Assembly: GCA_024402475.1 (NCBI GenBank) | Contig: JAKSTQ010000003.1 | Span: 101,831-165,830 of the forward strand | DNA: 64,000 nt | Origin: Treponema sp. | GTDB lineage: Bacteria; Spirochaetota; Spirochaetia; Treponematales; Treponemataceae | Direction: 5' to 3' | Part shown: positions 1-64,000 of the stretch, one piece after another | Numbering within the stretch: the first letter of the stretch is position 1 | Layout: the number at the start of each line of letters is the position of its first letter | Notes under the pieces: generated by a model | Told to the model about the DNA's origin: nothing | What the model saw: the letters and a program-made list of their open reading frames with translations, nothing else | Database searches by the model: none | Program-made: the position numbers and the translations under genes

Positions 1-1
1 A

Positions 2-400
2 AATATATTTGATCAATACAATAAAAATCTTTCAACACCTCCCGCTCGTAATGTTTTAAATTTGTCTTTGTATCTTTCAATTTTCTTAAAGTATAAAGAG
101 GTTTATGTATTTGGTGCAGAAAACAGTTTTATGGAAGATATTCATGTAGATCAGGATGATAACCGGTTGTATTTTACTTACAGGCATTTTTATGATAAAG
201 CAGAAAGAGAATATCTTTATTATGATAATGATCATCCGGAACGTGGCACAACAAAATTGTATGAATTTTTAAGTGAACATTCTAAAACTATGAAGTTGTA
301 TTGGGATTTGCTGGAATATTCAAACTATAATAATGTTAAAATATATAATGCTAGTGAATATTCGTTAATAGATGCATTTGAAAGGAAGAAGCCTGAATGA
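2..400 (+). CDS. MptE/DUF115-like or CST-I-like polysaccharide cluster protein, 3' part only
   Basis: The reading frame is open to the left window edge, so only the last ~132 residues are present. The visible part has a hydrophobic strand followed by VYVFGAENSFMEDIHVD, a HFYD motif and a C-terminal KIYNASEYSLIDAFER. This matches, from memory, the C-terminal half of MptE-like/DUF115 proteins and CST-I-type sialyltransferases found in capsule and O-antigen clusters, where a late Asn-Ala-Ser-x-x-S-x-x-DAF element closes the fold. The stop codon overlaps the next start (ATGA), so the two genes are translationally coupled in a polysaccharide operon. Enzyme activity cannot be assigned without the N-terminus; a glycosyl- or sialyltransferase role is an inference from fold and context. 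Confidence 0.55.
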   Translation, partial: NIFDQYNKNLSTPPARNVLNLSLYLSIFLKYKEVYVFGAENSFMEDIHVDQDDNRLYFTYRHFYDKAEREYLYYDNDHPERGTTKLYEFLSEHSKTMKLYWDLLEYSNYNNVKIYNASEYSLIDAFERKKPE

Positions 401-1491
401 AAAAAAATATTATTTATCGACTCCTTAGAAAAATTTATCATATTCTTCAGAAAATACTTACTCCTTTTAAGTATATAAAAAAAGACCTTGATGCTGATAA
501 AATTACATATTTTCCAAAAATTATTCAGTTCCCGATTACATACAAGTGTAACTTTGATTGTGTAATGTGTGGAATGAAGAATTTAATCCATAAAGATGAT
601 TTTAGTTCAAATGATATAAGACAGATTTTACAGGATAAAGCATTTTCGAAAATTGAAGGTGTTGGTCTTAATGGTGGAGAACCGTTTTTAAAAAATGATT
701 TAATTGAATGTGTAGATGTTTTGATAGAATGTCTTCCAAAGTTGTCTTATTTAAATATTATCAGCAATGGTTATTTTACAGATAAAATTATAACTATTCT
801 TCCAGAAATTAAATCAAGATGTAAAGTTCATAATGTTTTTCTGGATTTAACATTGTCTTTGGATGCTGTTGGTGAATTGCAGGACTTCCATCGTGGAAAG
901 AAAAATTCATTCGTTAATTTAGTGAATACAGTTGAAAAACTAATACAATCGCCTTGTGATTATTATGATAAAATTGCTTTTAACTGTACTATAACAAGAT
1001 ATAACATATTTAATATTTGCGAAGTTGAAAATTTTGCTGATAAATATGGAATTCATGTTGATTATGATGTTGCTGCTCCAAATATAAGAATTGATAATGA
1101 ATCACGAATTGATGATTTTTATGTATTCAATGATCCGTTAGCAAAGCAGATGGCAATTGAATTTTTCTATAAATTGTTTAGAACAACAAATAATAAAAAA
1201 TATTTTGCATTGTACTTATTCCTTAAGGAAAAAAAGAGATATTCTAAATGTCCTTGTAGATCTAATGAATGGATTACTATTACTCCTGATTCAAATATAA
1301 GTTTTTGTGCTTCTCATTCAAAGTTGCTTGGTTCTGCAAAAGAAAAATCAGCTTATAAATTAATTAAAGAAAACAAAAAGTATTTGAAATGTATAAGAAA
1401 AAATTGCAGTTCCTGTTCAACATATATAAGTGATTTAAATTATAAGGGTTCATATTTGCTCTATAAAGAAAATATGAAAGAAAGGTTCTAA
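397..1491 (+). CDS. Radical SAM/SPASM-like enzyme
   Basis: 364 residues. The radical SAM cluster motif is C51-x3-C55-x2-C58 (YKCNFDCVMCG), followed by a NGGEPF element typical of SPASM/MoaA-type radical SAM proteins. The C-terminal quarter has further cysteines (CPC near 287, then CIRKNCSSC), which suggests an auxiliary Fe-S cluster in a SPASM-like domain. The N-terminus is basic with a short amphipathic stretch. It overlaps the preceding gene by 4 nt and is followed after 2 nt by a pyruvyltransferase, so it probably modifies a sugar or lipid-linked intermediate in the same pathway, but the substrate is unknown. Its A+T content is high, as in the neighbouring cluster genes. The family call is firm and the role is inferred. 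Confidence 0.8.
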   Translation: MKKNIIYRLLRKIYHILQKILTPFKYIKKDLDADKITYFPKIIQFPITYKCNFDCVMCGMKNLIHKDDFSSNDIRQILQDKAFSKIEGVGLNGGEPFLKNDLIECVDVLIECLPKLSYLNIISNGYFTDKIITILPEIKSRCKVHNVFLDLTLSLDAVGELQDFHRGKKNSFVNLVNTVEKLIQSPCDYYDKIAFNCTITRYNIFNICEVENFADKYGIHVDYDVAAPNIRIDNESRIDDFYVFNDPLAKQMAIEFFYKLFRTTNNKKYFALYLFLKEKKRYSKCPCRSNEWITITPDSNISFCASHSKLLGSAKEKSAYKLIKENKKYLKCIRKNCSSCSTYISDLNYKGSYLLYKENMKERF

Positions 1492-1493
1492 TT

Positions 1494-2621
1494 ATGGTAG
1501 TTTCAATCATTGGTTGGTACGGCACAGAAACTCAGGGTGACATTGCAATTTTAGATGGAATTCTTTCAATTCTGTCTGAAGTTGATTCGTCAATAAGCGT
1601 GAAACTTGGAAGTCTTTATGATTTTTATTCAGAGCGCACTTTATTATTGAATAGAGATATTTTCAAATATAATAGTTCCAATGTCGATGTCGAAATTTTT
1701 GATGTTAAAGATCCTAAAAAACGACTTCAGGCTGTTAAAAAATCTGATTTACTTTTAATCGGTGGCGGACCTCTTGATAATATTGGGGAGATGGTTCTGC
1801 TTGAAAAATGTTTCAAAATAGCTAAGAATTATAATGTTAAGACAATGGTTTGCGGCTGTGGAATTGATGTCCTTACTGAACCAGGAATTATAAATTCACT
1901 TGCTAATATTCTGGACAGAACAGATCTTATTGTTTTACGTAATGAAAAATCAAAACAGAAAATGCAGGATTTGTTTTCGTTAAATAAGGAAATATATGTT
2001 TTAAATGATCCTGCAGTTTTATCAATTAATAATTTTCTCAGGTTGAATAAAGATTGTAAAAAAAATAATTCGATATCTGTCAATTTGAGGGAATATACTA
2101 TTGAAGAATATGTTAAACCTGTTTTTTACGGGATATCAGATTACGCAGAATTCATAAATACTCTTTCTGAAAAGTTTGATACTGTTAATTTAATTCCTAT
2201 GCATACTTTTTTTATTGGCGGTGATGACAGACAGTACTTAATTGATTTAGCCAATAATTGTAAAAATGTAAAGGTTATTCAAAAACCGCAATCTCTGTAT
2301 GAATTATACAATATGTATCAGACTGCAGCTGGTTGTGTAGGCATGCGATATCATTCAGTCGTTATGCAGACTATTTTGAACGGCAATAATATTATTTTTG
2401 ATTATACGGATGAAAAGACTGGAAAGATTGCAGACTTCTTAAGAAATAATCAGATTGAGAACTTTTATTCCGATCGCATATGTCATCTACAGAATTCTCA
2501 AAAATTAGAATTGAATAGTTTTGTTAACAGATTGATAAAAGCAGATGAAACTGTTCTTCCTAAAAAAATTGATGATAACAAAAAACAATACGTTGAATTA
2601 ATAAAAAAACTTTTTAATTAA
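1494..2621 (+). CDS. Polysaccharide pyruvyl transferase family protein (CsaB/WcaK-like)
   Basis: 375 residues. The N-terminus IIGWYGTETQGDIAILDGI is the family's GT-B-like opening (usually GxxxxxNxGDEAI). LLLIGGGPLDN is the glycine-rich GGG motif, and the late GMRYHSVVMQ is the conserved RxHS/RYHS motif of pyruvyl transferases. Members move pyruvate from phosphoenolpyruvate onto sugars as a ketal in exopolysaccharides and S-layer-anchoring polymers. It starts 2 nt after the radical SAM gene. Substrate identity cannot be read from sequence. Replacement of the usual Asn by Thr-Gln in the first motif is a small departure from the consensus. Confidence 0.8.
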   Translation: MVVSIIGWYGTETQGDIAILDGILSILSEVDSSISVKLGSLYDFYSERTLLLNRDIFKYNSSNVDVEIFDVKDPKKRLQAVKKSDLLLIGGGPLDNIGEMVLLEKCFKIAKNYNVKTMVCGCGIDVLTEPGIINSLANILDRTDLIVLRNEKSKQKMQDLFSLNKEIYVLNDPAVLSINNFLRLNKDCKKNNSISVNLREYTIEEYVKPVFYGISDYAEFINTLSEKFDTVNLIPMHTFFIGGDDRQYLIDLANNCKNVKVIQKPQSLYELYNMYQTAAGCVGMRYHSVVMQTILNGNNIIFDYTDEKTGKIADFLRNNQIENFYSDRICHLQNSQKLELNSFVNRLIKADETVLPKKIDDNKKQYVELIKKLFN

Positions 2622-2641
2622 TTTCAAAGGAATTAGGTTCT

Positions 2642-3628
2642 ATGGGAAAATTAAAAAATATCATTAAAAAAACAGCTTTATATAAATTATACCGTAAAAT
2701 TCATACATTTCTTTTTGATAATCCTACAGAACTTGGTACAATTTATATGCTTCATCGCGTTGATACAAAGGATGAACAAAAACTTTCTGCAAATGAAAAT
2801 ATGAAAGTTAGCCCTGAACTCCTTGAAGCATTTATTAACCGATTGAAAGAGCAGGGTGTAAAAATTATTCCATTAGGATTATTACCGGAATTTCTCAAGA
2901 AAAATAAAAAAGACAGGTTTGCTGTTTTTACAATGGATGATGGCTATAAAGATAATTTTACAAAGGCCTTTCCTGTTTTTAAAAAAGAGAATATACCTTT
3001 TACAATATTTTTAACTACCAGTTTTCCGGATTATAAAGCAAATTTGTGGTGGTATGAATTAGAAGATTTACTTCTTAAAAATGATTGCATAAAGCTGGCA
3101 AATGGTAATGAGTATTTGGCTCAAACTAAAGAAGAAAAAGAAAAAGCTTTCTTAGATATTCGCGAAGAAATATTGAAGTTAGATCAATTAAGATTATCTG
3201 ATGAGTTGAACCGATTGTTTTCAAATTATAAAATTGACTGGACTTCGCAATGTAAAAATCTTTGTATGTCATGGGATGACGTCAATTCAATTATAAAGGA
3301 TGAATTAGTTACTATTGGCGGACATACTGAACATCATTACAATTTGAAACAGCTGCCTGTATCAGAAGATGTAAGGCATGAGGTTATGGCCGGATGTGAA
3401 ATTTATCAGGAAAAAACAGGTTTATTTCCGGATGTATTTGCATATCCGTTTGGATCTCCTGAAGAATGTGCTCAGAGAGAATTTTCTGTTCTTGCATCAA
3501 TGCCATTTAAACTTGCAGTACAGGCCTGGGGTGGAGCAGTGAGAAAAAAGAATATTAAAAATATGTATTCTTTACCACGTGAATTTCTGTCAGAAGATTA
3601 TATCAAAAAATATCTGGAAAGTAGATAA
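2642..3628 (+). CDS. Polysaccharide deacetylase (NodB/CE4 family)
   Basis: 328 residues. The NodB homology domain is visible: FTMDDGYKDNF gives the catalytic/metal Asp pair (motif 1), GGHTEHHYNL gives the His-x3-His metal ligands (motif 2), and FAYPFGSPEE gives motif 3. A short basic N-terminus precedes YMLHRVD, common in O-antigen/capsule-associated deacetylases. No signal peptide is evident, so it may act on lipid-linked sugars at the cytoplasmic face. A purine-rich AAAGGAATTAGG lies upstream of the ATG, and the next gene starts immediately after its stop. The family is well supported; the acetylated substrate is unknown. Confidence 0.85.
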   Translation: MGKLKNIIKKTALYKLYRKIHTFLFDNPTELGTIYMLHRVDTKDEQKLSANENMKVSPELLEAFINRLKEQGVKIIPLGLLPEFLKKNKKDRFAVFTMDDGYKDNFTKAFPVFKKENIPFTIFLTTSFPDYKANLWWYELEDLLLKNDCIKLANGNEYLAQTKEEKEKAFLDIREEILKLDQLRLSDELNRLFSNYKIDWTSQCKNLCMSWDDVNSIIKDELVTIGGHTEHHYNLKQLPVSEDVRHEVMAGCEIYQEKTGLFPDVFAYPFGSPEECAQREFSVLASMPFKLAVQAWGGAVRKKNIKNMYSLPREFLSEDYIKKYLESR

Positions 3629-4900
3629 ATGAAAATACTTCTATTAAATTATATAGATGCTGGCGGTGGAGCAGCCATTGCAGCTTATCGTTTAACAAAA
3701 GCTCTTAATGAAAATGGAATCGAAGCAACTTTGGGAGTTGTTGAAAAAAAGACTTCGGATAACTTTGTTGTTCAAATTCCAGCTAAAAAGATTTCTTTTG
3801 TTCATAAAGTATGTTCAAAACTATTAAAGATATTTAATAAAATACAGAATATACTGCATATTAAAAAACAGGAATTTAAAACTACTAACAAAATCCTTCA
3901 TTCTACAAATCTAAAATCAAAAATCGATGTAAACTGGATTAATGATTCTGATTATGATTTAGTAAATTTACATTGGGTTAATAATGATATGATATCAATA
4001 AAGGATATTGCAAAAATTAAAAAGCCCATTGTCTGGACAATGCATGACAGCTGGCCTTGCTGCGGTGCTGAACATCATCCTAATATTCTTGAAAATGATA
4101 CAAGGTTTAAGGAAGGGTATACAAACGAAAATAGACCTGTGTCTACTTCGGGCCGTGATATCTGTAAGATTGTGTATGACCAGAAAAAGAAATATCTGAC
4201 TGATAAAAATATTACTTTTATTGCACCAAGTAACTGGGAACATGATATTCTAAAATCAAGTGATCTTTTTTCGGATAATCAATGTCATGTTATTCCTAAT
4301 ATTCTTCCTGAAAATGAATTTTATGTTAAAGACAAAACTGCTTTGAGAAAAGCACTGAATATACCGTTAAACAAAAAAGTAATCGGATTTGGTGCTGCCG
4401 GGCAACTGGATGATCCGAACAGTATGAAAGGGTCTTATTATGTAATAGAAGCCCTTAAAAAAATTAAAAATCCTGAAAAATATTTTCTTATGATCTTAGG
4501 ACCAGCAGATCCAAAATTTACAGATTATTTGAGTATTCCGTTTTTTAATTCAGGTTTTATTAACAATTCTCAGATTTTCAGTTGTCTTTATAATGTCTGT
4601 GATGTAGTAATTAATCCGTCTTTGATTGAAAACCTTCCTACAATGTGTCTTGAATCTGTTTTCTGCCAGATTCCTGTTGTTGCATTTGATGTAGGCGGAA
4701 CAAGTGATATCGTTAAACATAAATCAAACGGTTATCTTGCAAAACCTTATGAAGTAGATGACCTGCTTGAAGGTATCTATTACTGCTTAAAAAATAAAGA
4801 AAAATTATCAGAAAACTGCAGACAGGTTAAAAAAGACTTTTCAAATAAAAAGGTTATTGAAAAACATATTGAGGTTTATAAATCGGTTATTACACACTAA
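3629..4900 (+). CDS. Glycosyltransferase family 4 (GT-B)
   Basis: 423 residues. The N-terminal donor-independent opening GGAAIAAYRLTKAL is typical of WcaC/colanic-type GT4 enzymes. WTMHDSWPCCGAEHHP resembles the catalytic-region HD(S/A)WPFTG signature. In the C-terminal domain the retaining-GT EX7E motif is ENLPTMCLE, followed by PVVAFDVGGTSDIV. It starts on the base after the deacetylase stop, with no gap, closing a five-gene polysaccharide operon. No obvious intrinsic terminator follows in the 56 nt before the convergent ABC gene. Sugar donor and acceptor are unknown. Confidence 0.85.
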   Translation: MKILLLNYIDAGGGAAIAAYRLTKALNENGIEATLGVVEKKTSDNFVVQIPAKKISFVHKVCSKLLKIFNKIQNILHIKKQEFKTTNKILHSTNLKSKIDVNWINDSDYDLVNLHWVNNDMISIKDIAKIKKPIVWTMHDSWPCCGAEHHPNILENDTRFKEGYTNENRPVSTSGRDICKIVYDQKKKYLTDKNITFIAPSNWEHDILKSSDLFSDNQCHVIPNILPENEFYVKDKTALRKALNIPLNKKVIGFGAAGQLDDPNSMKGSYYVIEALKKIKNPEKYFLMILGPADPKFTDYLSIPFFNSGFINNSQIFSCLYNVCDVVINPSLIENLPTMCLESVFCQIPVVAFDVGGTSDIVKHKSNGYLAKPYEVDDLLEGIYYCLKNKEKLSENCRQVKKDFSNKKVIEKHIEVYKSVITH

Positions 4901-4956
4901 AATGTCCAACCCTTTAGTGATAGATACCTGACTTAATAAAATTATTTAGCAAAAAA

Positions 4957-6228
4957 CTAACTCAATTTTACAAGTTTAGGAATAACACTTGTTGTTGATC
5001 CTCGTCTAACATCGCGGATTGTTAATGTATCGGTAACATTAATCATACAGCATTCATTAGGAGCATCAACATGAAAGCTTCCATCACTAAGATCGCTTAC
5101 AAAATCTGCATAGAAGATATATTTCCCCGGAGCCAGCAATCCGTTAGGAAGTGTAAATTCAAATGTATGTTTGCCAACCGGGAGATTAGAAAGTATGTCT
5201 TTTTCTGATTCGTTTGAGTCAAATATGACTATACTTTCCCCTGTTGAGCTTTTAAGTGCAAAATATCCGTAAAGTCCTGGAACTGGTTTTCGTGATTCGT
5301 AAACCATTCTGATTTTGATAGGCTTTTGAGTTTCGAATACATCAGGTTCCTGGTCGTTTTCGTCATAGGTATGAACACTCAGCATCTGGAACGGCTTGGA
5401 TTCATCCGGTGTAAATTCTTTGTAAGAAGTTGTTGCAGTTCCTACATCTCTTGTAAGGTAAGTATCAATTGCTCCGTCAAGATCGCCGTTAAAAAGAACA
5501 GAACCTTTCTGCAATACAATTCCTTTGTTACAAAGATTTTTTACTGCGTTCATCTGATGGCTTACAAACAAAACAGTGCGTCCCTGTCCGGTACTCAATT
5601 CATTCATTTTACCTAATGCTTTTTTCTGGAATGCAGCATCTCCTACGGCAAGAACTTCGTCTGCAATAAGGATTTCGCTGTCAAGATGAGCTGCTACTGC
5701 AAATGCAAGGCGGACATACATACCGCTTGAATATCGTTTTACAGGTGTATCAATGTGTTTTTCGATTTCACTGAATGCGATGATTTCGTCGATTTTACGG
5801 TCAACTTCTTTTCTCTTCATTCCAAGAATTGCACCGTTGAGGTAAATGTTTTCACGGCCTGTAAGTTCACCATGGAATCCTGTTCCAACTTCAAGAAGGC
5901 TTGCAACGCGTCCTTTTATCTTTACGCTGCCTTCTGTAGGTGCTGTGATTCGGCTTAAAACTTTAAGGAGTGTAGATTTCCCGGCACCGTTTTTTCCGAT
6001 GATTCCGACTCTGTCACCTTCCTTGATTTCAAAGTTGAGGTCTTTAAGTGCCCAGAATCCGTCTGCGTTGCCGTCAAAATTGTGACTGCCTATCTTTCCG
6101 TGTGGATCTTCTTTTCCCCGTTTAATTGCTAACCATGTCTGGATATCACGGAATAATGTTCCATTGTTGATAACGCCAAGCTGGTAGTATTTAGAAAGAT
6201 GTTCTGCTTTGATTACGGTATTTGACAT
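4957..6228 (-). CDS. Polysaccharide ABC exporter ATPase with C-terminal carbohydrate-binding domain (Wzt/TagH type)
   Basis: 423 residues. Nucleotide-binding domain: Walker A GKNGAGKST (78-86), signature YSSGMYVRLAFAVAAH (an SSGM variant typical of polysaccharide exporters), Walker B ILIADEVLAVGD. From about residue 270 a beta-rich region resembles the Wzt C-terminal domain, which reads the terminal sugar of an undecaprenyl- or lipid-linked glycan before export. The N-terminal YYQLG...WLAIKRG insertion is typical of the class. The partner permease (Wzm/TagG) is not adjacent on either side, so it must lie outside this window. Family firm, glycan unknown. Confidence 0.88.
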   Translation of the reverse strand: MSNTVIKAEHLSKYYQLGVINNGTLFRDIQTWLAIKRGKEDPHGKIGSHNFDGNADGFWALKDLNFEIKEGDRVGIIGKNGAGKSTLLKVLSRITAPTEGSVKIKGRVASLLEVGTGFHGELTGRENIYLNGAILGMKRKEVDRKIDEIIAFSEIEKHIDTPVKRYSSGMYVRLAFAVAAHLDSEILIADEVLAVGDAAFQKKALGKMNELSTGQGRTVLFVSHQMNAVKNLCNKGIVLQKGSVLFNGDLDGAIDTYLTRDVGTATTSYKEFTPDESKPFQMLSVHTYDENDQEPDVFETQKPIKIRMVYESRKPVPGLYGYFALKSSTGESIVIFDSNESEKDILSNLPVGKHTFEFTLPNGLLAPGKYIFYADFVSDLSDGSFHVDAPNECCMINVTDTLTIRDVRRGSTTSVIPKLVKLS

Positions 6229-6292
6229 GCCTTTGATTACCTCGCCGTTTATTATAGGTTATAAAGGGCAGAGTGTGCAAGTCATGTTCAAT

Positions 6293-6664
6293 TCACAAAT
6301 ATTTCCTTCCTGCTTTCTTTTTCTTGACTGAACTGACAATCCGTGTCAAAAGGTGAACAAGTTCTTCGCTTTGATCATGCAGCGGCCCGAATGTCTTTTG
6401 TTCGATGTAGCCTGTTTCATACAGCAGTTCAAGCCAGTACTGGGTCTGCGAGGCCTGGTTAAGGGCTTGTTCAAAACTGGCTCCAAAACTTTCGCTTGAC
6501 TGTTCCCGTATTGCATCGTGAATATTTGCACCGATAGCTGTTCCGCTTTTTAATATCTGTCTTGAAATTATGAATTCCCTCTGATTTGTAATCAGGTATT
6601 TGTAAAGGCCGATGATGCATACTGCAAAGTTTTTTGCCTTGTCTACTATGATACTTTTGCCCAT
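6293..6664 (-). CDS. Four-helix-bundle protein (S23/IVS-encoded family)
   Basis: 123 residues, all helical in character, with the family pattern A-x-L-L-Y-KYL near the N-terminus, REFIISRQILKSGTAIGANI in the second helix, and EALNQASQTQYWLELLYETGY. The family is best known from ORFs inside intervening sequences of spirochaete 23S rRNA and from Avd accessory proteins of diversity-generating retroelements; free-standing members have no settled role. A strong GGAGGAAT Shine-Dalgarno lies 3-4 nt before the ATG. Neither a reverse transcriptase nor a variable repeat is visible nearby, so the Avd role is not supported. Confidence 0.8.
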   Translation of the reverse strand: MGKSIIVDKAKNFAVCIIGLYKYLITNQREFIISRQILKSGTAIGANIHDAIREQSSESFGASFEQALNQASQTQYWLELLYETGYIEQKTFGPLHDQSEELVHLLTRIVSSVKKKKAGRKYL

Positions 6665-6758
6665 GATTCCTCCGTTTTGTCTGTCATATATACATTCTTT
6701 TTATTGAAAAAAATTACCTGATTTTTTTAGAAAAAGACGGAATTTTTTCTTCCTGCTA

Positions 6759-6788
6759 TTGACACAAACAGTTTATTTCTGTTATAGT
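6759..6788 (+). promoter_or_regulatory. Sigma70-type promoter for tRNA-Asn
   Basis: -35 TTGACA (6759-6764), 18-nt spacer, -10 TATAGT (6783-6788). Predicted start is near 6795, 18 nt before the mature tRNA. Confidence 0.75.
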
Positions 6789-6812
6789 ATTAACACGTTC
6801 GAAAGAACTGAT

Positions 6813-6885
6813 GCTCGTTTAGCTCAGCTGGTAGAGCAATGGACTGTTAATCCATGTGTCGCTGGTTCAAAACCAGCAACGGGCG
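6813..6885 (+). tRNA. tRNA-Asn (anticodon GTT)
   Basis: 73 nt. The acceptor GCTCGTT pairs with AACGGGC (one G-U); the D arm is GCTC/GAGC; the anticodon stem ATGGA/TCCAT encloses loop CTGTTAA (anticodon GTT); the T arm is GCTGG-TTCAAAA-CCAGC. The discriminator is G. The 3' CCA is not encoded (CAAAT follows), so it must be added post-transcriptionally. Confidence 0.97.
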
Positions 6886-6890
6886 CAAAT

Positions 6891-6928
6891 AAAAGGCTAC
6901 TGATTATTCGGTAGCCTTTTTTGTTTTT
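6891..6928 (+). terminator. Intrinsic terminator of tRNA-Asn
   Basis: AAAAGGCTAC (6891-6900) pairs perfectly with GTAGCCTTTT (6911-6920) around a 10-nt loop, followed by TTGTTTTT. Confidence 0.9.
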
Positions 6929-6997
6929 AAATTGAATTTCCTTCTGTCCTCTTGAAAAATCTGTCAAAATAATTTTCCTGAATTTGTGAAAATAAAT

Positions 6998-7026
6998 TTG
7001 ACTTTAAAGCGATTCCCTCCTATATT
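6998..7026 (+). promoter_or_regulatory. Promoter of XRE/PIN module, start site on the ATG
   Basis: -35 TTGACT (6998-7003), 17-nt spacer, -10 TATATT (7021-7026). The ATG at 7033 follows 6 nt after the -10, so the transcript should begin at or next to the start codon. No Shine-Dalgarno is present; the sequence here is pyrimidine-rich (CCCTCC). Confidence 0.7.
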
Positions 7027-7032
7027 TTAATC

Positions 7033-7626
7033 ATGAAAAACAAACTCAAAGAATTGCGTGAAAAGCGCGGGTTGTCTCAGGCTGAAGTTGCTCAGGAAAT
7101 TGGAATTTCCCGCCAGATGTATAATAAATATGAACGGGGGGACACTGAGCCTTCCTTAAGTTCGCTTAAAGCCCTGTGTACTTTGTATGCAGTACCTTAT
7201 GAAGAATTGCTCGGATCATCACAGGTTATGACACAAAAATCTCAGGATGATGCAGCGGTTTATCACTTTGACGATTCTGCCGGAGAAGCTTTTGTTGCAT
7301 CTCCTGCAGTTTCATGCAGCATCCCGGAATCTTCTCCCTTTGGAACAGAAAATTATTTTGCCCAGATTATGAGCCTGCTTCCAAAACTTCTGTTGTCCGA
7401 AAAATCCAGGCTGCTGACTGCGGTTGCCCAGAGCATGACAGAAGAAGTTGAAGTTCAGACCAAAACCAGAAAATCTCAGCCTCTGAAAGTTAATCAAAAG
7501 GATGTGCATTTCCCTACCGAGGAGGAGTATAGGCATGGAATGGAGAAACTGCAGGAATTCACAGAATCAATAGGGTTCAGCACTAAGGGTGTAAAGTGGA
7601 CAAGGGAGGAAATGAATGAAAGATGA
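7033..7626 (+). CDS. XRE-family HTH protein, probable antitoxin of a PIN toxin
   Basis: 197 residues. HTH_XRE domain at about 4-60 (LKELREKRGLSQAEVAQEIG, then SRQMYNKYERGDTEPSLSSL). The middle (about 65-150) is low in recognisable motifs. The C-terminal 45 residues (VHFPTEEEYRHGMEKLQEF onward) form an acidic, Arg/Glu-rich helix of the kind that wraps a PIN toxin. The gene overlaps the PIN gene by 11 nt, the usual layout of a co-translated antitoxin-toxin pair. Start choice: the XRE fold begins at this Met, and the promoter places transcription on this codon, which suggests leaderless translation. Autoregulation through the HTH is likely but not shown. Confidence 0.82.
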   Translation: MKNKLKELREKRGLSQAEVAQEIGISRQMYNKYERGDTEPSLSSLKALCTLYAVPYEELLGSSQVMTQKSQDDAAVYHFDDSAGEAFVASPAVSCSIPESSPFGTENYFAQIMSLLPKLLLSEKSRLLTAVAQSMTEEVEVQTKTRKSQPLKVNQKDVHFPTEEEYRHGMEKLQEFTESIGFSTKGVKWTREEMNER

Positions 7627-8050
7627 TATCGTAAATAATAAATGCTTTTTAGATACAAATCTCCTTATATATGTCTGGGATAATTCTGAGCCAGATAAAA
7701 AGAATCTGATTAAATCTTTTCTTAATAGTATTAAGAAAAGCTCATGCCCAGTTATTTCGACTCAAACATTAGGTGAATTTTTTAATGTTGCAGTAAAAAA
7801 ATTGGGATTAACAAAAGATCAGGGGTATGTCATATGTGAAGAATATTCAAAAATGTTCCCCGTATACGAAATCACCACCGAGAATGTCCTCCACGCCATG
7901 CAGCTTAGTAAAACAACTCAGTTCAGTTACTGGGACTCGCTGATTCTCGCAATGGCTATTGATACCGGCTGTACTGTTCTATATTCCGAAGATTTGAACA
8001 GCGGCCAGGAAATAGAGGGGCTCAAGATTGTGAATCCGTTTTATGCTTAA
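7616..8050 (+). CDS. PIN-domain ribonuclease, probable VapC-like toxin
   Basis: 144 residues, full PIN length. The acidic quartet is intact: D13 (FLDTN), E54 (TLGEFF), D107 (YWDSLI) and D126 (YSEDLN). PIN toxins of this size are Mg2+-dependent endoribonucleases that cut tRNA or rRNA. It is translated from within the end of the XRE gene (11-nt overlap), so the neighbour is the likely antitoxin. The first half of the gene is more A+T-rich than the second, which may reflect transfer. No terminator is evident in the 156 nt after it. Confidence 0.85.
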   Translation: MKDDIVNNKCFLDTNLLIYVWDNSEPDKKNLIKSFLNSIKKSSCPVISTQTLGEFFNVAVKKLGLTKDQGYVICEEYSKMFPVYEITTENVLHAMQLSKTTQFSYWDSLILAMAIDTGCTVLYSEDLNSGQEIEGLKIVNPFYA

Positions 8051-8206
8051 GATAAGAGGGTTTTATTAAAATCAGTCTGACTTATGACAGGGATGTGTTG
8101 TTATTTTCCTGATTTGATACTACAAATTTTATTTAAATCTGGTCATATAACTTTCTTTGGTTTTGCGGTAAATTAATAATACCAATAAAACTCAAAGAGG
8201 TATTAT

Positions 8207-9202
8207 ATGAAAAAGTCATCTGTCTATATTTTTGCATCTGTTTTGCTTGCTGTTGTTTTTTCCGGATGTGCAAAAAAAGAAGAACTTCAGATTTATTCAA
8301 TTATTCATGAAGAAGAAACAAAGGCCCTTACAGACCTTTTTACACAAAAAACTGGAATCCCTGTTACTTTTTTGCGTGCTTCTACCGGTGAACTTGTAAA
8401 CCGCGTAATTGCAGAAAAAGACAATCCTCAGGCTGATATCCTTTTAGGTGGTGCTACAAATTATCATATTCAGGCAGAAAAGGCAGGAGCTCTGGAATCT
8501 TATAAGTCTGCGCTTGCTGCAAATGTTCCAGATTATGCCCGTTCACAGAATGATACTTATACTGGATTCTGTGTTCTTACTCTGGGAATCGGAATCAACA
8601 CCAGCCGCTTTGCAAAGAAATTTCCTGATCAGAAAATTCCGCAGGTCTGGGAAGATCTTGTGAATCCTGCCTTTAAAGGAGAAATCGTTCTTACAAATCC
8701 GGTTGCTTCTAGTACTGCCTATCTTTTTGTGCAGAACCAGCTGCAGCGTCTGGGATGGGATAAAGGCTGGGAATATCTTCTTTCCCTTTCTGAACTTGTA
8801 GGTCAGTTCCCGGATTCCGGCAGTGCGCCTGCAAAATTAATCGGAACTGGTGAATATGCGATTGGTGTTTCTTACCTTCATGCACTTGCAAAATACAAGT
8901 CTGACGGTTTTGATATTACTCTTGTTGCTCCACCTTCTTCGGTTGGGGACGTTGACTGTATTTCTATCATGAAGAATACAAAGCATCTTGATGCTGCAAA
9001 ACAGTTCGTTGACTTCATGCTTTCTAAAGAGGCACAGGAATTGATGAGTTCAATTGATTTTACTGTTCCTGTTAATCCAGAGGCTGTTGCTGCTAATGGT
9101 TCAATTCCTCTTTCTCAGATTGATATGATTAAATACGACAGTGAACTTGCAACAAAACAGAAAGATGAAGTTCTTAAAAAATGGACATTAGAAGTTAAAT
9201 AA
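8207..9202 (+). CDS. ABC transporter substrate-binding lipoprotein, Fe3+/AfuA-FbpA type
   Basis: 331 residues. Lipoprotein signal peptide with lipobox VFSGC (Cys at about 22), so it is anchored in the inner membrane facing the periplasm. The fold is the class of periplasmic binding proteins for ferric iron, hexose phosphates, phosphonates or thiamine: LQIYSIIHEEE, then ADILLGGATNYHIQAEKAGA, VWEDLVNPAFKGEIVLTNP and QFVDFMLSKEAQELM. A Shine-Dalgarno AGAGG precedes the ATG. It is followed after 3 nt by a permease and ATPase, giving a full uptake system. Iron is the favoured ligand by family frequency, but hexose phosphate cannot be excluded by sequence. Confidence 0.85.
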   Translation: MKKSSVYIFASVLLAVVFSGCAKKEELQIYSIIHEEETKALTDLFTQKTGIPVTFLRASTGELVNRVIAEKDNPQADILLGGATNYHIQAEKAGALESYKSALAANVPDYARSQNDTYTGFCVLTLGIGINTSRFAKKFPDQKIPQVWEDLVNPAFKGEIVLTNPVASSTAYLFVQNQLQRLGWDKGWEYLLSLSELVGQFPDSGSAPAKLIGTGEYAIGVSYLHALAKYKSDGFDITLVAPPSSVGDVDCISIMKNTKHLDAAKQFVDFMLSKEAQELMSSIDFTVPVNPEAVAANGSIPLSQIDMIKYDSELATKQKDEVLKKWTLEVK

Positions 9203-9205
9203 AAT

Positions 9206-10837
9206 ATGAAATTCAAAAACGGCAAAAGCAGATCTTTATACTCGCTGTGGCTTTTAGTCCTTGTGCTTCTTGTAAGCCTTGTAGCTCTTCCTCTTTTACT
9301 TGTAGTTCTTTCTGCAGGTCCTAAGGATTATGCTGCTGTAGCTTCTTCGGCTGTATGGCGCAAGGCTATGCTTAATACGCTTATTGAATGCGTAAGCTCT
9401 TCTTTGCTTTCTGTCGTTATTGGTTTTATCTATGCTTTTGCAGTTGCCAGGGCGAACATTCCTTTTAAGAAATTCTTTAAGCTTGTTCCTCTTGTGCATC
9501 TGATTACTCCGCCTTTTGTCGGCGGTCTTGCGTTCATTCTTCTTGTCGGAAGGCAGGGTTTTATTACCCACCGCCTTCTGGGGCTGGATGTTTCGATTTA
9601 CGGTTTCTGGGGACTTTTGCTTGCTCAGGTTCTGTGCTTTTTTCCGCTGGCGTATCTGATCTGTCTTCAGACTCTACAGGGAATTAATCCCAGTCTTGAA
9701 AAAGCTGCAAAAAGTATGGGGGCAGGGAAGCTTAAGATTTTCTTTACCGTAACGCTTCCGCTTTGTGCCACAGGAATTCTTTCTTCTTTTTTATTTATCG
9801 CAGTTTCTGTCTTAAGTGATTTTGGAAATCCGCTGATTGTTGCCGGCCGCTTCCGAGTTCTTGCTGTAGAAATTTATACTCAGCTTACAGGCTGGCTCAA
9901 TGTTGGAACAAGTGCTGTGCTTGGAATTATTCTTGTGATTCCTTCTGTTGTGCTGTTTCTGCTCCAGAATCATCTTATGAAAAAATCCGGAACGAAACTT
10001 TCTACAATCGGCGGAAAATCTCTTTTTACTCAGACTCAGGATAATTCCTGCAGTCCTTTTGCTAATGCTGTTCTTTTTATTTTTGTGCTTATTATAAGCC
10101 TTGCCATTCTTGCCCAGTTCTTTGCAATTATTGCTGGTGCTTTTCAAAAGTTATGGGGAATCAACACTTCCTTTACAACTGAACATATCAAAACTGTTGC
10201 AGGCTATTTTACTGAACTTAAGAATTCCGTTGTCTTTGCGCTTATTGCTGCTGTTTTAAGTACATCTTTTGCTGTCCTTGCAGGTTATTTCGTCAACAGA
10301 ACGAACCTTCCTCTTGGTAAGACTATTGATATCCTTTCTCAGCTGCCAAGTGCAATCCCTGGATCTTTGCTTGGTCTTGCAATTTCTGTTGCTGCAAATA
10401 AATTGAATTTTAAGGTTTCTTCCATATTAATTGTAATTGCAATGGCTGTTGCATTTTTGCCTTTTGCTTATAAAGTTGTTTCTGCTGCTTTTTCCCAGAT
10501 CAGTACTACTCTTGATGACGGAGCTCGTTCTTTAGGCGCTTCACCGCTTTATCTTCTTGGTACTGTTCTTGTTCCTGTTGCAGGCGGCGGAATTTTTTCC
10601 GGTTTTATTTATGCCTTTATCCGGGGCGCCGGAACTTTGAGCGCTGTAATTTTTCTTGTTTCGTTTAAAACTCCCCTTGCTTCTGTACGTATCTTAAATC
10701 TTGCAGAAGAAGGTTTCTGGGGAAAGTCCGCAGCTCTTGCCCTTACGCTGACACTGATCACTTTTATGATTCTTGGTCTTGGAATAATCCTAATGAAAAT
10801 TATCAGGAGAATATTATGGAAACCGCGTTATCTTTAG
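9206..10837 (+). CDS. ABC transporter permease, Fe3+ FbpB-type (two fused permease halves)
   Basis: 543 residues with about 12 membrane segments in two homologous halves. Each half has an EAA-type loop for the ATPase: LEKAAKSMGAGKLKIFFTVT near 170 and LDDGARSLGASPLYLLGTVL near 440. The double-length architecture is that of FbpB/AfuB ferric-iron permeases. It overlaps the ATPase gene downstream by 22 nt, so subunits are made together. The inner-membrane location is clear; ligand specificity follows the binding protein. Confidence 0.9.
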   Translation: MKFKNGKSRSLYSLWLLVLVLLVSLVALPLLLVVLSAGPKDYAAVASSAVWRKAMLNTLIECVSSSLLSVVIGFIYAFAVARANIPFKKFFKLVPLVHLITPPFVGGLAFILLVGRQGFITHRLLGLDVSIYGFWGLLLAQVLCFFPLAYLICLQTLQGINPSLEKAAKSMGAGKLKIFFTVTLPLCATGILSSFLFIAVSVLSDFGNPLIVAGRFRVLAVEIYTQLTGWLNVGTSAVLGIILVIPSVVLFLLQNHLMKKSGTKLSTIGGKSLFTQTQDNSCSPFANAVLFIFVLIISLAILAQFFAIIAGAFQKLWGINTSFTTEHIKTVAGYFTELKNSVVFALIAAVLSTSFAVLAGYFVNRTNLPLGKTIDILSQLPSAIPGSLLGLAISVAANKLNFKVSSILIVIAMAVAFLPFAYKVVSAAFSQISTTLDDGARSLGASPLYLLGTVLVPVAGGGIFSGFIYAFIRGAGTLSAVIFLVSFKTPLASVRILNLAEEGFWGKSAALALTLTLITFMILGLGIILMKIIRRILWKPRYL

Positions 10838-11823
10838 AAAATATTTCTTTTTCCTATGGCAGTTCTACTGTTCCTGTTATTGATAATTTTTCTCTCGAAG
10901 TCGAAAAAGGCAGTTTTACAACTTTGCTTGGTTCAAGCGGCTGCGGAAAGACAACTTTACTGCGCCTTATTTCCGGCTTTCTTGAACCTTCTAAAGGCGT
11001 AATCCGCATTGACGGCAAAGCTGTAAATTCAATTTCTCCCGAAAACCGTAAGATTGCAATGGTGTTTCAGGATTACGCACTTTTCCCTCACATGACTGTT
11101 GGACAGAATATGCGTTATGGTATCAAAATCAAAAATTCAAAACTTGCCGCTTCTGAACGAAAATCAAAACAGCAGATCGAAGACCTTATTTCCCAAACTG
11201 TAAAAATTCTGGACCTTTCAAAACTTATTGACCGCTTTCCGGGTGAACTTTCCGGCGGTCAGCAGCAGCGTGTTGCACTGGGCCGTGCTCTTGTTCTTGA
11301 ACCTCAGATTCTTTTAATGGATGAACCTTTATCAAGCCTTGATACAAACTTGCGTAAATCCGTAAGGGCAGAATTAAAGGAAATCCAGCAGAGGCTTAAA
11401 ATTACTACGATCTATGTAACTCACGACCAGGAAGAAGCTCTTTCTCTTTCTGATAAAATTGCAGTTTTGAACGAAGGTAAACTCCTTCAGTATGGAACAA
11501 GCCGCCAGGTTTATTTTGCTCCCCAGGACCGCTTCACTGCGGAATTTGCAGGCAGCGCCAACTTCATTCAGCAGGATAATCAGACTTTTATGATCCGCCC
11601 GGAATGGATTGTTCTTCACCATAATCCTGCCCAAAACCATGATGCTGCAAAGCCCCTTATCCCGGGAACTGTTACTGCCTGTGAATTTCTTGGAAGTCAT
11701 GTCCGTTATAGCGTTCAGACTGAATACGGAATTCTTTACGCAGATTCCAGTTCAGCTTACTTAGAAGACTTGCGCAGCGGAACTTCGGTTTTCCTTGAAT
11801 TTATGCATAAAAAGCGAATGTAA
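10816..11823 (+). CDS. ABC transporter ATPase, FbpC/PotA-like
   Basis: 335 residues. Walker A GSSGCGKTT (39-47), Q-loop MVFQDYALFPHMTVGQNM, signature LSGGQQQRVALGRAL, Walker B ILLMDEPLSSLD, and switch His in YVTHDQEEA. After residue 240 a small beta-rich TOBE-like region (FMIRPEWI...GTVTACEFLGSHVRY) regulates transport in this family. The start lies inside the permease gene. No terminator is visible in the following 80 nt. Confidence 0.92.
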   Translation: METALSLENISFSYGSSTVPVIDNFSLEVEKGSFTTLLGSSGCGKTTLLRLISGFLEPSKGVIRIDGKAVNSISPENRKIAMVFQDYALFPHMTVGQNMRYGIKIKNSKLAASERKSKQQIEDLISQTVKILDLSKLIDRFPGELSGGQQQRVALGRALVLEPQILLMDEPLSSLDTNLRKSVRAELKEIQQRLKITTIYVTHDQEEALSLSDKIAVLNEGKLLQYGTSRQVYFAPQDRFTAEFAGSANFIQQDNQTFMIRPEWIVLHHNPAQNHDAAKPLIPGTVTACEFLGSHVRYSVQTEYGILYADSSSAYLEDLRSGTSVFLEFMHKKRM

Positions 11824-11905
11824 TAAAAATTTCTGTTATAAAACAAAAATAATTGTATCCATTATTCATTATGAGTGTTATAATTTATAGTGAAAGGAGT
11901 AAAAA

Positions 11906-12406
11906 ATGAAAAAGATTATCATGATTTTGGCAGCAGCTCTTTTGACTGCTGGTGCATTCGCTCAGACAGGCTGGTACGGATACAGTGACAAAGACGGCAA
12001 TAACGGTTCAAGTACTGTTAAAGTTGTTGAAGCAAACGGTGGAGCTACTATGACTGGTACTGTTACAACAAAATACCAGTACGGTTTTGCTGGAATGGGA
12101 ATCGATGCTGATCCTGCTTACAAAACAGCAAGAGGTATCCGCCTTACAGTAAAAGGTGACGGAAAACTTTACAACGTTCGCGTAGAAACAACAGACCGCC
12201 CTGACTACTGTTTCCATGAATTCACATTCAAGGCACCTGCTAACGCTACAACAATTGAAATTCCATATTCTAAACTTTTCCAGGAAGAATGGGGAAAACA
12301 GAAAGCATTCGATCCTGCAAAAATCAGAGGAATTTCATTCCAGACAGTTGGTCAGCCAATTGCAAGTTTCAACCTTACTTGTGTAAAAGTTGAACCACTT
12401 AAGTAA
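11906..12406 (+). CDS. Small secreted CIA30/CBM-like beta-sandwich protein
   Basis: 166 residues. Signal peptide of about 19 residues ending AGAFAQ. The mature part has the pattern of CIA30/NADH-dehydrogenase-associated-30-like and CBM11-type sandwiches: a GIRLTVKGDGKLYNVRVET strand pair, F.FKAP, IEIPYSKLF and the closing DPAKIRGISFQT. Strong Shine-Dalgarno GAAAGGAG, with a TATAAT -10 at 11879-11884 but no clear -35. Codon use is markedly biased to GTT, GCA and CCA, suggesting high expression. Its own terminator follows. A periplasmic sugar-binding or scaffold role is possible; ligand unknown. Confidence 0.6.
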   Translation: MKKIIMILAAALLTAGAFAQTGWYGYSDKDGNNGSSTVKVVEANGGATMTGTVTTKYQYGFAGMGIDADPAYKTARGIRLTVKGDGKLYNVRVETTDRPDYCFHEFTFKAPANATTIEIPYSKLFQEEWGKQKAFDPAKIRGISFQTVGQPIASFNLTCVKVEPLK

Positions 12407-12454
12407 GTCGTAAATCGTCTTATTTATAGAAGAATTTATTAAATAAATTCGTTC

Positions 12455-12496
12455 AAAGAAGCCTTAAGATATTGACCTTAAGGCTTCTTTTTGTTA
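12455..12496 (+). terminator. Intrinsic terminator after CIA30-like gene
   Basis: A perfect 14-bp stem, 12455-12468 with 12477-12490 (AAAGAAGCC.../...GGCTTCTTT), 8-nt loop, then TTGTT. It separates this gene from the ribosomal-protein operon. Confidence 0.93.
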
Positions 12497-12588
12497 GTAT
12501 ACATTCTACATAAATATGCTTGAAAGTATTATCCCCGTTAAACAATACCAGGCATTGAATTGCAAATTATAGTGTATAGAGGTTTTTT

Positions 12589-12900
12589 ATGTACGCACTT
12601 GTTGAATATAAGGGAAAACAGTACAAAGCTGAAAAAGGTGCCCTTCTTCAGGTTGACAAACTTGATGCAGAAAAAGGCGCTAAAATCGACATCGATTCAG
12701 TTCTTCTTGTAAGTGATGGTGACAAAGTTAGCGTTGGTGCTCCTTACGTATCTGGCGCAAAAGTAAAAGTTGTAGTTGAAGATTCTTTCAAAGACAAAAA
12801 AGTTCTCGTATTTAAATACAAGAGCAAGAAAGACTACCACCGCTTTATCGGTCACAGACAGCAGTACACAAACGTACGCGTTGAAGAAATCGTACTTTAA
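12589..12900 (+). CDS. rplU: 50S ribosomal protein L21
   Basis: 103 residues, the standard length. MYALVEYKGKQYKAEKG is the L21 N-terminus and the C-terminus has the expected basic YKSKKDYHRFIGHRQQYT. Shine-Dalgarno AGAGG lies 6 nt before the ATG. The stop overlaps the ATG of prp by one base, and rpmA follows, giving the conserved L21-Prp-L27 order. The 90 nt between the preceding terminator and the start contain no confident promoter. Confidence 0.98.
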   Translation: MYALVEYKGKQYKAEKGALLQVDKLDAEKGAKIDIDSVLLVSDGDKVSVGAPYVSGAKVKVVVEDSFKDKKVLVFKYKSKKDYHRFIGHRQQYTNVRVEEIVL

Positions 12901-13241
12901 TGACCTGCGTAACGCTTGTTAAATCCAGAACCGGTCATAATCTTAGCTTTAAGGCAGAAGGTCATGCAGGTTTTGGAATCAAGGGCGAAGACATTGTCTG
13001 CAGTGCAGTTTCGACTTTATGCAGGACTGCACTTGAAGTCCTTGATTCTTCAAGCGGAATTAAATTGGAAACAGATGTTTCCCGCCGTGGATTCATTTCT
13101 TTTGCAGCGGGAATAGATAAAGCTGATGCACTTTTAGTACAGAAGCTTACAACGATCGGAGAGGTTCTTGAAAAAGGCTTTATGATGATTCAGGAACAGT
13201 ATCCGGATAACTTGAGATTTGAACTGATCTTGGAGGATTAA
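12900..13241 (+). CDS. prp: Ribosomal-processing cysteine protease Prp (YsxB family)
   Basis: 113 residues. The catalytic pair His22 and Cys34 sits in [18 protein letters not shown], matching the positions of the well-studied Firmicute enzyme. In Firmicutes Prp removes an N-terminal extension from L27 during ribosome assembly. Here it lies between rplU (one-base overlap) and rpmA (1 nt after), the conserved arrangement. The downstream L27 has no such extension (see findings), so the enzyme's substrate in this organism is uncertain. Confidence 0.93.
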
Positions 13242-13242
13242 T

Positions 13243-13500
13243 ATGGGAAGAACTAGAGGCGGTAGCGGTGCTAAAAACGGCCGTGATTCTAATCCAAAAC
13301 ACCTTGGTGTTAAAAAGTTTGCTGGTGAATTTGTAACTGCAGGTTCAATCATCGTAAAACAGCGCGGAACACACTTCCACCCAGGTGATAACACAGGAAG
13401 AGCTGGAGACGACAGTATCTTTGCAACAGCAGATGGTAACGTTGTATTCGGTGAACGCAAAAACAGAAAAATCATTTCTGTTACACCTGTAGCAAAATAA
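13243..13500 (+). CDS. rpmA: 50S ribosomal protein L27
   Basis: 85 residues. [17 protein letters not shown] is the L27 N-terminal tail that reaches the peptidyl-transferase centre. The core [15 protein letters not shown] and [10 protein letters not shown] are typical. Shine-Dalgarno GGAGG lies just upstream. An in-frame stop (TGA, 13225-13227) precedes the ATG with no start codon in between, so no Firmicute-style FFA cleavable extension can be encoded. An intrinsic terminator follows. Confidence 0.98.
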
Positions 13501-13521
13501 GTAAAACACTTATTGGATTTG

Positions 13522-13558
13522 AATACCCGGACTCGTATGATTTCCGGGTATTTTTTTT
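13522..13558 (+). terminator. Intrinsic terminator after rpmA
   Basis: AATACCCGGA (13522-13531) pairs with TCCGGGTATT (13543-13552) around an 11-nt loop, followed by a run of T. It lies only 16 nt before obgE, so obgE is expressed by readthrough or from a promoter not recognised here. Confidence 0.92.
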
Positions 13559-13573
13559 AATTGGAGGTTCACA

Positions 13574-14707
13574 ATGATTGGATTTGCAGATGAAGCACTT
13601 ATTGAAATCTCAAGCGGGAAAGGCGGCAACGGCTGTATTTCTTTCAGACGCGAAAAATATGTACCTAACGGTGGTCCATCCGGTGGTGATGGTGGAGACG
13701 GCGGCGATGTTCTTTTTGTTGTAAAACGCAATCTTCGTACTCTCGCTAACCTTCGCTGGCATCCAATCATTCGTGCCAAAAATGGAGCTGACGGCCAGAG
13801 CTGGAATAAGTATGGCCGTAACGGTGACGATGCTGTGATTCCTGTTCCGCCTGGAACAACTATCCGCGACCCTGAAACAAATGAAATTATTCATGAGTTC
13901 ACTTTTGAAGACGAAGAACCATACAAGATTCTTGTTGGCGGTAAAGGCGGCTGGGGCAACATGCATTTTAAGACTTCTACAAACCAGGCTCCACGTTATG
14001 CTCATCACGGTAAACCCGGCGAAACCCGTAAGCTCAAAGTTGAACTGAGTATCATGGCTGATGTTGGTCTTGTTGGATTCCCTAATGCAGGTAAATCAAG
14101 CCTTTTGACAGCTTTTACAAATGCTCGTCCAAAAATCGCTCCTTATCCATTCACAACAAAAATCCCTAACCTGGGTGTTTTGAATGCGGATAAAGACCGT
14201 GATATCATCATTGCTGATATTCCTGGAATTATCGAAGGTGCTAGCGAAGGTGCAGGACTTGGAATCCGCTTCTTAAAGCATATCAGCCGTACTAGCTGTC
14301 TTATTTTTATGATTGATACCAGTGATGAAAATTACCTTACTGCTTACGAAACTTTGTGTACTGAGCTTAAAGGTTTTTCTGAAACTCTTATTGATAAACC
14401 GCGTATTGTTCTCTGTAACAAAATCGATATAGAAGGAACAGAAGAACGCGTTAAAGAAATTGCAGATAAAATTCACCAGACAGAAAAGGACACTGTTGTT
14501 CTTGGAATTTCTGTTCTTGAAAATAAAGGCCTTGGTAATGCACGCAAGTCTATTATTGAACTTGTTGACCGCCTTGAAAACTGCGGCGAAGCAAAACTTA
14601 CTCTTGGCAAAACTGATTCCCTGGAAACTTCGAGCTTTATGGCAGAAAGAGAAGGAATCGGTGACGAAGAAACTCAGTATCCTGGCAGCGCGCCTTCGGA
14701 TCTGTAG
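13574..14707 (+). CDS. obgE: GTPase ObgE (CgtA)
   Basis: 377 residues. The glycine-rich Obg fold covers 1-158 (GKGGNGCISFRREKYVPNGG, then GGDGGDGGD). The G domain follows, with G1 GFPNAGKSS (168-176), G3 DIPGIIEGA and G4 NKID. The C-terminal tail of about 45 residues is short and without a clear OCT domain. The protein is an essential GTPase of 50S maturation and stress control. Shine-Dalgarno GGAGG. It begins the conserved obg-nadD-yqeK-LCP-rsfS run. Confidence 0.97.
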   Translation: MIGFADEALIEISSGKGGNGCISFRREKYVPNGGPSGGDGGDGGDVLFVVKRNLRTLANLRWHPIIRAKNGADGQSWNKYGRNGDDAVIPVPPGTTIRDPETNEIIHEFTFEDEEPYKILVGGKGGWGNMHFKTSTNQAPRYAHHGKPGETRKLKVELSIMADVGLVGFPNAGKSSLLTAFTNARPKIAPYPFTTKIPNLGVLNADKDRDIIIADIPGIIEGASEGAGLGIRFLKHISRTSCLIFMIDTSDENYLTAYETLCTELKGFSETLIDKPRIVLCNKIDIEGTEERVKEIADKIHQTEKDTVVLGISVLENKGLGNARKSIIELVDRLENCGEAKLTLGKTDSLETSSFMAEREGIGDEETQYPGSAPSDL

Positions 14708-14744
14708 TCTGAATTTTTATGGTACTGTCCTGCGGTAATCACAG

Positions 14745-15410
14745 ATGAAGCTTGCAATTTTTGGTGGAACTTTTAATCCTGTTCATATTGCTCATTTGGC
14801 GCTTGCAGATGATGTCTGCAGGCAGTTTGGATATGACAGGATTTTGTTTACCCCGGCTTTTATTCCGCCTCATAAAATCATGGCGGACACTGTTGATGTC
14901 AGACATCGTATTGCAATGCTTGAAGCTGCTTTTGCCGGCGATGAACGCTTTGTAGTCAACACCTGCGAAATCGAAAGGGCAGGAACTTCTTATACTGTTG
15001 ATACCGTAAAGTTCATCATCGAAAAATACGCTGATGTTCTTGAAGGCAAACCTGCACTTATAATGGGACAGGAAAACGCCGCTGAATTTGAAAAATGGAA
15101 GGATTACAGAACCATTGCTGCTTTGTGCGACATTATTGTTGCCAGGCGCACGGCTTCTTCCTATAAAGATAATACCGCTCACAAAAATGAGAATTACGGT
15201 TCCTATACAGGCGGCTTTGAAACTTCCGACTGGAAAAAGCATCTTTGCGAACTTGGAATAGATTTTATTGAACTTGCAAATCCTGTTCTTCCTGTATCTT
15301 CTACAGAAATCAGGAGTCGTGCAGCAAATTCCCAGGGCTTTAAATACCTTGTTCCAACCGGAGTTTTTGAGTATATTGTTAAAGAGAAGCTTTATGGATA
15401 CCATGACTGA
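14745..15410 (+). CDS. nadD: Nicotinate-nucleotide adenylyltransferase
   Basis: 221 residues. The nucleotidyltransferase signature GGTFNPVHIAHL includes the (H/T)xGH-type HIAH motif, and the C-terminal SSTEIRSR is the family's ISSTxIR motif. It converts NaMN plus ATP to NaAD in NAD synthesis. It is slightly longer than the usual ~200 residues owing to an insertion around 145-165. No Shine-Dalgarno is evident (GCGGTAATCACAG precedes the ATG). yqeK starts inside its 3' end. Confidence 0.95.
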   Translation: MKLAIFGGTFNPVHIAHLALADDVCRQFGYDRILFTPAFIPPHKIMADTVDVRHRIAMLEAAFAGDERFVVNTCEIERAGTSYTVDTVKFIIEKYADVLEGKPALIMGQENAAEFEKWKDYRTIAALCDIIVARRTASSYKDNTAHKNENYGSYTGGFETSDWKKHLCELGIDFIELANPVLPVSSTEIRSRAANSQGFKYLVPTGVFEYIVKEKLYGYHD

Positions 15411-15987
15411 TATTGATGAACTGACAGAAAGAATCAGAAAATATACTATGGCCTGTGTTACACAAAGCCGTTATGAACACAGCGTCCGTACTGCACAGAC
15501 CTGCGTTAAATTATGTGAACTTTCTGGCGTTGATCCTAAAATGGGCTTTCTTGCTGGAATCTGTCATGATATGTGTAAATGTATGGATGCAGACGTTCTT
15601 AAGAATCTTGCAAAAAAAGACGGTCAGCCTTTTGCAGATATCGAAGAACGTAAACCCGGACTTTTACATGGAAGGGCAGCAGCAGTTATGATTCAGTCGG
15701 AATTTGGAATTACTGATCCTGACCTTATCGAAGCTGTTGCAAATCATACTTTTGGAAAACCGGGAATGTGTGACCTTGCCAAAATTCTTTTTGTTGCAGA
15801 TAAAATTGAACCAGGCCGCGATCACATTACAAAAGAATATCTTAAGAAAATGTATAAACTTCCTCTTGATAAGATGGTATATACTGTTGTAAAAGAGAAT
15901 GTTGACTATGTAGAAAAAAAGGGGAATAAAGTAAGTGATCAGACTTATGAACTTCTCCGTGATTTAGAGGAATCAGGTGCGCTTTAA
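15394..15987 (+). CDS. yqeK: YqeK-type HD-domain hydrolase (symmetrical Ap4A hydrolase)
   Basis: 197 residues from the ATG at 15394; a second in-frame ATG at 15403 is about as likely. An AGAGAAG Shine-Dalgarno lies upstream of both, while an open frame further upstream is only the shadow of nadD. HD-superfamily ligands: H in YEHSVRTAQ, the HD pair in GICHDMCK, then LLHGRAAA and NHTFGKPGM. YqeK enzymes cleave Ap4A to two ADP. The gene overlaps nadD by 17 nt and the LCP gene by 11 nt. Confidence 0.92.
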   Translation: MDTMTDIDELTERIRKYTMACVTQSRYEHSVRTAQTCVKLCELSGVDPKMGFLAGICHDMCKCMDADVLKNLAKKDGQPFADIEERKPGLLHGRAAAVMIQSEFGITDPDLIEAVANHTFGKPGMCDLAKILFVADKIEPGRDHITKEYLKKMYKLPLDKMVYTVVKENVDYVEKKGNKVSDQTYELLRDLEESGAL

Positions 15988-17200
15988 TCAAAAGAACAAA
16001 GGAATTGTATTTATTCTTCTTATTGTACTCATTGTTGTAGCAATGACGGTTGTTATTGCAGTGTCCCTTAAAGATGATCCGATTAACAGTCGCCGTCAGA
16101 GTGACCCTGTAATTAAAACTCTGGTTTTGATTGAAGACGAAGACAAGCAGCTTTTGTTTACGGACGTTCTTATTTACTATCCGGAAACTGCAAAAGGTGC
16201 TCTTGTTGGCGTGCCAGGATATACTGCTGATATTTACAGAACCCTTAACCGTATTGACCGTATTGATATGGTTTATAAGGAAAAAGGTCCTGAGGTTTAT
16301 AAGGAAGCTGTTGGCCGTCTTTTAGGATTGACCGGAGAAACAGCAATTCCGTTTTATATTACTATTAAATTGAATGATTTCTGTGAGCTTACAGATCTTT
16401 TGAGTGGTTTTGAAGTTTTTGTTCCTGATCCGGTAGATGTTGTTTCGGATAACAGTGAACGATGGCTTTTGCCAAGTGGATCTGTAAACCTTGATGGAGA
16501 TAAAATCCGTACATACGTTACTTATCAGATTCCTGATGAAAATGATGCGGCAGTCCAGGAACGCAGACAGAATGCGGTTATTGCATTCTTTACAAGTCTT
16601 AAGCGCTTCCGTCAGACTGTATTTACAAAAGAAAATTTTCCTTTGTATTCAAAAAGAATTTCCAGTAACGTAAAGGACAAAGACCTGTTTGAACTGCTCG
16701 ATTTGATTTCGCAGGTTGATACGGAACGCTTTGAAACTTTTACTGTTTCTGGCGTAAAGCAGAAGACAGCTGACGAAAAAGAACTCCTTATGCCTTACCG
16801 TAACGGGGACTTTATTAAGGATGTTGTTAAAAAGGCTGCCAATTCAATTACTTCTCCAACAGGAAGTGCCAATTCCCGCAATTATGTTCTTGATATCCTG
16901 AACGGAACAGAAATTAAGGGACTTGCAAGAAATACCCGCATTCTTTTACAGCATGCCGGTTATGACATTCTTGATCATGGTAATGCAAAGGATATTCCGA
17001 TTGCAAAGACTTATATCATTGACCATATTGGCAATAAGGAACAGGCTTTGAGTATCGGTTCTTTTATTCACTGTTATACCGTTGAACAGGAAGAGGCATC
17101 GGAAGACCAGAAGCAGGTCAGCAAAACTGACTTTACTCTGGTTCTTGGAACAGATTTTGACGGTCGCTGGGTTCAGGGTCAGTCTCCGGAAAATCAATAA
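15977..17200 (+). CDS. LCP (LytR-CpsA-Psr) family protein with LytR C-terminal domain
   Basis: 407 residues, GTG start inside the end of yqeK. One N-terminal membrane helix (about 9-31) puts the rest outside the membrane. An LCP-like region (about 50-250) includes VPGYTADIY, then LNRIDRIDMVYKEKG and RTYVTYQIPDENDAAVQERRQ. A LytR_C module starts at about 298 (YVLDILNGTEIKGLARNTR). LCP proteins transfer lipid-linked glycans to the cell wall or to proteins. The acidic/Arg set typical of active LCP enzymes is only partly recognisable, so activity is uncertain; in spirochaetes this gene regularly sits between yqeK and rsfS. Confidence 0.8.
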   Translation: MRFNQKNKGIVFILLIVLIVVAMTVVIAVSLKDDPINSRRQSDPVIKTLVLIEDEDKQLLFTDVLIYYPETAKGALVGVPGYTADIYRTLNRIDRIDMVYKEKGPEVYKEAVGRLLGLTGETAIPFYITIKLNDFCELTDLLSGFEVFVPDPVDVVSDNSERWLLPSGSVNLDGDKIRTYVTYQIPDENDAAVQERRQNAVIAFFTSLKRFRQTVFTKENFPLYSKRISSNVKDKDLFELLDLISQVDTERFETFTVSGVKQKTADEKELLMPYRNGDFIKDVVKKAANSITSPTGSANSRNYVLDILNGTEIKGLARNTRILLQHAGYDILDHGNAKDIPIAKTYIIDHIGNKEQALSIGSFIHCYTVEQEEASEDQKQVSKTDFTLVLGTDFDGRWVQGQSPENQ

Positions 17201-17214
17201 AAGGAATTATAGAA

Positions 17215-17574
17215 ATGAAAACAAATCTTGATAAAGCAAAAGAAATTGCACGCCTTGTGTGTGACGGAAAAGGTGATGATACAGTTCTCCTTGATATCAG
17301 TGAACTTAACAGCTGGACTGATTACTTTGTAATTACAACTGTTACAAGTTCTGCTCACTGGCAGGGTCTTTACCGTCAGGTAAAAGATTATATCAAAGAA
17401 AACGATCTTGAAATTCACCTTACAAGCAAAAAAAGTCCGGACGGTGACGACTGGAATCTCATTGACCTTGGCGTAATTGTTGTTCATCTTATGTCAAAGC
17501 CTGCCCGCGATTTCTACGACCTTGAAAAGTTGTGGCACGCAGGTAAAGTTATTGACTTTGCTGAACAGGCTTAA
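17215..17574 (+). CDS. rsfS: Ribosomal silencing factor RsfS
   Basis: 119 residues, usual length. The DUF143/RsfS features are ELNSWTDYFVITTVTSSAHWQGL, DDWNLIDLGVIVVHLM and the terminal DFYDLEKLW. It binds L14 on the 50S subunit and blocks 30S joining in starvation. AAAGGAATTATAG upstream provides a Shine-Dalgarno. Its position after obg-nadD-yqeK matches the widely conserved cluster. Confidence 0.97.
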   Translation: MKTNLDKAKEIARLVCDGKGDDTVLLDISELNSWTDYFVITTVTSSAHWQGLYRQVKDYIKENDLEIHLTSKKSPDGDDWNLIDLGVIVVHLMSKPARDFYDLEKLWHAGKVIDFAEQA

Positions 17575-17609
17575 TTCAAAACAGGCTTTGTATAATACGG
17601 GAGTTCATT

Positions 17610-17819
17610 TTGGCTGCAAATAAGAATATTCAGGTGTCTACAGCAAAAAGCATGGTTTTTCCTGTTTGCGGCCAGTATACTGACGATTGCAGTGACGGTG
17701 AACTTACTGATTTTGAAATTGCTGAAAACCAGGACGTTTTTGAAAAAATCGATGATGGTATAGAAGTAGTTTCAAGACCAGAACATAAAAATTCAACTGA
17801 AGACTACGATGAAGAGTAG
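17610..17819 (+). CDS. Small acidic hypothetical protein
   Basis: 69 residues from a TTG start with GGGAG 6 nt upstream. It is acidic, especially towards its DYDEE end, with two cysteines (FPVCGQYTDDC) and no signal peptide or membrane segment. I do not recognise a family. Support for it being real: a sound Shine-Dalgarno, operon-like spacing after rsfS (35 nt), and an intrinsic terminator exactly at its end whose stem contains the stop codon. Confidence 0.6.
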   Translation: MAANKNIQVSTAKSMVFPVCGQYTDDCSDGELTDFEIAENQDVFEKIDDGIEVVSRPEHKNSTEDYDEE

Positions 17820-17827
17820 TCTTTTTT
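17800..17827 (+). terminator. Intrinsic terminator containing a stop codon
   Basis: AAGACTAC (17800-17807) pairs with GTAGTCTT (17816-17823), loop of 8 nt, then TTTT. The TAG stop (17817-17819) of the small acidic gene lies in the 3' arm, so a terminating ribosome would cover the hairpin. Confidence 0.8.
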
Positions 17828-17851
17828 GAGTTTTTACTGAATCATACCATA

Positions 17852-17880
17852 TTGACAAAGCCCTAATTTCCAATTATTCT
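17852..17880 (+). promoter_or_regulatory. Promoter of ispE, near-leaderless
   Basis: -35 TTGACA (17852-17857), 17-nt spacer, -10 TATTCT (17875-17880). The ATG at 17891 is 10 nt after the -10, giving a leader of only about 4 nt, with no Shine-Dalgarno. Confidence 0.7.
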
Positions 17881-17890
17881 AATTTCGTAT

Positions 17891-18757
17891 ATGTTGTCGA
17901 CTTGTTGTGTTTCTTGTCCCGCTAAGCTTAACTTTGGATTAAAAGTTTTGCCTAAACGATTGGACGGGTATCATGACATTGAAAGTATTTTTTCTACAAT
18001 TTCTTTGTGCGATGAACTTGAAGTTAAGGTCACTGGAACAAAGGACAGTTGTGCAGTTACATGTGATTCCATGGAATTGCCGCAGAAGAATACAATCACT
18101 TCAACTTATGCTGCATTCAAAGAACTTACCGGGATTGAACTTCCTGGGGTAAGCGTTAATATCAGAAAGCATATTCCTGCAGGCGGTGGCCTTGGGGGTG
18201 GTTCATCTGATGCCGCTGGTTTTTTGAAAGCTCTAGACTTACTATGTAGAACTAACCTTTCTACTGATGCTATGAATGATATTGCATCCAAAGTAGGAAG
18301 CGATGTGTTTTTTTTCTTGCGTTGTGATTCTAATTCGCGTGGTTGTGCAGTAGTTACAGGTCGCGGTGAAAATGTAAGGCCCATTTCTCGTAGAGATGAT
18401 TTACATTTTTTACTTATTTTTCCGGGCTTGCACAGTTCGACTAAAGAAGCTTATGACTTAGTCGACAGACACTATGAGGCCGGAGGAATCCTTGAATATC
18501 CGCAATTGGATAGTCTGGAAGAAATTTACAATCAGAAGGTTCAGAACTGGAATTTTGTAAATACTTTTACAGACGTGATTTCAAGCAGGTATTCAATAAT
18601 AAAGCAGGCTCTTTTTGATTTAAAGAAGGCCGGCGCTTTATTTGCAGACATGTCTGGTTCAGGTTCTACAGTTTTTGGTGTATTCGATTCAAAGGCTGCG
18701 CTTTTGAATGCACAAAAGAAGCTTGGTTCTGACTGGAGCATGTGTTCTACTTTCTAG
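17891..18757 (+). CDS. ispE: 4-diphosphocytidyl-2-C-methyl-D-erythritol kinase
   Basis: 288 residues. GHMP-kinase features: CPAKLNFGLKV at the N-terminus, RLDGYHDIESIF, the ATP-binding PAGGGLGGGSSDAAG at about 95-110, and ADMSGSGSTVFGVF near the C-terminus. It is the fourth MEP-pathway step, phosphorylating CDP-ME. With IspDF also in this window it shows that isoprenoids come from the MEP route. The start is fixed by the family N-terminus and lies directly under its own promoter. spoVG follows after 12 nt with a strong AGGAGG. Confidence 0.96.
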   Translation: MLSTCCVSCPAKLNFGLKVLPKRLDGYHDIESIFSTISLCDELEVKVTGTKDSCAVTCDSMELPQKNTITSTYAAFKELTGIELPGVSVNIRKHIPAGGGLGGGSSDAAGFLKALDLLCRTNLSTDAMNDIASKVGSDVFFFLRCDSNSRGCAVVTGRGENVRPISRRDDLHFLLIFPGLHSSTKEAYDLVDRHYEAGGILEYPQLDSLEEIYNQKVQNWNFVNTFTDVISSRYSIIKQALFDLKKAGALFADMSGSGSTVFGVFDSKAALLNAQKKLGSDWSMCSTF

Positions 18758-18769
18758 GAGGAAAGACTC

Positions 18770-19054
18770 ATGCAGGTAACTGAACTTCGTATTCGCAAGG
18801 TTACAACCGAAGGTAAATTTAAGGCTTATGTAACAGTTACATTTGATGACTGTTTTGTAGTTCACAATGTAAAAATCATAGAAGGCAAAGACGGGCCTTT
18901 TATTGCAATGCCTAGCAAAAAGACTTCTGATGGTGGTTACAAGGATGTTGCACATCCAATCAGTTCGGAATTCCGTGCTGCACTTCAGGATAAGATTCTT
19001 GAAGAATATAATGCTGGTCACGTTATCGAAGACGACGGTAGCGAAGCAGAATAA
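18770..19054 (+). CDS. spoVG: SpoVG family RNA/DNA-binding regulator
   Basis: 94 residues, standard length. MQVTELRIRKV, FDDCFVVHNVKIIEGKDGPFI and AMPSKK...DVAHPI are the family core. SpoVG homologues in spirochaetes bind nucleic acids and modulate gene expression. AGGAGG lies 7 nt before the ATG. It is co-transcribed with ispE and ends 5 nt before tRNA-Gln. Confidence 0.97.
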   Translation: MQVTELRIRKVTTEGKFKAYVTVTFDDCFVVHNVKIIEGKDGPFIAMPSKKTSDGGYKDVAHPISSEFRAALQDKILEEYNAGHVIEDDGSEAE

Positions 19055-19059
19055 ATTTT

Positions 19060-19132
19060 TGGGTCGTCGGCAAGCGGTAAGCCCCCGGCTTTTGGTGCCG
19101 GTATTCCACAGGTTCGAATCCTGTCGACCCAG
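19060..19132 (+). tRNA. tRNA-Gln (anticodon TTG)
   Basis: 73 nt. Acceptor TGGGTCG pairs with CGACCCA; anticodon stem CCGGC/GCCGG encloses loop TTTTGGT (anticodon TTG); T arm ACAGG-TTCGAAT-CCTGT. CCA is not encoded. It sits within the ispE-spoVG-rplY run with no terminator on either side, so it is probably excised from an mRNA by tRNA processing enzymes. Confidence 0.97.
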
Positions 19133-19141
19133 TTATTTTAA

Positions 19142-19187
19142 TATTCGATGGGGAAAGCGTGCTGTTGGCACACCTTCGAGTAGAATA
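19142..19187 (+). promoter_or_regulatory. Structured leader between tRNA-Gln and rplY
   Basis: TATTC (19142-19146) can pair with GAATA (19183-19187), and an inner GTGC-TGTTG-GCAC hairpin occupies 19159-19171. There is no U-run, so it is not a terminator. It could stabilise the processed rplY message or bind L25. Weak evidence. Confidence 0.3.
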
Positions 19188-19209
19188 AAAAAATAGGAGT
19201 TTCATTACT

Positions 19210-19761
19210 ATGGAACAGATGACACTTTCAGCTAAAGCTCGCACAACTTCTGGAAAGAAGGCAGCTAAAGCTACACGCGCAGCAGGACGTATCCCTGCAG
19301 TAGTTTACGGATCAGATGGAAAAGCATCTATGATCGATGTTGATTCAGTTGAATTCAACAAAGTATGGCGCTCAATCACAGCTACAACACTTGTAACACT
19401 TGATGTTGACGGCACAAAACACGATGTATTCATCAAAGATACAGAATACAACATTCGTACAGACGAAGTTCTTCACGCTGATTTCTACGAACCAGCTGCA
19501 GACAAAGAAATCGTTGTAAAAATGAAGGTACACTTCACAGGAACAGCTGCTGGTGTTCTTAAAGGTGGATTCATGCTTAAACACGTACCAGAAGTAACTC
19601 TCAAAGCAGTTGCTAAGAAAGTTCCTGTACGCGTAGAAGTTGATGTATCAGCTCTTAACGTAGGTGACAAACTCACAGTTGGCGATATGAAACTTGCTGA
19701 CGGTGTTAAAATCCTTACACCTGCTGAAACACCACTCGTAAGCATTTCTCCTGCTCGCTAA
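19210..19761 (+). CDS. rplY: 50S ribosomal protein L25/general stress protein Ctc
   Basis: 183 residues. The N-terminal 5S-rRNA-binding L25 domain (1-95) has TSGKKAAKATRAAGRIPAVVYG. The C-terminal TL5/Ctc beta domain (about 100-183) has MLKHVPEVTLKAVAKKVP and VGDKLTVGDM. This is the long two-domain form. Highly biased codon use fits high expression. TAGGAG lies 10 nt before the ATG, a rather long spacing. An intrinsic terminator follows. Confidence 0.97.
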   Translation: MEQMTLSAKARTTSGKKAAKATRAAGRIPAVVYGSDGKASMIDVDSVEFNKVWRSITATTLVTLDVDGTKHDVFIKDTEYNIRTDEVLHADFYEPAADKEIVVKMKVHFTGTAAGVLKGGFMLKHVPEVTLKAVAKKVPVRVEVDVSALNVGDKLTVGDMKLADGVKILTPAETPLVSISPAR

Positions 19762-19776
19762 GTTTTTAGCATGATT

Positions 19777-19811
19777 AAAGGGCTGTCTGATGATTTCGGA
19801 CAGCCTTTTTA
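19777..19811 (+). terminator. Intrinsic terminator after rplY
   Basis: GGCTGTC (19781-19787) pairs with GACAGCC (19799-19805), extended by AAA/TTT, then TTTTT. tilS begins only 15 nt later. Confidence 0.9.
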
Positions 19812-19825
19812 GTTTTAAATAGAAT

Positions 19826-21274
19826 ATGGAATTTGATTTTTTACAGGCAGTTAAAGATTCTCTTAACAGTTTTGGCTGGACACCGGATATTCCTCTTTGT
19901 GCTGGAATTTCTGGCGGTGCTGATTCTGTATCTTTGCTTGTAAGCCTTGCTTGTGCTGCAAAATCCTGCGGGGCAAAAAAAATCCATGTTGTAACTGTTG
20001 ATCACGCAATCCGCAAAGCAAGTGAATCTTACGGCGATGCTTTATTTGTAAAGAAACTTTGCAGTGATTTAAGCAGTGACGGTTTTGAAATCGACTGTTC
20101 GATAATCCGTTTAAAAGAAGGGCAGGTAGAACAGACTGCCGTTGAGCGCAAAAAAGGAACAGAAGAAGCTGCACGCTTTTTAAGATACAGCGCTTTTGAA
20201 GAATGCGCATTAACTGTTGCAAACCAGGCCGGCTGTAAAAATGTTTTTTTTGCTCTTGCTCACAATGCTGACGATCAGGCAGAAACTCTGGTAATGCGTT
20301 TTTTGCAGGGAGCAGGCAGTTCCAGAACCGGAATCCTTGATTCTAGAAAAGTAATTCTTAATAAAACGCAAGGGGCTGTGCCACAAAACGATAGTCTTTG
20401 CGTTACATACATTCGTCCGCTTTTAAATATTTGCCGGACTCAAATAGAAGAATTTCTCAATTCAAAAAATATTGTCTGGCGAACTGATTCAACAAACCAG
20501 AACTGTTTATATTTACGAAATAAAATCCGCAATCAGCTTGTTCCTTTACTGAACGAAATTTCTCCGGGCTGGCAGAAGGCTTTGTTCAACGGACGGCAGA
20601 AAGCGTTAATGGATTGTGATGCCCTTGATTCAATTACAGAAAATTATCAGTGGGAATCTTGCGGCACAGAAACTTTTAGAATTAAAAAAGAACTTTTTTA
20701 TGGCGTGCATCAGGCTGTCAGGTTACGGCTTTTGTATAAAGTGCTTGGACTTTTGAACTTTGACCGCCGTTTTGAATTTGATGCCTTGAATGAAATTGCA
20801 AAAAGCGTTCCGGAAACTTCCGTTACAAAAAACGGTCTGGAATTTACTGCAGACAGTGAATTTCTTTTTGTAAAAAAATCACAAAAAAAGGCGACTATAT
20901 CCGGAATATTTGCTATAATAAAGAAAGAAGATGAATACTTTTTTGATGCCGGAACCTTAAATGTAACTGGAAGTAATCAGGAAGGTATTTGTAATCTCTG
21001 TTTTGTAACAAATGACGGTTTTGAACATTTTTTTAATGGAGCAAGGCTTCCGTTTGTTTTCAGAAGCAGGCAGCCGCTGGACCAGGTTACTGCAGACGGT
21101 AAATGTGAACCTTTGAGCCAGGTTTTAGACAGCCTTGGGGTAAAGGGAAATCTTCGTGATGCGGTTCCGGTTGTAGAAGAACTTGATTCTGGTCGGGGAA
21201 TAATTGCGGTCTGGGGTTCCGTTCTGGGGTTTTCAGACTGGGTTAAGGTCGGGAAGGGTGATTCAAAGCCTTAA
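19826..21274 (+). CDS. tilS: tRNA(Ile)-lysidine synthase
   Basis: 482 residues. PP-loop SGGADS at about 30-35 (GISGGADSVSLL), VVTVDHAIR, then AHNADDQAETLVMRFLQGAGSS and the RTDSTN/RNKIRNQLVP region of the TilS catalytic domain. The C-terminal third matches the substrate-binding TilS_C region. The enzyme attaches lysine to C34 of tRNA-Ile(CAU). The start is unusual: no Shine-Dalgarno and only 15 nt from the rplY terminator, so expression probably relies on readthrough or an unrecognised promoter. Confidence 0.94.
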   Translation: MEFDFLQAVKDSLNSFGWTPDIPLCAGISGGADSVSLLVSLACAAKSCGAKKIHVVTVDHAIRKASESYGDALFVKKLCSDLSSDGFEIDCSIIRLKEGQVEQTAVERKKGTEEAARFLRYSAFEECALTVANQAGCKNVFFALAHNADDQAETLVMRFLQGAGSSRTGILDSRKVILNKTQGAVPQNDSLCVTYIRPLLNICRTQIEEFLNSKNIVWRTDSTNQNCLYLRNKIRNQLVPLLNEISPGWQKALFNGRQKALMDCDALDSITENYQWESCGTETFRIKKELFYGVHQAVRLRLLYKVLGLLNFDRRFEFDALNEIAKSVPETSVTKNGLEFTADSEFLFVKKSQKKATISGIFAIIKKEDEYFFDAGTLNVTGSNQEGICNLCFVTNDGFEHFFNGARLPFVFRSRQPLDQVTADGKCEPLSQVLDSLGVKGNLRDAVPVVEELDSGRGIIAVWGSVLGFSDWVKVGKGDSKP

Positions 21275-21313
21275 GGTGCGGCCGGTTAATAATTGTAAAA
21301 AGGGAAAGTTGTT

Positions 21314-23521
21314 GTGAAAAGAATCATTTTGTTTTTGATGAGTTTTTGTTTTGTGTCTTCTTTGTTTGCACAGAATTCAAGTTCAAAAGATGCTAATAGA
21401 CGTACAGCTTTACGCTATCTTTCTCTTGCAAAAAATTATGTAAATACAAAAGATTACGACGCTGCATTAAAAAGCTGTCAGTCTGGAATCAATTACGATG
21501 ATACAATCAGTGACCTGTGGTATCTTCAGGCAATCTGTCTTTATAATCAGGATTCACCGCGTTTTAAAATTCTTCCTGTAATAAAAAAATCTCTTACAAA
21601 TACACAGTGGGTTGATTACAACATGACAAATGCCCGTGTATTTTATGCTGACCTTTTGTGTTCTACAGGAAATCCTCTTAAGGCACTTGAAACTCTTGAT
21701 GAAAAACCTCTTGTTCTTTCAAGTGACGCTGAATATATCCGCATTAAATCTTATTATCAGCTTGGAGATGAAAAATCCGTTGCAAAGGCCCGGGAACGCA
21801 TTGATGCTGCCCGCCGTGTTTATCCAAGCGACGTAAGATTTTTCTACATGTTCTTTAACTACGAATACAATCTTCTTTATACAAAATCAGAAGACGGACT
21901 TTCTTACATCCGCAATCCTGTTGATCCTCTGACAATGAAAATTGCAGCAAGTTTTATCAAGAATGTTCCGATGTACGACAAGGAATATAAAGACCTTGAA
22001 CTGTTTGCTGCAACTTTTGCTCAGGGCGAAGAACAGGTGCGCCTTTTAAAAGCTTACAATGCACGGGGATTCAAACACATCCTTTATCCGGTTGCAGCAT
22101 TAGAAGCCGGAATCTTAAATCAGGAAGAAGCTCTTGATTACTTTCTTGAATTTATCGAAGGTTCAATTGACATAAAGCTTCTTGATATTTTTTATTCTAA
22201 AATTACAGAAGAAAATCTGCGTTCATATTTTAACCAGCACCTGGATGCGTTTAAAGGCAAGCTGGTTTATGACACAAATAATAACCTTGAAACAAATCTT
22301 TTAATTGAATATGAACGCGGTCGTGCTCAGAAAATTATTTTTGATTACAACAATGACGGTTTTGTTGAATGGGAAGCTGAATGTGATTTTGGTGCTCCTA
22401 AATCTCTTGCAGTTTATGATCAGAAAGCGGCTGTTGCATATTTCAATTATCCTGATGTAGTTAAAATTACTTTTGTTGATCTTGCAGCTGGCTTTCCTAA
22501 AGGCGATGTAACTTATTCAATTATTGATAACGAAGTTGCCTGCAAACCTTTTGAAATTGTAAAAGATTCTGTTGTTCTTGGAACTGATTTTTTTGTGGTA
22601 GATGAAAATTCCCTTTCTTATGGAACAGCATTATTTAATCCTGATAAAATTCTTGCTGCCTCAAATCAGGTAGAGCATGCAAGCTGGGAACGTCCTGGTG
22701 CTACAATACGTTTTTCTTTGCTTAATGGAATTCCTCATAATGCAGATTATTATGCTGACGGAAAAATTTATGCTCACGCAGATTTCCTTTATACAAACGA
22801 AGAATATGTTCAGTCTGACGATTACGATATCTGTGTAATCAGAAATATTGACCTTGACGGCGATGGAAATCTTGAAGTAACTCAGTATTATTCTGTTGCT
22901 TACCCTGGAATGAAACAGGATCCGCAGGAACTTGCATCAATTACAACTGCTTTGTGGGGCTGCCCTGTTTCTGACGCAAATATTTATCTTAGCCGCGTAG
23001 AAATTGATACTGACTATAATACTGTGGTTGACTACGTTCAGCAGTATGATAAAGACGGCAAGGTAACAACTTACTGGGACAAAGATGAAGACGGTGAATG
23101 GGAAGTCTGCTCACAGAAAATCCCTGCAGAAAACGGAATTGAAAAATCTCTTGATTATTATAAATTCATTGATGTTGTAAAAAATAACATGCAGGTATGC
23201 CTTGAGCGCCACAATGAAATTCCTGTAAGCCTTATGGTTTCGTGGCGCGATGCTGACGGAGAAGAAGTCGTAGAAAATCTTTCTGTGGAAAAAGGTACTA
23301 TCGAAAACTTTTACTGGGTTGGATCAAAAGGAACTGCCGGTCAGGAAAAAAATATTCTGGGCATTATGAATGGTCACATTCAGGGCAGGGTATTTTCGAT
23401 GGAAGAACCGGATGAGTTCCTGCATATAATTGAAATGGGAAGATTTATTTTTGTCAGAAGAATTCCTAAAACTGCATTATCCATCAAAAGTCAGATGATT
23501 GGAGAAGAAGCTCAAGACTGA
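21314..23521 (+). CDS. Secreted TPR-like protein with Asp-rich calcium-type loops
   Basis: 735 residues, GTG start with AAAGGGAAAG upstream. Signal peptide of about 19 residues ending SLFAQ. Residues 30-170 look like tetratricopeptide repeats (YLSLAKNYVNTKDYDAALKSCQ, LWYLQAICLYN). The rest is beta-rich and carries Asp-x-Asp-x-Asp-Gly type loops: DYNNDGFVEWE near 343, DLDGDGNLEVTQ near 513, and DKDGK plus DKDEDGEWEV near 580-590, reminiscent of EF-hand/dockerin or bacterial propeller calcium sites. It overlaps the HtrA-like gene by one base, so the two may act together in the periplasm. No family recognised. Confidence 0.6.
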   Translation: MKRIILFLMSFCFVSSLFAQNSSSKDANRRTALRYLSLAKNYVNTKDYDAALKSCQSGINYDDTISDLWYLQAICLYNQDSPRFKILPVIKKSLTNTQWVDYNMTNARVFYADLLCSTGNPLKALETLDEKPLVLSSDAEYIRIKSYYQLGDEKSVAKARERIDAARRVYPSDVRFFYMFFNYEYNLLYTKSEDGLSYIRNPVDPLTMKIAASFIKNVPMYDKEYKDLELFAATFAQGEEQVRLLKAYNARGFKHILYPVAALEAGILNQEEALDYFLEFIEGSIDIKLLDIFYSKITEENLRSYFNQHLDAFKGKLVYDTNNNLETNLLIEYERGRAQKIIFDYNNDGFVEWEAECDFGAPKSLAVYDQKAAVAYFNYPDVVKITFVDLAAGFPKGDVTYSIIDNEVACKPFEIVKDSVVLGTDFFVVDENSLSYGTALFNPDKILAASNQVEHASWERPGATIRFSLLNGIPHNADYYADGKIYAHADFLYTNEEYVQSDDYDICVIRNIDLDGDGNLEVTQYYSVAYPGMKQDPQELASITTALWGCPVSDANIYLSRVEIDTDYNTVVDYVQQYDKDGKVTTYWDKDEDGEWEVCSQKIPAENGIEKSLDYYKFIDVVKNNMQVCLERHNEIPVSLMVSWRDADGEEVVENLSVEKGTIENFYWVGSKGTAGQEKNILGIMNGHIQGRVFSMEEPDEFLHIIEMGRFIFVRRIPKTALSIKSQMIGEEAQD

Positions 23522-25164
23522 TGAAAAAGATAAACAGATTAATATTCGCTTTAAGTATTGCTTTTGCAATTTTTTATAATGTCTCATGTAAGTCAAATCC
23601 AGTTTCTCCTTCTGAGGAACAGGTAGAAAAAACTCCTGACTATACTCAGGAAGATGTTAAAAAAGCAGAAATCGAAAGAATCAACATGCTGCTTCAGACT
23701 GATCCTGTTCAGGGGTTGTGGCGCTCGGTTCTTTTAAACGATCCTGAAAACATCGAATATGCTTCTAACTATCTTAGGGATGTTGCACTTGCAAGTAATG
23801 AACACAAGGAATACGACAAATTATATAAAGAATACAATTCTCTTGTGACTGCAGGTTTTAAAGACAAGGCTGAAAAAATCATTTCACGCCAGGAACTTGA
23901 TTCCCTGTACTTTCAGAATATTCCAGGTTTTGGTAAATCAGGTAATACCGGTAAAAAGGACAGCGTCAGCGAATACGTTGACGGTACTGTAACAATCTGG
24001 GTTGATCTTGGATTTAAGGTTCAGAATGGAATGGGCTATGCTGACCGCGTTATTGGTTCTGGATTTTTTATTGATGACCGCGGTTACATTATTACAAATC
24101 ATCATGTAATTGCAGATATCGTTAATCCAAAATACGAAGGTTACGGAAGAGTTTACATTAAACTTGCTCACGATGAAGAAACCCGTATCCCTGCAAAAGT
24201 TATTGGCTGGGACGCTGTTCACGACCTTGCTCTTTTAAAGACAGAAGTTACACCGCCTTATGTCTTTACATTAGGAGCCAGCAACAACCTTAAGGTTGGA
24301 GATAAAATTTACTGTATCGGTTCACCGCTGGGACTTGAAAGTACTTTGACAAGTGGTGTTGTTTCTTCGACTGACCGTAAGCTTTTTACAACCGGAAGTG
24401 TCATGCAGATTGATGCTGCAATTAACTCAGGTAACTCTGGTGGTCCGTGTGTAGATTCTAACGGTAAGGTTCAGGCAATTGTTTTTGCAGGTGTTCTGCA
24501 GCATCAGGGGCTTAACTTTGCAATTCCTGTTGAATATCTAAAACAGGATTTACCGTTTTTGTATTACGGCGGTAAGCGTGGCGTTGCATGGGTCGGCGGT
24601 TTTGGTAAAACTTACCGTTATGGAAAAACTCCTGCAGGTCTTGAAATTTATTATGTAACTCCAGGTTCTCCTCTTGCAAGGGCAGGACTTAAAGAAAAAG
24701 ATGTCATTACTGCAATCGATGGAAAAAAAGTCACAAGCCTTGAAACCCTTCAGGCAATTATGCGTGATTATGTTCCGGGAATGATTGTTAACTGTAATTA
24801 CAAAACAGAAGACGGCACTCATAAAGAAGCTCTTTTGTATCTGAATGAACGCCCAAAATACCCTGGTTATACAGTTTACCAGAGTGACATTGCGGCCAAT
24901 TCATTTTATCCGCTGTTTGGAATTAAGATGGCGAATACAAGTACAATTTTTAAAAATCAGTATATAATAACTGAAGTTATGAAAGGCAGTACTGCAGATG
25001 AATCTGGGTTTTCGGAAAATGATCCTATAACAGTTGCAAAGACTCAGTTCTCTGACGAAAAAAATGCGCTGTTCTGTGAGTTTCTTATTAAGCGTAGAGT
25101 TAAAGGCTATCTTGAAGTTTCGGTGGGAGTCGGAACAATGCTGGACAGCACATATTATTTTTAA
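23521..25164 (+). CDS. HtrA/DegP-like S1C serine protease lipoprotein with PDZ domain
   Basis: 547 residues. Lipoprotein signal with lipobox YNVSC (Cys about 23). An extra helical N-terminal segment (30-150) precedes the trypsin-like domain. The catalytic triad is His195 (ITNHHVIAD), Asp235 (VHDLALLK) and Ser306 (GNSGGP). A PDZ domain follows at about 365-440 (YYVTPGSPLARAGLKEKDVI), with a possible degenerate second PDZ near 480-540 (MKGSTADESGFSENDPI). It is a periplasmic protein quality-control or processing protease. The ATG overlaps the stop of the upstream TPR gene, suggesting a dedicated partnership. Confidence 0.9.
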   Translation: MKKINRLIFALSIAFAIFYNVSCKSNPVSPSEEQVEKTPDYTQEDVKKAEIERINMLLQTDPVQGLWRSVLLNDPENIEYASNYLRDVALASNEHKEYDKLYKEYNSLVTAGFKDKAEKIISRQELDSLYFQNIPGFGKSGNTGKKDSVSEYVDGTVTIWVDLGFKVQNGMGYADRVIGSGFFIDDRGYIITNHHVIADIVNPKYEGYGRVYIKLAHDEETRIPAKVIGWDAVHDLALLKTEVTPPYVFTLGASNNLKVGDKIYCIGSPLGLESTLTSGVVSSTDRKLFTTGSVMQIDAAINSGNSGGPCVDSNGKVQAIVFAGVLQHQGLNFAIPVEYLKQDLPFLYYGGKRGVAWVGGFGKTYRYGKTPAGLEIYYVTPGSPLARAGLKEKDVITAIDGKKVTSLETLQAIMRDYVPGMIVNCNYKTEDGTHKEALLYLNERPKYPGYTVYQSDIAANSFYPLFGIKMANTSTIFKNQYIITEVMKGSTADESGFSENDPITVAKTQFSDEKNALFCEFLIKRRVKGYLEVSVGVGTMLDSTYYF

Positions 25165-25188
25165 CAGAAAGTATCAAAGGAATAGATT

Positions 25189-26994
25189 ATGACAGATATG
25201 AAGTACAAGCGTAACTTTTGTATTGTTGCGCATATTGACCACGGTAAATCAACACTTGCTGACCGTTTGATTCAGAAAGCAAAGATTATTGATGACCGCC
25301 AGATGATGAATCAGATTCTCGACAGCATGGATATTGAACGCGAACGCGGAATTACAATTAAATCTCAGGCTGTTACTATCCCATATCATGCAAAAGATGG
25401 TCATGATTACGAACTTAACTTTGTAGACACTCCGGGACATGTTGACTTTTCTTACGAAGTAAGCCGCGCCATTGCTTCATGTGAAGGTGCACTTCTTTTG
25501 ATTGATGCTTCTCAGGGCGTTGAATCTCAGACTGTAAGTAATATGTACATGGCGCTTGAACAGGATCTTACAATCGTTCCTGTTATCAATAAAGTCGATC
25601 TTCCTTCTGCAGATATTCCTGCCGTTAAACATCAGATTGATCATGACCTTGGACTTATTCCCGAAGAAGCACAGCTTGTTTCTGCAAAGACAGGTGTGGG
25701 CATTGATGAACTTATGGAAGCAATCGTTACAATGTTCCCGGCTCCTCAGGGTGATCCTGCAGCTCCTGTTCAGGCATTGATCTTTGACTGTCACTACGAC
25801 CCTTACCGCGGTGTAATCGTTCATATCCGTGTAAAAGAAGGAACAATCCGTACAGGCGATACAATCCGCATGATGAACTCCAATTCGGATTACAAGGTAG
25901 AAAGCATCGGTATCTTTAAGATTAAATATGAAGAAACAGGCGTTCTTGAAGCAGGGGATGTAGGTTATATCATTGCAGGTATTAAAACCGTTAGTGATGT
26001 TAGTGTCGGTGATACAATTACTCTTGCAACAAATCCGGCTCCAAGTCCTCTTGCAGGATTCAAGGAAGTTAAACCTGTAGTCTATTCTTCAATTTATCCG
26101 ATTGATTCAAATGACTACGAAGAACTTCGTGATTCCATGGAAAAACTCAAGCTTAACGATGCAAGTTTGATTTACGAAAAAGACAATTCCGTTGCATTGG
26201 GTAACGGTTTTAGATGCGGCTTCCTTGGTCTTTTACATCTTGAAATTATTCAGGAACGCCTTGAACGCGACTTTGATCAGGCTGTAATCTTTACTGCACC
26301 AAGTGTTCGTTATAAGATTCAGGTGCAGGGTGGAGAAGAAATGTTCATTGATAATCCGTCTGAATATCCGGAAGGAAAAATCATGAACGCAGAAGAACCT
26401 TACATTAAGGCTTCTATCATTACTCCAAAAGAATATGTTGGACCAATTATTTCTTTGTGTACCGAAAAACGCGGTATCCAGAACAACATGCAGTACCTTG
26501 ACGAAAAACGCGTTGAACTTACTTACGAAATGCCTCTTGCAGAAGTTCTCTTTGATTTCTATGACCGCCTTAAAAGTTACAGCCGCGGTTATGCAAGTTT
26601 TGATTATGAAGTTATCGGTTATCGTCCTACAAGTCTTGTTAAGATTGATATCCTGCTTAACGGAAAACCTGTAGACGCATTGAGTCAGCTTACATTCAAG
26701 GACAATGCTTCATTGCAGGCTCATAAAATCTGTCACCGCCTTAAGGGCGAAATCAGCCGCCAGCAGTTTAAGGTTGCAATTCAGGGAGCTATTGGAAGTC
26801 AGATTATTGCGCGAGAAACCGTTAACCCGGTACGCAAAGACGTTCTTGCAAAATGTTACGGTGGTGATATTACCCGTAAACGCAAGCTGCTTGAAAAACA
26901 GAAGGAAGGTAAAAAGCGCATGAAGATGATCGGAGACGTTGAACTTCCGCAGTCAGCCTTCCTTGCTGTTCTTAAAGAAGAGGATGAAGATTAA
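25189..26994 (+). CDS. lepA: Elongation factor 4 (LepA)
   Basis: 601 residues, standard length. GTPase motifs AHIDHGKST, RERGITIKSQ, DTPGHVDFSYE and NKVDLP. The LepA-specific C-terminal domain ends with KRKLLEKQKEGKKRMKMIG. It is a ribosome-associated GTPase. AAAGGAA precedes the ATG. Its stop overlaps the stop of the convergent glycosyltransferase by 4 nt. Confidence 0.98.
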   Translation: MTDMKYKRNFCIVAHIDHGKSTLADRLIQKAKIIDDRQMMNQILDSMDIERERGITIKSQAVTIPYHAKDGHDYELNFVDTPGHVDFSYEVSRAIASCEGALLLIDASQGVESQTVSNMYMALEQDLTIVPVINKVDLPSADIPAVKHQIDHDLGLIPEEAQLVSAKTGVGIDELMEAIVTMFPAPQGDPAAPVQALIFDCHYDPYRGVIVHIRVKEGTIRTGDTIRMMNSNSDYKVESIGIFKIKYEETGVLEAGDVGYIIAGIKTVSDVSVGDTITLATNPAPSPLAGFKEVKPVVYSSIYPIDSNDYEELRDSMEKLKLNDASLIYEKDNSVALGNGFRCGFLGLLHLEIIQERLERDFDQAVIFTAPSVRYKIQVQGGEEMFIDNPSEYPEGKIMNAEEPYIKASIITPKEYVGPIISLCTEKRGIQNNMQYLDEKRVELTYEMPLAEVLFDFYDRLKSYSRGYASFDYEVIGYRPTSLVKIDILLNGKPVDALSQLTFKDNASLQAHKICHRLKGEISRQQFKVAIQGAIGSQIIARETVNPVRKDVLAKCYGGDITRKRKLLEKQKEGKKRMKMIGDVELPQSAFLAVLKEEDED

Positions 26995-28148
26995 TTAACG
27001 ATTCTTCCTTTCCATTCATAACCTTTGCCTGACTTTGATCTGATCCAGGACATCCAGACAAGGTATGTAAGGTTTCCGAATAATACCGGGTACAGTGTTG
27101 CAATGTATACCGGTATTTTTCTTGTTATACAGATAATAAGCCATGCACCAAAAATCAAAAGGTTGTTGGCAATAAGGCAGTAAACCCACCAGTTAAGTGG
27201 AGCACCGTTAAAGATAACACCGTAAAGTTCCATTATTAAAAGCGGGAACGGCAGTACAAGAACAGGAATAATTACAAGGAAAATCGGAATCATTAAAAGG
27301 CTGTGCTTTCCAAGGAAGTCAAAAATATTTTTGCTGATTCCCATTGTTGCAGTTTTATAACTGTCGTACATTCTGCAGCTTGCCGCTGTTTTAAAATCCA
27401 GGAACTGAGTTTTGTAGCCTGCTTTTTTCATTGTGCGGGCAAGGTAGACATCTTCTGTTGTAACGCCTTTAATTGCATCATAACCGCCGATTGCTTTAAA
27501 ACTAGAAGCCTTAACGCCAATGAACTGTCCGATAGCAGTAGAAAAAATTGACCATTTGACAGAAGAGTTCAGCCAAAGAGGAATTACAAGTGCTGTCAAA
27601 AGATACATCAAAGGTACTGTAATGATTTCGCCAAAAGTAACAAGCTTCTGACCAAGGTATCCGGAAACAAGATCAGCCTTGCGGTTAATCATGTTTGTCA
27701 TCATAATGGAAATTGAATCCGGTGAATGGATTGTATCAGCATCAGTAAACAAAAAGTATTCACCTTTTGCTTCTTCTGTAAGCTGCTTCATTGCATAACA
27801 TTTTCCGCGCCAGCCTTCAGGAAGTGGCTTGCCTTCGATCATTCTGACTTTTTCCGGATACAGTGTAATGAATTCACGGATAATCGGATGTGTAAGGTCT
27901 GTAGAATTGTCATCAAGAACTACGATTTCGTAATTTTTGTAGGTCTGGTTGATGAAAGAATTCATACAGTTGCGGATATTGCTTTCTTCATTTCTGGCAG
28001 GAATAAGGACAGAAACAAATGGTTCTTCCTTAAGCGGCTGCTTTAATGTATGTAAATGAATGTAAATTGCATTGATGAGTGAAAAGAGAAAAAAGTATAC
28101 TCCTACAATAAGAAGTACGGTGATATAAATACCTGCTGCTGTTTCCAT
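26991..28148 (-). CDS. Membrane glycosyltransferase family 2 (CrtQ/HpnB-like)
   Basis: 385 residues. N-terminal membrane helix, then a GT-A domain: VSVLIPARNEESNIRNCMNSF, VLDDNSTD, the metal-binding DAD in LFTDADTIHS, and TTEDVYLARTMKKAGY for the ED motif. Three or four C-terminal membrane helices (about 280-370). The layout resembles CrtQ and hopanoid-associated HpnB glycosyltransferases that act on lipid acceptors; the acceptor here is unknown. It begins 2 nt after the TPR gene. Confidence 0.85.
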   Translation of the reverse strand: METAAGIYITVLLIVGVYFFLFSLINAIYIHLHTLKQPLKEEPFVSVLIPARNEESNIRNCMNSFINQTYKNYEIVVLDDNSTDLTHPIIREFITLYPEKVRMIEGKPLPEGWRGKCYAMKQLTEEAKGEYFLFTDADTIHSPDSISIMMTNMINRKADLVSGYLGQKLVTFGEIITVPLMYLLTALVIPLWLNSSVKWSIFSTAIGQFIGVKASSFKAIGGYDAIKGVTTEDVYLARTMKKAGYKTQFLDFKTAASCRMYDSYKTATMGISKNIFDFLGKHSLLMIPIFLVIIPVLVLPFPLLIMELYGVIFNGAPLNWWVYCLIANNLLIFGAWLIICITRKIPVYIATLYPVLFGNLTYLVWMSWIRSKSGKGYEWKGRIVN

Positions 28149-28150
28149 AA

Positions 28151-28906
28151 TTATTCCTTATAGTCAACTTTGCTTGTATCGATGTCCTCTCCGTAATTCT
28201 TGATAGAATATGACATCTGCTGTTTAAGCGCTTTGTTATTCGGATAAATTGCTGCTGCTTTAGCCATCCACTGGTCAGCTGCCGCAAAATTCTTCTTTTT
28301 AATTTCTACATATCCAAGACTGCAGTAATAGTTAAAATAATCTTCTTTAGAAAATTTTGCAGTATTCAGTGCGTTCAAAAGCATTTTCTGGCCTTTGTTC
28401 CAGTTGCAGAAAGGTGCAGGAGCATAGATAGAAAAACTTGCAAGAATATGTGTTGCGCCGGCGTTTGTTGAGTCAAGCTTTATTGCTTTTTTTGAAACGC
28501 CTGGAACTTTTGTTGCATTAGAAAGCATGTATCCGGTTGACTGAACTGTACAGTTCTGGGAAAGTGCTTTTGAATAAATTTCGTAAGCATAAGCTGTTGG
28601 GGCACTTTTAATTACGGCGTTTGTTTTTTCCATTGCCATAGTAAAATATTTTCCAGCAGTTGCTTTATTGTTTTTTGCCTGGTAATAAATACCTGTAAGA
28701 TAATCAAGGTGAGCTTTTTCTACTTCTGTAGATGCAAAAGTATATGATTCATGATAGCAGTTCAAAACCTGTTCTTCTGTTGATGTAATATCATTGAAGA
28801 CAAGATTTCTCATAGCATCCAGTTTTGAAGAAAATGTCTGTGCAAACATTGCGCAAGATGTCAGTAAAACGATAATAGTTGTAACAAAGTTCTTTATTTT
28901 CATCAT
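28151..28906 (-). CDS. Secreted TPR-containing hypothetical protein
   Basis: 251 residues with two ATG codons in tandem (28906 and 28903). Signal peptide ending SCAMFAQ. The body is all-helical with TPR-like units: DYLTGIYYQAKNNKATAGKYF, YEIYSKALS, YNYYCSLGYVEIKKKNFAAADQW and AAAIYPNNKALKQQ. Its promoter puts the transcript start 2-6 nt before the start codon and there is no Shine-Dalgarno, so it is a leaderless candidate. It is probably co-transcribed with the downstream glycosyltransferase. Function unknown. Confidence 0.7.
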   Translation of the reverse strand: MMKIKNFVTTIIVLLTSCAMFAQTFSSKLDAMRNLVFNDITSTEEQVLNCYHESYTFASTEVEKAHLDYLTGIYYQAKNNKATAGKYFTMAMEKTNAVIKSAPTAYAYEIYSKALSQNCTVQSTGYMLSNATKVPGVSKKAIKLDSTNAGATHILASFSIYAPAPFCNWNKGQKMLLNALNTAKFSKEDYFNYYCSLGYVEIKKKNFAAADQWMAKAAAIYPNNKALKQQMSYSIKNYGEDIDTSKVDYKE

Positions 28907-28915
28907 AATGCAATA

Positions 28916-28944
28916 ATTATCGTAATTAAAAGGAATACTGTCAA
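28916..28944 (-). promoter_or_regulatory. Promoter of secreted TPR gene, near-leaderless
   Basis: Minus strand: -35 TTGACA (28944-28939), 17-nt spacer, -10 GATAAT (28921-28916). The ATG is 9 nt (or 12 nt for the second ATG) beyond the -10. Confidence 0.72.
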
Positions 28945-28956
28945 TAGATATGAGGA

Positions 28957-30597
28957 TTAGAGTTCTTTAAGGAAGAAGTCGATTTCGATTCGGATGCGTT
29001 TAAGAAAATCGCCGTCCAGTCTTAGTTTCTGTCCGTCTGGAAAATGAATGTAAAGATATTCCCGTTCGTCTAAAAGAACAAGAAGCTGTTTTTGCAGGGA
29101 AGTGTACTGAGTATCATCCTGGATGCTGTTGTCGTAGTAAGGTGAATCTTTGCCGTAAGACAGTAAGCTTTTAAGTTTTTCCAGTGCCTGCCGTTCATCG
29201 TTAATAAAGGCATTGACTTTGTCCTGACTGCAAAAACGCGGAGAGCCGGCATCAGATAATTTAAAATTACTGCAACTGCATTTAAGGTCTTTGCAGTCTG
29301 TCAGGTCTTTAGGAAGAATGTTAAGTTCAATTCCCTGATTCCTTGCATCAAAAAGATTTTTGCAGGAACTGAATTTCTGCACAAAAAGGTCAGCATAATT
29401 TTTTAAGTTGCGTGTTGTAAAGACTGTGACGCCGTTAATTCCCTGCAGGGAAATTGTTCCCTCATTACAGGCTGCTGCAATATTATCAATGGCGTTGAAC
29501 CTGTCTGAACCAAAAATCTTTCCTTTGTGAGCATGGCTTGCCTGAGCATGAGTTTTTCCCCGTGAATAAGAAAAATCAAGCCCTGTCACAAAAACCGGAA
29601 TATCTTCGTTCTTTCTTAATCGAAGTGCAAGATCAACGGCAACAAGTCCAACAGAACCCATAGGGGCAAGAACAGGCGGCAAAAGGCCAGAGCGTTCAAG
29701 GCGGTTAAAAAATTTAAGGTCAGCATATTCAGATAAAAAAAAGCTTGTATTTGAACCGCTTAAAACAGGAACATGCGCACGGCTTGTTAAATCGCAGAAC
29801 ATGAAAACCCTGCAGTCTTTTGCAGAACCAATATAGGCTTTTTCGATTGCAAGCTGGCTTTCGACCGCAACTACAGCATCAACCTTAATTTTGTTGTCCA
29901 GAAGGCACTGTAAAGCCGCATCAACAGCAATAATGCACAAATTGTCCTGGAGCTGAGGGTTATCTTTAAGCTGTCTTATTGTAACATCAAGGCTTTCTCC
30001 AGCGCCGCATACTAAAACCGGCTTTGTAACGGTAGAAAAAAGACTTTTCAGGTCCAGACTGTTTTGTATGTTTGACTTAAGGTTTTTAAATACATTTTTA
30101 GAAAACAAACGGCCGAAATTAACCAGAGTAAGGCGGTTTTTGATATTTGCAAAGACAATCTGCTGCAGGTTGTATGTAACAGCATCGTACTGGTCTTTAA
30201 AAAATACGGTTCCTGCAGAAAAATCCACACGGATAACCCGCTTGAAATTTCCCTGAAGCGTGTAATTCAGAATGTCGTTGTAATTATCAAAAAGAGGGGG
30301 ATAATCGTCTTTAGCCTGGCTTTTTGCAAAGGAATAAAGTTCTTTATCAAGTTCAAGGCAGGCAATTTTACAGTTATCAGAAAGTTTTTGTGTAAGTTCA
30401 GCCAGACCAAGCCACAGGCATGGTGAACAAACCAGTACTAAAGAATCAGGTGCTATTGCAAGATTTTGAATTACAGCCTTGACTGCACGGTCAGGACCGT
30501 ATTTTGAGTACAAAAATCTATTCTGGTATGAAACACAAAAGCCTTGCCCGCATTGAATCAGGCAAGGCTTTTTGTTATCTGACTGGGTTTGTTCCAT
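28957..30597 (-). CDS. DUF115/MptE-like protein (Maf flagellin-glycosylation type)
   Basis: 546 residues from the ATG at 30597; a TTG directly before it is less likely. An N-terminal Rossmann-like half carries PDSLVLVCSPCLWLGLAEL and ACLELDKELYSF. The central DUF115 core has KPVLVCGAGESLD, IIAVDAALQCLLDNKIKVDAVVAVES and TGLDFSYSRGKTHAQASHAH. The family includes Maf proteins that add nonulosonic acids to flagellins, and treponemal flagella are glycosylated, so a flagellar role is plausible. The stop of the PpiD-like gene lies 6 nt upstream, so they are one operon. A terminator-like hairpin lies inside the first codons. Confidence 0.75.
   Translation of the reverse strand: MEQTQSDNKKPCLIQCGQGFCVSYQNRFLYSKYGPDRAVKAVIQNLAIAPDSLVLVCSPCLWLGLAELTQKLSDNCKIACLELDKELYSFAKSQAKDDYPPLFDNYNDILNYTLQGNFKRVIRVDFSAGTVFFKDQYDAVTYNLQQIVFANIKNRLTLVNFGRLFSKNVFKNLKSNIQNSLDLKSLFSTVTKPVLVCGAGESLDVTIRQLKDNPQLQDNLCIIAVDAALQCLLDNKIKVDAVVAVESQLAIEKAYIGSAKDCRVFMFCDLTSRAHVPVLSGSNTSFFLSEYADLKFFNRLERSGLLPPVLAPMGSVGLVAVDLALRLRKNEDIPVFVTGLDFSYSRGKTHAQASHAHKGKIFGSDRFNAIDNIAAACNEGTISLQGINGVTVFTTRNLKNYADLFVQKFSSCKNLFDARNQGIELNILPKDLTDCKDLKCSCSNFKLSDAGSPRFCSQDKVNAFINDERQALEKLKSLLSYGKDSPYYDNSIQDDTQYTSLQKQLLVLLDEREYLYIHFPDGQKLRLDGDFLKRIRIEIDFFLKEL
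30541..30568 (-). promoter_or_regulatory. Terminator-like hairpin inside the DUF115 coding start
   Basis: GCCTTGCC (30541-30548) pairs perfectly with GGCAAGGC (30561-30568) around 12 nt. On the minus strand it spans roughly codons 10-19 of the DUF115 gene and is followed by TTTTGTGTTT; on the plus strand TTTTT follows. It could act as an attenuator between the foldase gene and the DUF115 gene, or be a chance coding feature. Confidence 0.45.
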
Positions 30598-30603
30598 CAA
30601 ATA

Positions 30604-32109
30604 TTATTTAGCTTCTCCGTTGAAAACTCTCATGAATTCAGCAGAGTTGTTCTTTACTTTTGGTCCTGTAAGGATAGCGTAGTTTACAGCGTAGTAATCA
30701 GCTTCTTTAATTGTAGATGTAAGGTAAGCCTGTGTATCTTCAGCTGGAGCATCATTGTCAGAAATGTCTGTACATTTAAGAACAACAACTCTGTTTGAAG
30801 AACCAAGAACTACAGGAGCTGAGATTTCGTCTTTCTTAAGTTTGAATGCAGCCTTAAAGAAGTTTTCGTTTGTAACAGCTCCCTTAAGGATATCAATTCC
30901 GTCAAGGCTTGTTTTTGTAAGAAGTGAAGTATTTCCGTAGTTGAATGATGTAGGTGGAACTGAAACTTTTGTAAGGTTTTCAGCGTTACATGCTGCATCA
31001 AAACCTTTTACGCTTGCTGCAGAAACAAAATCTTTAGCGCGGTTTGTAAAGTAATCTTCAATGATTGTCTTTTCGCGTGTTGCAAGGTAAGAGTAAACTG
31101 CAGAAACGATGCTGTCATCTGTAAAGTCAGGCTGAACTGCAGCGTCATTGCATTTGAAGATTGAGTATCCTGAAGGAGTAGAAATTACTTCAGAAAGCTG
31201 TTCTTTTGCAAGACCCATGATTGCACCTGCATCAAGTTCGTTTGTAACGGCAGTTTTGAGCTGGTATGCATAGCTTGCAGAAATAAGTCCTGTTTCAGGG
31301 TTTCCGTATGCTTTGTTTGAGTATTCTGCAATAGCGTCTTCAAATGTGATTTCGCTGTTGCTGATGCGTTTAAGGCATTCTTTTGCTTTTGCTTCTGAAT
31401 CACATGTAATTACAGAAACATTGTATTTTACGAAAAGGTCTTTGTGATCCTGTCCGAATTTAACCTGTTCTTCTTTAGGATATTCGCTCATGTCAAAAGA
31501 AACTGCTTCAAAGCTGTATTCTTTGCGTGCCATTTCCTTGATGAATTCGATTTCGGCATTAGAAGCCTTGAATCCATAAAGTGCCTTTTCGTTGAAAAGT
31601 GACTGTGAACCGAACATATCCTGGTAACTTCTCATTCTTGCCAGAGTTACTTCAAGGTCTTTGCGGAGCTTGATTTTCTGTGAATCAGGTGTCGCGCGGT
31701 AAAGTGCAGGTGAGAAAACGCCTGTTTCATCGCGGTAATCACCCAGCATCATGATCATGCGGTCGATTGTTGTTTCCGGAGCTGCATAACCAACAGATTT
31801 TGACATCTGTTCAAGTGCCATAGGGCCGATTGTGTTCTGGAAAGCACGAGAGAAGATCATTGAATAAAGGAGGCCTGCATAGTTACTGTTGAAGTCGTAG
31901 CCCTGCTGTTCTGCATCGCGTAATTCTGCCTGTGCAGCATTGAAGAATTCTGAATGTTCTTCATAGCGGACTGCTATATCTCCATAATAACCGTATGCTG
32001 GAAGTTTTGCGGTATTTGTTAATCCTTCTGTAGCAGGAATCAAAACGAATATAAGTGCTGCAAGGAGAAGAATAATAATTGAACCAATGCTATAAAAGCT
32101 TTTTTTCAT
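30604..32109 (-). CDS. PpiD/SurA-like membrane-anchored peptidyl-prolyl isomerase
   Basis: 501 residues. One N-terminal membrane helix (about 7-27) and a large periplasmic part. The N-terminal chaperone-like helices (MARKEYSF near 190 and before) precede a parvulin-like segment: FEDAIAEYSNKAYGNPETGLIS, then MGLAKEQLSEVISTPSGYSIF. A second rotamase-like stretch near 430 (AAFKLKKDEISAPVVL) lacks clear catalytic residues. The arrangement is that of PpiD/SurA folding factors for exported proteins. Shine-Dalgarno AGGATG and a good promoter precede it. Confidence 0.78.
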   Translation of the reverse strand: MKKSFYSIGSIIILLLAALIFVLIPATEGLTNTAKLPAYGYYGDIAVRYEEHSEFFNAAQAELRDAEQQGYDFNSNYAGLLYSMIFSRAFQNTIGPMALEQMSKSVGYAAPETTIDRMIMMLGDYRDETGVFSPALYRATPDSQKIKLRKDLEVTLARMRSYQDMFGSQSLFNEKALYGFKASNAEIEFIKEMARKEYSFEAVSFDMSEYPKEEQVKFGQDHKDLFVKYNVSVITCDSEAKAKECLKRISNSEITFEDAIAEYSNKAYGNPETGLISASYAYQLKTAVTNELDAGAIMGLAKEQLSEVISTPSGYSIFKCNDAAVQPDFTDDSIVSAVYSYLATREKTIIEDYFTNRAKDFVSAASVKGFDAACNAENLTKVSVPPTSFNYGNTSLLTKTSLDGIDILKGAVTNENFFKAAFKLKKDEISAPVVLGSSNRVVVLKCTDISDNDAPAEDTQAYLTSTIKEADYYAVNYAILTGPKVKNNSAEFMRVFNGEAK

Positions 32110-32141
32110 ATTTTTAACATCCTATAAATAAAGTGAATAAA

Positions 32142-32170
32142 ATTATAACACACGGCAAAAAATCTCGCAA
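32142..32170 (-). promoter_or_regulatory. Promoter of the PpiD-like gene
   Basis: Minus strand: -35 TTGCGA (32170-32165), 17-nt spacer, -10 TATAAT (32147-32142), leader of about 26 nt with a Shine-Dalgarno. A normally leadered gene. Confidence 0.72.
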
Positions 32171-32221
32171 TAGGAAAAAGAATATTCAAAGCCTGCCGTA
32201 TTATTCCCTGTCGCCTGAATA

Positions 32222-32250
32222 TTGAAAAAAAGGCTAAAATCTACTATAAT
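32222..32250 (+). promoter_or_regulatory. Promoter of the dehydratase-activase-like gene
   Basis: -35 TTGAAA (32222-32227), 17-nt spacer, -10 TATAAT (32245-32250), leader of about 34 nt containing TGAGGAA before the GTG start. Confidence 0.75.
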
Positions 32251-32290
32251 ACAAAGACTATACACATTATAAAATATTGAGGAATTTCCG

Positions 32291-35200
32291 GTGGAAAATA
32301 ACAACGCAGTTTTTTCTAAGCTGACTCCAGCTGTTACTCCAGTTCGTTTTGGTATTGATGTAGGTTCTACAACCGTTAAGGTCGTTGCCCTGGACCAGGA
32401 CGATAAAATTATCTACAGTGCTTATGAGCGTCATCGTGCTGATATCCGCAGTACGATCATAAAGGTAGTTACACAGGCTCTTGAAAAGATCGAAGAAGTA
32501 ATGCCTTTAAAAGATTCACAGACATTGAGTGTTAAGGTTACAGGTTCTGGTGGACTTTCTGTTTCCCAGTGGCTTAGTGTACCATTCATCCAGGAAGTAA
32601 TTGCTGCTACAACTGCTGTACGTAAAATCATTCCTCAAACTGACGTAGTAATTGAACTGGGTGGCGAAGATGCCAAAATCACATACTTTGACGGTGGCGT
32701 AGAACAGCGCATGAACGGTACTTGTGCCGGCGGAACCGGTGCATTCATCGATCAGATGGCCGCTCTTCTTGAAACTGATGCTGCAGGACTTAATACTCTT
32801 GCCGCTGGTGCTTCTACCATTTATCCTATTGCTGCCCGCTGTGGTGTATTCGCAAAAACAGACGTTCAGCCTTTGATTAACGAAGGTGCACGCCGCGAAG
32901 ATATTGCTGCAAGTATTTATCAGGCAGTTGTAAGCCAGACAATTTCTGGTCTTGCCTGCGGTAAACCTATCCGTGGAAACGTTGCATTCCTTGGTGGTCC
33001 TCTTCACTTTATGGACCAGCTGCGATACCGCTTTATCGAAACCCTTAAACTTAAAGACGAAGAAATCATCGTTCCTGAAAACTCTCAGCTTTTTGTTGCT
33101 GCGGGTGCGGCTTATTCTGCAGAACGCAAAATTGCATGGGGTCCGGGGGAACAGCATTACACATATCCTACCGTTAAAGAATTCCGCGAAAGCCTTAAAA
33201 ATCTTGTAGGCGCAGAACTTACAGAAGTTCAGCGTCTTGAACCGCTTTTTAATACAGAAGAAGAACTTGAAGCTTTCCGTAAGCGTCATGCTGACCAGAA
33301 AGCCCTCCGCGGTAATCTGGATGAAGCAAAAGGTCCTTTGTTTCTTGGCCTTGACTCAGGTTCTACAACTACAAAGGCAGTTCTTGCAGACCTTCAGGGT
33401 AGAATTCTGTGGTCTTATTACACTGCTAATGCCGGAAACCCGGTTGATATTGCAGTTAAACTTTTAAAAGAACTTTATGAACGTCTTCCAAAAGACACAT
33501 ATATTGCCCGTGCCGTTTCTACAGGTTATGGAGAAGCATTGTTCCAGGCTGCTTTAGGCGTTGATGCCGGCGAAGTAGAAACAATCACTCACTTCCGTGC
33601 GGCAGATTTCTTTGTTCCTGGCGTAGAATTCCTTCTGGACATCGGCGGTCAGGACATGAAGTGCCTTAAGATGAAGGACGGCGCAATCGTAAGCATTCAG
33701 CTTAACGAAGCCTGTTCTTCTGGTTGTGGTTCCTTCCTTGATAACTTTGCCCGCACAATGGGAATGGATGTCAAGGAATTCTCTCAGATTGCGCTTATGG
33801 CAAAACGCCCTGTAGACCTTGGCTCACGCTGTACTGTATTTATGAACAGCCGCGTTAAACAGGCTCAGAAAGAAGGTGCGACTGTTGCTGATATTTCTGC
33901 AGGTCTTTCTTATTCTGTAATCAAGAATGCGCTGTTCAAGGTAATTAAACTGCGCAAGGCTTCAGAAATCGGTTCAAAGGTTGTAGTGCAGGGTGGAACT
34001 TTCTTTAATGATGCAGTTCTGCGTGCCTTTGAAAAGATTGCAGGCGTTGAAGTATTCCGTCCTGATGTTGCAGGCCTTATGGGTGCTTATGGTAGTGCAC
34101 TTATTGCAGGTGACCAGTGGCAGGATCTTATGGCTCCAAAACCGGGAGAACCTGAAGGTACTGTTCATGATGTTCGTTCTAAGATTGCAACTCCACAGCA
34201 GCTTGAAAACTTTAAGGTTGACCTTGATTTGAGACGCTGCGGTAAATGTCAGAACAACTGTCTTTTGACAATCAATACATTCCGTGCAAAAGATTCAGAA
34301 GGTAAAGAAACTGCCCGCATGTTTGTAACCGGTAACCGTTGTGAACGTGGTCTTGATTTTGAACAGGAAGTAAACGCAACTCTTGTTGATGCAAGTAACA
34401 AGGTTAATACAGGTATCGAAATTGACGACAAGGTAGAAATTCCTAACCTGTTTGAATGGAAATATAAACGCGTATTCAATTATACACCGCTTAAGGCAGA
34501 AGAAGCTCCATTGGGAGAAGTTGGAATTCCACGCGTTCTTAACATGTACGAAAATTATCCGCTGTGGTTTACATTCTTTACAAAGCTTGGATTCCGCGTG
34601 CGCCTTTCAAGCCGTTCAACCCGCAAGGTTTACGAAAAAGGTCTTGAATCGATTCCGTCTGAATCAGTATGTTATCCTGGAAAAATTTCTCACGGACATG
34701 TTGAAAGCCTTTTGCAGCAGGGAATTAAATTCATCTTCTATCCATGCGCTCCTTATGAACAGAAAGAAGATTCAGGTGCCGGAAACCATTACAACTGTCC
34801 TATCGTAACAAGTTATCCGGAAACTCTCCGTAATAATATTGATGCTTTGCGCCAGGATGATTCTGTTATTTACATGAATCCGTTCCTGCCGATTTACGAT
34901 AAAAAGCGTCTTGGCTACCGTCTTTTTGAAGAACTTCATCCACGGTTCCCGCAGCTTTCTTTTGAACAGGTAATGGACGCTGTAGAAGCAGCCTGGGCAG
35001 AACAGGAAAAATTCCGTAAGGAAGTTCAGCTTGCCGGTGAAGAAGCTCTTGAAAAAATCATTACAACCGGTGTAAGCGGAATCGTTCTTGCCGGCCGTCC
35101 ATATCACCTTGATCCGGAAATCAATCATGGTATTCCGGAAATGATTAAAGGCCTTGGTCTTGCCGTATTCACAGAAGACTCTATTGCTCACCTTGGTTCA

Positions 35201-36880
35201 ATTGAACGCCCGCTGCGCATTATTGACCAGTGGACTTACCATAACCGTCTGTACCGTGCTGCAAGTTTTGTTGCGGGCATGCCTAATATTGAACTTGTTC
35301 AGCTTACAAGTTTTGGTTGTGGACTTGATGCAGTTACTGCAGATCAGGTTGATGAAATCCTGCGTGCAAAAGGAAGAATGTATACTCTCATCAAGATTGA
35401 CGAAGGCAGTAACCTTGGTGCCGTACGAATCCGTATCCGTTCTCTTATTGCTGCTGTCCGCGCCCGTGAACGCAATCACAAGAAAATTGAACCTCGTTCA
35501 AGTTCTTACCAGAGACAGATCTTTACAAAAGAAATGAAGTACAAGCATACAATCATCGGGCCTCAGATGTCTCCGATTCACTTTAAGCTTGTACAGAAAG
35601 CTTTTGAACATTCCGGATTTAAGTTCGTAATTCTTGATGCAGTAGATCCAAAGGCTGTGGAAACCGGTCTTAAATATGTAAACAATGATGCATGTTATCC
35701 TTCTATTCTTGTTGCGGGGCAGATGATTGCCGCTCTTGAATCAGGAAAGTATGACATTAATAATACTTCGCTTATCATCACACAGACTGGTGGCGGCTGC
35801 CGTGCTACAAACTACATTGGCTTTATCCGCCGAGCTCTTGTTGACGCAGGATGGGGACATGTTCCTGTTTTGAGTTTGAGCGCACAGGGATTTGAAAAAA
35901 ATCCGGGCTTCAAGATTACATTCCCTCTTTTGCACAGAGCAATGATGGCAATGATGCTTGGTGACCTTTTGATGCGCGTACTTTACAGAACTCGTCCTTA
36001 CGAAAAAGTTCCAGGTTCTGCAAATGCACTTTATGAAAAATGGAATAAGCGTGCAGAACAGGGAATCAGGTCTTTGAGCGTACATAAGTATCACAAGATG
36101 ATGAAGCAGATTGTCAGGGAATTTGATGAACTGCCTTTGAATCCTGTTAAAAAACCACGCGTTGGTGTTGTCGGTGAAATTCTTGTTAAATTCCATCCGA
36201 CAGCAAACAATAACATTGTAGAAACAATCGAAGCCGAAGGTGCAGAATGTGTAATGCCTGATCTTGCTGACTTCTTCTTCTACTCATTCAGTGACGGTAT
36301 CTTTAAGCACAAGACACTTGCGTTCCCTAAAAAGTCGGAAAAGAATTCCCGCCTTTATATCTGGGCTCTTGAACTGTACCGCAACAAGATGAAAAAATAT
36401 CTTTCAAAATCAAAACGCTTTGAACCGCCAAGTTCAATTTACGATCTGATGAAAGGTGTTGATGATATCGTTCAGCTGGGAAACATTACCGGTGAAGGCT
36501 GGTTCCTTACTGCAGAAATGGTAGAACTTATTCATACCGGCGTTCCAAGCATTGCATGTGTTCAGCCGTTTGCATGTCTTCCAAACCATGTAACCGGTAA
36601 AGGTATGATCAAGGAACTTCGCCGCCGTTACCCTGGAACAAATATCAGTGCAATTGACTACGATCCGGGTTCTTCTGAAGTTAACCAGTTGAACCGCCTT
36701 AAGCTTCTGCTTTCTAATGCACCTGCCGGCCGCCATCCAGATGAAACTGATGACGGAAAAATTATGGTCCGCGAAGGCAAAAAGATAACTTTCGTTGATG
36801 CACAGATTCGTCTTGCAGAAGGTGCTCAGGTATTTGCTGATCCAGAACCTGTTGCTGATAAGGATATGCCACCGGCTTGA
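32291..36880 (+). CDS. Giant (R)-2-hydroxyacyl-CoA dehydratase activase-like protein (2 x BadF ATPase + DUF2229)
   Basis: 1529 residues, GTG start. Two ASKHA/BadF-BcrA ATPase domains in tandem: FGIDVGSTTVKVV near 20 and FLGLDSGSTTTKAV near 352, each with the cysteines that in HgdC bridge a 4Fe-4S cluster (NGTCAGGTGAF/AARCGVF and NEACSSGCGSF/GSRCTVF). A Cys cluster RCGKCQNNC at about 648 plus GNRCERG opens the DUF2229 region, followed by an HgdB-like C-terminal half (NNDACYPSILVAGQM, TQTGGGCRATNYIG, FHPTANN). In fermenters such activases drive ATP-coupled electron transfer to dehydratases; the reaction of these giant fusions is not established. It is followed after 13 nt by a secreted protein gene. 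Confidence 0.85.
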   Translation: MENNNAVFSKLTPAVTPVRFGIDVGSTTVKVVALDQDDKIIYSAYERHRADIRSTIIKVVTQALEKIEEVMPLKDSQTLSVKVTGSGGLSVSQWLSVPFIQEVIAATTAVRKIIPQTDVVIELGGEDAKITYFDGGVEQRMNGTCAGGTGAFIDQMAALLETDAAGLNTLAAGASTIYPIAARCGVFAKTDVQPLINEGARREDIAASIYQAVVSQTISGLACGKPIRGNVAFLGGPLHFMDQLRYRFIETLKLKDEEIIVPENSQLFVAAGAAYSAERKIAWGPGEQHYTYPTVKEFRESLKNLVGAELTEVQRLEPLFNTEEELEAFRKRHADQKALRGNLDEAKGPLFLGLDSGSTTTKAVLADLQGRILWSYYTANAGNPVDIAVKLLKELYERLPKDTYIARAVSTGYGEALFQAALGVDAGEVETITHFRAADFFVPGVEFLLDIGGQDMKCLKMKDGAIVSIQLNEACSSGCGSFLDNFARTMGMDVKEFSQIALMAKRPVDLGSRCTVFMNSRVKQAQKEGATVADISAGLSYSVIKNALFKVIKLRKASEIGSKVVVQGGTFFNDAVLRAFEKIAGVEVFRPDVAGLMGAYGSALIAGDQWQDLMAPKPGEPEGTVHDVRSKIATPQQLENFKVDLDLRRCGKCQNNCLLTINTFRAKDSEGKETARMFVTGNRCERGLDFEQEVNATLVDASNKVNTGIEIDDKVEIPNLFEWKYKRVFNYTPLKAEEAPLGEVGIPRVLNMYENYPLWFTFFTKLGFRVRLSSRSTRKVYEKGLESIPSESVCYPGKISHGHVESLLQQGIKFIFYPCAPYEQKEDSGAGNHYNCPIVTSYPETLRNNIDALRQDDSVIYMNPFLPIYDKKRLGYRLFEELHPRFPQLSFEQVMDAVEAAWAEQEKFRKEVQLAGEEALEKIITTGVSGIVLAGRPYHLDPEINHGIPEMIKGLGLAVFTEDSIAHLGSIERPLRIIDQWTYHNRLYRAASFVAGMPNIELVQLTSFGCGLDAVTADQVDEILRAKGRMYTLIKIDEGSNLGAVRIRIRSLIAAVRARERNHKKIEPRSSSYQRQIFTKEMKYKHTIIGPQMSPIHFKLVQKAFEHSGFKFVILDAVDPKAVETGLKYVNNDACYPSILVAGQMIAALESGKYDINNTSLIITQTGGGCRATNYIGFIRRALVDAGWGHVPVLSLSAQGFEKNPGFKITFPLLHRAMMAMMLGDLLMRVLYRTRPYEKVPGSANALYEKWNKRAEQGIRSLSVHKYHKMMKQIVREFDELPLNPVKKPRVGVVGEILVKFHPTANNNIVETIEAEGAECVMPDLADFFFYSFSDGIFKHKTLAFPKKSEKNSRLYIWALELYRNKMKKYLSKSKRFEPPSSIYDLMKGVDDIVQLGNITGEGWFLTAEMVELIHTGVPSIACVQPFACLPNHVTGKGMIKELRRRYPGTNISAIDYDPGSSEVNQLNRLKLLLSNAPAGRHPDETDDGKIMVREGKKITFVDAQIRLAEGAQVFADPEPVADKDMPPA

Positions 36881-36893
36881 TCTTGAGGTTTTT

Positions 36894-38300
36894 ATGAAGA
36901 AGATTTTCTGTCTGCTTTTGATTGCATTTTTTCCTCTGTGTGTTTTTGCCCAGTACAATAACTTTGGCGTAAAAGATTCCTCAGAAATCCGTAAGGAAAT
37001 TGCGGCCCAGTGGTTTTTTGCTGACCTTGACAGTATCCGGCAGAACAATAACCAGATTCGCAAAAATACGGTTGGTGAATCATTCTACATAAGCCTTGAA
37101 GAATATGAAAATGTTTTTATGGTTTATGTCGTTCCTCAGGTTAAAAGCCGCGTTGATGTTTATGATGCGACCGGTATGCACACATCTGAAGAAGGTGTTT
37201 ATCCTGTAGAAGGTCAGGGTGCATGGCTTTTGTGCCGTGACAAAAAATCAGGTGATCCTCTTTATGTAAGATATTATTTTACAAATACTCCTCAGGTTTA
37301 TCTTGAATTTCATCCATATAAAAATTCCTGTACAGTTGACCTGATGATTTTCGGATGTTTTGCCTCTAAAGGCGTTCCACTTGGAATTCCTTTTGAACGC
37401 GTGCTTACATTAAGTTTTTCTGAACTTCAGCAGATGACAAACAGAAAGCTTCCGTGGAAATATACAAATCCGGATCTCAGCCGTTATGACGGTTCAAAGG
37501 TTATGATGCAGACTATCCGCCAGAATCTTAAGAAAATTGCTTTTGAAGAAGGCGCTATGTACAACGAATATGGAAAAAGCGTTTCTGTTTTTACCGGCAA
37601 TCCTCATATCTGCGATAAGGCTAATTCTGAAAAACTGGTTTTAAGTTCATGCGGATTTGTGAAATGGGTTGTAGACGGCCTTGTTTATCCTGTTGCCGGA
37701 AGTTATTTAAAACGGGAACCTTTGCTGACAGAAACCGTTCACTATAAAGAAAACGGATTGCAGGGAACTTTGCAGGAAAAAAGACGTACTTCGTTTTCCC
37801 TTGATTTTACCCGTAACCTTGCTGCTGCAGACCTTAGTGTCCGAATGGGAAAAACTTATCTTTACAAAGATTCTGCTGTTGATGTAAATTTTTCGCCTTT
37901 CAGTGCAGTCAAGACAAAAAACGGAATTGTAAATCTTGCAGGTTATTTCAAGGATTCTGGTTATAAGCCGGAAGTTCTTAAGGCTTTGTTCTATGTTCTT
38001 GCTGTAAGTGATCCTCAGTACTGTTACTTAGGCGCTTTCCGTCAGACAGACCGTAATGCCTTTGACCGTAAAAAAGCAGGTGAGGGAAATGCAGAGATTA
38101 AGGTTTTCAACGAAGCCTGTGTTTTCTTTCCTTATTTTGATACAAACGGTCAGTTCAAGATTGCGGTTTTTTATGACGGTCAGGAAGTTGGATTTGATGA
38201 AATAATCGGAAATCTTGTAAAGACAGGGGACAGTTTTGTTCACCTTACACGAGTTAAAACAAATACAGTTTATTATCCTCAGGAGAAGTTATACGAGTAG
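36894..38300 (+). CDS. Secreted hypothetical protein
   Basis: 468 residues from the ATG at 36894, which has TGAGG upstream and begins a clear signal peptide (MKKIFCLLLIAFFPLCVFAQ); the longer open frame is the tail of the activase gene. The mature part is beta-rich with DVYDATGMHTSEEGVYPVEG, a QYCYLGAFRQTDRN segment near 395 and no catalytic motif I can name. The GDSFVHLTRVK end suggests a papain-like or amidase-like fold at most. Probably co-transcribed with the giant activase. Periplasmic or outer-surface location inferred. Confidence 0.65.
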   Translation: MKKIFCLLLIAFFPLCVFAQYNNFGVKDSSEIRKEIAAQWFFADLDSIRQNNNQIRKNTVGESFYISLEEYENVFMVYVVPQVKSRVDVYDATGMHTSEEGVYPVEGQGAWLLCRDKKSGDPLYVRYYFTNTPQVYLEFHPYKNSCTVDLMIFGCFASKGVPLGIPFERVLTLSFSELQQMTNRKLPWKYTNPDLSRYDGSKVMMQTIRQNLKKIAFEEGAMYNEYGKSVSVFTGNPHICDKANSEKLVLSSCGFVKWVVDGLVYPVAGSYLKREPLLTETVHYKENGLQGTLQEKRRTSFSLDFTRNLAAADLSVRMGKTYLYKDSAVDVNFSPFSAVKTKNGIVNLAGYFKDSGYKPEVLKALFYVLAVSDPQYCYLGAFRQTDRNAFDRKKAGEGNAEIKVFNEACVFFPYFDTNGQFKIAVFYDGQEVGFDEIIGNLVKTGDSFVHLTRVKTNTVYYPQEKLYE

Positions 38301-38324
38301 TCAGAAAAAGCGAAAAAAAATCAC

Positions 38325-38353
38325 TTTGTTTTGTCTAAAAAGTAGTATATAAT
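38325..38353 (+). promoter_or_regulatory. Promoter of HAD gene, near-leaderless
   Basis: -10 TATAAT (38348-38353) with a weak -35 TTTGTT (38325-38330, 17-nt spacer). The ATG at 38362 is 8 nt past the -10 and has no Shine-Dalgarno. Confidence 0.55.
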
Positions 38354-38361
38354 AGAACATT

Positions 38362-39021
38362 ATGGAAAATATTAAGGTTGTAGCCTTCGACATTGACGGA
38401 ACTCTCTACCCGCAGTGGACATTCTATGCAAGAATGTGGCCACACTTTTTAAAATATATACGCACTTTTTACCATTTTGGTCGTGTGCGAGTTCAGCTTA
38501 GAAAAACAGCTCCATTACCTGATTTTTTTAAGTACCAGATTACTCTCATGGCAGAACGACTGGGCTGTTCTTTCGAAAAAGCTGAACGCAAACTTAACAG
38601 GGCAGTATACGAAGGACTGCCAAAGTATTTTAAGCATGTTAAGCCTTATGATGGTGTCCGCGAAACTTTTGCGGCATTAAAAGAGGCTGGATATAAAGTT
38701 GCAATATTGTCGGATTTCCCGCCATCTCAGAAAGGAGATTTGTGGGGACTTTTACCTTATTGTGATTATGTAAAGGGTTCCGAAGAAATTGGGGCGCTCA
38801 AACCGTCAAAATATGCTTTCGGAAGTTTTGCAAAGGAACTTGGAGTTGATCCGTCGCAGATTCTGTATGTTGGCAATCACAAGAAATACGATGTTCTTGG
38901 AGCAAAGAATGCAGGATTTAAAACTGCACTGCGTATTTCTAAAAATGCCAGACCATACGAAGAAGCTGACATTAACTTTTCAAGTTACAAAGAATTTATG
39001 GAAATATTCTTGAATAAATAA
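38362..39021 (+). CDS. HAD-superfamily hydrolase
   Basis: 219 residues. Motif I VVAFDIDGTLYP (nucleophile and acid Asp), motif II AILSDFPPS, motif III Lys in GALKPSKYAFG, and motif IV VGNHKKYDVLGAKNAG. The last is unusual: VGNHKKYD replaces the common VGDxxxxD. The cap lies between motifs I and II and is all-helical. Phosphatase activity is likely; substrate unknown. The spiral coiled-coil gene begins 11 nt after its stop. Confidence 0.88.
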   Translation: MENIKVVAFDIDGTLYPQWTFYARMWPHFLKYIRTFYHFGRVRVQLRKTAPLPDFFKYQITLMAERLGCSFEKAERKLNRAVYEGLPKYFKHVKPYDGVRETFAALKEAGYKVAILSDFPPSQKGDLWGLLPYCDYVKGSEEIGALKPSKYAFGSFAKELGVDPSQILYVGNHKKYDVLGAKNAGFKTALRISKNARPYEEADINFSSYKEFMEIFLNK

Positions 39022-39031
39022 TTTATTCTGG

Positions 39032-42000
39032 GTGGAAAAAGTGGAATACATTTCAATCATCATTTCAGTTGTTGCATGTTTAGTAATTTGTTTTATCTTC
39101 AAGCAGATGGACAAATCTAATAATTCGTTGGAAAAAGTTAAGCGCTATGCAGATAAGCGTCAGGCAGAATTTGAAGAATTCTTTAAAGATGCTTCGGGCA
39201 AACTTAACCTTCAGTCTGCAGAACTTGCTTCTCAGCAGCAGCAGGCAGTTGCAGCCGTAAAGAAACTTCAGCAGCAGACAGAAGTTTTTGAAGGCATGAT
39301 CAAGGATATGGAAAAGGATACTGATTCCATTCACACAATGGAACAGAAAATCATTTCTTACGGTGCAAAAATCGAAACTCTTACACAGCTTACTGCAGGT
39401 GTTGAAGATAACCTTTCTCGCATCAAGAAAGAATCCAACTTTGTTGATAAGGTTTGTGCAAAACTTGATGATAATAAAGTTCAGTTTGATAAACTTGAAA
39501 AACACATTCCTGAAATTACAGAAGAATTCAAGAAGACAAACGGTGAACAGCTCAAGCTTATTGGAACAGATCTTCTTATTAAATTTGAAGACCGTGCAAA
39601 AAAACTTGAAGGCGATATCAAGACTGCAGTTAAACAGCAGGAAGAAGTTCATCAGCGCATTACAAGCGATGTAGCATCAATTTATTCACATGCTGCTGAT
39701 AAAGTTGAAGCACTTGAAGATGACGCATTTAAGCGCCTGAGTGAAGTTGCTTCTGAAAGAGCAGAAAATTACAAACGCGAACTTACAGCTGTTTCTGATA
39801 AACTTTCTGCAAGCCAGAAAGAACTTGATTCCAAGATTGATACAATGGTAAGCCAGTCAGACCGCAAGCTCAACGAACTTGAAGCTGACCTTGATGATAA
39901 GGTTTCAAAGATTTCTTACGAAGTTGAAGATACTGTTTCCAAACTTTCTGGAAATGTTGAAGACAAAGTTTCTTATCTTACTGGTGATGTTGAATCTAAA
40001 GTTGATACACTTACAAAAGTTGTTGAAGACAGATTCGGCAATATTTCTGAAAATATCGAAGACCGCCTTGCAATTGCTGATCAGAAACTTGAACAGAATG
40101 TTGCAGCAGTTCAGGAAAAATACAATAAACTTTTCAATGACGCAATTTCCCGCGCTGATGACAAAGAAAAAGCTGCTTACGAAAAATACTCAATGGCAGC
40201 CAAAGAACATACAGAAAGATTTAAGACTGCTGTTGAAGAAAAAATTCACACAATGCAGGATACAATCAAAGAAAACCTTGCAATGCTTAAAGGCCAGCTG
40301 ACACAGGCTTCTAAAGACGCAAAACTTTCTATCAGCGAACTTAAAGAAGCATGCAAGCAGGCAGTTGCTGAATCTAAAGCAAGCCAGAAAGAAGTTGAAC
40401 TCCACAAGAAAGAAGTTCAGGATACAATCAATGACTTTGAACATTCAGCAAATGCTCAGATCGTTGATGTTAACAAACGCCTTGAAGAAGCTGTTAAGAA
40501 AGCAACTGCAAGCTATGAAGAAAAACAGACTCAGAGCATTGCAGAACTTGACCGCCATCTTGATGCATACAAAAATGACATGCTTTACAGATTCAAGAGA
40601 CTTGAATCAAGCGGTTCTGATATTGATAACCTTGAAAAGATTCTCCGCAAAAACATGGCAGAGACAACAAAGCATGTTGAAGAAGATTTCCAGAAATTCT
40701 CTGAAGCAACAAAGAAAGAATCAGAATCACTTGCAAACCAGATTGCTGATCTTGAAAAGAGCATTGAATCAATCCGCGAAGAAGCAATTACTAGCGTATC
40801 TGAAAAATTTGCTGACTTTGAATCTAGCTTCAATGATGACCTTAGAAGCCGTTCAGATAAAATTGATGCAGACCTTACAAACTGGAAGCAGAACTTTGAT
40901 ACAAGACTTAATACTATCGAAGTTGAATATGCAACAGGCCGTACTGATATCGAATCAAAATACAATGCAGAACTTAATGTTCGCGTAGAAAATCTCGACA
41001 CTCAGACAACAGAAAAAATCGAAAAGATTTCTGCACAGTTTGCTGATTCAAATGCAAGTCTTTCTCAGAAGATTTCAGAAATGGAACAGTCTGTTCGTAA
41101 CTTTGTTGATCAGTATTCTACAGAACTTCAGAATGCAGTTGAAACTTCTGCTGATAAACTTAAGGCAGAAACAGAAAAGCATTCTGAAAATATCGAAATT
41201 GCCCTTGAAAAAGAAAAGGTTAAACTTATGGATAACCTTAAGGACTTCAAGGAAGAAGTCAACAATCGTCAGGAAGAAAGCATTGCTTCTATTGATAAAG
41301 CTTCTGATGATTTTGCAAACTGGAAAGATCAGATTTCTGCAATGTTCGAAAATGCAAGCAAAGATTACGACAATCAGCTTGACAGCATCAAGGCTGACTT
41401 TGCCGCAAAAGCAGAAGTTGCAAAGAGTAATATTGAAGACTCAATGGATCAGTTTAAGGAAGAAACTCGTGCACGTACAGCTCAGGTAGAAGAAGAAATT
41501 ACTTCTCTTGAAGGCCGCACTCAGGAATCAATTGAACAGTATAATACTGAGTCAGAAAAAGTTGTTTCTAAACTTGAAACAATGTATGCAAACATGCTTT
41601 CTAAGACAGAAGAAAGAATCCGTTCACAGAATGAATCAGCACAGAAGAAGTTCGAAAAGCTTACTGCTGATATCGAAAAAGCGGCTTCTGATAACAAAGA
41701 AAAACATTCAGAAATGATTTCTAAGATTTCTGAAGAACAGAAAGTATTTGAAAATAAACTTGACGAAATCGAAGACGAAATTAAAGACGTTAACGACCAG
41801 ATGAAAGTTTACGAAAAAGCAGACAAGATGCGTAAGGATCTTGATGAAGAAATTCAGTCACTTTCTGAAAGCTTCGAAAAACTTGAAAACTTTAAGGTTG
41901 CTGCCGGAATGTTCAAGAGCCAGTTCGATGCTCTTGTTAAGATGAATGATGATGCAGAAAACCGCCTTGAAAAATTCAACGATGCCCGTAAACGTATTGA

Positions 42001-42685
42001 TAACCTTGAACGCGACTTTGACAAAATCATTACACTTTCTGGTTCAATGGATAATCGTCTCCATCAGCTCCAGGAAACAAGTGATGACCTGCAGTCAATG
42101 GAAATTAAGGTACGCAACTTCCAGGATACATTAAGCGGAATTTCAATGACTTATGACCGTCTTGATAAGAAGGGCGAAGTTATTGAACAGGTTGCTCAGG
42201 ATGTTGATAAGTCATTTGATATGCTTAAAGACCTTGAATCTAAACTTGTTGCATGTACACGTCAGGCTGATTCACTTCCTAAAGAAATTAAAGAAGTTCA
42301 GGCTAACGTTGACGCACTTCTTAAGAACTCAAAACATCTTGATGGTGCTGTTGAAAAACTTGATACACTTAAAGCAATCATGGACGAAACAGAAGAACGC
42401 ATGGAAAAAATTAAATCCAGCCGTGACGGTATCGCTCATGCACAGGAAAGAATCGAAGACCTTTCTAAAGAAGTTGATGCAAAATTCAAAGCACTTGAAT
42501 CAATTGCAAAAGCCCATACAGAAAGTAAATCAGCTTCTGGAACTGCAAGAAAAAGCCGCGTAACTCCTCGTAACAGAGAAAATGTTAAGACTCTTAAAAT
42601 GCAGGGATGGACAAATGAAGAAATTGCAAACTCACTTCATCTGTCTGAATCTGAAGTTGAATTGATTCTTGAAACACAGGATTAA
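39032..42685 (+). CDS. Giant spirochaete coiled-coil protein (SpiroCoCo-like) with C-terminal HTH
   Basis: 1217 residues from GTG 39032; GTG 39041 has the better Shine-Dalgarno (GGTGG, 5 nt away) and is a good alternative start. N-terminal membrane helix (ISIIISVVACLVICFIF). Residues 30-1160 are almost uninterrupted heptad-type coiled coil, rich in Lys, Glu, Asp, Ser and Ala, with repeated DKVSYLTG/DKVSKISY-like units near 290-330. The last 50 residues (TPRNRENVKTLKMQGW, then TNEEIANSLHLSESEVELIL) form a sigma-region-4-like HTH. A cytoskeletal or envelope-tethering role is inferred; biased codons suggest abundance. Confidence 0.8.
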   Translation: MEKVEYISIIISVVACLVICFIFKQMDKSNNSLEKVKRYADKRQAEFEEFFKDASGKLNLQSAELASQQQQAVAAVKKLQQQTEVFEGMIKDMEKDTDSIHTMEQKIISYGAKIETLTQLTAGVEDNLSRIKKESNFVDKVCAKLDDNKVQFDKLEKHIPEITEEFKKTNGEQLKLIGTDLLIKFEDRAKKLEGDIKTAVKQQEEVHQRITSDVASIYSHAADKVEALEDDAFKRLSEVASERAENYKRELTAVSDKLSASQKELDSKIDTMVSQSDRKLNELEADLDDKVSKISYEVEDTVSKLSGNVEDKVSYLTGDVESKVDTLTKVVEDRFGNISENIEDRLAIADQKLEQNVAAVQEKYNKLFNDAISRADDKEKAAYEKYSMAAKEHTERFKTAVEEKIHTMQDTIKENLAMLKGQLTQASKDAKLSISELKEACKQAVAESKASQKEVELHKKEVQDTINDFEHSANAQIVDVNKRLEEAVKKATASYEEKQTQSIAELDRHLDAYKNDMLYRFKRLESSGSDIDNLEKILRKNMAETTKHVEEDFQKFSEATKKESESLANQIADLEKSIESIREEAITSVSEKFADFESSFNDDLRSRSDKIDADLTNWKQNFDTRLNTIEVEYATGRTDIESKYNAELNVRVENLDTQTTEKIEKISAQFADSNASLSQKISEMEQSVRNFVDQYSTELQNAVETSADKLKAETEKHSENIEIALEKEKVKLMDNLKDFKEEVNNRQEESIASIDKASDDFANWKDQISAMFENASKDYDNQLDSIKADFAAKAEVAKSNIEDSMDQFKEETRARTAQVEEEITSLEGRTQESIEQYNTESEKVVSKLETMYANMLSKTEERIRSQNESAQKKFEKLTADIEKAASDNKEKHSEMISKISEEQKVFENKLDEIEDEIKDVNDQMKVYEKADKMRKDLDEEIQSLSESFEKLENFKVAAGMFKSQFDALVKMNDDAENRLEKFNDARKRIDNLERDFDKIITLSGSMDNRLHQLQETSDDLQSMEIKVRNFQDTLSGISMTYDRLDKKGEVIEQVAQDVDKSFDMLKDLESKLVACTRQADSLPKEIKEVQANVDALLKNSKHLDGAVEKLDTLKAIMDETEERMEKIKSSRDGIAHAQERIEDLSKEVDAKFKALESIAKAHTESKSASGTARKSRVTPRNRENVKTLKMQGWTNEEIANSLHLSESEVELILETQD

Positions 42686-42710
42686 TTCTTAAGAAAACAG
42701 AATAGAAAAT

Positions 42711-42748
42711 AAAAAAACTCGTCTGAAAATCAGGCGAGTTTTTTTTGT
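42711..42748. terminator. Bidirectional intrinsic terminator
   Basis: AACTCGTCTG (from 42716) pairs with CAGGCGAGTT with one G-U, flanked by an A-run and a T-run, between the convergent coiled-coil and ispDF genes. Confidence 0.92.
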
Positions 42749-42754
42749 CCAGTT

Positions 42755-43939
42755 TTATTTACTTAAAAGACAGGTTGCAAAAACTTCTATTGCATTGGAA
42801 GAACCTACGTCTCCAAGTTTTTCTCCGGTTTTTGCTTTTACAAAAATCTGGTCTGGATTTACATTCAGGATTTTTGCAATGTTTTCCTGTACCTGGGTTT
42901 TGTAAGGAAGGAATTTTGGTTTTTCAAGAAGAACAACGCAGTCAAGGTTTTCGAGTTTCCAGCCTTTGTCCTGAACACATTTCCAGGCTTTCTGTAAAAG
43001 CATTGCGGAATCTGCGTCTTTGAATTGCGGATCGGTGTCCGGAAAAAATGAACCGATGTCACCAAGGCCGCTTGCGCCTAAAAGACTGTCTGTAATTGCA
43101 TGCAAAAGAGCATCGCCGTCAGAATGACCAAGTTCACCTTTTTCAAAAGGAATTTCAATTCCACCGACAATAAGCTTTCTGCCTTCTACAAGTTTGTGCA
43201 GGTCATAACCTAAACCTGTTCTGATCATTTTTGTCTCCATGGAACTGTTTTGTTTTATATCCTGAGGATAAGTTATTTTTATATTCTGACTTTCACCTGT
43301 ATAAGCAAAAGTTTTGAATTCATTGTATGCGTCATTGATTTCTGTATCGTCTGTGTAAGTTTTTCCGTCTGTGTGTGCTGTTTTGTGGGCACTTAGAATT
43401 GCATTGAAATCAAATCCCTGTGGTGTCTGAACTGAAGCAAGGGTTCTGCGTTCAAGGTGGCGGACAATGATTTTATTTTCGTTGATTTCTTTTTGTGTTT
43501 CAGAAGGTTCAAGGTATGGAACAGATGCCTTGTGTTCTATTGTATGGCGTATGCTCAGGCGAACAAGTTCTTCTGATAAGAAGGGACGTGCTCCGTCGTG
43601 AATCAATACATAATCAGGCTGTGTGTTTTTTTCTAAAAAGGTGAGGGCATTGAATACGGATTCCTGTCGGGAATTTCCGCCTGCTGCAAAATAAACCGGA
43701 ATGTGAGCAAAGTCCTTAAAAAAATCTTTGTCTGAATCAAGAGCTGCTTTGCATGAATCAACGTCGCCTGCAGGATGCACAATTACAAGACTTGAAACAA
43801 GTCCTGTATTTAAAAAAGTACGGGCGACCGTGGAAAGAACAGTTCCTTTGTTTAACGGAAGATATTCTTTTTTTATCCGGCCGCCCATGCGTGTTGACGA
43901 ACCGGCAGCTACTATTACTACAGCTACCTGGTCGTTCAT
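42755..43939 (-). CDS. ispDF: Bifunctional IspD/IspF enzyme of the MEP pathway
   Basis: 394 residues. IspD part (1 to about 230): VVIVAAGSSTRMGG, KEYLPL, VLIHDGARPF and LASVQTPQGF. IspF part (about 235-394): GLGYDLHKL and GHSDGDALLHAITDSLLGA hold the metal Asp/His ligands, with DIGSFFPDTD. It makes CDP-ME from MEP and later cyclises CDP-ME2P to MEcPP; IspE at 17.9-18.8 kb supplies the step between. No Shine-Dalgarno is seen; it starts 3 nt after the carD stop and may be translationally coupled. Confidence 0.96.
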   Translation of the reverse strand: MNDQVAVVIVAAGSSTRMGGRIKKEYLPLNKGTVLSTVARTFLNTGLVSSLVIVHPAGDVDSCKAALDSDKDFFKDFAHIPVYFAAGGNSRQESVFNALTFLEKNTQPDYVLIHDGARPFLSEELVRLSIRHTIEHKASVPYLEPSETQKEINENKIIVRHLERRTLASVQTPQGFDFNAILSAHKTAHTDGKTYTDDTEINDAYNEFKTFAYTGESQNIKITYPQDIKQNSSMETKMIRTGLGYDLHKLVEGRKLIVGGIEIPFEKGELGHSDGDALLHAITDSLLGASGLGDIGSFFPDTDPQFKDADSAMLLQKAWKCVQDKGWKLENLDCVVLLEKPKFLPYKTQVQENIAKILNVNPDQIFVKAKTGEKLGDVGSSNAIEVFATCLLSK

Positions 43940-43942
43940 AAA

Positions 43943-44638
43943 TTAAAAGTCGTCGTCATCGTCGAAGTCGTCTGAATCATTGTTATCTGAATCATCGTCT
44001 TCGTCGTCATCGTCATCATCGTCGTCAGAACGAGAACGTTTCTTCTTCTTTTCGTCGATGTCATCATCCATGCTGAATTCGTCATCATCGTCATCATCAA
44101 TCTGGATGATTGGTTTATGTTTAGGAGTTGCTCCCGGTGGATCGAGTTTATCGTGAATCATTGATTCAACTTCTTTTGCTGTCTTGCCAAGAGCAATTGC
44201 GATTTCGTCTTCAAGAAGTTTTTTTGCAGAATCATAAAGTTTGCGTTCCTGAATAGGAAGTTCCTTGATTTTACTGCGGTTATAAAGACAGCGTACAATC
44301 TGAGCAATGTCAGAAATGCTTCCTTTTTTAAGAAGTTCAAGGTTCATCTGGTAACGAAGTTTCCAGTCTGAAGTGATAGGTTCAAAATCTTCAGAAAGCA
44401 TGTTGAGTGCTTTTTTAGCTTCTGATGCTTCTACGATAGGACGGATTCCAAGAGCTGTTGCATTGCTTACTGGAACCATAACGATCATATCAGAAACTTC
44501 AAGATATATTTTATAGAAGAAAATGTTTTCTCCGTTGATTTCTTTTTCAAAGATTTCTGTAATCTTTCCGACACCCTGACTTGGGTAAACAACCTGCTGG
44601 TTGATTTTGAATTCTGTCTTAATTTTTGCTTTTGCCAT
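43943..44638 (-). CDS. carD: CarD/CdnL-type transcription regulator with long acidic tail
   Basis: 231 residues. N-terminal RNA-polymerase-interacting domain at about 8-70 (FKINQQVVYPSQGVGKITEI), helical DNA-binding part at 80-165 (WKLRYQMNLELLKKGS, RSKIKELPIQERKL). Residues 181-231 are almost pure Asp, broken by a basic patch KKKKRSRS at 197-204. CarD stabilises open promoter complexes. The chosen ATG (44638) gives the family N-terminus; an open frame 36 nt longer crosses the promoter -10 and is rejected. The promoter places the transcript start on this ATG with no Shine-Dalgarno. Confidence 0.93.
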   Translation of the reverse strand: MAKAKIKTEFKINQQVVYPSQGVGKITEIFEKEINGENIFFYKIYLEVSDMIVMVPVSNATALGIRPIVEASEAKKALNMLSEDFEPITSDWKLRYQMNLELLKKGSISDIAQIVRCLYNRSKIKELPIQERKLYDSAKKLLEDEIAIALGKTAKEVESMIHDKLDPPGATPKHKPIIQIDDDDDDEFSMDDDIDEKKKKRSRSDDDDDDDDEDDDSDNNDSDDFDDDDDF

Positions 44639-44645
44639 ACAATAT

Positions 44646-44697
44646 ATTATAGCACAAAAATAGCGTACTTGCAATAATTTGCCATATCCTTTATATT
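44646..44697. promoter_or_regulatory. Divergent carD/helicase promoters sharing a palindromic -35
   Basis: The palindrome TTGCAA (44669-44674) serves both strands. Minus: 17-nt spacer to TATAAT (44651-44646), then 7 nt to the carD ATG. Plus: 17-nt spacer to TATATT (44692-44697), then 12 nt to the helicase ATG. Neither gene has a Shine-Dalgarno. Confidence 0.75.
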
Positions 44698-44709
44698 GAA
44701 AAAATTATT

Positions 44710-46680
44710 ATGAATAAAACAAACGATGAAAAATTCGATGAATCAATCGAAGAAACAATCCCAGACACAGAAAATTCTAATGAAGAAATTCTTTTAGATT
44801 CAGACTCAGACGTAATCGAAGATAATGACACAATCTCTTTTGAAGATCTTGGTTTAGACGAAATTACACTTTCCGCAATTGCAAAAAAAGGTTTTGAAGT
44901 TCCTTCTCCAATTCAGGTTCTTGCTATTCCCCGTCTTTTAAATGGCGAATCAAATATTATTGCCAGAGCTCGTACAGGTACAGGCAAAACAGCTGCTTTC
45001 GGTTTGCCTCTGGTTCAGCGCCTTCGTGAAAAAAAAGGATATGTTCAGGCTCTTATTCTTGAACCTACCCGTGAACTTGCAGTCCAGACCTGTAAAGAAA
45101 TGAAGTCCTTTACAGAAAGTACCGTTCCTCATTCAGTTGTAGTTTATGGCGGCGCTTCTATGGGCGAACAGATCCGCGAACTTAAAAAAGGTGCTGATAT
45201 TGTTACAGGTACTCCTGGTCGCGTAAAAGATCTTATTGACCGCGGTGTTCTTGATCTTTCCAAAATTGAATATTTCATTCTTGATGAAGGCGATGAAATG
45301 CTTGATATGGGCTTTATCGAAGACATCGAAGAAATTTTCGGTAAGGCAAATCCAGAAAGCCGCGTTCTTCTTTTCAGTGCAACAATGCCTGCTCCGATCT
45401 TAAAAATTGCCCAGAAATTTATGGGTGAATATGAAATCGTAGAAGAAGAAGGCGTTCTTGAAGAACCTCTTTTGATTGAACAGAAATACTGGATGGTCAG
45501 AGAAAGTGATAAGATCGAAGCTCTTGTTCGCCTTATTGATATGTCACCAGATTTCTTTGGCCTTGTATTCACACAGACCAAAAATGATGCAGATGCAGTA
45601 AGCCGCCGTCTTGACGAAAAAGGATACGAAGCCGGTGCTCTGCATGGAGACATTCCTCAGGGACAGCGTGAAAAAGTTCTTGCAAGATTCCGTTCAAAGA
45701 AAACAAGAATTCTTGTAGCTACTGATGTTGCAGCCCGCGGAATTGATATTACTGGTCTCAGCCATGTTGTAAACTACAGTCTTCCTTACGATGCTTCAAC
45801 TTATGTTCATCGTATCGGACGAACAGGTCGTGCAGGGCAGACTGGTATGGCAGTAACTTTTGTAGGACCTAATGAACGCCGTCGTCTTAACTTTCTTAAG
45901 GCTGGAGTTGCAAAGGCAAGTAAAGGCGATCTTATAGAAGCAAAAGTTCCAGAAGTTGATGATGTTCTTGAAATTAAAAGAACCCGTCTTTACGAAACTC
46001 TGTCAAACCGCCTTGCAGCTAATGATGAGCAAAATCAGTTCTTTGATGATATGGCAGCAAAACTCCTTGAAAATAAAGAACCTTTAAGTGTAATAAGCGG
46101 CCTGCTTGACGTAATGTATGGTTCTTCACTTGATAAGTCACATTACGAAAAAATTACTCCGGTTACAGAAGGAAGAGGTGCAAAAAAAGCTAACCGCGAT
46201 TTTGCTCCAAATCCAAATCAGGTTCGTCTTTATGTTCAGCTTGGAAAACGTGACGGTTATTCAGCCCGTTCAATTGCAGAATATTTTTCAAGCATGCTGC
46301 ATATTCCAAATAACAAAGTTGATAAGATTGATGTATCCCGTGACTTTACATTGCTGAACCTTCCAAAGGCTGCAGCTCTCAAAGTTCTTGAAATGTCTAA
46401 AAAAGACAAAAAAATGGTACATGTACATATCGATTCTAAATCGGAAAATACACTCAAAGCCAGTGACAGAAGAGGTTCAGGTGACAGATCTGATTCATCT
46501 CGCAGCCGCTCAAGAAGTTCTGGGGAAAGAAGAGACCGCAGTTTTGATAAAGGATCTAAAACAGGCCGTGGTAAAGATGCCGGTCGTGGAAAAAAAGGTC
46601 CTGCAAAACCTCATGCGCAGGTTGAACGTACAGGTTCTGCAAGTGCATATAAAAAATCTTCTAAAGCAAAAGAATTTTAA
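44710..46680 (+). CDS. DEAD-box-type RNA helicase (DeaD/CsdA/DbpA-like), DEGD variant
   Basis: 656 residues. Acidic N-terminal extension (1-45), then helicase core: Q motif FEVPSPIQ, motif I ARTGTGKT, Ia PTREL, TPGR, motif II DEGD (192-195) instead of DEAD, motif III SAT, and VI HRIGRTGRAG. A DbpA-type RNA-binding domain at about 500-580 (NQVRLYVQLGKRDGYSA, DVSRDFTLLNLP) targets structured RNA such as rRNA. The C-terminal tail is rich in Arg, Gly and Ser. It diverges from carD under a shared -35 and looks near-leaderless. Ribosome assembly or cold adaptation is likely. Confidence 0.92.
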   Translation: MNKTNDEKFDESIEETIPDTENSNEEILLDSDSDVIEDNDTISFEDLGLDEITLSAIAKKGFEVPSPIQVLAIPRLLNGESNIIARARTGTGKTAAFGLPLVQRLREKKGYVQALILEPTRELAVQTCKEMKSFTESTVPHSVVVYGGASMGEQIRELKKGADIVTGTPGRVKDLIDRGVLDLSKIEYFILDEGDEMLDMGFIEDIEEIFGKANPESRVLLFSATMPAPILKIAQKFMGEYEIVEEEGVLEEPLLIEQKYWMVRESDKIEALVRLIDMSPDFFGLVFTQTKNDADAVSRRLDEKGYEAGALHGDIPQGQREKVLARFRSKKTRILVATDVAARGIDITGLSHVVNYSLPYDASTYVHRIGRTGRAGQTGMAVTFVGPNERRRLNFLKAGVAKASKGDLIEAKVPEVDDVLEIKRTRLYETLSNRLAANDEQNQFFDDMAAKLLENKEPLSVISGLLDVMYGSSLDKSHYEKITPVTEGRGAKKANRDFAPNPNQVRLYVQLGKRDGYSARSIAEYFSSMLHIPNNKVDKIDVSRDFTLLNLPKAAALKVLEMSKKDKKMVHVHIDSKSENTLKASDRRGSGDRSDSSRSRSRSSGERRDRSFDKGSKTGRGKDAGRGKKGPAKPHAQVERTGSASAYKKSSKAKEF

Positions 46681-46681
46681 T

Positions 46682-48136
46682 TTAGATTCCCTCGGCTTCC
46701 TGCTTGAGGGAATCAAGATGATTTAATATTTTCTGATCCAATGTAATGCTCAGGTTCTTTTCCTGTGACGGAAGTACAAGTCCTTTTGGACCGTTTTTTG
46801 CACGGCGCAAATGTTTAACCTGAGTATAATACAAATCTGCTTTTCCCTGCTTGCGTGCCTTTGAGTAATAAACTGCAAGGTTTCCTGCGGCAAGCATTAT
46901 TTCAAGAGGAATTGTTTTTCCTGCCCTGTATTTCACAAAAACATAACCGCCCGGACAGTCACGGGTATGGAACCACATATCACTGCCGCGGACATGTCTT
47001 CGTAAAAGTTCATCGTTTTCGTTTGCGTCACGTCCTACAAGAATGTACCAGCCGTCGATTGTGTAATCAAGGCCGGGATGAGATTTTTCTTTCTGCTGTT
47101 TTGGTTTTGTATCCTTACGCAGCATCTGTTCAATTTTAACAGGATTTTTTTCTGCAAGCATTGCCTTGTATTCTTTATCAAGGCGTTCAATTTTGTGTCT
47201 TGTATTTTCGATGTCAGTATCAAGCTGTTCAAGGCCTGAAATTTCTTTTTTGTAAGCTTCGTAATATACCTGGGCATTTTCGTGTACTGACTTTTTAGGA
47301 TCGATTTTAATCTGAATGGTTTTGCCTGTTTCGTAATCTTCGCATTCAAGAAAATTTGAGCCTGTGGTTATGTTGTGGCCAAAGGACGTGATTAAATCGC
47401 CCTGATGTTTTTTCTGGTCTGCGTGACTGAAATCTTCTTTTTTCTGCAGAAGTTTTTCAAGCGCTGATTCAAGTTTTGAGTGATGTGTGTTGTACCAGCG
47501 TTCGCAGCTTTCCAGAAGTGCTTCGCGGCTTAAGGAACTTGCATATTCACTGTAATAGATGTCGATTTTCTGGTTAAAGGTGAGGGGACTGTGACCCGGA
47601 TGTTCTTCAAGGAATTTCTGTTCAAGCTGCGAAAAATCTCTTACCGGGAATTCTCTCTGCGGTTTTGAAGGGTCAATAACGGGCTCATCAAAATGTCCCA
47701 GAGTTTTTTCATCTTTTCCAGGACGGCGGAACATCGTATCAAGGATCGTGCCGTTTGTGTCAGTAAGAATGATGTTGGCAGCCGATGACCATAATCTTAT
47801 GTAAAGAAAAAATTCTTCATCCCCGCGCTTTAGTTCCATTTTGATAATTCGTTCAAGACCAATCTGTGCGCAGCTGTTTATTCTTGCGCCTTTGATTCTT
47901 GACTTTAAGAATTCCATAAAGCGCAGAGGTTTTTCATTTTTTGGAATTTTTCTGTTAGTTGAATTTATTCTGCAGCCGCCGTTTGCAATACAGATTAAAA
48001 GAGTAATTGGAGTTGCTTCTTTGTAAAGATAAAGTGCAAGGGTGTCAAATCCAGGCTGAATTACATCTTGAATAAAACAGCCTGTGACATCAAGTTCTTC
48101 AAGAACTTTGTTTATTTCATTGCAGTTTAGGGACAT
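46682..48136 (-). CDS. NFACT-family protein (RqcH-like ribosome quality control factor)
   Basis: 484 residues. NFACT-N region (1-170; GFDTLALYLYKEATPI, AQIGLERIIKMELK), central helical coiled-coil (190-345) and NFACT-R domain (YILVGRDANENDELLRRHV, DMWFHTRDCPGGYVFVKY). RqcH/Rqc2 proteins bind stalled 50S-peptidyl-tRNA and add Ala tails. The usual GLDRI/GFDRI motif reads GLERI here (Asp to Glu at the functionally important position). It is shorter than B. subtilis RqcH (about 570). The start overlaps the upstream gene by 20 nt. Its end carries a 9-bp hairpin (46685-46714) facing the helicase stop. Confidence 0.85.
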   Translation of the reverse strand: MSLNCNEINKVLEELDVTGCFIQDVIQPGFDTLALYLYKEATPITLLICIANGGCRINSTNRKIPKNEKPLRFMEFLKSRIKGARINSCAQIGLERIIKMELKRGDEEFFLYIRLWSSAANIILTDTNGTILDTMFRRPGKDEKTLGHFDEPVIDPSKPQREFPVRDFSQLEQKFLEEHPGHSPLTFNQKIDIYYSEYASSLSREALLESCERWYNTHHSKLESALEKLLQKKEDFSHADQKKHQGDLITSFGHNITTGSNFLECEDYETGKTIQIKIDPKKSVHENAQVYYEAYKKEISGLEQLDTDIENTRHKIERLDKEYKAMLAEKNPVKIEQMLRKDTKPKQQKEKSHPGLDYTIDGWYILVGRDANENDELLRRHVRGSDMWFHTRDCPGGYVFVKYRAGKTIPLEIMLAAGNLAVYYSKARKQGKADLYYTQVKHLRRAKNGPKGLVLPSQEKNLSITLDQKILNHLDSLKQEAEGI

Positions 48137-49433
48137 CTGTATCCGCCAGTTTTTCTATGAGTTCTTTTGTTTTGTGTGTCTGTTCAAACAAACGCTGTGC
48201 AAGCATTTTTGAAAGGAAAATACCATAGTGTGGATTCAGACGGATCATGTTAAGGAATTCAATTTTTGGAATTCTGATGAGGCGGCAGTTACCGCTTGCA
48301 AGAATTGTTGCTGAACGTCTGTCATTCAACAGGAACGACATTTCACCGATGAACATATCATTTGGTGTTAATACAGAAACAAGTTTGCGTCCTGAATAAA
48401 CTGCGTATTTTCCTGAAACAATAAAGTAAAGGTCATTTGTCTTTTCGTTTTCGCGGCAGACAACGTCTTTATCTTTGAATGTAACTGTTTCGTAAGTTTT
48501 CATTACACCAGGAATGTAGTTTGATTCATCAAGCTGGTTGCGGATGCGCAGTGTCACCTGATTTCCTTTGTCGTTATATGCAATCTGCTGAATCATGTCT
48601 TTTGAAAGATTGATTCCGCGTCCATGAAGTTCATCAGCCTGAGCTTCTTCTTTGCCTTCAAGATATTTGCGCCAGTCAAAACCATCACCGTCATCAGTAA
48701 TGGAAAAAGTTGAATGGTGACGGGTGATAAAATAAGAAAGAGTAATCTTACGGTCTTTGTATTTTTCTTCCCTGCGTTTCTGGTCAATCAGAGTAACAAT
48801 ATCTCCGTGTTCTTCCATGTAAGCAGTTTTTTCTGCATAGGAAATTTCAAGGTTACCGTGTTCGAGTGCATTGTTCAGAAATTCACTTAATGCAATCTGA
48901 AGGTTAACTCTTGTTTCTGCATTAATGCGGTTTGTATTGTAAAGATAACTTACAAGGAAAGTTGAATAAAAGTGAATGTCCAGAAGATCATTATCAAAAG
49001 TAATTGAACCAGATTCTTCCGGAGCAAATGGACTTTGAATTCCGCGGTGAAAAATAAACTGCTGGTTTGTAAGAGTAATATGCAAAAGTCGTGAAAAGTT
49101 CTGAATGAATTCACTTAATGTAAGAACGCAAAGAATGTTTTTGTCCTGCTGTTCTTCAATTTCCTGCTTTTTTTTCATGTCATCACAAACCGCAATGATA
49201 CCGCCGTAGTGAAGCCATGGATCTGCGTTAATTGCAGAAAGAATGGTTTCGCAGTCTGTGTTTTCAGAAGTATAGTCAAGGATTTTCACTTCTGGAAGTT
49301 CATAGTTGATATAGTTAATGACTTCGAGAGTTTCCCACAGGAATTCGCCGTCAAAAGCTTTATATTTAGGAAGTTCTTTTTTTACGGTTTCAATAACTTT
49401 TTCGTTTGAAGAAATAGTAAGAATCTTTTTCAT
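48117..49433 (-). CDS. Signalling protein: pseudo-receiver, HATPase (RsbW-like) and cNMP-binding domains
   Basis: 438 residues. Residues 1-115 look like a degenerate receiver (MKKILTISSNEKVIETVKK, LDYTSEN). A histidine-kinase-like ATPase at about 160-295 has N-box ALSEFLNNALEHGN and G1 ITDDGDGFDWRKYL plus GRGINLSKDMI, closest to anti-sigma RsbW-type kinases. A cyclic-nucleotide-binding barrel at about 310-425 has YFIVSGKYAVYSG and GEMSFLLNDRRSATILA. No DNA-binding domain. It may integrate a nucleotide signal with a partner-switching pathway. TTGGAG lies 7 nt before the ATG. Confidence 0.82.
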   Translation of the reverse strand: MKKILTISSNEKVIETVKKELPKYKAFDGEFLWETLEVINYINYELPEVKILDYTSENTDCETILSAINADPWLHYGGIIAVCDDMKKKQEIEEQQDKNILCVLTLSEFIQNFSRLLHITLTNQQFIFHRGIQSPFAPEESGSITFDNDLLDIHFYSTFLVSYLYNTNRINAETRVNLQIALSEFLNNALEHGNLEISYAEKTAYMEEHGDIVTLIDQKRREEKYKDRKITLSYFITRHHSTFSITDDGDGFDWRKYLEGKEEAQADELHGRGINLSKDMIQQIAYNDKGNQVTLRIRNQLDESNYIPGVMKTYETVTFKDKDVVCRENEKTNDLYFIVSGKYAVYSGRKLVSVLTPNDMFIGEMSFLLNDRRSATILASGNCRLIRIPKIEFLNMIRLNPHYGIFLSKMLAQRLFEQTHKTKELIEKLADTDVPKLQ

Positions 49434-49465
49434 AAAGTGACTCCAATATTTATTGAATGGGTGTT

Positions 49466-49494
49466 ATTATACCACAAAAAGTGGAATTTATAAA
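49466..49494 (-). promoter_or_regulatory. Promoter with embedded inverted repeat, HATPase/cNMP gene
   Basis: Minus strand: -10 TATAAT (49471-49466), 17-nt spacer, weak -35 TTTATA (49494-49489). The spacer contains the inverted repeat CCAC-N5-GTGG (49472-49484), abutting the -10, a possible operator. Leader of about 25 nt with GGAG. Confidence 0.5.
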
Positions 49495-49543
49495 TAGTAA
49501 TTTTAACGGCTGTAGAAAGGTCCCTTTGAGGGTTTGGACAGTC

Positions 49544-49591
49544 TGCAGATAAATGAATTTTATCCGTAAAGGAATGTCTGCGATTTTTTTT
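49544..49591 (+). terminator. Terminator-like hairpin in the gap upstream of the ilv promoter
   Basis: TGCAGA (49544-49549) can pair with TCTGCG (49577-49582), enclosing an inner GATAAA/TTTATC hairpin, followed by ATTTTTTTT. It could end a short transcript from 49495 onwards. I find no convincing promoter or gene for it; the rest of 49495-49656 shows nothing else. Confidence 0.35.
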
Positions 49592-49656
49592 GTTTTCCTG
49601 GAACTGGAGTTTTCTGCAGTAACATTAAAAAAATTAAGTTTAATTCCATTTTTATC

Positions 49657-49686
49657 TTGACAATTCAGTTAAAAAAACACTAAAAT
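49657..49686 (+). promoter_or_regulatory. Promoter of the ilv leader and ilvB
   Basis: -35 TTGACA (49657-49662), 18-nt spacer, -10 TAAAAT (49681-49686). The predicted start (about 49693) is next to the leader-peptide ATG at 49694. Confidence 0.78.
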
Positions 49687-49693
49687 AATTCAC

Positions 49694-49774
49694 ATGAATA
49701 CTTTATTAATTCTTTCAATTCAGGCTGTTCTCGTCGTCGTCGCTGTTAAAAGCGTGGCAAGAGCATTTGTGTAA
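49694..49774 (+). CDS. Branched-chain amino-acid leader peptide of ilvB
   Basis: 26 codons, MNTLLILSIQAVLVVVAV then KSVARAFV. Thirteen are Leu (4), Ile (2) or Val (7), with the run VLVVVAV at codons 12-18, as expected for a peptide whose translation senses charged tRNA-Val/Leu/Ile. No Shine-Dalgarno precedes it, and the promoter puts the transcript start on or within a base of the ATG, so translation should be leaderless. The stop (49772-49774) lies 8 nt beyond the antiterminator arm, so a ribosome reaching it would cover that arm. Too short for routine gene calling. Confidence 0.88.
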   Translation: MNTLLILSIQAVLVVVAVKSVARAFV

Positions 49775-49858
49775 TTGAAGGTTTAATAAAACTTAACTTT
49801 CAGAAGTTTTAAGGTGTTTAATAGGACGCCTTGGAAAATAACAGAGCTCTTCGCCATG
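49753..49858 (+). promoter_or_regulatory. Antiterminator pairing of the ilvB attenuator
   Basis: CGTGGCAAGAGC (49753-49764, leader codons 20-24) pairs with GCTCTTCGCCATG (49846-49858) through 12 base pairs with one bulged C (49852) and one G-U. This removes the 5' arm of the terminator. A separate small hairpin (49787-49794 with 49804-49811) lies between the arms. Confidence 0.75.
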
Positions 49859-49878
49859 ACGTAAGGGCTCTTTTTTTT
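49843..49878 (+). terminator. Attenuator terminator upstream of ilvB
   Basis: AGAGCTCTT (49843-49851) pairs with AAGGGCTCT (49863-49871), one G-U, 11-nt loop, followed by eight T. It lies between the leader peptide and ilvB and is mutually exclusive with the antiterminator. Confidence 0.9.
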
Positions 49879-49930
49879 GGCAAAAGACTTTTATGTTAGC
49901 GGACTGCAGACTAATTTTAGGAGTATCAAA

Positions 49931-51694
49931 ATGAAAAAAACAGGTGCACAGATTATCACAGAAATCTTGAGGAAGTTTAAGATTGATATGGTAGCCGGAA
50001 TTCCAGGCGGATCAATTCTTCCACTTTATGATGAATTAAATCGCAGCGGTATTAATCACGTCCTTGTGCGCCAGGAACAGGCAGCTGGTTTTATTGCTCA
50101 GGGAATTGCCCGTACAACAGGAAAACCAGCAGTATGTTTTGCAACTTCAGGTCCTGGAGCAATGAACCTTTTGACTTCAATTGCAGATGCCCGCAGTGAC
50201 AGTGTTCCTATTATTGCAATTACAGGTCAGGTAAATCTTTCACTTATCGGAACAGATGCATTCCAGGAAGCAGATACATTCGGGCTTTCTTTCCCGATTA
50301 CAAAACACAGCGTTATGGTTAAGTCTGCAAAGGAACTTCTGACTGTTTTGCCTGAAGCTTTTAATATTGCAATGAATGGCCGTCCAGGTCCTGTACTTAT
50401 TGATGTTCCTCGTAACGTTCAGCTTGAAGAATGTGAATTTGATTCATGGCCAAAATGTGAAATTCAAAAATCAGATGTAAGATTCCATACAGATAAAAAA
50501 CAGATGGCACAGGTTTGTAAAGAAGCAGCTATGGCTTTGTGCAAAGCAGAACGCCCTGTTCTTTACCTTGGAGGCGGCTGTAATACATTTGAAGGCGCAA
50601 AGGCTTTTAAAGATTTCTTAAGCGTTTACCAGGCTCCGGTAGTTTCAAGCCTTATGGGAATCGGTGCTGTTCCTGCAAGTTATAAAGGAAACATGGGAAT
50701 GGTTGGTATGCACGGAAGTGTTGCTGCAAACCGCGCAATGCATGATGCTGACCTTGTACTGGCATGTGGTGTCCGCTTTGATGACCGTGCTATCGGCCTT
50801 AAAGATAAATTCTGTCCTAACGCAAAAATCGTTCATATTGATATTGATGCTGCAGAAATCAATAAAATTATGACAAGCGACCTTCATCTTGTAAGTGATG
50901 TTGAATCAGCAATTCCTGTAATTACAGAAATTCTTCGTGAAGCTGCAAATTCAAAATCAAAAGGAAAGGCAGCAATGGATATCAAGGAAACTGCTCCAGA
51001 ACGCCAGACCTGGATGAGCAAAATGGTAGAATGTAAAATTGCAACTTTCAGTGTAAACTGCGGTATCGATAAAAAATCAAAGGCAGCCAATCCAAGAAAA
51101 TTTATTGCTGATGTTCCTGAACTTGCAAAAGCAGCAGGTACAAAACCTTCTGATATTATCGTAACAACAGATGTTGGCCAGCACCAGATGTGGGCAAGCC
51201 AGTACTATCCTGTAGAAGATGCAAGAACATTCCTTACTTCTGGTTCTCTTGGAACAATGGGATTTGGTCTTCCGGCTGCAATTGGTGCTGCTCTTGCAAA
51301 TCCTAAAAAACATATTGTATGTTTTTCTGGTGACGGTTCCATCATGATGAATATTCAGGAACTTGCAACTCTTGCAGAACGCAACCTTAATGTTACAATT
51401 ATCGTTCTTGAAAATGGAACTTTGGGAATGGTTTACCAGCAGCAGAAACATCTGTTCAATAAAAATTACAGTGCAAGTATTTTTGAAAAGACACCTGACC
51501 TGCTTGCAATTGCAAACGGTTTTGGTATTGAAACTTTTGATGCTGACGGGGACACAAAAGGGCAGTGGGCTAAAAAAGTATTTGATCCTAAACGCAAGGG
51601 TCCGGCTTTTGTACGAATCCACGTAAGTCAGGAAGAAGATGTTCTGCCGTTTGTAACAGCAGGTAAAGCAAATATTGATGCTATTGTAAACTAA
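49931..51694 (+). CDS. ilvB: Acetolactate synthase large (catalytic) subunit
   Basis: 587 residues from the ATG at 49931, which has AGGAG 7 nt upstream; a frame extending to 49877 would begin in the terminator U-run. TPP enzyme: catalytic Glu in VRQEQAAGFIAQG, SGPGAMNLLTSIADA, a central FAD/DHS-like domain, and TPP/Mg2+ motif GDGSIMMNIQELATL ending in LEN. It forms acetolactate or acetohydroxybutyrate, the first step for valine, leucine and isoleucine. No ilvN regulatory subunit or other ilv gene is adjacent. Regulated by the upstream attenuator. Confidence 0.95.
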   Translation: MKKTGAQIITEILRKFKIDMVAGIPGGSILPLYDELNRSGINHVLVRQEQAAGFIAQGIARTTGKPAVCFATSGPGAMNLLTSIADARSDSVPIIAITGQVNLSLIGTDAFQEADTFGLSFPITKHSVMVKSAKELLTVLPEAFNIAMNGRPGPVLIDVPRNVQLEECEFDSWPKCEIQKSDVRFHTDKKQMAQVCKEAAMALCKAERPVLYLGGGCNTFEGAKAFKDFLSVYQAPVVSSLMGIGAVPASYKGNMGMVGMHGSVAANRAMHDADLVLACGVRFDDRAIGLKDKFCPNAKIVHIDIDAAEINKIMTSDLHLVSDVESAIPVITEILREAANSKSKGKAAMDIKETAPERQTWMSKMVECKIATFSVNCGIDKKSKAANPRKFIADVPELAKAAGTKPSDIIVTTDVGQHQMWASQYYPVEDARTFLTSGSLGTMGFGLPAAIGAALANPKKHIVCFSGDGSIMMNIQELATLAERNLNVTIIVLENGTLGMVYQQQKHLFNKNYSASIFEKTPDLLAIANGFGIETFDADGDTKGQWAKKVFDPKRKGPAFVRIHVSQEEDVLPFVTAGKANIDAIVN

Positions 51695-51740
51695 AAAAAA
51701 GGAGCCGTTTCAAGCAGAAACTTGGAACGGCTCTTTTTTT
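51694..51740. terminator. Bidirectional intrinsic terminator between ilvB and adk
   Basis: A 13-bp stem (51702-51714 with 51721-51733, one G-U), 6-nt loop, flanked by eight A and seven T. Confidence 0.95.
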
Positions 51741-51755
51741 AATTATTAAAAATCT

Positions 51756-52382
51756 TTATTTGAAGATTTCTTTGAATTTACCAAGAAGTACATCTGTTTC
51801 GATAGAAGCATCAAGGTCTGTAATTTTTCCCTTTTCACGGTAGAAACCGATGATAGGTTCTGTTTCTTTGTGGTAAACTTCAAGGCGGTGTTTGATAGAA
51901 GATTCCTGGTCATCATCGCGCTGGTAAAGTTCTCCACCACATTTGTCACAAACGCCTTCTACTTTTGGCTGTTTTGTAAGAACGTTAAAGTTTTCACCAC
52001 ATGCACGGCAAACACGGCGTGTAGAAAGACGGCGAAGAACAACTTCTTCTTCGATTGTAAAGTTTACACATGTTACATCCGGGCAGAATTCTTCGAGCAT
52101 TTTTGCCTGTGGAATTGTGCGTGGGAAACCATCAAGAATAAATCCGTTTTTGCAGTCATCCTGACCTAAACGTTCCTTAACAAGACCGCATGTAATTTCG
52201 TCGCTTACGAGACCGCCGGCATCAATGATTGCTTTTGCCTGAAGTCCAAGTGGAGTCTGATTTTTGATTGCAGCTCTGAACATATCACCTGTTGAGATGT
52301 GAGGAATTTTATAATCTTCCTTTACTTTAACAGCGAGTGAGCCTTTTCCTGCTCCTGGAGGTCCCAAAAAAATAAAATTCAT
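51756..52382 (-). CDS. adk: Adenylate kinase, zinc-LID type
   Basis: 208 residues. P-loop GPPGAGKGS (7-15), NMP-binding region STGDMFR, DGFPRTIPQA, and a LID with four Cys (125, 128, 145, 148; CRAC...CDKC) that would bind zinc. It interconverts ATP, ADP and AMP. AGGAG lies just upstream. The usual GKGTQ of the P-loop reads GKGSL here. Confidence 0.97.
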   Translation of the reverse strand: MNFIFLGPPGAGKGSLAVKVKEDYKIPHISTGDMFRAAIKNQTPLGLQAKAIIDAGGLVSDEITCGLVKERLGQDDCKNGFILDGFPRTIPQAKMLEEFCPDVTCVNFTIEEEVVLRRLSTRRVCRACGENFNVLTKQPKVEGVCDKCGGELYQRDDDQESSIKHRLEVYHKETEPIIGFYREKGKITDLDASIETDVLLGKFKEIFK

Positions 52383-52441
52383 ATTTACTCCTAAAAAAAT
52401 GTTTTTACTTGTAGTAACATTATAATTATACGGGTAAACCG

Positions 52442-54952
52442 CTAATTTTGCAATGTAATTGTTATAAATGCAAGCTGTGCATCCCAGTTAAATATAGTAC
52501 GTTCTGCTGCCTGTGTCACAAGATTTGCAATTTTATCCAGATTTGCAGATCCTGTTTTGCTGCTGACTGCCTTTGCATAAGCAGAAGATTCAATGTCAAA
52601 CCATGCAGCAATTTCATTTTTTGTGATGCGCCTTTTTTCTGTGATTACATTAGTAACCGCTTTTACATCAAAGCCTTCTTTGCTGAAGATTTCTTCAATA
52701 GAATTTGTATCCCAGTTAAAAAGAGGATTTGTTTTGTCTTCAAAGAATTCATTTTCTGCTGCAACCATGTTCGACATTATTTCACGGAAAGTTTCTGGTA
52801 CGTTTCCGGAAAAAATCTGTTTTTCAATGAGGCGGCTGATTCGCTGACCGTTGCATGGAATTCTCTGGCAGATGACTGCGTTAAAATCTTTGGAAAGAAT
52901 TCCTTCTGATTCGTTTAATGTATATGTATTAACTTCTGAAAGTTCGCCTGCCGGTTTAAGGGCTGCAGCTTCTTTAAGTTTTGTGCAGAGAGTTTTAATT
53001 GACTCAATGTTTGCAAATGGATCTCTGAAGAACAGATGATCAAAAGCGATATTTCGGTTCAAGAACTTTCTAAGTACCTGGATAATGTCCTGGTCGGCAG
53101 CTGCTGTTTCAAGAACCGGCTTATCAAGGTTTGCAAGAGTGCGTGAATACTGTTCAAGGATTTCACGGCCTTTGTCAGTTTTGCAAACACCGCAGGTAAC
53201 TCCTTCTGGTGTAAGGCGGCTTATCTGCCACAGTAAAAGTCCGTCATCAGCATTCCAGATAAGGCTTCTGTCATGGCGGCTGATCGCAGCAATTTCTGTC
53301 ATTGTATCACGGATTGCAAGCAGGACTTCTGCACGGTTAGAATCAAGGCGGGCCTGCCATGCTTTTTGCGCGTGATTAATTGCACTTTCTTTTACATCAT
53401 CAACAGGACTGAATGTAAGGTTTTCTGCTTTTTTACCGTCACGGGTTTTAAAATGTTCTGTAATCCACCACTGATTGATTGGATTTTCTCCAAACTGGCT
53501 TTTAGGTGTTTTTGCATCTGGAGCTGCTGTTATGTTTCGGGAACCTGTAGTTGCAGTATCCAAAGTTGCTCCTGCAGGTCCGTTCTGTTTTTCAAGAATT
53601 GCAGCAATCTGAAGTTCACGGCGGCTTAATACGTCGCTTCTGATTTTGCCTTCGTAGCCTTGTGTAGTCGGTGTGTAAAAAACGCGGCCGGCAAGTGTGT
53701 CAGGTAAATACTGCTGTGCAACCCAGTGATCACGGTAAGCATGAGGATAAAGATATCCTGAACCATGTCCGAAACCTTCAGCGTCACGATTAGCATCTTT
53801 AAGATGATTAGGAACTTCTGCGTCTTCTTTTTCTACAGAACTTAAGGCGTCAAAAAATGCCATGGAGCTGTTTGATTTTGGTGCAGTTGCAAGATAAAGG
53901 GCTGCATGTGCCAGATGATATCGTCCCTCTGGTAAACCGACTCTGTCAAAGGCAGCGGCACAGCTTTCTACAACACCAAGTGCATAAGGATCTGCAAGAC
54001 CTGTATCTTCACAGGCGCTGATGAGCATTCGTCTGAAAATAAAATGAGGGTCTTCGCCGGCGCGGATCATTCTTGCAAGCCAGTACATTGCGGCATCCGG
54101 ATCCCGTCCCCGCAAAGATTTGATAAAGGCACTTATTATGTCGTAGTGATAATCGCCGTCACGGTCGTATAACACAACTTTTTTCTGGATTGATTCTTCG
54201 GCAGCTTCTTTTGAAATATAGATTGTAGAACCATATGCAGGCTGCGGCGGATTTCCATTTGGATCCCATTTGTCAGGGGTTGTTTCTACTGCAAGTTCCA
54301 GTGCATTTAAAAGTGTTCTGGCATCTCCGTTTGCAGTTTCGATAAGGTGATCTAAAGCACCGTCTTCAAATTCAACTTTCCAGTGACCGTATCCCCGTTC
54401 TGTATTTGACAAAGCCTGAAGAGCTGCTTTCTTTAAATCTTCTTTTGTGAGTGCCTTCAACTGGAAAACGCGGCTACGGCTGACCAGGGCTTTATTTACT
54501 TCAAAGAAAGGATTTTCTGTTGTTGCTCCAATAAGAATAATGGTACCGTTTTCGACCCAAGGTAAAAGAGCATCCTGCTGGGCACGGTTCCATCTGTGAA
54601 CTTCGTCAACAAATAAAATTGTACGGCGGTTGTAAAGGTTAAAATAATCTTCTGCCTGTTTGATTGAATTGCGGATATCAGCAACACCGGTCAAAACGGC
54701 ATTAAGAGAAAGAAAGTTACTTTTTGTGTGGTTTGCAATAACCCGGGCAAGAGTTGTTTTTCCGGTTCCCGGAGGTCCGTAAAAAATTACTGAGGTCAGC
54801 TGGTCTGCTGCAATTGCACGGCGTAAAAGACGGCCTTTGCCTACAATGTGATCCTGGCCGATATACTCGTCAAGAGTCTGTGGCCTCATTCTGGCTGCAA
54901 GAGGTTCCTTTAGCTGGTTTGCCGCTGCGGCAGAAAAAAGGTCACTGGACAT
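52442..54952 (-). CDS. rarA: RarA/MgsA recombination ATPase fused to a methyltransferase-like C-terminal region
   Basis: 836 residues against about 440 for ordinary RarA. The AAA+ part has Walker A GPPGTGKT (59-66), Walker B ILFVDEVHRW, sensor I TTENPFFEVN and the RarA C-terminal tetramerisation domain ending in YLYPHAYRDHWVAQQYLPD. The extra ~385 residues contain LIWNADDGLLLWQISRLTPE, TCGVCKTDKG and FDHLFFRDPF, spaced like motifs of a degenerate class I methyltransferase, then a helical tail with TKNEIAAWFDIESSAYAKAV. RarA acts at stalled forks. The role of the extension is unknown. It starts 3 nt after the lipoprotein gene. Confidence 0.88.
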   Translation of the reverse strand: MSSDLFSAAAANQLKEPLAARMRPQTLDEYIGQDHIVGKGRLLRRAIAADQLTSVIFYGPPGTGKTTLARVIANHTKSNFLSLNAVLTGVADIRNSIKQAEDYFNLYNRRTILFVDEVHRWNRAQQDALLPWVENGTIILIGATTENPFFEVNKALVSRSRVFQLKALTKEDLKKAALQALSNTERGYGHWKVEFEDGALDHLIETANGDARTLLNALELAVETTPDKWDPNGNPPQPAYGSTIYISKEAAEESIQKKVVLYDRDGDYHYDIISAFIKSLRGRDPDAAMYWLARMIRAGEDPHFIFRRMLISACEDTGLADPYALGVVESCAAAFDRVGLPEGRYHLAHAALYLATAPKSNSSMAFFDALSSVEKEDAEVPNHLKDANRDAEGFGHGSGYLYPHAYRDHWVAQQYLPDTLAGRVFYTPTTQGYEGKIRSDVLSRRELQIAAILEKQNGPAGATLDTATTGSRNITAAPDAKTPKSQFGENPINQWWITEHFKTRDGKKAENLTFSPVDDVKESAINHAQKAWQARLDSNRAEVLLAIRDTMTEIAAISRHDRSLIWNADDGLLLWQISRLTPEGVTCGVCKTDKGREILEQYSRTLANLDKPVLETAAADQDIIQVLRKFLNRNIAFDHLFFRDPFANIESIKTLCTKLKEAAALKPAGELSEVNTYTLNESEGILSKDFNAVICQRIPCNGQRISRLIEKQIFSGNVPETFREIMSNMVAAENEFFEDKTNPLFNWDTNSIEEIFSKEGFDVKAVTNVITEKRRITKNEIAAWFDIESSAYAKAVSSKTGSANLDKIANLVTQAAERTIFNWDAQLAFITITLQN

Positions 54953-54955
54953 CTG

Positions 54956-56017
54956 TTATTCAATATTCCATTTAGCGCGGGAAGGGTAGTAAGCCCAAAG
55001 TCCCTGGTGAGTAAACTGTGCTGAGTTTGCACCGTTACCTTTTACCTGAATCGAAGCATAGCAGGCATCAGCAAGAGTATTTGCATCTGGATTTACTGCA
55101 AGAATGACATGACTTTCGTAAATCGAACTGATTGTACTTGAAGCATTTGAAAAATCTACAACTTCCTGATTGCTGATAAGGAATCGTTTAAAACCAAAGA
55201 GCATGCTTGTAACAAGAATGCTGTCCTGTGTCATACATACGCTTGTAAGGATTCCCATTCCAGTTTTAATTTTCTGTTCGCCTCTGCCGTCATCATTGTT
55301 ATAGACGATTTCATCAACGTTAGTATAAGCGTATCTGTTTCCATGAGAGAATGCTGCATTACCGTTATTGTAAGTAAGAACTCCGCCTTTATAATATACA
55401 GATTTAGCAGAAGCAGCACCCGCTATTGGTGAACCGACTGTACCGCCGTTGAGTTCAAAGCAGCCGTTTTTTGTACGGATAAAAGCTTTTCTTTGTGATT
55501 TTACAACAGTGTTTGTACAGAAGAGGTGTGTTTCGTTTGTGATTTTTCCTTCTGTCATGTCCTGATCAATTGGAAGAGCTACATTTACTTTGTTCCAGGT
55601 TCCGTTGTTAGTGTAAAAAAGTTCAAATTTCTTGATGCGCATTTCGCCTTCTTCGTCATTTCTGCCATAGAGGGCTGCAAGTGCATAAAGATAAGTTCCG
55701 TCAGCTGCAACTTTCTGGATGTGGGTTACAGCTCTGTCATCTTCGTATTCGCGCTGGTATTCAATTTCAGGAGTTGAAAATTCTGTCCACTTTCCGTAGC
55801 TTGAATCATTTGCGTTTTTTCTGTAGATTTTGCCGTTTGAAAGATAGAGTTCTTCCTGCTTTCCAGGCTGACTGTAACGTACAATTGAATAAATGTCTCC
55901 AAGAACAGTTGCTTTTTCGAGCTGGACTTCCTGACGGATGTGGTAGAACATAGGGTCCTGGCAGGAAGTAAGAATTAATGCTGTTGCGGCAATCAATGTA
56001 AATATAGTTTTTTTCAT
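54956..56017 (-). CDS. Putative lipoprotein, beta-rich
   Basis: 353 residues. Lipobox LTSC (Cys about 20) after a typical signal peptide. The rest is a series of beta strands with blade-like repeats (ADGTYLYALAALYGRNDEEG, KAFIRTKNGCFELNGG, FSHGNRYAYTNVDEIV, GILTSVCMTQDSILVTSML), suggestive of a beta-propeller. No enzymatic motif. It lies between an outer-membrane protein candidate and rarA on one strand. Function unknown; anchoring in the inner or outer membrane cannot be decided. Confidence 0.65.
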   Translation of the reverse strand: MKKTIFTLIAATALILTSCQDPMFYHIRQEVQLEKATVLGDIYSIVRYSQPGKQEELYLSNGKIYRKNANDSSYGKWTEFSTPEIEYQREYEDDRAVTHIQKVAADGTYLYALAALYGRNDEEGEMRIKKFELFYTNNGTWNKVNVALPIDQDMTEGKITNETHLFCTNTVVKSQRKAFIRTKNGCFELNGGTVGSPIAGAASAKSVYYKGGVLTYNNGNAAFSHGNRYAYTNVDEIVYNNDDGRGEQKIKTGMGILTSVCMTQDSILVTSMLFGFKRFLISNQEVVDFSNASSTISSIYESHVILAVNPDANTLADACYASIQVKGNGANSAQFTHQGLWAYYPSRAKWNIE

Positions 56018-56040
56018 AAAGGTAATCCTGTTTTTTTTAA

Positions 56041-56679
56041 CTAAAAGTGATATCTTGCACCGAGATTTGCAGAAACCGAAATAAGGTAGTCATTTTTTTC
56101 AGGTTCTTTTGCGTACCACTGAGGCATATACATAAACTGACAGTTAATGCCAAATGACCAGCTTTCGTTCATACGGAAGAACATTCCGGCTTCCTGCTTG
56201 ACGATAAGGCCCGGAAAGTAGTTGTATCCAAGATAGTTTTCCATTGCCATACCGATGCTTGTTTTAATCGGGAATTCAAATTTCCAGATAGTAGGAACAA
56301 AAGTAATACCGACTGTAATCGGAATGATTGTCATAAGGTTGCTTCCGATTGTAGGGTGATAACCAAAAAGAACGTCGCCACCAAGAGCAAGCCAGCTCAA
56401 AAGATATCTGTGGTAGCCGACAGAAATGGCACCGCCGACAGTCATCTGGTTTTCAAAGTTTAATGGGAAAAGAGCCATTGCCTGAATAAGAATGAACTGA
56501 TCGCCTGGACCATTGTGAACTATACCGTTTTCGTCGGCTTCTTTTTCTATATAATCGTCAAAGTATTCGTCAGCTTCTGCTTCTTCTTTTTTAGCCGGAT
56601 CATCTGCAAAAAGATTTATAGGAGTAAAAACACAGCCAATGAGAAGACTGGCAAGGAGTATTTTTGTAATACGTTTCAT
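56041..56679 (-). CDS. Outer-membrane beta-barrel candidate
   Basis: 212 residues. Signal peptide ending NLFAD, an acidic linker (DPAKKEEAEADEYFDDYIEKE), then alternating hydrophobic strands (FILIQAMALFPLNF, MTVGGAISVGYHRYLL, LGGDVLFGYHPTIG, ISVSANLGARYHF) ending in an aromatic residue, the hallmark recognised by the BAM machinery. Length suits an eight-stranded OmpW/OmpX-like barrel. GTGGGG precedes the ATG. I recall a similar small barrel gene near folD in T. pallidum, which would support this, but cannot check it. Confidence 0.7.
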   Translation of the reverse strand: MKRITKILLASLLIGCVFTPINLFADDPAKKEEAEADEYFDDYIEKEADENGIVHNGPGDQFILIQAMALFPLNFENQMTVGGAISVGYHRYLLSWLALGGDVLFGYHPTIGSNLMTIIPITVGITFVPTIWKFEFPIKTSIGMAMENYLGYNYFPGLIVKQEAGMFFRMNESWSFGINCQFMYMPQWYAKEPEKNDYLISVSANLGARYHF

Positions 56680-56725
56680 ATATCCCCACTGATAGAAATA
56701 AATTCAAGATTTTGTTATATTATAG

Positions 56726-56754
56726 ATAATACATTGTTTAGTTGTATTATTCAA
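56726..56754 (-). promoter_or_regulatory. Promoter of the outer-membrane barrel gene
   Basis: Minus strand: -35 TTGAAT (56754-56749), 17-nt spacer, -10 TATTAT (56731-56726); a TATAAT follows at 56724-56719. Leader of about 40 nt with a Shine-Dalgarno. Confidence 0.55.
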
Positions 56755-56813
56755 TATAACCATTTTTGAAGAGAGTTGTTACATATATATAGAACAATAT
56801 AAGAGGAATTTGT

Positions 56814-57698
56814 ATGAGTGCACAGATTATTGACGGTAAACAGATAGCTTCGGACGTTCGCGCAGAAGTAGCGCAGAAAGTTGCAGCCCTTAAAGAAAAG
56901 GGAATTAATCCCTGCCTTGCTGTAATTCTTGTAGGAGAAAATCCTGCCAGCGTTTCCTATGTTACCGGCAAACAGAAAGCTCTTGCAGAAGCAGGAATGA
57001 CAGACAAATCAGTTCACCTTCCTGAATCTACAACAGAAGAAGAACTTCTTGCCCTTATCGAAAAGCTTAACGCAGATAAAACCGTTCACGGAATTCTTGT
57101 TCAGCTTCCTCTTCCAAAACATATTAACGAAGACCGTGTAATCATGGCAATTGATCCAAAAAAAGATGTAGATGGTTTTCATCCTGTAAATGTAGGAAAC
57201 ATGATGATTGGCCGCAAGGCATACCTTCCATGTACACCAAACGGAGTAACAGTTCTTCTTAAAAAGATGAATATCGAAACTTCAGGCAAACACTGTGTAA
57301 TCATCGGTCGTTCCAACATTGTAGGTAAACCTCTTGCAATTCTTATGTCACAGCGTTCAATCAATTCAACTGTAACAATCTGTCATACAGGAACAAAAAA
57401 CATGGCAGAAATTACAAAGCAGGCTGACATTCTTGTAGCTGCTGCAGGACACGCCGGAACAGTAACTGCAGACATGGTAAAACCTGGCGCTGTTGTAATT
57501 GATGTTGGTGTAAACAGAATTCCTGATTCATCTAAAAAATCTGGATTCCGCCTTGTAGGTGACTGTGATTACGAAACTGTAAAAGAAACTGCTTCTTACA
57601 TTACACCGGTTCCAGGCGGCGTAGGTCCTATGACAATTGCAATGCTTATGGTAAATACTCTCGAAGCAGCTATGACTATTGAAGGTGTACAGGCATAA
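56814..57698 (+). CDS. folD: Methylenetetrahydrofolate dehydrogenase/cyclohydrolase
   Basis: 294 residues. Substrate-site [17 protein letters not shown] (Lys of the YxxxK pair), [22 protein letters not shown], and the NADP-binding [15 protein letters not shown]-terminal [16 protein letters not shown]. It interconverts methylene-, methenyl- and formyl-THF. AGAGGAA lies upstream. The stop overlaps the miaB ATG by one base. Confidence 0.97.
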
Positions 57699-59083
57699 TG
57701 ACTTACTTTTTTGAAACTTACGGCTGCCAGATGAATATTGCAGAAAGTGCAGCCGTTGAACAGCTTCTTATTGCCCGCGGATGGACAAAAGCAGAAGATG
57801 CCCAGGTATGTGACCTTGCAATCATCAATACCTGTTCTGTAAGACAGACCGCAGAAAACCGTATTCTGGGAAGACTTGGCTGGTATACAGGCCTTAAGGC
57901 TTTACGCGCAAAAGCTCCTAATGCAAAAAGTAAGAGCCTTGAAATTGCTGCAGAATATGTTAAAGATGATGCAAAACCGATTACAATCGTAGTAATGGGT
58001 TGTATGGCAGAACGCCTTTTAAAATCCCTGCAGAAAGATTATCCATGCGTTGATTATGTTGTAGGAACTTATGCAAAGGCTCAGTTTGCCCAGATTATTG
58101 ATGCTGTAGAAAAAAAAGCAAATCCTAAGTCAGTTCTTCTTGATGATGATCCGGAAAAATATCAGTTCTCGGATCTTTCTCTTGAACCGGGCGTGTTCTC
58201 AACATTTATTCCAATCATGCACGGATGCAATAATTTCTGTACATATTGTATTGTTCCCTATGTTCGCGGCCGCGAAAAGTCCCGTTCCCTGGAATCAATC
58301 CTTGCAGAAATCGATGTCCTTTCAAAATATGGCGTAAAGGAAATAACACTTCTTGGCCAGAATGTAAATTCATATAACTGTGACGGACTTGATTTTCCGG
58401 CTCTCATGCAGAAAATCTGTGACCACATTCACGAAACAAAATCAAGCATCGGCTGGGTACGTTTTATGTCCAGCCATCCAAAAGATCTTTCGGACAAGTT
58501 AATAGAAGTAATCGCAGCCAATAAGGAATTGTGCCACCACATTCATCTTCCTGTACAGCACGGCTCAAATGCAATCCTTAAGGAAATGAACCGCCGCTAT
58601 ACCCGCGAAGATTACCTTAAGGTTGTCGAAAAAATCCGCCGTGCCATTCCAGATGTTTCTCTGACAACAGATGTAATGGTAGGATTCCCTGGAGAAACAG
58701 AAGAAGACGTTGAACAGCTTTTAGACCTTATGAAAACTGTTCTGTACGAAAATGCTTTTATGTACTACTATAATCCAAGAGAAGGAACACCGGCTGCAGT
58801 CCGCAAGGATCAGATTCCTGTTGAAATAAAAAAAGAACGCCTCCAGAAGGTTATTGATTTACAGCTTGAAGTTACAAGAAGCCAGATGGAAAAGCGTGTA
58901 GGGCAGACAGTAACAGTGCTTTGCGAAAGTATCAGCCGCGACAATAAAAGTGAACTTCTGGGAAAAACACCTCAGGATGAACGCGTTGCATTTGATGCAT
59001 CTGAAAAACTTATCGGGCAGTTTGTTCAGGTTGAACTTCTGAGCCTTAACGGAAATACATTCAAAGGCCGAATGGTCAAATAA
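57698..59083 (+). CDS. miaB: tRNA-2-methylthio-N6-dimethylallyladenosine synthase MiaB
   Basis: 461 residues. The three UPF0004 cysteines are in TYGCQMN (Cys10), NTCSV and VMGCMAE; the radical SAM motif is GCNNFCTYC (CxxxCxxC); the C-terminus is a TRAM domain (VTVLCESIS...GQFVQVELLS). It methylthiolates i6A37 of tRNAs reading UNN codons. A ~25-residue insertion after the second cysteine (KALRAKAPNAKSKSLEIAAE) is longer than usual. Confidence 0.95.
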   Translation: MTYFFETYGCQMNIAESAAVEQLLIARGWTKAEDAQVCDLAIINTCSVRQTAENRILGRLGWYTGLKALRAKAPNAKSKSLEIAAEYVKDDAKPITIVVMGCMAERLLKSLQKDYPCVDYVVGTYAKAQFAQIIDAVEKKANPKSVLLDDDPEKYQFSDLSLEPGVFSTFIPIMHGCNNFCTYCIVPYVRGREKSRSLESILAEIDVLSKYGVKEITLLGQNVNSYNCDGLDFPALMQKICDHIHETKSSIGWVRFMSSHPKDLSDKLIEVIAANKELCHHIHLPVQHGSNAILKEMNRRYTREDYLKVVEKIRRAIPDVSLTTDVMVGFPGETEEDVEQLLDLMKTVLYENAFMYYYNPREGTPAAVRKDQIPVEIKKERLQKVIDLQLEVTRSQMEKRVGQTVTVLCESISRDNKSELLGKTPQDERVAFDASEKLIGQFVQVELLSLNGNTFKGRMVK

Positions 59084-59094
59084 GGAGATTTATC

Positions 59095-59469
59095 ATGGTA
59101 TTAAAGCTTATTTTTCTGATTGTTGATATTTTGCTTATTGCATTTTTTGCAGGATTTAATATTGAAAACAAAAGTAATGTCTGGTTTTTCTGGACAACAT
59201 TTAAGGATATCCCGGTTTTTATAACTGTTCTTGTGTCTTTTGCAGCAGGAATCATTGCTTCTTTAATTGTATTCCTTTCAGTTAAAACTTCAAAGGCATT
59301 GCGCAAAGATAAAAATAAAGAAAAAGCAGAAGATAAACCTGAAGGAAAAAAAGAAAATAAAAAGCGTCAGGGACTGCTTGCAAAAATCCAGAATTCTGCA
59401 AAAAAAGCAGAAAAGGCAGAAAAAGCAGAAAGTGAAAATGCGCAGGTAAAGGCATCTGATAATGAATAA
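59095..59469 (+). CDS. LapA/DUF1049-like membrane protein
   Basis: 124 residues. Two membrane helices (about 3-22 and 42-64) flank a short loop NIENKSNVWFFW, the LapA-like pattern. The cytoplasmic tail (68-124) is a charged Lys/Glu/Ala-rich coiled coil. LapA with LapB regulates LPS synthesis in proteobacteria; here only the small membrane module is similar. AAGGAG precedes the ATG. The stop overlaps the SPOR gene by 8 nt. Confidence 0.7.
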   Translation: MVLKLIFLIVDILLIAFFAGFNIENKSNVWFFWTTFKDIPVFITVLVSFAAGIIASLIVFLSVKTSKALRKDKNKEKAEDKPEGKKENKKRQGLLAKIQNSAKKAEKAEKAESENAQVKASDNE

Positions 59470-60574
59470 AATTCTTAAAGGCTTTGCAGTTGTTTTATTC
59501 TCACTGGTCATTCCTTTTTATGCAGCAGCTCAGACTGTTTGCGTAAAAACGATTGACAAGGCATTGAGTTTTGATACTGCTGATGAAACAATCGGATATC
59601 TTGAAAAAGAAATTCCTTCTGTAAAGACAGCTTTTGACAAGCGCATTCTTTACTGTTTTATGGCAGGCGTTCAGGAACAGGCTGGACTTTATCAGCAGGC
59701 AGGCGCAAGTTATGCTCAGGCTGTTGCTCAAAGCCTTACTACAGAACAGATCAATTCCTTTAAGATTGGTGTAAATGCCAGACAGTCCGAACTGATTGTT
59801 TATAATCTTCTTAAAAAAACATCCAGTCTTTTAGTTCTTGATGCAGTCCGATGCAGCCTTAATACAGGTGATTATGTAACTGCACGCAAGTATCTGGATT
59901 CTTCGATTAAAAATTCAAAAGATGAAAAAATCCAGGCTACAATCAAACTTTACGAAGTCTGGAGTAATCTTTGTGCCGCACAAACTGATGCAGAACTTGA
60001 AACAATTATCATGCAGCTTAAGGCTTTCTGTTCATTAAAGGAACTTGAAAGCGTTGAATGTTCCCTGCTTTTTACTTTATGGTACGTCAGCGCAGACAGT
60101 TCGGTTGCAGATACGCTTAAGAAAAAATATCCTTACAGTGCAGAAGCTGCAGTTGTTTCAGGAAGTGCGCAGTTAATGCCTACACCTTTCTGGTTTTTTG
60201 TTCCTCGCAAAGGAAATTCAATTGCCGAAATGTCTGATGCAAAAGCTGCAGGCAGTGCAAACCTTAATTCCGGAAATATCGAAGTTGCAGTTAAAGAAGA
60301 AGCTCCTGTAAAAAATGACGCAAAAAATTCTTCGCAAGTTAAGGCAGAAGAAAAGGTTGTAAGACAGCAGCTTGGTTTTTTCAGCAAAGAAGAAAACGCA
60401 CAGGCTCTTGTACAGAGAGTCAAGTCAAAAGGCTTTAATGCCTATGTCGAAAAAGAAACTCGTCCTTCTGGAAATGTTTACTATAATGTTCTTGTAGACG
60501 AAAACGAAAACGGAACAATCGGAGCACAGCTGAAAACTGCCGGTTTTGAATGTTATCCGACTTACAGGAAATAA
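59462..60574 (+). CDS. Secreted SPOR-domain protein
   Basis: 370 residues. Signal peptide ending YAAAQ. A helical TPR-like region (30-215) is followed by a low-complexity Ala/Lys linker (250-300) and a C-terminal SPOR domain (about 300-368: LGFFSKEENAQALVQRVKSKG, VYYNVLVDE). SPOR domains bind denuded septal peptidoglycan, so a division or envelope-remodelling role is likely. It overlaps lapA-like and is followed by an Lpt-like gene. Confidence 0.85.
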   Translation: MNKILKGFAVVLFSLVIPFYAAAQTVCVKTIDKALSFDTADETIGYLEKEIPSVKTAFDKRILYCFMAGVQEQAGLYQQAGASYAQAVAQSLTTEQINSFKIGVNARQSELIVYNLLKKTSSLLVLDAVRCSLNTGDYVTARKYLDSSIKNSKDEKIQATIKLYEVWSNLCAAQTDAELETIIMQLKAFCSLKELESVECSLLFTLWYVSADSSVADTLKKKYPYSAEAAVVSGSAQLMPTPFWFFVPRKGNSIAEMSDAKAAGSANLNSGNIEVAVKEEAPVKNDAKNSSQVKAEEKVVRQQLGFFSKEENAQALVQRVKSKGFNAYVEKETRPSGNVYYNVLVDENENGTIGAQLKTAGFECYPTYRK

Positions 60575-60581
60575 CTTTAAG

Positions 60582-61703
60582 GTGAAAAAGTCAATTCTTG
60601 CTCTTACAGTTTTAATTTCTCTTTGTACAGCTTCCTGTTCATTAAAATACAGAAGGGATAAACTTGCAGAAAATTTTATTCCTCAGATTGTATTCAGCCA
60701 GGCAGTTTTGAACCGTTACGAAAATAACAAAAAATCCCTTGCATTAAAGACCGTAAAATTCGAGCAGTATGATAAATCCAATACAGTTTTCGCTCAGGAC
60801 TGCGATTTTGTTCTTTTTGATGAAGAAGGAAAAGAAATCTCAACCGGTGCCTGTGCACTTTTAAGCGCAGATTCTGATTCGGAAATTTATACTTTTTATG
60901 ACGGAATTTCTTTTGATAATAAAAAGCAGGGAATTGCAATCAAAGGTTCAACAATAAAATGGAACGGCAAAACCCAGCAGCTTGTAAGTGCAAAGAATTC
61001 TCAGCTCACATTAAAAAAAGACGATTTTGAAGTAACCGGAAAAAATTTCAGTGCTTCAAGCGTTTCAAATACCTTTCAGTTTTCTCAGGGCGTTAAAGGC
61101 CAGCAGATTCTCACACAGGCTTCAAGTTCTGCTGAACAGATAACTTTTAGTGCTGACTCGATGTCGGGCCATGTTTCTTCAAAATCAGATGCCGGCAATA
61201 ATACTGTTTTAAGCGGTCATGCTTATGTAAAAACAAAGACAATGGAAATTCATGCTGACTCAATAGAATTAAGCGGCAAGGACTTCCGTTACGTAAAGGC
61301 AAACGGCAACATTAAAGGTGTGAATACAGAAAGCCAGCTTGAGTTCGAAGCTTCTTCTCTTGAATATGACCGCGAAGTCAAGATTGTAACTTTGTCAGGC
61401 GATGTTATGCTCAAAGATATTAAAAATGCAGTTACTGCAAAAGCTCAGATCATCGAATATAATCAGGCTACCGATGTTGCCGTAATGCAGGTTGGCGTAG
61501 AACTTACTCAGAAAAATAATAAATGTTCAGGTGCTTATGCACTTTATCGTAAAAAAGAACAGACTCTTGAACTTGCAGGCAATGCAAAAGTTGCCCAGGG
61601 TACAGATACTTTCCGTGCTCAGTCCATTAGTTTTAACCTTGAAACAGAACAGATTGTGCTTGACGGAAATGTCCGCGGTACCGTTAAAAACGGAGGCAAT
61701 TAA
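60582..61703 (+). CDS. LptC/LptA (OstA)-like lipid-export periplasmic protein
   Basis: 373 residues from GTG 60582 (ACAGGAA upstream). Signal/anchor with a Cys (TASCSLKYRR). The first ~170 residues resemble LptC (LKTVKFEQYDKSNTVFA, ISFDNKKQGIAIKGS), and residues ~195-365 resemble the LptA/OstA beta-jellyroll repeats (TKTMEIHADSIELSGK, EIVTLSGDVM-like and FRAQSISFNLETEQIVLDGN), so it looks like a fused bridge. It overlaps lptB by one base. Treponemes described so far lack classic LPS, so the exported lipid may be another glycolipid. Confidence 0.75.
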   Translation: MKKSILALTVLISLCTASCSLKYRRDKLAENFIPQIVFSQAVLNRYENNKKSLALKTVKFEQYDKSNTVFAQDCDFVLFDEEGKEISTGACALLSADSDSEIYTFYDGISFDNKKQGIAIKGSTIKWNGKTQQLVSAKNSQLTLKKDDFEVTGKNFSASSVSNTFQFSQGVKGQQILTQASSSAEQITFSADSMSGHVSSKSDAGNNTVLSGHAYVKTKTMEIHADSIELSGKDFRYVKANGNIKGVNTESQLEFEASSLEYDREVKIVTLSGDVMLKDIKNAVTAKAQIIEYNQATDVAVMQVGVELTQKNNKCSGAYALYRKKEQTLELAGNAKVAQGTDTFRAQSISFNLETEQIVLDGNVRGTVKNGGN

Positions 61704-62434
61704 TGGATGAACATATTCTTCGTGCATCAAGCCTTTTTAAGTCCTTTGGCCGTAAAAGGGTAGTTCAGGGAATTGACTTTACCATGAAAACCGGCGAAGT
61801 TTTAGGACTTTTAGGGCCTAACGGTTCCGGTAAGACAACTACTTTCTATATGATAGTAGGTTTTTATAAGCCTACCGCCGGTGAAGTTTTCCTTGATGAA
61901 GAATGTATTACTCCACTTGCAATGTTCCGCCGTGCTCAGAAAGGAATTTCCTACCTTCCTCAGGAACCTTCTGTATTCCGCAAAATGACTGTAGAAGACA
62001 ACATCTGGTCAGTCTTAGAAACCCGCCGGGATCTGACAAAAGATCAGAAAAAAGAAAAACTTGAATCTTTAATAGAAGAATTTTCCATTACTCATATCAG
62101 ACGCCAGAAGGCTTATACACTTTCAGGTGGTGAACGCCGCCGTACAGAAATCGCCCGTTCCCTTGCCATTGAGCCTAAATTCCTTCTTCTTGATGAACCG
62201 TTTGCAGGAATTGACCCAATCGCAGTAGCCGATATTAAACGCCTTGTCCGTCAGCTTACAACCCGGGGAATCGGAGTTCTTATTACTGACCATAACGTTC
62301 GTGATACTCTTGAAATCACTGACCGTGCAATCATCATCAGTTCTGGTAATATCATCACTCAGGGTACCCAGGAAGAAATTCTTGCAAATCCTGAAGCCCG
62401 CAGAATTTACCTTGGAACTGATTTTACCATGTAG
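61703..62434 (+). CDS. lptB: LPS-export-type ABC ATPase LptB
   Basis: 243 residues. Walker A LLGPNGSGKTTTFYMI, Q-loop SYLPQEPSVFRKM, signature LSGGERRRTEIARSL, Walker B FLLLDEPFAGIDP, H-loop ITDHNVRDTLEITDRA. These match LptB closely, including the ITDHNVR stretch. GGAGG lies 7 nt upstream. The permeases LptF/G are not in this window. Confidence 0.93.
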   Translation: MDEHILRASSLFKSFGRKRVVQGIDFTMKTGEVLGLLGPNGSGKTTTFYMIVGFYKPTAGEVFLDEECITPLAMFRRAQKGISYLPQEPSVFRKMTVEDNIWSVLETRRDLTKDQKKEKLESLIEEFSITHIRRQKAYTLSGGERRRTEIARSLAIEPKFLLLDEPFAGIDPIAVADIKRLVRQLTTRGIGVLITDHNVRDTLEITDRAIIISSGNIITQGTQEEILANPEARRIYLGTDFTM

Positions 62435-62468
62435 TTTTCATGTAAAATTCATCTGATTTTCTCAAAAA

Positions 62469-62482
62469 GGCAACCGGTTGCC
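62469..62482. promoter_or_regulatory. Perfect 14-bp palindrome upstream of rny
   Basis: GGCAACCGGTTGCC, with a central CCGG as in many LacI-family operators, 19 nt before the rny -35. It could instead fold as a weak hairpin ending the lptB transcript, but no U-run directly follows. Confidence 0.4.
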
Positions 62483-62501
62483 CGTAAATTTGACTTTTTA
62501 T

Positions 62502-62530
62502 TTGACTATTCTTATTTATTGTAGTAAAAT
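62502..62530 (+). promoter_or_regulatory. Promoter of rny
   Basis: -35 TTGACT (62502-62507), 17-nt spacer, -10 TAAAAT (62525-62530). Leader of about 33 nt with AAAAGGAG. Confidence 0.75.
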
Positions 62531-62569
62531 GTTTATGGACAATACCATTTAAAGCAAAAGGAGATAATT

Positions 62570-64000
62570 ATGATGCCAGACTGGTTAATTTATGTAATTC
62601 TCCCGGTTGCTGGAATTGTTCTTGGATGGACTATTCGCTGGCTGTATGCCAGATTTCAACTATCTGCGTCAGAACAAAAAGCTGAACGTGTAAAACAGGA
62701 TGCAATAAGAGAAGCTGAAGCTCAGAAAAAAGAAATTTTGCTCAATGCAAAAGATGAACTCATTCGGGAACGAAACCAGCAGGAGAGGGAAAACAGAGAC
62801 CGCCGTGCTGAAGTTCAGCGTTACGAAGCCCGCGTAAATCATAAGGAAGAACAGCTCGATCAGCGTGCTGCTGCTTATGACAAACAGGATAAAGAATTAG
62901 CAGAAAGAACAGTTGCAGTTGAAAAACGCGAAGCAAATGTTGCTGTTCAGGAAGAATCTTATAGAAAAGAACTTGAACGCATTTCAGGACTTTCTGCACA
63001 GGAAGCAAAAGAACTTATTATCAAGAACCTTGAAAATGATGCCCGTCATGATGCTCAGGCTCTTCTTAATAAAATCGAACAGGAAGCACAGCTTAATGCA
63101 GAAAAGAAAGCTCGTGATATTCTTGTAACAACAATCCAGCGTATTGCAACAGAAACTACAGGTGACCTGACAGTTGCTACAGTTTCTCTTCCAAGCGACG
63201 AAATGAAGGGTCGTATTATCGGTCGTGAAGGCCGCAACATTCGTACTCTTGAAACTCTTACAGGTGTTGATATCATCATCGACGATACTCCTGAAGCAGT
63301 TGTTATTTCTTGTTTCGATCCTGTACGCAAGGAAATCGCAAAAGAATCCCTTGAACGCCTTATTTCTGACGGTCGTATTCATCCGGCAAGAATTGAAGAA
63401 GTTGTTCAGAAGGTTACTCGCGAAGTTCAGAATAAGATTTACGAAGAAGGTGAAAAAGCCCTCTTTGAAGTTGGAATCCACAATATGTCGACAGAAGGTG
63501 TTCGCGCTCTCGGTCGTCTCTACTTCAGAACAAGTTATGGTCAGAATGTACTTGTTCACTCAAAGGAAGTTGCACTTCTTGCAGGACTTCTTGCAAGCGA
63601 ACTTGGTGCAGACAGAGAACTGGCTAAGCGTGCCGCAATCCTTCATGATATCGGTAAAGGTGCAGAAAACGATTCTGACCAGAACCACGCAGAAGTTGGT
63701 GCCGAAATGGCTCGTAAAATGGGAGAAGATGCCCGTGTAATCAATGCGGTTGCTGCTCACCATAACGATATTGAACCAACCTGTATCGAAGCTGTACTTG
63801 TACAGATTGCCGATGCAATTTCTGCTGCCCGCCCTGGTGCACGCCGTGAAACAGTAGACAACTACGTTAAGCGTCTTGAAAACCTCGAAGGCATTGCAGA
63901 AAACTTCGAAGGCGTTGAAAAAGCATATGCAATTCAGGCTGGTCGTGAACTTCGTATTCTTGTTAATAACGAAAAGATTCCTGATGGCGAAGTAAAAGAG
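62570..64000 (+). CDS. rny: Ribonuclease Y, 3' end cut by the window
   Basis: 477 residues visible of about 510; the frame is open to the right edge. N-terminal membrane helix (LIYVILPVAGIVLGW), long coiled coil (about 40-190, rich in Arg, Glu, Gln), KH domain (GRIIGREGRNIRTLE) and HD domain (VLVHSKEVALLAG, ILHDIGKGAE). RNase Y starts mRNA decay at the membrane. Two tandem ATG codons (62570, 62573) follow AAAAGGAG; the first has the better spacing. Confidence 0.97.
   Translation, partial: MMPDWLIYVILPVAGIVLGWTIRWLYARFQLSASEQKAERVKQDAIREAEAQKKEILLNAKDELIRERNQQERENRDRRAEVQRYEARVNHKEEQLDQRAAAYDKQDKELAERTVAVEKREANVAVQEESYRKELERISGLSAQEAKELIIKNLENDARHDAQALLNKIEQEAQLNAEKKARDILVTTIQRIATETTGDLTVATVSLPSDEMKGRIIGREGRNIRTLETLTGVDIIIDDTPEAVVISCFDPVRKEIAKESLERLISDGRIHPARIEEVVQKVTREVQNKIYEEGEKALFEVGIHNMSTEGVRALGRLYFRTSYGQNVLVHSKEVALLAGLLASELGADRELAKRAAILHDIGKGAENDSDQNHAEVGAEMARKMGEDARVINAVAAHHNDIEPTCIEAVLVQIADAISAARPGARRETVDNYVKRLENLEGIAENFEGVEKAYAIQAGRELRILVNNEKIPDGEVKE

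Follow-up and report, generated by a model that had tools for sequence, protein, structure and literature searches.

The ivbL-ilvBN attenuator of Escherichia coli comprises a Val-rich leader and a terminator located before ilvB, and we know of no description of the ivbL leader as leaderless. The ilvB locus of Treponema sp. presented here resembles this system by its leader, made mostly of Val and Leu codons and followed by a terminator and ilvB, the likeness of the two leaders being one of Val-richness judged by eye. The IlvB proteins of both organisms also belong to one supported clade (100/99). On the other hand, the ivbL leader has a different sequence without a similar Leu-Val core, and ilvN follows ilvB in E. 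coli, whereas ilvB is followed here by adk on the other strand.

In Corynebacterium, ilvB-II/ilvBNC is described as being preceded by an upstream ORF (uORF) of 15-17 codons rich in branched-chain amino acids (BCAA), with a terminator and an antiterminator that were tested experimentally (PMC10272879, PMC11857589). The Treponema locus shares with ilvBNC the BCAA leader, the terminator, the antiterminator and the leaderless start, the last being a prediction in our case. The corynebacterial system differs by its phylum (Actinobacteria), by its ilvBNC operon and by the reported length of its uORF. The ilvB-OMG motif, described from various phyla, similarly displays a BCAA-rich uORF before ilvB (PMC10272879), and is likened to our locus by description only. 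The same holds for the Leptospira ilvB motif, which also places a BCAA-rich uORF before ilvB in a spirochaete. This motif was earlier listed as a weak riboswitch candidate (PMC8632094), then proposed to be an attenuator, its uORF having at least three consecutive Val codons (PMC10272879). It counts seven representatives, leaving little room for covariation according to its authors, and the uORF, which is also Thr-rich, stands about 70 nt before the gene (PMC8632094, PMC10272879). As described, it thus differs from the Val/Leu leader presented here, whose stop codon lies 156 nt before ilvB.

A preliminary description of the Treponema locus knew of no such control in spirochaetes. This view stands for Treponema, as no attenuator of this type was found for the genus in a literature search that left most subscription papers outside, but not for spirochaetes as a whole, given the earlier Leptospira proposal (PMC10272879).

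Layout and predicted working of the ilvB element

The window, that is, the whole stretch of DNA analysed, covers 64,000 nucleotides of contig JAKSTQ010000003.1. Before its ilvB gene, the leader ORF, the terminator and an antiterminator excluding it would form together a classical, ribosome-mediated transcription attenuator sensing charged Val- and Leu-tRNA, a reading to which we give a probability of roughly 0.87 from sequence analysis. The element and its gene comprise the following features.

49657..49686, plus strand: promoter, with TTGACA (49657-49662), an 18-nt spacer and TAAAAT (49681-49686); generic promoter scan, layout repeated in relatives
49694..49774, plus strand: leader ORF of 26 codons, MNTLLILSIQAVLVVVAVKSVARAFV, from ATG 49694 to TAA 49774; direct reading, match to covariance model R1 (see below) of 60.4 bits
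49730..49741, plus strand: control codons CTC GTC GTC GTC, codons 13-16; codon conservation in relatives
49741..49754, plus strand: protector hairpin (1:2), CGCT (49741-49744) with AGCG (49751-49754); weak alone, compensatory change across relatives
49753..49764, plus strand: arm 2, the antiterminator 5' arm; folding and arm-swap test
49807..49836, plus strand: additional hairpin of 13 bp within the long linker, predicted for either state; folding and alignment
49846..49858, plus strand: arm 3, the antiterminator 3' arm, overlapping the terminator 5' side; folding
49843..49878, plus strand: intrinsic terminator, hairpin 49843-49871 and T tract to 49878; direct reading, folding and compensatory change
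49919..49923, plus strand: AGGAG, Shine-Dalgarno-like sequence of ilvB; direct reading
49931..51694, plus strand: ilvB, acetolactate synthase large subunit, 587 codons; TIGR00118 at 597.4 bits for a cut-off of 538.35

The 3' side of the protector hairpin overlaps arm 2, and the linker is longer in the window than in the other aligned sequences. Since the upstream gene and the downstream adk are both on the strand opposite to ilvB, the latter stands alone in the window. Upstream, two overlapping genes on the minus strand (46682-48136 and 48117-49433) point away from ilvB; one of them is weakly like RqcH/fibronectin-binding proteins and the other weakly CRP-like at its C-terminus.

In the proposed mechanism, transcription would start at the leader ATG or no more than a few bases away, so that the ribosome would initiate on a leaderless 5' AUG. 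If charged Val- or Leu-tRNA ran short, it would stall at CTC-GTC near codon 13 and cover the 5' side of the protector; arm 2 would then pair with arm 3, blocking the terminator and allowing ilvB to be transcribed. When charged tRNA is plentiful, the ribosome would reach the stop codon and cover arm 2, upon which arm 3 would pair with arm 4 and transcription would end before ilvB.

Direct reading bears out the bases on which the preliminary description relied, namely a 26-codon ORF with 13 Leu/Ile/Val codons and the run VLVVVAV at codons 12-18. The terminator was also found as described, its hairpin reaching -12.8 kcal/mol, and so was the alternative pairing of 49753-49764 with 49846-49858, which has 12 bp and one bulged C and whose 5' arm begins 5 nt past the final codon of the VLVVVAV run. 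In the window, the duplex between the leader region and the terminator 5' arm (-19.5 kcal/mol, z -4.4) is equalled by 0 of 300 shuffles, and the RNA that a stalled ribosome would leave exposed (49749-49885) adopts the antiterminator fold at -40.6 kcal/mol, matched by 0 of 200 shuffles. Other parts taken singly are less telling. The protector hairpin alone is not significant, 61 of 200 shuffles being as good (p 0.05 in a longer stretch), shuffled sequence yields 0.9 promoters like TTGACA-18-TAAAAT per region, and a generic terminator scan of the window called no terminator at 49843-49878. The strong evidence for the element is thus to be found in its relatives rather than in the window alone.

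Distribution and covariation in the genus

IlvB is present in 97 of the 98 genus genomes searched. By scanning and reading 82 stretches upstream of ilvB (L002-L083, of which two measure only some 100 nt), convincing leaders were recognized in 23, all with an intrinsic terminator between leader and gene, and 59 were left without one; an ORF in L061, first counted as a leader, had been removed by eye ahead of this count. After exclusion of two near-duplicates, 21 leaders were aligned (alignment A2) to build the covariance model R1, which contains the terminator as its sole helix. R1 gave 61 matches of at least 41 bits over 200 genus genomes, one per genome, 21 in genomes that had supplied the model and 40 in genomes that had not. 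Directly before residue 1 of IlvB stand 57 of these matches, the other four ending at contig ends; the placement was tested by tblastn for 51 matches (47 before ilvB, four at a contig end) and known from the earlier upstream survey for ten. All 51 newly fetched matches hold a Val/Leu-rich ORF, and 55 distinct leader ORFs occur among the 61 matches.

No R1 match of at least 41 bits was obtained in 139 of the 200 genomes, a count in which strict filters may miss divergent leaders, and no leader was seen in some ilvB genes of such genomes read by eye. Together with the 59 stretches mentioned above, these genomes indicate that the element is not shared by the whole genus. As regards a wider regulon, none of 17 weaker R1 matches, taken from a longer list, has ilvB within about 600 nt. 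Many genus genomes (e.g., G018:C23) also encode another acetolactate synthase large subunit, which shares about 42-46% identity with the product of the window ilvB and falls in the other IlvB clade of a 48-protein tree; G426:C41 and G421:C1:933674 are further cases of a second subunit.

Compensatory change is observed in the protector, antiterminator and terminator helices. Column counting was avoided because bulges shift the register. As shuffle tests on single loci are mostly weak (antiterminator p at most 0.01 in 6 of 23, protector p at most 0.1 in 18 of 37), an arm-swap test was used instead, comparing the pairing of arms from the same genome with that of arms from different genomes over 37 representatives of 58 sequences, the truncated L214 being excluded. 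Own and swapped arms reach -14.07 and -11.41 kcal/mol for the antiterminator, -15.6 and -13.2 kcal/mol for the terminator and -6.2 and -4.2 kcal/mol for the protector, with 0 of 20,000 permutations as good in each case, and a control pairing the adjacent stretch with the same arm gave p 0.97. Because R1 holds the terminator helix alone, the alignment was not fitted to the antiterminator or the protector.

The spacing of these parts is also kept. In all 21 leaders compared, 16-27 nt separate CTC from the start of arm 2, and the stop codon lies 6-7 codons past CTC in 18 of them and 14-17 codons past it in the three others (window, L003, L014). As the distance to arm 2 is maintained though the stop codon moves, the geometry follows the control codon and not the stop. 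With the ribosome edge assumed to lie 12 nt downstream from the first nucleotide of the codon in the A site, antiterminator pairing in the RNA before arm 4 is predicted to be higher when the ribosome is stalled at CTC-GTC than when it is at the stop codon in 35 of 37 cases. Once arm 4 is present, even a stalled ribosome is predicted to leave the terminator favoured at equilibrium in 33 of 37 cases, so that most relatives would need a kinetic switch, while four, including the window, would switch at equilibrium. The ribosome-free RNA of the window is predicted to favour the antiterminator, which makes a default termination driven by the protector doubtful there.

Past the stop codon and ahead of the terminator, alignment A3 reveals in many relatives (e.g., L164) a conserved TGTTATATNNTTTGTGATNA-type stretch, flanked by A/T-rich complements and possibly forming a small hairpin inside the antiterminator loop. 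No stretch of this type is present in the window, whose linker holds the different 13-bp hairpin listed above.

The conservation pattern of the element bears on whether a ligand-binding RNA (T-box, ppGpp or other riboswitch) governs the terminator, the small ORF being incidental. Such genes are reported to be controlled by T-boxes and ppGpp riboswitches in Firmicutes (PMC10272879), but the conservation here tracks codons and three simple arms, and the only window matches at gathering score among 4227 Rfam families are two tRNA genes, the best weak match within 49600-49960 being PyrR (22.1 bits for a cut-off of 54). A model of the Leptospira ilvB motif, if Rfam includes one, is not among the matches at gathering score. 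This explanation is therefore very improbable. T-boxes and known riboswitches were rejected as candidates, as no Rfam covariance model reaches the gathering score at the locus.

Control codons and probable leaderless start

CTC occurs in all 55 distinct leaders, its last occurrence being codon 13 in 48, codon 12 in five and codon 14 in two, and it is followed by GTC in 44. The share of GTC among Val codons is 157/346 in leaders versus 32/508 in 12 ilvB genes, and that of CTC among Leu codons 57/174 versus 36/516. Codons ending in C represent 214 of the 520 Val and Leu codons of leaders and are rarer among the other four-fold codons (16 of 199), so that the bias towards GTC and CTC is not a general taste for C.

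This conservation at the codon level, of synonyms far outnumbered by others in ilvB genes, speaks against an arrest peptide, in which a nascent V-K/T-V-V-x-V-L-V core, with an amino-acid ligand or none, would stall the ribosome in place of uncharged tRNA and act on the same downstream RNA switch. Outside the genus, moreover, leaders keep Val and Leu but not this core. An arrest peptide would agree with the nearly fixed distance from start to CTC and with the conserved non-BCAA residue of the core, encoded five codons before CTC by AAA in 27 and ACA in 18 of the 55 leaders. On balance, it appears improbable, and classical attenuation is the preferred reading. Indeed, the attenuation logic advanced in the preliminary description is supported by control codons conserved at a fixed distance from the start and by compensatory change in the three helices; the comparison of related treponemes that it called for thus brought both covariation and conserved Val/Leu codons. 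It overlooked the conservation of CTC and GTC as such and the link, discussed below, between an IlvB subfamily and leaders in other phyla, as well as the missing ribosome-binding site of the leader and the promoter running into its start codon.

The tRNA genes were surveyed in four genomes, namely G076 (2 contigs), G015, G129 and the window's own genome (82% complete). TAC was the only Val anticodon found in the four; all of them carry Leu tRNAs with TAA, TAG and CAA, and three also have CAG. Neither Val-GAC nor Leu-GAG was found in any of them, so that neither GTC nor CTC is matched by a fully Watson-Crick-pairing anticodon in these four genomes. G015 has an extra Leu-AAG tRNA that could read CTC. 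The latter belongs to a group of 18 tRNA genes within about 2.1 kb (C11:293670-295745, L414), present besides the ordinary chromosomal set and looking like the tRNA array of a mobile element. Three tRNA-like matches were left unnamed by ARAGORN, i.e., L297, with the anticodon CAT according to its alignment, L427 of G015, with GGC as read by eye, and a third, in G129, truncated by the end of its contig. Judging from these gene sets, the decoding of GTC, and that of CTC in three of the four genomes, probably depends on U34 wobble.

In the selective charging model, as presented in PMC1183508, biased control codons are explained by competition between isoacceptors. In the surveyed genomes, where Val has one tRNA species (anticodon UAC), such competition cannot account for the choice of Val codons. 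A tentative alternative, which we consider possible though less likely than not, is that the set point of the attenuator comes from the codon and not from which tRNA is charged, the slow U34-C decoding of GTC and CTC at a fixed distance from the leaderless start setting the stall. No report of wobble-only control codons was found in the literature searched, to which most subscription papers did not belong, and this codon feature may be the part that is new.

The leader ORF is probably leaderless, its transcript beginning at about the ATG, as suggested by promoter spacing. In the window, the -10 hexamer ends 7 nt before the leader ATG. Among relatives, 49 of 55 leaders have a TTGAC located 34-46 nt upstream of their ATG, compared with 1.1% in shuffles, and in 44 of 54 the best -10 hexamer stops 6 or 7 nt short of the ATG. 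No Shine-Dalgarno-like motif precedes the ATG in 52 of 55 leaders, window included, whereas such a motif precedes 47 of 51 ilvB ATGs (against 3 of 55 leader ATGs). The L020 leader has a TTG start codon and reaches into the promoter predicted for it, which makes its start doubtful. Leaderless mRNAs are reported to be common in Leptospira (PMC5243855), and the ilvBNC transcript of C. glutamicum to start one nucleotide from the leader start codon (PMC11857589). A similar situation is described for the trpL attenuator RNA of Sinorhizobium meliloti, which has the leader ATG as its 5' end (PMC7298713), as predicted here, although trpL is devoted to Trp control and belongs to another phylum.

Leaders beyond the genus and their significance

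Similar leaders stand before ilvB in G421 (same family), in G347 and G414 (same class) and in Spirochaetes bacterium UR.bin61 (L085). A further member of the class, G262, has a similar leader before a more distant ilvB, and none was seen before ilvB of G426. By eye, the promoter also runs into the start codon in G421, G414 and L085. In the class survey, which included 31 upstream stretches picked from the 74 of 248 class genomes with a match, most of the inspected stretches had no visible leader.

In the 48-protein tree, Treponema ilvB falls in a 27-row clade (support 100/99) that includes E. coli IlvB together with other Proteobacteria, Fibrobacteres, Bacteroidota, Myxococcales and one Fusibacter. 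The paralogous second IlvB that Treponema and its family encode lies apart from this clade. Upstream regions of 45 of the 48 rows were screened for a leader plus a terminator, leaving out L332 (contig end) and L337 and L112 (upstream stretch not prepared). Positives amount to 18 of 26 clade rows versus 3 of 19 outside (Fisher p 0.0007), a comparison to be taken as descriptive because the rows are related and those of Treponema were selected when their leader state was already known. Outside the clade, L104 and L106, which make up two of the three positives, display what we take to be a leader of the ilvG type. In a separate reading of upstream stretches, in which the E. coli leader was recovered as a positive control (L095/L096), Val-rich leader ORFs are seen before ilvB in records of Fibrobacteres, Bacteroidota and Myxococcales (L097, L098, L100), of which the stricter leader-plus-terminator screen retained L097 and L098 and not L100.

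Only 1 of 450 shuffled upstream regions passed the same screen. An unregulated arrangement, in which a constitutive promoter and a leaky terminator would accompany a small ORF arisen by chance, could account for promoter-like sites, expected as they are 0.9 times per such region, but hardly for this screen result, the conserved codons, the fixed geometry and the compensatory change in relatives, and is the least probable of the explanations considered. The element is confirmed as real and beyond chance, a chance ORF being ruled out by the conservation in relatives and by the screen.

A transfer of ilvB and its leader from enterobacteria was also considered and rejected, as the Treponema proteins group in a clade of their own, fully supported and placed beside the proteobacterial one, not inside it. 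The motif NAKLL, common to one group of Treponema leaders and to E. coli IvbL, is taken as a coincidence.

The Treponema ilvB attenuator is thus new as an example, the attenuator type and leaderless leader peptides being already known. What this analysis would place in Treponema is a complete three-helix leader-peptide attenuator, with a covariation support beyond what the Leptospira motif allowed. Similar leaders extend to other spirochaete families, and leader-type control appears tied to one IlvB subfamily across phyla. The four genomes with one Val anticodon also offer a natural test of control-codon choice against selective charging. Altogether, this textbook switch is likely to be used in these spirochaetes too.
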